Assembly (NCBI GenBank): GCA_021852225.1
Contig: JAJZOA010000033.1
Span: forward strand, 1-18,968
DNA: 18,968 nucleotides
Source of the DNA: Planctomycetota bacterium
GTDB lineage: Bacteria > Planctomycetota > Phycisphaerae > WQYP01
Reading direction: 5' to 3'
How positions within the stretch are numbered: position 1 is the stretch's first letter; each line of letters begins with the position of its first letter. The translations under genes were made by a program, and so were the position numbers. The notes below the pieces were generated by a model. That model made no database searches and was not told where the DNA came from. It worked only from the letters and a program-made list of their open reading frames with translations. Below, piece after piece: positions 1 through 18,968 of the stretch.

Positions 1-1710
1 GGTTCGATCGCCGGTGCCACCCTGACGCAGGATATGGCGTGGATCCCGCAGGGGGCGCTGACTTATAACAATGTCAACAATGTCACACTGTTGGATAATC
101 TCGGCAACGCCCAGAATCAAAACACCTCCAACACCTACAACAGCAATGGCGATGCCAGCAGTAGCACCAATGCCGCGGGCAGTGCGGTGAATACCGTGTT
201 TAACGCGTGGGGGCAGCCGGTGAGCTATACGGTCAGCCAGACCGCCAACGGCATCAACTTTACACAGACCGAAACGATCCAGTACGATGCGCTCGGCAGG
301 CCGTTGGGTGAATTCCAATCCGGCACGTTCCCCGGCGAAGCCAGCACAATTCAGACGCAACATACCTTGGTGTACGATGCCAATACCGGGAAAGTGATTC
401 AAGAGATCAACGAGATTGATGGCACCGATCCGGTTCTGTATGTCTACGCTCCAAACGGCGACGTGGTCGTGCAGAAGGCCGGGCCGAATGGGGCTTCGGT
501 CTATGCGTTGCAGGATGCCCAGGGTAGCACGGTCGCCATCACCGATGGCAACGGCAACGTTGTGGAACGTTACGTTTACGATGGACTGGGGAATGCCCAA
601 GCTCTGGATTCCAGCGGCAATCCGTATCCGGTGTCCACGACCAGCGGCGACGCCAACTGGCAGTTTCAAGAGCAATTCTCAGGCAGCACGTTTGATGCCA
701 GCACGCAGTTGCTAACCGCGGAAGGCACGCATTACGCATGGAACATTCTGTACCATGGCCAGATGTATGACGGCATCCCCGGCGTGTACGAAACGCCGCA
801 GGGGGCGTTTAATCCCGGTATCCAGAGCTTGCTGGCTCCGGAGCGCGGCGTGGTCCAGGTGGCGGGAAATCCGTACAATCCCGGCAGCGTGACAATGCCG
901 GCGTGGATTGAACGCATCGGGGGTGGTTTCCAGACCGTTGGCGGCGCTTTCGAGTCGCTGATCGGTGCCGGGACATCGGAGTTCGGCATCGGTATTCCGG
1001 TAGCCGCCAACGGTGTGGACAATTTCCAGGCAGGTCTGCGCGAGTTGTGGACCGGCCAGTACGTGCAGACATACACATCGCAGGCGATACAATGGGGCGC
1101 GGAAGAAGTTGGCGCGAGTCAATCGACTGCCTACAATATCGGCGAGGTTGGCAACGGTCTGATCGGCTTCGCTGGTACACCTGGCGCGGGGTTATTTAAC
1201 GACGCGAGCCAGGGAAGTTGGGCGATTAATGGGCTGCGAAGGCTGTTTGCGGTCGGGGCCGGTGACGTTGGGCCGCGTACGGTTTCGCTGAACGTTCTGA
1301 ATCCGGAGTTCGTCCCGGACGCCATTACGGTAAATAGGGCAACCGCATTCAATTTCCTCACCACATACGGTGGCCGGGACGAGGCGGAGGCGGTGCTCCA
1401 TATGCGGGGAATCGATTTTACCCGGCCAGTTAGCGTGGTAACGATCGCCCCTAGGACGGTCTTGCAGCAGTTTGTGAAATGGGGTAGGGCAACCGGGAGT
1501 TACTTTTCGCCGGTTGGGACCAATCCTCTTGAGGCCGGAATAGGGGATGCGGTCACCCGCGATCTCGTCCTGTATAGCAATAGCGAGCCAGTCACCGCAC
1601 TGCAGTCGGCCGCCTCCGATTTTCTTTATCCGGACGAGGTTAAAGTTCCGTGGACGGGCGGAGGAATCCAATTCTATGTTCCGAATAACGGGGCCTTTAT
1701 ACCGATCTAA
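1..1710 (+). CDS. RHS/YD-repeat protein, 3' part, with polymorphic-toxin-like C-terminus (5' end outside window)
   Basis: The frame is open from base 1, so the true start lies upstream; the ATG at 34 is internal. Residue numbers count from that ATG. Degenerate YD repeats are visible (YDALGRPL, YDANTGKV, YVYDGLGN), then a weak RHS-core end motif near residues 240-270 (YHGQMYDGIPGVYETPQGAFNPG instead of the usual GQxxDxETGLYYxxxRYYxPxxGR). A Gly/Ala-rich, helix-prone linker follows (about 290-400). The last 140 residues are a separate domain with motifs GSYFSPVGTNP, ALQSAASDF and GGGIQFYVPN. In RHS and other polymorphic toxins this tip is the effector, often delivered by contact or secretion. 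Its layout recalls the small ADP-ribosyltransferase-like or type-46-like toxin tips, but I cannot assign an enzymatic class. The DUF3601-like gene 62 bases downstream sits where an immunity gene would be. YD-repeat identity is firm; toxin activity is inferred. Confidence 0.82.
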   Translation, partial: GSIAGATLTQDMAWIPQGALTYNNVNNVTLLDNLGNAQNQNTSNTYNSNGDASSSTNAAGSAVNTVFNAWGQPVSYTVSQTANGINFTQTETIQYDALGRPLGEFQSGTFPGEASTIQTQHTLVYDANTGKVIQEINEIDGTDPVLYVYAPNGDVVVQKAGPNGASVYALQDAQGSTVAITDGNGNVVERYVYDGLGNAQALDSSGNPYPVSTTSGDANWQFQEQFSGSTFDASTQLLTAEGTHYAWNILYHGQMYDGIPGVYETPQGAFNPGIQSLLAPERGVVQVAGNPYNPGSVTMPAWIERIGGGFQTVGGAFESLIGAGTSEFGIGIPVAANGVDNFQAGLRELWTGQYVQTYTSQAIQWGAEEVGASQSTAYNIGEVGNGLIGFAGTPGAGLFNDASQGSWAINGLRRLFAVGAGDVGPRTVSLNVLNPEFVPDAITVNRATAFNFLTTYGGRDEAEAVLHMRGIDFTRPVSVVTIAPRTVLQQFVKWGRATGSYFSPVGTNPLEAGIGDAVTRDLVLYSNSEPVTALQSAASDFLYPDEVKVPWTGGGIQFYVPNNGAFIPI

Positions 1711-1772
1711 ATGGGGTGCGTGTTGGGAGTTGGGTTGAAAATGCGGGTACCGTTTGCATAGAAAGGGCCGAA

Positions 1773-2066
1773 ATGGATCCCAAAGAAAAATTCACAGCAT
1801 CAGATATGGCCTCCTCGGAGCGGTTGCGCATAGTGCGCGGCCAAAGATACCGCGTTACGCGAGCATTCACTGATGCGGATGGCGTCCTGCACCCAGTCGG
1901 TGAGGAGTGGACCTTCACTGCCAGTAAATTCTCGCGATTCGAGGACGAGTATGTTATCTCAGTGCGGTTCGACGCCGGTGGCACCATGTCATTCGGATTA
2001 ATTTGCCAAGAGGACCGGCAATACGGAATAATCCGAAATTTCAGCGAATACGTGGTGGCAATTTGA
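1773..2066 (+). CDS. DUF3601-like small protein, candidate immunity protein for the upstream RHS toxin
   Basis: A 97-residue cytosolic protein with no signal peptide or membrane segment. The central part (RGQRYRVTRAFTDADG, then HPVGEEWTF) and the end (an acidic QxxII-type segment followed by YVV) match my recollection of the DUF3601 family: K/R-G-x-x-Y-R-V, F-x-D-x-D-G, HPVGExWTF, and a C-terminal IIxNxxxY. The frame opens at a GTG at 1716, but ATG 1773 is preferred because GAAAGGG lies 5-11 bases before it. The gene follows the RHS stop by 62 bases on the same strand, the usual place for an immunity gene. Binding and neutralising the RHS C-terminal domain is therefore the likely role, but this rests on position. 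DUF3601 itself has no established biochemical function that I know of. Confidence 0.72.
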   Translation: MDPKEKFTASDMASSERLRIVRGQRYRVTRAFTDADGVLHPVGEEWTFTASKFSRFEDEYVISVRFDAGGTMSFGLICQEDRQYGIIRNFSEYVVAI

Positions 2067-2100
2067 CGCTCATGTTTATAGCGGATGTAGCGGCTATAGC

Positions 2101-2143
2101 GGCCCAGAGGATTGTGATTCGGCTGATGTTCATGATAATGGAG
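2101..2143 (+). repeat. Repeat family copy 0 (core only, diverged)
   Basis: This begins GGCCCAG, continues with ATTGTGA, and has CATGATAA at its 31st base, the same spacing as in the copies at 2231, 2440 and 2504. About 28 of the first 40 positions match the copy at 2231. Just before it lie three head-to-tail 9-mers of the form T(A/G)TAGCGG(A/C) at about 2079-2104. Beyond about 2143 the sequence no longer follows the longer units. Confidence 0.55.
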
Positions 2144-2230
2144 ACAACTGCAATCCCGGCGCGGGGCCTGTCGATTTAATCGGCACGGCATTTGCTATAT
2201 CCCCGGATATCCCCAGCGTCCCGGACTGGT

Positions 2231-2390
2231 GGCCCAGCCAATTGTGAAGGTCCTAATATGCATGATAAGGGATGATTGGGTGGTTGGCAAACGGCCGGGT
2301 GGTATGGATTTATGGCGATAAGTGTGATAATGCAGTATCCGAGGCCACGCCGGCGTAAGAAAAAACTCCGCCGTGCGCGCACTGCGGGCG
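2231..2390 (+). repeat. 160-bp dispersed repeat, full unit 1
   Basis: This 160-base unit aligns without a single gap to 2504-2663; by eye about 111 of 160 positions (69%) agree. Identity is highest at both ends (GGCCCAGC, AATTGTGAA, CTAATAT near the start; CC-TGCGCGC and GCGGGCG at the end) and weakest in the third quarter. Read from its first base the unit gives GPANCEGPNMHDKG followed by TGA at 2273-2275. The same frame then continues open as GGWQTAGW with MAIS. On the other strand the same bases begin with ATG and read MHIRTFTIGWA. Neither reading has a clear ribosome binding site. I treat it as a repeat of unknown nature, not as a gene. Confidence 0.7.
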
Positions 2391-2439
2391 TCAACGCCCG
2401 AAAGGCATTCCCAATTCACCGCGTCGAGAATGTTGAAGC

Positions 2440-2498
2440 GGCCCGGCTAATTGCGAAGGATCTAATATTGATGATAAGGGATGATTTGCTGGTTGTCT
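2440..2498 (+). repeat. Repeat family copy 2 (truncated unit)
   Basis: This carries the same 45-base core as units 1 and 3 (GGCCCGGCTAATTGCGAAGG, then TAATATTGATGATAAGGGA). It adds the first bases of the following segment (TTGCTGGTTGTCT) and is then cut off by unit 3, which begins at 2504. The core reads GPANCEGSNIDDKG and then TGA at 2482-2484, matching the stop position of the other copies, but in a different reading frame relative to the window. Confidence 0.65.
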
Positions 2499-2503
2499 GT
2501 AGC

Positions 2504-2663
2504 GGCCCAGCTAATTGTGAACGTGCTAATATTCATAATAACGGCTGATTGCACAGTTGTCTAACGGTGAGATGCTATGTAATTATGGCAATATGTGGAA
2601 TAATTTCAGCGTCTTGCGCCCGCTCTCGGGTGAAAAATTCCCGCCCTGCGCGCATCGCGGGCG
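2504..2663 (+). repeat. 160-bp dispersed repeat, full unit 3
   Basis: The partner of 2231-2390, of the same length with no indels. Its forward reading is GPANCERANIHNNG then TGA at 2546-2548. The same frame afterwards resembles unit 1 (CYVIMAICGI against WYGFMAISVI, and ARIAGADA against ARTAGVNA). The reverse strand starts with ATG and reads MNISTFTISWAA. Conservation of length without conservation of an unbroken frame fits a duplicated non-coding element or duplicated ends of a decayed gene. It is followed directly by GC-rich sequence and the transposase scrap. Confidence 0.7.
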
Positions 2664-2707
2664 CGGATGCCGGGGCGGCATCCTATGCTTCGCCGCTCCG
2701 CGAAGGT

Positions 2708-2965
2708 TCAAGCCGCTTTGCGAACACGGATATCAACGATCGGCAGTCGCGGATCACCGCGATAATGTCGTCGTGCGATCTGGATTTCGAGGTCTGGCCC
2801 GTCACGGGTGCGGTAGGCCACCGGTTTCAACAGCGTTTTCCCGCAAAACGCTTCTTCAGGCGTCCTGAATTCCAATGCGCTATGCGGGCGGTGGGTGTTG
2901 TACCATGCCGCAAAAGAATCAGGCCATCGCTGAATGCCGCTGGTCGTCGCCGCCATGGGCGTCAA
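2708..2965 (-). pseudogene. Transposase (integrase-core, DDE type) C-terminal fragment
   Basis: This 85-codon stretch holds the hallmark end of the rve/DDE integrase core of IS3/IS481-like transposases: FAAWYNTHRPHSALEFRTPEEAF, near codons 18-40. A basic tail with RRHYRGDPRLPIVDIRVR follows. The catalytic Asp-Asp part, which would come first, is missing. Upstream in the same frame a stop (TAG, + coordinates 2975-2977) comes only three codons before the apparent TTG start, so nothing continues it. It is therefore a remnant of an insertion sequence and not an active element. Other transposase pieces may be hidden in the degenerate DNA at 2966-3518, but none can be identified by eye. Confidence 0.8.
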
Positions 2966-3518
2966 CCGCTGGCCCTACCCATCGCAATCCCGGCCATTAC
3001 TTGGACAGGCTCCTAGCGTGGAAATAACCGTCAAACGGTTTTTTTCGTCGATGATGATCGGCGTGCCTACCTCAGAATATTGGCTGAGGAAACCGTCGCC
3101 GCGAATGTGACAGCGGTACATGTTGGCCAGGCGATGCCACCGAGCTTTCCAAATGATTTAATCAGTGCCACCGGATTCAGGCCCTCCCCGGAGGCGTGGC
3201 GGGCTTTCCTCCGGCAAGCCGACGATCCAAGGGACATCACCCCCCTTCGCCGTGCCACACAAACGGCAGGCCGCTGGCCGCCGACCGCGCCATATACAAA
3301 TTCGAGAAACTGGTCGGGCGACGTCTGCGGACACTGCCGCCTGGCAGGCACGAAAAAGATACAACAGCCTGATCCGAAAGAGCACCGCGAAGCGCACACC
3401 CCGGATTTATCGGGCGACTGTCTCTGGTAACCATAATATCCGGATACGCTCTGGCCACTTGACCGGCTAAGCCGCATCAGGGCCGTTAAACCGTCATTCC
3501 AGAATTGCCGCTATAGGT
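2966..3518. other. Degenerate intergenic DNA without a supported gene
   Basis: Open frames of 70-136 codons exist on both strands, but they overlap each other, use low-complexity Arg/Pro/Gly-rich composition and lack a ribosome binding site. The most protein-like stretch is on the - strand at about 3160-2975 (MYRCHIRGDGFLSQYSEVGT, then PIIIDEKNRL). It is preceded by an in-frame TAA and ends at the stop upstream of the transposase scrap. I do not recognise it. The region probably consists of old mobile-element debris. Confidence 0.45.
3026..3045 (+). terminator. Possible intrinsic terminator
   Basis: AACCGT - CAA - ACGGTT forms a 6-bp stem with a 3-base loop, followed directly by five more T on the + strand. 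The stem is short and no intact + strand gene ends just before it, so it may end read-through from the RHS/immunity unit or be accidental. Confidence 0.35.
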
Positions 3519-5279
3519 TTACTTTATAAAAAATGCGACGTGTGCCGCCGCCTTAATGGCATCGTGCAATCGCCGCGATTCGTGCGTATAGGACAGTTTG
3601 AAGAAACTAATTCCCCCATTGGCAAGCAACGTCAGGTCATGGCGTCCCGGGTTCAAGCCTGATAGTGTCAGCGTATACGCCCGTGCGGCTGGGTTAATAT
3701 CGGCGGCCATTTTCCGACCATCAAGCAGCACTGTAAAACTTTGCGGTGCCTTACCGATGCACGCCCAGCGGACGTTTACCGTTTGTCCGGTCAGCAGCGC
3801 ATTGCGATGCGGCGCACCGATTGCAACAACCGTGGTTCGTGGCACCTTTTGATGGTACAGGTTGATGCACGCGCGCGTCAGATTCAGATAATAAAATCCC
3901 CAGCCGCCGCAGCCGCGGTAAGCGCATGCGTTCAGCGAGGTTGGTTCAATATCATTGTTGAGATGCGTATTGTAGCAATCGACATAATGATTATGCTCAG
4001 GTCCGTAGCCTTGATCAATCGGTTGGCCGGCAAATTCATTCCATTGGCAGATGTTTAGGAATCGCGGACGATAACGCAGTGCGGAATTAAATTCATTGAT
4101 ATATGTTAATCCATTGTCTCTCGCCCGTGCCGACCGAGCCAGCCAGCCACCGTTGGCAAAATAAGCCGGCGTTATGGTCAAATCTTCGCATTGGCCGTGA
4201 TGATACACCGGAATCGGATGAATGGAACCATCCATCCAGGACCAGTAGCCGGCGCGCCCGATTTGTGGCGTATTCTGCAATTGTGATGCCATCCAGCGCA
4301 AGGTGAAATGACGCGTATTGATCGGAGGTTCACCAGATGCCAGTTTGCCCGCTAAAAACGCCGGACCAACTCCATTGAATATGATAATCAGCGGCTTTTT
4401 GTGATCGTGAAGCCACAATCCAGTGAATTTGGGATTTTGAATATAATTCCGGAAAATCCACGCCATCTCTCCGTTAACGGCTCGCGTGGTTGTAGGCGGA
4501 CCATTGATAAGCCCCAGCAGCAGCGTCACCTGAGGAGTGGCAAGGCCGTGCCGTCGCATTTGTGCGTAGGTTTTTAACAACGCCGTGGTTGCGGATATCA
4601 ATTGCCTGGCGGTTGACGGGCATTGTCGGAAACGGGTTTTGCCCCAAAGATTGTTGGACCAGTCAATGACAATATAGTTAATTCCCATCCGGTCCAGCCA
4701 CAGCGCATGTTGTCGGATAACTGCGCGATTGAAAGAAGAATATTTTCCCAGCAGCGGAACAGCTTCAGCGGTGTTCCAGGTCATATTTAGCGGCGTGAAC
4801 CACGGTTCATAATCTATTCCCACCAGATGCCGCCGATGCACAGGCATGATAACTTTTCTCGCCTTCACCGCTACCAAAACGGTATTGGAAGTCAGCGCGC
4901 CAAAGGGCTTCGGCCGCCCCACCGGAAAAATTGCCTTGGCCGGCCTGCTTGCCGCCACCGTTATGCGGGCCGTTCCCGTCGTCGGCAGTGGAATGATAAA
5001 CGTCGTATCACCGGACCGGTTGGTTTCGCCGGCGGCGCCCCATTGCTTTCCGTTGACGTATGGCCATAGTTTAACCTTAGCGATATGGACGCCGGAATCA
5101 GATCTTAAGCGCGTGACCGTGGCCCTGATATCGACCGTTCCGCCTTCAGATATAACGGTGCGGTCCGCAACAATGTGCAGGAGGACTGCCCGCGCAACGC
5201 TGCAAACGTTCATCATCAGGGCACCGGTAATGATAAATAATCTGACGCTTAAGAGGGGCCGCAAAGGCATTGAGAACAT
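3519..5279 (-). CDS. Secreted GH99/GH71-like glycoside hydrolase
   Basis: A 586-residue exported protein. Residues 1-31 form a Sec signal peptide (basic start, hydrophobic LFIITGALMMNVC, A-R-A before the mature part; a lipoprotein reading of the Cys at 26 is possible but weak). About 33-140 looks like an immunoglobulin-like beta domain. About 152-480 resembles the GH99/GH71-like TIM barrel: GIDYEPWF (154-161), GKYSSFNRAVIRQHALWLD with GINYIVIDWSNN (178-210), and QWNEF (412-416), the place of the WNEW/E motif that carries acidic catalytic residues in this superfamily. A C-terminal beta domain follows (about 485-586). Members of the class act on alpha-mannan or other glycans; the substrate here is unknown. 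The start is fixed by AAGGAAAA five bases before ATG. It lies last in a co-directional run after the Tat-exported hydrolase-like gene, with a 166-base gap that may carry its own promoter. Confidence 0.8.
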   Translation of the reverse strand: MFSMPLRPLLSVRLFIITGALMMNVCSVARAVLLHIVADRTVISEGGTVDIRATVTRLRSDSGVHIAKVKLWPYVNGKQWGAAGETNRSGDTTFIIPLPTTGTARITVAASRPAKAIFPVGRPKPFGALTSNTVLVAVKARKVIMPVHRRHLVGIDYEPWFTPLNMTWNTAEAVPLLGKYSSFNRAVIRQHALWLDRMGINYIVIDWSNNLWGKTRFRQCPSTARQLISATTALLKTYAQMRRHGLATPQVTLLLGLINGPPTTTRAVNGEMAWIFRNYIQNPKFTGLWLHDHKKPLIIIFNGVGPAFLAGKLASGEPPINTRHFTLRWMASQLQNTPQIGRAGYWSWMDGSIHPIPVYHHGQCEDLTITPAYFANGGWLARSARARDNGLTYINEFNSALRYRPRFLNICQWNEFAGQPIDQGYGPEHNHYVDCYNTHLNNDIEPTSLNACAYRGCGGWGFYYLNLTRACINLYHQKVPRTTVVAIGAPHRNALLTGQTVNVRWACIGKAPQSFTVLLDGRKMAADINPAARAYTLTLSGLNPGRHDLTLLANGGISFFKLSYTHESRRLHDAIKAAAHVAFFIK

Positions 5280-5284
5280 CTTGA

Positions 5285-5292
5285 TTTTCCTT
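5285..5292 (-). promoter_or_regulatory. Ribosome binding site of the GH99-like gene
   Basis: AAGGAAAA on the - strand, five bases before the ATG at 5279. It supports this start over the second ATG three codons later. Confidence 0.6.
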
Positions 5293-5445
5293 ACCGGATT
5301 AAACCACGGTACAACTCAATGCAACAGCACGGAGCCATCGCATGTTGTCCAAATCGGCACGACCCAAACGTATTTAGCCTGATGCGAGCACCGTCATTCC
5401 ATACGTTCGGTTGTTGATATGGTTAACGCTTCGCGATTCCCTTTA

Positions 5446-7128
5446 TTACCCGTCTGGCCAATGCGGAGCATTGGGTTGCTCGGCAAAAAAGGTGTGAATG
5501 GCTTTGGCCAGATGACTGTCATTTAATGGGAACGTTTTGCCCACTCTATCGGCATGCCACCAGCCGGGAAATAGTGCATGGCAGCCATGAGCTACGAATT
5601 TTCTCAGATCACTTAACGCTGCATGATAAAGCACCAGACTGTCCGGGGGTTGATTCGGAGCCGGATGCCACTCGAAAATTCCCCAGTTGTGGCTGTATTG
5701 GGCGATCATAGCGGGATTCAGACCGCCAAAACGAGTAATCCCGACATGCCCATTCTGCGGTAAATAGCCCGACCAGATGGTCGAAGCAGAAGACAAAGCC
5801 CGGCGGGCGCCGGCCGGCGCATCCCCCAGTAATTCCGCGGGAATCTGGTGGGCGTAAAGCAACTCCTTTGGTAAGCCCTGGGCAATGAGCAAACTGGCAA
5901 CATCCTGAACAAAATGGGCCACTTCACATTCACGGAAACCATACGCCGGACGCGACGGATTGCCTGCCGGGAAGGCATTGTTGTCGCCCTGATATGTCCA
6001 ATCCCATGCCTTCCACCATCGAGAATGATTTATAATGCGCGGCGCGTCAAAACCGCCGGCGGTAAAGCCCTTACCCGAATGTGGCATGGGATTAAAATTC
6101 GGATCAGTAATGGGGTCAGCAAATGTGTCTATATCCCAATAGGCCAAGGTCCAGGTGTGAAAATGTGTACCAAATATGTCGTTAAATGATTTACCCCTTC
6201 TGTTGGCGTCATCGGGCGCTGGATCATCATAAAAAGGGCTGACCCGGTGGCCATCAACTGAAATAAATGGTCCCGTGATTGACTCCGGTGCGCCCTGTCC
6301 GGCATAGCTGGCGCCGGGCGCATAAAGTCCGCGATGTCGCAGCCAGTCACGAAATTCCGCAATGGCAAATGGGCTGTAGTCGCCGAGATATTCGTTGCTG
6401 ACCGTGCCGCCGATGGCCAATTCTTCCTCGATGGCAAAATTGATGATGGCAATAACTCCGGGATACGCCCGCATAGCCGTTTTAATTTCTTCCGCCCAGC
6501 GCGTGGCTTTGCGGTGCATTTCCCCTCGAATTGCCAAAGCGTAACGGGAAGGCGTTACAACAAGTGTGTCTCTTCCCTGAGCGGGGCCGGGCATTCCGCG
6601 CCACGTTTTTCCATTCAGCCGCCATTGATAATTCCGCAGATCGCCGTTGGGGTTGGCCAGTCCCCCGTCATGGGTTTGCATGGCAAAAATCACACCACGA
6701 TGAATGTTATTTTCGTGAAACACCTTGAGCTGTCGCAAAAGCATCGGCAGATTTCCCGCAGCATAGATGGATGCGAATCCCAATTTGTTGTAATTATTGC
6801 CGGGACCGAATTGCTTTTTCATTTTCGCAATCTGCTCGCGATACTGGTCGTCCGTTGTGCTCTGGCGATCAAGCCCGCTTTCCCATATCGGCATGATGTA
6901 AAAGGAATTGCTGTGATCCGATTTTGGCAGGGCATTGGCGGAGCCAGTCGCATTATTTGTCGAAGCCATAATCGCGGTTACCGAATCGGCAGCAGCCGCA
7001 GAGCCAAAAGTATTGTTTATCCCGGCCACGGAGGTAAGTATCACTCCGGCCGAAGCCGCCAGGAGCTGGCGACGCGTCATATCTTGAGCGCCGGTGGTGC
7101 CTTGCGTGTTCTTCGTTTCATTCGCCAT
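5446..7128 (-). CDS. Tat-exported putative glycoside hydrolase (TIM-barrel, GH42-like features)
   Basis: A 560-residue protein from the chosen ATG. The frame extends 17 codons further upstream, but a strong Shine-Dalgarno (GAAAGGTGG) lies just before ATG 7128, and the extension would bury the Tat signal. Residues 17-36 (MTRRQLLAASAGVILTSVAG) are a twin-arginine signal, so the protein is folded before export. The mature part has features of clan-A-type hydrolases: FYIMPIWESG (77-86), VIAIINFAIEEELAIGG (225-241) with clustered Glu suitable for catalysis, then DYSPFAIAEFRDWLRHRGLY (250-269), a pattern seen in GH42-like beta-galactosidases and relatives. It is Trp-rich, as carbohydrate enzymes often are. 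I cannot assign a family or a substrate. It sits between the small exported protein (77-base gap) and the GH99-like enzyme. Confidence 0.72.
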   Translation of the reverse strand: MANETKNTQGTTGAQDMTRRQLLAASAGVILTSVAGINNTFGSAAAADSVTAIMASTNNATGSANALPKSDHSNSFYIMPIWESGLDRQSTTDDQYREQIAKMKKQFGPGNNYNKLGFASIYAAGNLPMLLRQLKVFHENNIHRGVIFAMQTHDGGLANPNGDLRNYQWRLNGKTWRGMPGPAQGRDTLVVTPSRYALAIRGEMHRKATRWAEEIKTAMRAYPGVIAIINFAIEEELAIGGTVSNEYLGDYSPFAIAEFRDWLRHRGLYAPGASYAGQGAPESITGPFISVDGHRVSPFYDDPAPDDANRRGKSFNDIFGTHFHTWTLAYWDIDTFADPITDPNFNPMPHSGKGFTAGGFDAPRIINHSRWWKAWDWTYQGDNNAFPAGNPSRPAYGFRECEVAHFVQDVASLLIAQGLPKELLYAHQIPAELLGDAPAGARRALSSASTIWSGYLPQNGHVGITRFGGLNPAMIAQYSHNWGIFEWHPAPNQPPDSLVLYHAALSDLRKFVAHGCHALFPGWWHADRVGKTFPLNDSHLAKAIHTFFAEQPNAPHWPDG

Positions 7129-7134
7129 AAATCG

Positions 7135-7143
7135 CCACCTTTC
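7135..7143 (-). promoter_or_regulatory. Strong ribosome binding site deciding the start of the Tat-exported hydrolase
   Basis: GAAAGGTGG on the - strand, six bases before the ATG at 7128. It lies inside the longer open frame that begins at 7179, and so argues for the shorter protein with the Tat signal near its N-terminus. Confidence 0.75.
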
Positions 7144-7205
7144 TTTTTGAGTATTTGCGGGCCATGACCAACGCTGCAACCAGCAGGGACAACAATGTGA
7201 TCAAA

Positions 7206-7832
7206 TCAGGTGGAATATTCATCACCGCTGGAAACAATTTTGTAACGACCGGGTTTATGCAGAACAAAGCTGCAACGATTTTCTGGCATATGGTGCACGA
7301 TGATGGTCTTCCCTTTCAGGGTCACGCCGGTACCCGGAACTGCCATGGTCGCCTGCACCGCTTTGGGCAACGTGACGGTCAAGATTTCATGATCCGAAAT
7401 CTTTCTTACCTTTACCACAAAGGCTCCAGGCGGCGTGTCCGGCGCGCCAATAAGTGCGGGCGCCCAATCTACAAAATTCCAGTTTGCCTTGAGTTTATTG
7501 ACAAAGATATGATGCTTATTAAATCCCGATTTCATGTAGCGTAACATGGATAGCAGGAGTGGATGCTGCGATTGAATATATGTGAAAGCGCCGGTGTGCT
7601 GATTACCGACGGTAGAGGCCCATAGCCAGGCTGGCGGCTTGCCTGGCACATGGAGCGGTGCCTTTGGCAGCGGCAGACCGAAGGTTGAACCAACAGTGGG
7701 CGGATTCGCTGGCATATCGGGGGTTGCAGATACGAAAGCCCTGAGGCTGCCCTGGGTTATCAATATCCAGGTCACAACAAAAACCGGCATTCGAAGAATA
7801 TGGATTCGGAAATTCTGTTTGTGACAGATCAT
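7206..7832 (-). CDS. Small exported protein of unknown function
   Basis: A 208-residue protein from ATG 7832. The frame continues to a TTG at 7922, and a second Met lies at 7790, just before the hydrophobic core; no start has a good ribosome binding site, so the N-terminus is uncertain. Residues 1-36 fit a Sec signal peptide (basic N-region, PVFVVTWILIT, then A-F-V-S-A). The middle has IQSQHPLLLSMLRYMKSGF. The last 80 residues have the alternating hydrophobic pattern of a beta-sandwich (VVKVRKISDHEILTVTLP, TLKGKTIIVHHMP, FVLHKPGRYKIV), as in C-terminal domains of some polysaccharide lyases and glycosidases. No catalytic motif is recognised. It is the first gene of the - strand run, 77 bases before the Tat-exported hydrolase, so it is probably co-transcribed and may bind or process the same glycan. 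Confidence 0.6.
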   Translation of the reverse strand: MICHKQNFRIHILRMPVFVVTWILITQGSLRAFVSATPDMPANPPTVGSTFGLPLPKAPLHVPGKPPAWLWASTVGNQHTGAFTYIQSQHPLLLSMLRYMKSGFNKHHIFVNKLKANWNFVDWAPALIGAPDTPPGAFVVKVRKISDHEILTVTLPKAVQATMAVPGTGVTLKGKTIIVHHMPENRCSFVLHKPGRYKIVSSGDEYST

Positions 7833-7922
7833 GATGATTATCCGCAACGTGAATACCAGGATGAAACAATACCGCCTGATCGGAAAAGCGTGTTTTACCT
7901 GCCAAGACCCGCGACGGTACAA

Positions 7923-8420
7923 GGTTTAGACAAATACACCGACCAATTGACCTGCAATATCCGCTTATATCGCGCCGGAGTTATTCCGGATAGGGCCAAG
8001 GTGCAAGCGCGGCAAAACGCCTGTTGGAATCAATCACCGCGTTCTTATGTCTGTTCGCGATTCACACCATCGCGGTCGTCGTGTTGTGCCGGTACAACTC
8101 CCCTTCTGGCGGTCGGTGGCATCTGCGGCGAAACCTTGAAATCAGCGGTCCGTTCCGGTTGCCTGGGCGGATTTTGCCCTTCCGCACGTCATTCACCCAA
8201 CGCCCGGCCGGCGCCATTTGCTGGCCGGTGACGCTGTGGGCTGGCCCGGGCCGCGCTGCGGCGGGCGGAAGGGCCAAGGGTTGCGGCTTGCGGACAATGC
8301 GGCGTCGCTTTTATTTATCACCCCCCCGCCGTTACAATAGCCACCGGTCGGTTTGGCTCCGTGGCGGAAAAGCGGTGATGCGACAATGACGGGTATGGTG
8401 AATCATTTACATATATCATT
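7923..8420. other. About 500 bases without a supported gene
   Basis: Frames on both strands are short, overlap and are rich in Arg/Pro/Gly. One + strand frame (from 8024) opens with a membrane-like stretch (AFLCLFAIHTIAVVVL) and then becomes low-complexity, with no ribosome binding site. The segment contains GC-rich self-complementary patches around 8200-8270 and a run of seven C near 8322. Promoters for the divergent neighbours should lie here, but none has a convincing -35/-10 pair. Confidence 0.4.
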
Positions 8421-9434
8421 GTGTGTTTATATTCGGTGTCACGCGGAGTGCCAATAACCATCGGGAGCCAGCTTAAATCAACTTCTTTGGATGTGGCGCG
8501 CATCGGTCTGGACAAGGCCGGGCGGGCGGCGGCGTTCCTGCGCGCTTCGGGCGGCGGCGTCATGGATCTGATCGCCCATTTCTGGGACCGATTGCCCCAA
8601 ACGCCCCCACTGGCGCGGAATGATCTGCATTTGCTTGTCGCCTGGCGCCCGACGGATGGTTCAAGCCCCCCCGGCGGGCCGGAAATTGATTTTTCAACTG
8701 TCTCTGGTGCCATGCTGTATGTCCCCAAAGCACATCGGGCTGATGTGCTGGCATTGAATACCGAGGCGGCCGAAGCGTTCAGCATGTACCTGTCCGGATG
8801 GGAACGACTTTTCAGGGCCAAAGAAGGCAGAACAGAGGGAGCCGCAGGTGGCAACGCAGACAAATTACCAGATTACTATATTCCAATAAACTATATCGCA
8901 GGCGAGGCCACGGGCGTGGAAGCCATGCTGCCCCATCTATTGGCTTTGGTGAACAAGAAGGCCCCTGCCCGCAAAACCGTGAACGTGGTGATGCAGTTTC
9001 CTGCGGAAAACACAGTTCAGCGAAGCGAACGGGTGCGGCAGGCAAAGAATGGTGATGAGATCGCCCTGAACCGTTGGCGCAAGTTGTACAACCAGGAGCG
9101 GGGAATTTTGTTTGATGCCGATGTGGACGCCTGGATCGGTTCGGGAAACGTTTTTGTGTATGAACTGGACAAGCAGGTGGTCGGCGCGGCGAAATTTGAT
9201 CTGACTCTACCGAATATGGTTGAAATCGGCGGAGTATTCACCTTTCCAGATTTTCGAAAACGTGGCATTGGTGCGGAACTGGTGCGCGATCTGGTGGCGC
9301 GGATTCGCGCGATGGGAAAGTCACCTTCGCTTCAGGTAGATGTCACCAATGCGGCCGCGCTTTCGCTTTATCAGAAGGCAGGTTGGAAAATCGCCGGCAG
9401 CATGGCGAGGGTTTGGCTGAGTGAAGCACGATAG
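8421..9434 (+). CDS. GNAT-family N-acetyltransferase with a long N-terminal region
   Basis: A 337-residue cytosolic protein in the longest frame, which starts at GTG. No start has a clear ribosome binding site; a later start, for example ATG 8562, is possible. About residues 205-335 form the GNAT fold: the beta-strand VFVYELDKQVVGAAKF, then EIGGVFTFPDFRKRGIGAELVRDLV (268-292), which contains the acetyl-CoA loop R279-K-R-G282-I-G284, and finally NAAALSLYQKAGWKIAG (310-326), the usual end of the fold. The first 190 residues do not match any domain I know. They include PPLARNDLHLLVAWRP and a conserved-looking YIPINYIAGEATGVEAMLPHLL segment, and may be a degenerate second GNAT half or a substrate domain. 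The substrate is unknown. The gene precedes the parS spacer and parB on the same strand, but the 586-base gap argues against one transcript. Confidence 0.8.
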   Translation: MCLYSVSRGVPITIGSQLKSTSLDVARIGLDKAGRAAAFLRASGGGVMDLIAHFWDRLPQTPPLARNDLHLLVAWRPTDGSSPPGGPEIDFSTVSGAMLYVPKAHRADVLALNTEAAEAFSMYLSGWERLFRAKEGRTEGAAGGNADKLPDYYIPINYIAGEATGVEAMLPHLLALVNKKAPARKTVNVVMQFPAENTVQRSERVRQAKNGDEIALNRWRKLYNQERGILFDADVDAWIGSGNVFVYELDKQVVGAAKFDLTLPNMVEIGGVFTFPDFRKRGIGAELVRDLVARIRAMGKSPSLQVDVTNAAALSLYQKAGWKIAGSMARVWLSEAR

Positions 9435-9464
9435 GCAAATTATCCAATCTCAATTGAAAATATT

Positions 9465-9493
9465 CGTAATAATGTAACAATATTCTTATTACG
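9465..9493. repeat. Inverted repeat between the GNAT gene and parS1
   Basis: CGTAATAA and TTATTACG are perfect 8-base arms around a 13-base AT-rich loop, 31 bases after the GNAT stop and ending three bases before parS1. There is no T-run, so it is not a typical terminator. It may be a protein site or a cruciform beside the ParB-binding site. Confidence 0.6.
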
Positions 9494-9495
9494 GA

Positions 9496-9511
9496 TGTTC
9501 CACGTGGAACA
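9496..9511. promoter_or_regulatory. parS: parS site 1 (ParB-binding centromere palindrome)
   Basis: TGTTCCACGTGGAACA is a perfect 16-base palindrome that differs from the widely conserved bacterial parS TGTTTCACGTGAAACA only by the symmetric T-to-C and A-to-G pair. ParB dimers bind such sites through their helix-turn-helix, then spread as CTP-dependent clamps. It occurs 510 bases upstream of parB, and an identical site lies at 9927, which makes chance very unlikely. Confidence 0.93.
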
Positions 9512-9649
9512 AATGCGGGCGTTTATTTAAAACTGGTTAATCGGCGGCAAACATTGGCCTTGATAATCAATTGCCAGCTAGCTGCGGATAGCGTACCACT
9601 TAATTAAGCCAGCAATGATATATCGCCGATTGATTATGCATCGACATTC

Positions 9650-9670
9650 GTTGATCACCGCGCGGTCAAC
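9650..9670. repeat. Imperfect palindrome in the parS spacer
   Basis: GTTGA and TCAAC arms flank a GC-rich middle (CACCGCGCGG) with further partial pairing. It is one of three self-complementary segments in the spacer between the GNAT gene and parB. Confidence 0.4.
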
Positions 9671-9710
9671 GATTTTGCGTTCAATTGTGGCGCAGGACAA
9701 TTATTAAAGG

Positions 9711-9775
9711 GGGCGGTCAGCCAAAATAAATCTATCTAAGGGAGCAGAACTTCCCTTAGCTATCGCCGGCCGCCC
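9711..9775. repeat. Nested hairpin between the two parS sites
   Basis: The outer arms GGGCGG (9711-9716) and CCGCCC (9770-9775) enclose an inner perfect stem CTAAGGGA (9736-9743) with TCCCTTAG (9752-9759) around an 8-base loop. Together they could fold into one long structured element in RNA or a cruciform in DNA. No open frame or T-run accompanies it, so its role (small RNA, leader, or DNA structure at the centromere) is open. Confidence 0.55.
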
Positions 9776-9926
9776 AATGGCCGAAGGCTTGCCATGCATC
9801 AAATTCTGCTAATAGATATTGCCTATGCAACTTGTGATTTGACAAATAGACACATCATTGTTTTACGTCCCCCCTACCAAATTTTTCAACGCACCCGCTT
9901 GACCCGACTTCAATAATCAACGACAA

Positions 9927-9942
9927 TGTTCCACGTGGAACA
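9927..9942. promoter_or_regulatory. parS: parS site 2 (ParB-binding centromere palindrome)
   Basis: This site is identical base for base to parS1 (TGTTCCACGTGGAACA), 415 bases from the start of the first site to the end before this one. It lies 78 bases upstream of the parB start codon, so ParB bound here could also repress or otherwise adjust its own promoter. Confidence 0.93.
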
Positions 9943-10005
9943 TACGCATGTGCATTTCCACGACGCCGATAAATTTGGCTTAATTGCAAATGAATTAAAT
10001 GGCTC

Positions 10006-10014
10006 AAGGAGGTG
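10006..10014 (+). promoter_or_regulatory. Near-perfect Shine-Dalgarno sequence of parB
   Basis: AAGGAGGTG, six bases before ATG 10021. The longer open frame would start at the GTG that forms the end of this very motif (10012), so the ATG is the real start. Confidence 0.85.
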
Positions 10015-10020
10015 CCTTTC

Positions 10021-10989
10021 ATGTCTGGAAACAATAAACCACGCCTTGGCCGCGGGCTGAACGCTTTGCTTAACAATCGGCCAGCAGCCAAACATCCCCC
10101 CATATCGCACGATTCATCCATTATGACTGTGGATGAAGTACTGGCCGGGCCGTCAAACGCCACCGCCCCCCTAGCGACTATTTTACCTGGAGTCCGGGTG
10201 CAAGAAATCGCACTTGAACTGATTGATGCAAGTCCAGATCAACCCCGCACTTCCATGGACCCTGCCGCGCTGGGCGACTTGGCCAATTCAATTCAAACCC
10301 ATGGCGTTTTACAACCGGTGTTACTTAAGCCCGTCGGCAGCCGATATCAATTGCTCGCTGGCCATCGGCGAACAGAAGCCGCGAAAATAGCTGGCCGCAA
10401 TACAATTCCGGCTTTGGTACGGACGGATTCAACCAGCGAATCTCAAATTGAATGGGCACTAATTGAAAATATTCAACGTCAAGACCTAAACGCCATTGAA
10501 CGCGCCAAGGCCTATCGCGTTTACGTAGATCGGTTTGAATTTACCCATCAACAGGCGGCTCAGCGTCTTGGGGAAGACCGTGCTACAATATCTAACTACC
10601 TAAGAATACTTGACTTACAGCCAGAAACGCAGCAGCTTGTGGCGGGGGGGTTATTGTCTGCGGGGCATGCCAAAGTGCTGGCTGGAATCGAAGATGCCGC
10701 CTGGCAGGTGAAACTAGCTAATTTGGCCGCCACCGATGGCCTGAGCGTTCGCAAACTTGAACAGCTTGCCCAGACCGGTTCGCCGGAATCGGTGACTGTC
10801 ATTGCCGGTGAAGCAGGGGGGAAAAAAGTTAAAAGCCCGCACATTGTTGAAATGGAACAGGAACTGTCGCGCAAGCTGGGCACCAAGTTGCGCATCACGC
10901 CGGCCCGCCGCAAGGGCGCGGGCAAAATCATCATTCAGTATTTTTCCCTGGATGACTTTGACCGCATCGCGGAAAAATTATCGTGTTGA
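10021..10989 (+). CDS. parB: ParB, chromosome-partitioning protein (CTP-dependent parS-binding clamp)
   Basis: A 322-residue cytosolic protein of normal family length. The N-terminus has RLGRGLNALL (8-17), the segment that in other ParBs contacts ParA and stimulates its ATPase. The ParB/Spo0J-type CTP-binding domain follows: ASPDQPR (70-76), IQTHGVLQPVLLKP (91-104), GHRRTEAAK (114-122; the usual GERRxRA with His and Glu replacements) and ENIQRQDLNAIERA (149-162). A helix-turn-helix lies at about 175-197 (THQQAAQRLGEDRATISNYL), then GLLSAGHAKVL (210-220), and a basic C-terminal dimerisation domain (about 275-322). ParB loads at parS, spreads, and recruits SMC and ParA to segregate origins. Both parS sites lie in its own upstream spacer. 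parA, usually just upstream, is absent from the window. Confidence 0.95.
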   Translation: MSGNNKPRLGRGLNALLNNRPAAKHPPISHDSSIMTVDEVLAGPSNATAPLATILPGVRVQEIALELIDASPDQPRTSMDPAALGDLANSIQTHGVLQPVLLKPVGSRYQLLAGHRRTEAAKIAGRNTIPALVRTDSTSESQIEWALIENIQRQDLNAIERAKAYRVYVDRFEFTHQQAAQRLGEDRATISNYLRILDLQPETQQLVAGGLLSAGHAKVLAGIEDAAWQVKLANLAATDGLSVRKLEQLAQTGSPESVTVIAGEAGGKKVKSPHIVEMEQELSRKLGTKLRITPARRKGAGKIIIQYFSLDDFDRIAEKLSC

Positions 10990-10990
10990 T

Positions 10991-11995
10991 ATGACTACAT
11001 ATAAAGATAAATATGAAAACAGCGGTGGGGGGCCTGAAGTGCCTCCGCGCGCCGAAGCCCCCGCGCCCCCGGCCATGACACCCGAACCGCCGGAATCCCC
11101 CCAACCCCGGAACCCGGAAGCCGCGGCCGTAACCCGCACTGTCATGGACTGGCTGCGGTCGGAATACCCAAATGCCAAAAAAGGCACACTGCGCAAATTA
11201 ATAGAAAATCATGCCGTGATGCTCAACGGCCGCGCAGTCCGGTCTCTTAAGCAACCGCTGGCACCGGCGGACAGGCCCACCGTGGGCGGCAGCAACCGTC
11301 GCGAGCCGCCTTTCCGCGGCGGTCTGAAAATTATATATCAGGATGCGGATATCCTGATTATCCGCAAACCCGCCGGACTGCTGACTTCCACCACGGAAGA
11401 CGAACCGCGACCGACCGTGCTGGCACTTCTGCAGGAACGCATCGCCCGCAAGAATCAGAAAATGTCTGTTCATCTGGTGCACAGGCTGGACCGCGACGCT
11501 TCAGGTCTGCTGGTGCTGGCCCGCGGCATCCGCCCGCTGGCCAATCTTAAAATGCAATTCCGCCGCCACACCATCACGCGCGAATATGAACTGGTTGTGC
11601 ACGGTGTCCCTCAGCCCGCCAAGGGGCGACTGGAACATCGGCTGCTGGAAACTCCCGCCGCGCGCATGATCGTTTGCGGCCCTGACGAAGGAAAGCCCGC
11701 GATTCTGGATTACGAGGTTCTGCAATCACATGGTGGCCGATCCCTCATCCGGTGTCGCCTGTTCACCGGGCGCAAACATCAGATCCGCGCGCAGTTTGCC
11801 GCCATCGGCAACCGCCTTGTGGGCGATCCGGTGTACGGCACGCCGGCGGGCCGCAAGGGGGGTGAAGGGCGTCTGGCCCTGCACGCCGTGCGGCTGGAAC
11901 TTAATCACCCGCGGAGTGGAAAGTCTGTGAATTTTACCAGCCCACTGCCGGATGCGATTGTCGCCCAGCTTAAGGGCGCCGGTCGCCCCAGCTGA
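10991..11995 (+). CDS. RluA/RluD-family RNA pseudouridine synthase
   Basis: A 334-residue cytosolic enzyme that converts specific uridines in rRNA or tRNA to pseudouridine. Residues 1-47 are a Pro/Ala/Glu-rich, probably disordered extension. About 50-95 form an S4-like RNA-binding domain (MDWLRSEYPNAKKGTLRKLI, HAVMLNG). The catalytic domain follows: IIYQDADILIIRKPAGLL (114-131), the signature VHRLDRDASGLLVLAR (163-178) with the catalytic Asp at 167 and Ser where most members have Thr, and GRKHQIRAQFAAIGNRLVGDPVYG (260-283). ATG 10991 begins one base after the parB stop, and no good Shine-Dalgarno precedes it, so translation is probably coupled to parB. The target uridine cannot be read from sequence. 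The longer frame that opens at 10802 lies inside parB and is not used. Confidence 0.92.
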   Translation: MTTYKDKYENSGGGPEVPPRAEAPAPPAMTPEPPESPQPRNPEAAAVTRTVMDWLRSEYPNAKKGTLRKLIENHAVMLNGRAVRSLKQPLAPADRPTVGGSNRREPPFRGGLKIIYQDADILIIRKPAGLLTSTTEDEPRPTVLALLQERIARKNQKMSVHLVHRLDRDASGLLVLARGIRPLANLKMQFRRHTITREYELVVHGVPQPAKGRLEHRLLETPAARMIVCGPDEGKPAILDYEVLQSHGGRSLIRCRLFTGRKHQIRAQFAAIGNRLVGDPVYGTPAGRKGGEGRLALHAVRLELNHPRSGKSVNFTSPLPDAIVAQLKGAGRPS

Positions 11996-12133
11996 GCGGG
12001 AGAGTGCGGGTGCCCTGTCCTTTATAGTTTCGGTGCTGCTTGGTTTTGTAAGGCACGGTCGAGAATGCTTCCGGGCGCTTTGCGTCGGAGCCATATTGCT
12101 GACCCATTGGCGACGCCCGTGGTGCCATGCGGC

Positions 12134-12607
12134 TTATTTCTGCAGGGATGCGGACATGGACGCCACGATATTGAACGCCCGTTCTACATCAAATCCGGAA
12201 AAATCGGCTGCCCGCAGTACAGGTCTCAATTGCGGTTCAACCTGCTGCCGCAGCGTGGCCAGTCGCATAGCGGAAATGTTGACTGGATCATTTCCTGGTA
12301 TGGCCAGTTTTTGCCGCACAAATCCAATCGTATCCGGAGTTTCGGGCTTTATCCCAAGCTTTTGTACCGTGTAATCAAGGTCGAAAAAATCGCGCACGGC
12401 CACTTGTCGCCGTGCCAGCGCGGCCCGAAATTTCTCTGCGAACGCCTCCAGCCGTAAAATGCGGTTGATGGCCACCGGGGCAATCAGTGAATTGATCGAA
12501 ATCGGATCTCGCAGGATCGTTCGCACGGAGCCGTTGACGGTGTCAAGAAGCAGCGGCTCGCGCAAGGCTACTTCAAGTTTGATGGTATCGCTTTGCGATT
12601 CCACCAA
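12134..12607 (-). pseudogene. AbiEii/AbiGii-type nucleotidyltransferase toxin, C-terminal remnant
   Basis: This stretch matches the back half of AbiEii-family toxins: IKLEVALREPLLL (codons 9-21), then AEKFRAALARRQVAVRDFFDLDYTVQKLGI (about 57-86), and a helical tail with FVRQKLAIPG and VERAFNIV. Full members run about 250-300 residues and begin with the nucleotidyltransferase core (GG/GS and DxD motifs) that transfers nucleotides to RNA targets; that core is missing here. The apparent TTG start at 12607 has no ribosome binding site. The front is replaced by the antitoxin remnant in another frame. The product would not be an active toxin. C-terminal sequence is well kept, so the loss may be recent. 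Confidence 0.8.
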
Positions 12608-12764
12608 CGGCGTATATCCGATCTGGCAGATAAAGACCCCTGCGCGCCCGCGTCATCAGGCCGCCCCTCGCCAGACGGCTCAGGAGTTTGCGTTCCTGCT
12701 CCGGTTGCATGCGCAGTACCGACGTGGTCAGGTCTCCAGTGCGCAGTGTCCGCAGTTTGCGCAT
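12573..12764 (-). pseudogene. AbiEi-type antitoxin, N-terminal winged-helix remnant
   Basis: A 63-codon frame starting at ATG 12764. It reads LRTGDLTTSVLRMQPEQERKLLSRLARGGLMTRARRGLYLP (codons 6-46), which fits the N-terminal winged helix-turn-helix of AbiEi antitoxins: a short helix, an L-xx-L-xx-x-G-L turn and a basic R-x-x-R-G-L-Y wing. Full AbiEi proteins have about 200-270 residues and a C-terminal neutralising domain, all absent here. The frame runs out within the first codons of the toxin remnant (IYAVGGIAKRYHQT is out-of-frame read-through). Antitoxin and toxin remnants overlap by 35 bases, which marks an internal deletion joint near 12600-12625. A DNA-binding peptide could still be made. 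Confidence 0.7.
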
Positions 12765-12821
12765 CTGGATATTCGCAAAAAACTGAGTTTCAAGTGGCCC
12801 AAGGTGTCGCTTCGTAGCCGT

Positions 12822-12827
12822 ATTATA
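12822..12827 (-). promoter_or_regulatory. Candidate -10 element of the old AbiE promoter
   Basis: A perfect TATAAT on the - strand, 58 bases before the antitoxin remnant's ATG, in an AT-rich patch. No good -35 lies at the right distance, so this is tentative. Confidence 0.3.
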
Positions 12828-13034
12828 TTATCAGGTAAATGCCATGGAAAAGCATTATCAATAAATACCATGCAGGCTTGAAATCCGCTCGAAAGGGGCG
12901 GGGAGCGGGCGTTTAAATGTTGAAGTTCCATGACCTGTCCCATTGCTCTAAAGAATCATTCAACCATTATTTCAGTGGTCAAATATGTCCAAACCCATCC
13001 ATCAACCGTCGTGTGGATGACGTGATCGGGGTCT

Positions 13035-14174
13035 TTAACCGCCGCGCTTTCCGGCAATCGTTGCCAGATTCTGCGCTGCGGCCTGCGCCCATTGGGGGTC
13101 TTTGGCCGCGGCTTGAAAGCTTTGCCGCGCCGCGTCCATTTTGCCCAGATGGACATAACAGATGCCCAGGTCCAGCAGTGTCTGGCCGCCAAGAATGCCG
13201 CTTTCAAATGAGGGTATTGGTTGCCAGTTTCCGTCCGCGGCCAACCGCAGAATATTTTCCAAAGTCCCGGCCGCTTCGGCCAGGCGCCCCTGCTTAAATT
13301 GCCAGTTGGCCCGGCGCCACAACAATGGCGGCCAGCGCGGAAACCAGCGGGCCGCGATCTGATGTAAATGTTCCAATGGCAGGCCTGAATCAAATTCGCC
13401 GCGGCTTTGCCGCACCAGAATCGAATCCAGCAGCGGCCCGACCATCGGCTCGGCAGGGGGGGTGGCTTGTCGCACCTGCCCAAGCACCTGCTCCCAGGCC
13501 TGTAAAAGATAGGTTCCGCTTCGGGAGTCACCCATTTTCAGGAGCGCCTGTGAAAGTCGTATCTGATAAAACAGTTGTCCGGGCCGATCAGCCAGTTCCA
13601 TTTCCATCAGTCGAATGTTGCGCCGCAGTTTGTCCGACTCGTCGGCGGTATTGTAACCATCATGAAGGATTCGTATGTTCGCCCGTCTGATTTCCAAGCC
13701 CAGTCGGGCTGCGGTTGCCTCCAGCGGCGGCACAAAATGCTCATGCACCCGGCCGGTCAGCCGAATGTCTGGTCCGGCACGAAAAATTCGCGGCAGGGGG
13801 GTTGGACTGAATTTTGGAATGCCCTCCGGGCCGGAAACGTCGGTTATATCGCACAACCATGACAGCACGTTCGAGTTGCCCAGGCAATGGGCCAATGCCG
13901 CCGACGAACCGCTATCCAACCATTCGTCAGCATCCAGCCAGAAAATCCAATCCCCGGAAGCCCTGCCGAAGGTGGCATTGCGTGCCGCGGAAAAATCCTC
14001 CCGCCAGGGAAATTCAAAACTCTTCAATAGCGGCACAGGCTTGATGTATTGCAGAAAATCGAGGCCAGCGGTGGCGGCTATAACGATTTCATCGGCAATT
14101 CCGGAAACCGACGCCAATGCCCGCGGCAGTTGTCCCGTCTTCTGCCCCACTATCATGCAAACCGATAACCGCAT
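13035..14174 (-). CDS. Family 2 glycosyltransferase with TPR-like C-terminal half
   Basis: A 379-residue cytosolic or membrane-associated protein without transmembrane segments. The GT2 (GT-A fold) part spans about residues 1-185: LSVCMIVG at the start, ASVSGIADEIVIA (21-33), then FPWREDFSAARNATFGRASGDWIFWLDADEWL (55-86), which holds the metal- and nucleotide-sugar-binding DAD at 81-83. RVHEHFVPP (142-150) lies where such enzymes carry acceptor-side residues. About 190-379 is all-helical with TPR-like repeats (FYQIRLSQALLKMGDSRSGT, GRLAEAAGTLENIL, LLDLGICYVHLGKMDAARQSFQAA). This is the layout of GT2-TPR proteins that decorate proteins, lipids or surface glycans. The neighbouring PEP-CTERM gene is upstream on the same strand with a 156-base gap, so a surface-glycan role is plausible but unproven. 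Confidence 0.88.
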   Translation of the reverse strand: MRLSVCMIVGQKTGQLPRALASVSGIADEIVIAATAGLDFLQYIKPVPLLKSFEFPWREDFSAARNATFGRASGDWIFWLDADEWLDSGSSAALAHCLGNSNVLSWLCDITDVSGPEGIPKFSPTPLPRIFRAGPDIRLTGRVHEHFVPPLEATAARLGLEIRRANIRILHDGYNTADESDKLRRNIRLMEMELADRPGQLFYQIRLSQALLKMGDSRSGTYLLQAWEQVLGQVRQATPPAEPMVGPLLDSILVRQSRGEFDSGLPLEHLHQIAARWFPRWPPLLWRRANWQFKQGRLAEAAGTLENILRLAADGNWQPIPSFESGILGGQTLLDLGICYVHLGKMDAARQSFQAAAKDPQWAQAAAQNLATIAGKRGG

Positions 14175-14330
14175 AAGCCCCGCGCATTTTCAAATGAATC
14201 GGTTAGCCCATCCACGGCCATTCGGACAGAGCGCCCGGTCCGACCGCTCGCATCAGGCCCATTCATATCCATGAGGATAATGTTAAATGACGCCTTGGCA
14301 ACCAATATGCAGTCCGATGGGGGCATCGCG

Positions 14331-17300
14331 TCAGCGTCCGGCAATTCTCCGTCGTGCCAGCAGCGCCAACCCACCAACAGCAATAATCGCCAGTGCCGCG
14401 GGTTCAGGCGTAGACGCCGGTGTAACCGTGAAACTTGCCTGCGGCGTATTGAATTCAAGCTGAACGGCAAAGGGATTGGTACCGGGGACGATGTTGCCGA
14501 TGGAGAACGTCGTCGCACCGCCGCCCGCCAGGCTGCTGAAATCAAACGTGTTGGTAGAGCCTGCATCGCCGCCGAAACCCGTATATGTGGTACCGTCCAC
14601 GGTTATCGTCAGGTTGTCATAGCCGGATCGGAACGCATCAATTTTTGTAAACAATGCCCCGGATGTCATGGTATAAACCAGCGTTTCCCCGGCCGGATCG
14701 ATCCAGCTTCCGCTGTAAACGTTGCTGAAACTTTCGCCGCCGTTGCCAAGGGCCGTGCCTATTTTCGCTGTGCCCGGACTGCCGCCGCCGCCGGGCGTGA
14801 ATGCGAAGTTGGACAAAATAACTTCGTTGGGCTGACTGGCACCGGGACCATAGCTGACATTAAAGCTTCCAAAGCCATCAGTCGTTTCCACCGTTCCGCC
14901 GGAAATCGCGTTGCTGAAACTGCCGGTGATTCCGCCGGTGGCCTTAATGATGGTGAAAGAGTCCCCGGATGTGATGGTTTTCTGGAAATTATTAACGAAT
15001 TGCACACCAAGCTGGCCGCCAGCGGTCATAGTCCCGCCGATCACCAGGTAATCGTAACCGTTGCTGGCGGTACCCTGGCCGGTACCCCCAATATGGAAAT
15101 CAGTAGATGCGTTTGAGCTTCCGGAGTAATTATTGACGATAGTAAAAACACCGGCCACCCCGCTAAGTCCGCCACCGTATTGCGGATTGCCGGGACCAAA
15201 ACTTCCACCCGTGTTATAAAAGCTTCCGGAAAAACTTCCGCCGTCGCCACCGCCGAATCCATATCCTCCACCCAGAGTAAAATTGCCGCCAAATAGAACG
15301 CCGCCACCACCACCACCACCACCACCGCCACCACCGCCAAAATAAGTGACGCCCGCAGTTTGGGTGTAATTGGTATGCACGTAAAGCGTCCCGCCGTTGG
15401 TCGCCTCCAGCGTACCTGAATTCGTGACCGTGCCGTAAATATTCAGCGTCTGGCCATTTACATCGGCATCAATCGTGCCGGTGTTGACCAGGCCGACATT
15501 GTAATTTCCGGCAGGATCTCCAATCGTGCCGGCACCCTGAATAATACTGTTGTTGGTCAGTGAATCGGTGCCCTGGAAATCGGCACCCTGCAATAGAGCG
15601 GCACTCCCGTTGTTATCATTCAGTTGAAGGACGCCACTGCCGTTCAGCACGACATTTCCTGAAATGGACAGTAGTTCACCGCTGTGAAAAATCATGGTGC
15701 CGGAATTGTTGATGGTTCCTTTGAGCGTCAGTCCGCCACTGTAGATGCCGCTGTTTAATGCGTTTAAATTTCCGTTCAGCGTCACTGGCGTCGTGGTTCC
15801 ATCCAGCGTGCCGGAGTTTGCGTAAATTTGGGAATTTGCATCGGTGGTCAGCGTTCCGCCCTGCACGATACCGCCATTAAGCGCTACACTTCCGCCGCCG
15901 GTGGCCGACAGGCTGCCACCCAGAATCGTGGCCCGGTCAAGATTCAGTACCGAGCCGGTGCCGGAGGCCAGAATGTTGCCACTGCTGTTGGCAATCAGAC
16001 TGCCGCCAAGGTCCAGAGTAGCGCCACCGGTGGCCTCAAGCGTGCCGGAATTGGTAATACCGCTGTTTCCGCCATTGGAATAGATGTAAAGGGTTGCACC
16101 GCTGACATTTGCATTGACCGTGCCGGAATTATTTAACAGGAAGCTGTTGGAAAAGCCGACGATACGGCCCGCTCCGGAAATAGTCGCTTGGTTGGTAAGC
16201 GTACTGTTAGCATCGTACCCTTCCAAATAACTTCCCGAAGCCATGATTATACCGCCTGAGCCGGAAAGCGTCGTGGCACCGCGAAAATCAACGGTGCCCG
16301 CGCCATAGCCGCCGCCAGCCGGGAGCGTGGAAAGCGATCCATCAAGCGTGATATTTCCGGAAAGATCGAGTGTGTCCGACGGGTTGACGGAAAAATTCGA
16401 TGCCAGCGTCAGAGGCGAAACCGACCCATCGAATCGCGTCGTCTGATAGTGGCCCGAACCAAAAATCTTAATGACACCACCCGCCACCTCGTTTAACGTT
16501 CCCCCCTGCACTTGTGACCCGTTCAATGCCACAACCGAGCCGGTGCCGCTGGCCAGTATGGTGCCACCCCCATCGCCGATAATGGCGTTGGAGGCAAATG
16601 CCAACGTGCCGCCGTTAGTCGCCTCGAGTGTGCCGGTGTTGGTGAAACTGTTCGCCCCACCCAGCAGAAGTGTCTTGCCGGAAGCGTTGGCATCCACGGT
16701 GCCGGAATTCGCGAAACTGTTAAGATCAAAATTCGTCGCGCTGGAATTTCCCACCGTGCCCGAACCTTGAACTGTTCCTTGATTAATCAGCGAATCACTG
16801 ATGTTTGTTGGGCTGCCACCCAGAAAAGCCGTATTTCCGCCATTGTCGGCAAGGGTAATCGTTCCCTTGCCGGCAATGGTCGTAGGCCCGTTGATGTACA
16901 GCCAGGTGGCGTCACCGGTGCTGGTAATGTTGATCTGCCCGTTATTGGTAATAGTTCCCTGCAGCGTCAGCGAATACGCCGCCGTGGCGGATCCGCTGTC
17001 GGCCACATTAATTGTTGAGTTATTCGTCAGCCCGCCGGTGGGCGTGCCATCCAGAGTGGCCGAGGTAGCCACGAAGGACCCATTGCCCGCCAGGGAACCT
17101 CCGCTAACCGTAATGGCGAACAACTGAACCGTTGTGCCCGAATCGGCCTGAATTGTGCCGCCACCGTTGGCCAGCGGCCCTGTCCCGGTAAATTCCAGTG
17201 AACCATTTTGCACTTCCACCAATCCGGCATTGGTTAAATCGGCGGCATAAAGAAAACTGCTGCCTGTGGTGTTCATATGGCCGCCAGTCAGGATGTCAAT

Positions 17301-18872
17301 GGAATCGTTGAGATTTGAGGCGGCATTCTGATTTAATGTTCCGCCGTCGTACACGGTGATGGTTCCACCATACAGATCCGCATTGGTGGTCAGGGTTAAA
17401 GTACCGGTGCCAGCAGCGCCGGTCGCGGTGCCGCCGACAAAAATGGAGTTTGCACTTATAGTCCCATCAGAAGTTACATTTCCGTTAGAACCGGCTTGCG
17501 CGCCGATAAACATTTGATTGATTGCGACATCGGCCCCGGTACCTAAAGTCAGACTGCCGCTGCCGGTATTCCCGACAATCAGATTATTGTTGGGGACATC
17601 CAGAGTTTGTCCCGACCCCAGCGAAAGACTTGTCCCCAGCGGACCGCCGGTGTCAATGATCAGGTCTGAATTGGTGATGCTTAATTTACCACCGGTGAAC
17701 ACAATAGTTCCGCCGCCGTTGGTCAGGGCACCGGTATCCAGTTCGCCGCCGGAAATGGTCAATGAAGCTCCAGTGGCGACATTTGTGGTGCCGGAAATGG
17801 TCAATATCTGGCCGGGAACGGTTTGCGGGGTCGCGCCGGTATATGGAACGTATGTAGTGGAATTCAGCGTGACCGCCGAGCCGAGCAGTCCGCCTCCGCC
17901 AACGGTTAAATTGCTGTTGGTTAAATCCAGTGTGCCGCCGGCAAAATTCAGCGTGCCGGAATTGATGATCGATGCGGTCCTTAGTTCTCCACTGTTTAAA
18001 GTGACCGTGGATCCGCTGTAAATTGTGGTCGCACCGGTGACCTGTACGCCATAGGAGCTGCTTCCATACAGGCCATTGCTGCCGTTAATAAGCAATGTGC
18101 CCGCACCACCGCCGCCGATGGAGCTGCCGCCCACATACAGATTTCCGGTCACATTTAGGCCCGATGCGCTTCCGCCGCCACTGCATCCTCCGACATTGCT
18201 CATTTCAATATCTACTTTGCCAATCGAACCGGTCAGCGCGGCAATATCCACATCCCCACCGACGCTGGCGTAACCCGAGTTAACGGTTAAGGTGCCATTG
18301 CCGCCATAGCCGACAGCCATCGATCCGGAAAGCCGCAAGGCGTTACCGCCAAAACTGGTGCCCGGGTTGCCAATGTTCATAACGCCCACACTGCCGCTGC
18401 TTTCGCCAATGGTGGCGTTCACACCGGAAACCGGTTCAAATCCGCTGGTTCCCAGGGTTAAGGTTGCCGCAGTGTCGGTGGCGCTATCGCCGACAACAAG
18501 CGATTCATTTCCTGAACCGATTCCACCTGTTCCACTAAGGGTGTAAATATATCCACCGGACGCCAGGCTGACGGTGTTGTTATCCACAAGCATCTGGCTG
18601 GAATAGGTGGCGGCACCAAGCGATACGGTATAGGCGCTTCCCGTACCAAGATCGAACACCGCGATATTCGCCGCCGTCGGCACGCTGCCCGTGCTCCAGT
18701 TGCCGGTGGTTTGAAACATGCCATTGCCCGCATTGCCGGTCCAGTTATCGGGTGTCGGCGGCGTCACCGACGAGGCGATGGCCGGTCCGGAAATTGCAAT
18801 TGCGGCGGCGAGGCTTAATAAACCAAGGCGACGGCCGGAAATTTCGGATTTAAACGACAAGTCGGTTCGCAT
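14331..18872 (-). CDS. Giant secreted beta-repeat protein with PEP-CTERM sorting signal
   Basis: A 1,513-residue surface or matrix protein. ATG 18872 follows AAAGGAG by five bases. Residues 1-34 form a Sec signal peptide (two Arg, then LGLLSLAAAIAISGPAIAS). A NWTGNAGNGMFQTTGNWSTG segment and long, low-complexity Gly/Thr/Ser/Asn repeats follow: dozens of units of the kind GTLNFAGGTLDLTNSN, NSGTLEATNGGTL or ITNNGQINIT. They predict a right-handed beta-helix of the sort found in autotransporter passenger proteins. A 13-glycine run lies at about residues 1178-1190. Near 1340-1400, FTIIKATGGITGSF resembles the distal strand unit common in such proteins. The end (1488-1513) is PEP-CTERM: PEP at 1489-1491, a hydrophobic helix (AALAIIAVGGLALLA) and RRR. 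Exosortase would cleave there. No exosortase is in the window. Confidence 0.9.
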   Translation of the reverse strand: MRTDLSFKSEISGRRLGLLSLAAAIAISGPAIASSVTPPTPDNWTGNAGNGMFQTTGNWSTGSVPTAANIAVFDLGTGSAYTVSLGAATYSSQMLVDNNTVSLASGGYIYTLSGTGGIGSGNESLVVGDSATDTAATLTLGTSGFEPVSGVNATIGESSGSVGVMNIGNPGTSFGGNALRLSGSMAVGYGGNGTLTVNSGYASVGGDVDIAALTGSIGKVDIEMSNVGGCSGGGSASGLNVTGNLYVGGSSIGGGGAGTLLINGSNGLYGSSSYGVQVTGATTIYSGSTVTLNSGELRTASIINSGTLNFAGGTLDLTNSNLTVGGGGLLGSAVTLNSTTYVPYTGATPQTVPGQILTISGTTNVATGASLTISGGELDTGALTNGGGTIVFTGGKLSITNSDLIIDTGGPLGTSLSLGSGQTLDVPNNNLIVGNTGSGSLTLGTGADVAINQMFIGAQAGSNGNVTSDGTISANSIFVGGTATGAAGTGTLTLTTNADLYGGTITVYDGGTLNQNAASNLNDSIDILTGGHMNTTGSSFLYAADLTNAGLVEVQNGSLEFTGTGPLANGGGTIQADSGTTVQLFAITVSGGSLAGNGSFVATSATLDGTPTGGLTNNSTINVADSGSATAAYSLTLQGTITNNGQINITSTGDATWLYINGPTTIAGKGTITLADNGGNTAFLGGSPTNISDSLINQGTVQGSGTVGNSSATNFDLNSFANSGTVDANASGKTLLLGGANSFTNTGTLEATNGGTLAFASNAIIGDGGGTILASGTGSVVALNGSQVQGGTLNEVAGGVIKIFGSGHYQTTRFDGSVSPLTLASNFSVNPSDTLDLSGNITLDGSLSTLPAGGGYGAGTVDFRGATTLSGSGGIIMASGSYLEGYDANSTLTNQATISGAGRIVGFSNSFLLNNSGTVNANVSGATLYIYSNGGNSGITNSGTLEATGGATLDLGGSLIANSSGNILASGTGSVLNLDRATILGGSLSATGGGSVALNGGIVQGGTLTTDANSQIYANSGTLDGTTTPVTLNGNLNALNSGIYSGGLTLKGTINNSGTMIFHSGELLSISGNVVLNGSGVLQLNDNNGSAALLQGADFQGTDSLTNNSIIQGAGTIGDPAGNYNVGLVNTGTIDADVNGQTLNIYGTVTNSGTLEATNGGTLYVHTNYTQTAGVTYFGGGGGGGGGGGGGVLFGGNFTLGGGYGFGGGDGGSFSGSFYNTGGSFGPGNPQYGGGLSGVAGVFTIVNNYSGSSNASTDFHIGGTGQGTASNGYDYLVIGGTMTAGGQLGVQFVNNFQKTITSGDSFTIIKATGGITGSFSNAISGGTVETTDGFGSFNVSYGPGASQPNEVILSNFAFTPGGGGSPGTAKIGTALGNGGESFSNVYSGSWIDPAGETLVYTMTSGALFTKIDAFRSGYDNLTITVDGTTYTGFGGDAGSTNTFDFSSLAGGGATTFSIGNIVPGTNPFAVQLEFNTPQASFTVTPASTPEPAALAIIAVGGLALLARRRIAGR
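15300..15338 (-). repeat. Trinucleotide (GGT/GGC) repeat encoding 13 glycines
   Basis: Thirteen consecutive Gly codons lie inside the PEP-CTERM gene. Seven successive GGT codons form the core, with GGC codons around it. Slippage by one unit would change length but not frame. Another Gly-rich stretch follows in the protein (GGGYGFGGGDGG). Confidence 0.85.
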
Positions 18873-18877
18873 GATGG

Positions 18878-18884
18878 CTCCTTT
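18878..18884 (-). promoter_or_regulatory. Ribosome binding site of the PEP-CTERM gene
   Basis: AAAGGAG on the - strand, five bases before the ATG at 18872; this fixes the start and places the Sec signal at the N-terminus. Confidence 0.75.
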
Positions 18885-18908
18885 GCGTACAAGCGGTTGG
18901 ATTGCAAA

Positions 18909-18930
18909 GCCCGATTGTTCACAATCAGGC
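18909..18930. promoter_or_regulatory. Near-perfect palindrome in the PEP-CTERM leader (operator or leader hairpin)
   Basis: GCCCGATTGT and ACAATCAGGC are 10-base arms around a 2-base centre, with one pair that becomes a G-U wobble in RNA. It lies 36 bases before the start codon, in the untranslated leader. The very short centre suits a dimeric repressor site better than an RNA hairpin. Confidence 0.55.
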
Positions 18931-18968
18931 AGTAAATATATCTGTAATAGTCAATAGTTGCTCTTCGC

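Follow-up and report, generated by a model that had tools for sequence, protein, structure and literature searches.

A polymorphic RHS protein whose open frame crosses the left end of the window (the whole stretch of 18,968 nucleotides of Planctomycetota DNA analysed here) probably ends in the toxic half of a toxin–immunity pair, in which a Tse6/Tne1-like tip would be blocked by a partner of the DUF3601 kind encoded behind it (Table 1). The tip is a member of the Ntox46/Tse6-like NADase family and appears to be a toxin that destroys the NAD of a rival. The original prediction had described a distinct C-terminal module on the RHS protein, and this description holds: an RHS repeat (residues 172-199 of the open frame; PF05593, 25.9 bits; cut-off 22) lies upstream of a separate module made up of the final 147 residues, and the Ntox46 profile (PF15538; curated cut-off 25) matches the full frame with 31.3 bits and the tip alone with 32.5 bits. 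The three peptides highlighted in the tip, GSYFSPVGTNP, ALQSAASDF and GGGIQFYVPN, are all found in this frame.

Table 1. Features of the window; positions are counted from its first nucleotide.
Feature	Position	Strand	Remarks
RHS protein	1..1710	+	open frame; left end outside window; PF05593 above cut-off
End of RHS core	720-910		divergent
C-terminal toxin tip, Ntox46/Tse6-like NAD(P)+ glycohydrolase domain	1267..1710	+	
DUF3601-like protein, candidate cognate immunity	1773..2066	+	97 aa; ATG start
Arg55-Phe56-Glu57-Asp58 codons, predicted hairpin turn of partner	1935..1946	+	strands 45-54 and 59-65 in model
Degenerate direct repeat, four copies	2094-2604		
Insertion-sequence transposase fragment	2711-2965	-	rve_3 below cut-off
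Repetitive surface-type protein	14331-18872	-	1513 residues

The tip had been called uncharacterised, which proved wrong, since Pfam, sequence and fold all identify it as a known Tse6-like Ntox46 domain. It matches Tse6 by sequence, and a comparison of its predicted structure with toxin folds, as had been suggested, ranks Tse6 first, followed by Rhs1-CT, fungal NADases and Tne2; the model, which is of moderate confidence only, has a TNT-like NADase fold. Three residues of the tip, Gln68, Asp118 and Gln135, are invariant in all four rows of our Ntox46 alignment (A5) and align with the active-site residues of Tse6, namely Gln333, Asp396 and a C-terminal glutamine. The C-terminal glutamine is described in the excerpted text of PMC10539506. 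For Ntox46, the motif [KR]STxxPxxDxx[ST] together with a Q is given in the relevant extract of Zhang et al. 2012 (PMC3482391). At this site the window tip reads ALQSAASDFLYP, in which the S, one Asp and the Gln residues are kept but the [KR] and the T are not; the related tip P0014 reads ALRSTASDF.

The candidate partner gene begins 62 bases past the RHS stop codon on the same strand. Its ATG at 1773 is favoured over a longer GTG start at 1716, because the related proteins P0002, P0003, P0004, P0006 and P0007 start at the same Met; P0003, a close relative, is named as a Phycisphaerae bacterium protein, which suggests a host among the Planctomycetota. The ribosome binding site, said to be good, proved to match in part only when the sequence ahead of the ATG, AGAAAGGGCCGAA, was judged by eye. 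The earlier assignment to the DUF3601 kind stands, with PF12208 scoring 21.9 bits, just below the curated cut-off of 22.3, and the protein is therefore named DUF3601-like here; L002, a relative in the same alignment, reaches 34.9 bits. The predicted structure shares the fold of a solved DUF3601 relative, the integron cassette protein VCH_CASS4 (3G1J). DUF3601 is named in no paper found in the literature searched. As a side observation, the DUF3601 profile also hits the repeats of major vault protein over about 23 residues (E 6.5e-5 at best), while a global fold match between the DUF3601-like protein and major vault protein was not found.

The arrangement of a toxin tip followed by a candidate immunity gene, which had been read from the window, recurs elsewhere. 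Scanning genome contigs with the DUF3601 alignment gave at least 596 matching stretches and at least one confirmed locus, L001, in an independent Planctomycetota MAG (genome G001). There, a DUF3601 gene (5920-6243) starts 46 bases behind a protein bearing a tip that is 41% identical to that of the window. In frames immediately 5', RHS repeats are detected with scores of 96.2 and 115.2 bits. Both L001 proteins were recognised through alignments built here rather than through Pfam: the tip scores 20.1 bits against Ntox46 (cut-off 25), and the partner has no Pfam match at E 0.1. A search with the tip retrieved two protein records. P0013 has a tip identical to that of the window behind a different upstream part. 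P0014 has a tip that is 66% identical and comes from the same source as the DUF3601 protein P0008, each from a 2336-base contig; RHS repeats were not detected in this short record. The tail of P0014 could, in another frame, encode the first residues of P0008 (15/15, to the end of the record), while shuffled P0008 starts gave at most 8 matches in the tail only (300 shuffles) and at most 9 in the whole P0014 record (150 shuffles). We infer that P0014 and P0008 form a third pair of tip and DUF3601 protein. Thus, a small same-strand gene lies directly 3' of the toxin in the window, in L001 and, by this inference, in P0014/P0008. Compared among the three pairs, protein identity is 66, 41 and 45% for the tips and 64, 44 and 36% for the candidate immunities, so that tips and partners diverge roughly in step.

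Recurrence bears on the possibility that the Tse6-like NADase tip has its cognate immunity elsewhere and that the DUF3601 gene beside it is a passenger, either unrelated or orphaned, such as a mobile gene that stands alone or an orphan immunity directed at a different toxin. Such a passenger would be in keeping with the integron-cassette origin of the solved relative, with an insertion-sequence fragment about 0.65 kb 3' of the DUF3601-like gene (rve_3, 25.7 bits; cut-off 26.5), and with DUF3601 relatives at six loci that have no Ntox46 neighbour. However, the order of tip and gene is retained at 41-66% protein identity, with both partners diverging similarly, and the paired members have a branch and a loop of the family in common, which makes a passenger unlikely.

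This branch emerges from a tree of 17 DUF3601 proteins, in which 11 proteins with the motif F-S-R-F-[ED]-D-E split from six without it at a support of 93/92, in a topology with seven of 14 inner branches open and two long rows. All three paired members (window, L001 and P0008) fall on the FSR side, where genomic context is readable for three of the 11 proteins and all three are paired. On the other side, context was read for four of six proteins, all unpaired; two further proteins outside the tree, from L024 and L025 (found using a non-FSR query), also lack the Arg, so that none of six non-FSR loci is paired. The difference gives a Fisher p of 0.012 (3/3 vs 0/6), or 0.029 if only the tree is counted (3/3 vs 0/4), with 2/2 vs 0/6 as the fairer count, since the window is the index case. 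All 11 proteins of the FSR branch have Arg55, whereas the residue at this position in the six others is Pro (five proteins) or His (one).

The co-occurrence search proposed earlier came out in two parts, with three pairs in the FSR branch and six non-FSR loci (L002, L006, L014, L015, L024 and L025) at which Ntox46 was not found in the stretches read. An immunity function for the whole of DUF3601, as the original prediction had envisaged, does not fit these loci; where context is known, pairing is limited to proteins that carry the FSR loop. Within the family, to which VCH_CASS4 belongs, the other proteins compared lack this loop and have no Ntox46 neighbour where context was read, whereas the branch of the window has F-S-R-F-[ED]-D-E. 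At L025 (3803-4850), two DUF3601-like proteins with a leading hydrophobic segment occur in tandem; the record is from Fusobacterium vincentii and labelled as a plasmid, yet is 2.1 Mb long.

According to the mechanism that we propose, the tip would consume NAD(P)+ and thereby kill or arrest the recipient bacterium. The partner, an SH3-like barrel of the DUF3601 kind, would remain in the producer's cytoplasm, where it would bind the tip and block its active site. That it serves as the immunity protein has good support from recurrence, though not proof, and neutralisation and binding are putative. Tsi6, Tni2 and RhsI1 have unrelated folds and each put a basic residue into the active site of an NADase (Lys62, Arg153 and His131, respectively), as described in the excerpted text of PMC10539506. 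Since basic residues serve in these immunities and Arg55 of the hairpin is restricted to the FSR branch, the FSRFEDE hairpin is proposed to enter the NAD cleft as the blocking element, with Arg55 as the basic residue that would be inserted into the active site of the tip. By this analogy, an inhibitory role of the hairpin and Arg55 is conceivable but tentative, and Arg55 might instead be structural. A wider reading, which we consider improbable, is that DUF3601 represents a mobile SH3-barrel scaffold, mostly of orphan antidotes to ADP-ribosyl-cleaving toxins (integron-cassette members included), and that the branch of the window has been locked to Tse6-like tips by an arginine hairpin mimicking the cationic intermediate of the reaction. 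If the proposed pairing is true, a function would be gained for one branch of DUF3601, a family without an assigned function, and another immunity fold would join those that block NADase toxins. The solved relative 3G1J and the single residue Arg55 make the proposal testable.

The Tsi6 fold is helical. It differs from the DUF3601 SH3-like barrel of the partner in the window, and the Pseudomonas system it belongs to, Tse6-Tsi6 (Tne1-Tni1; PDB 4ZV0), also differs in its carrier, which is a non-Rhs PAAR protein for Tse6 and an RHS protein in the window, as far as the excerpted text of PMC10539506 describes it. The same excerpts present Rhs1-RhsI1 of Serratia (PDB 6XTD), in which the toxin is more distant and RhsI1 has another fold; Tne5 of the Pluralibacter pair Tne5-Tni5 is likewise more distant from the window tip than Tse6 (excerpts of PMC13285283). 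The RHS proteins of Serratia Rhs1 and Pluralibacter Tne5 are tied to the T6SS in these excerpts (PMC10539506, PMC13285283), whereas that of the window is known without its start. RHS carriers had already been given for Ntox46 in the 2012 survey, which, in the extract at hand, lists the family without an immunity family and with hosts among proteobacteria and Bacteroidetes only (PMC3482391). The pair described here adds a candidate immunity and the Planctomycetota to this picture.

In two overlapping samples of Planctomycetota, DUF3601 (alignment A3) was detected in at least 2/392 and at least 3/397 genomes, and Ntox46 (alignment A5) in at least 4/392 and at least 6/397, or in at least four and at least eight genomes when the samples are combined; absences are incomplete, because in many genomes scoring covered only the top 12 (A3) or 5 (A5) candidates of a first look. 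Among the candidates scored, G001 alone has both families, which lie side by side there. At eight other Ntox46 loci (seven planctomycete, one on a Nostoc plasmid), DUF3601 was not found in the stretches read, which extend at least 1.2 kb beyond the toxin frame; one of them, in G406, was read over a longer stretch, as its frame ran past the first one. The pairing therefore seems confined to close relatives of the window tip. An 869-residue frame of G406 (L026, 1295-3901) has its Ntox46-like domain close to the start and not at the end. Small genes at L008 (1842-2132) and L009 (1842-2162) each overlap the stop of a planctomycete Ntox46 protein, have an RWP motif in common and are candidate immunity genes of another kind.

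The state of the locus raises the question of whether the pair could be a decayed remnant, i.e., a pseudogene cassette with an undelivered or inactive RHS tip. By eye, the RHS core of the window diverges at its end and does not show the N-x-Y-x-Y...DPxG ending present in L001, so that the usual self-cleavage signal may be missing. In addition, the start of the RHS gene lies outside the window, the RHS coding region of L001 is broken across several frames, and repeats and the insertion-sequence fragment come after the pair. Against this, the frames of tip and partner are intact in the window and the expected active-site residues are present, and the identical tip of P0013 follows a different upstream part. 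We regard decay as very unlikely and a working toxin–immunity pair as the better reading of the locus.

Several other features of the window can be recorded. Directly behind the candidate immunity gene lie four degenerate copies of a direct repeat of 48-56 bases, which are 65-84% identical to reference copies. Compared with Rfam, the window gave no match that reached the gathering score. Towards its right end, the repetitive surface-type protein, judged by eye, contains a run of glycines and has a PEP-CTERM-like tail at its C-terminus.
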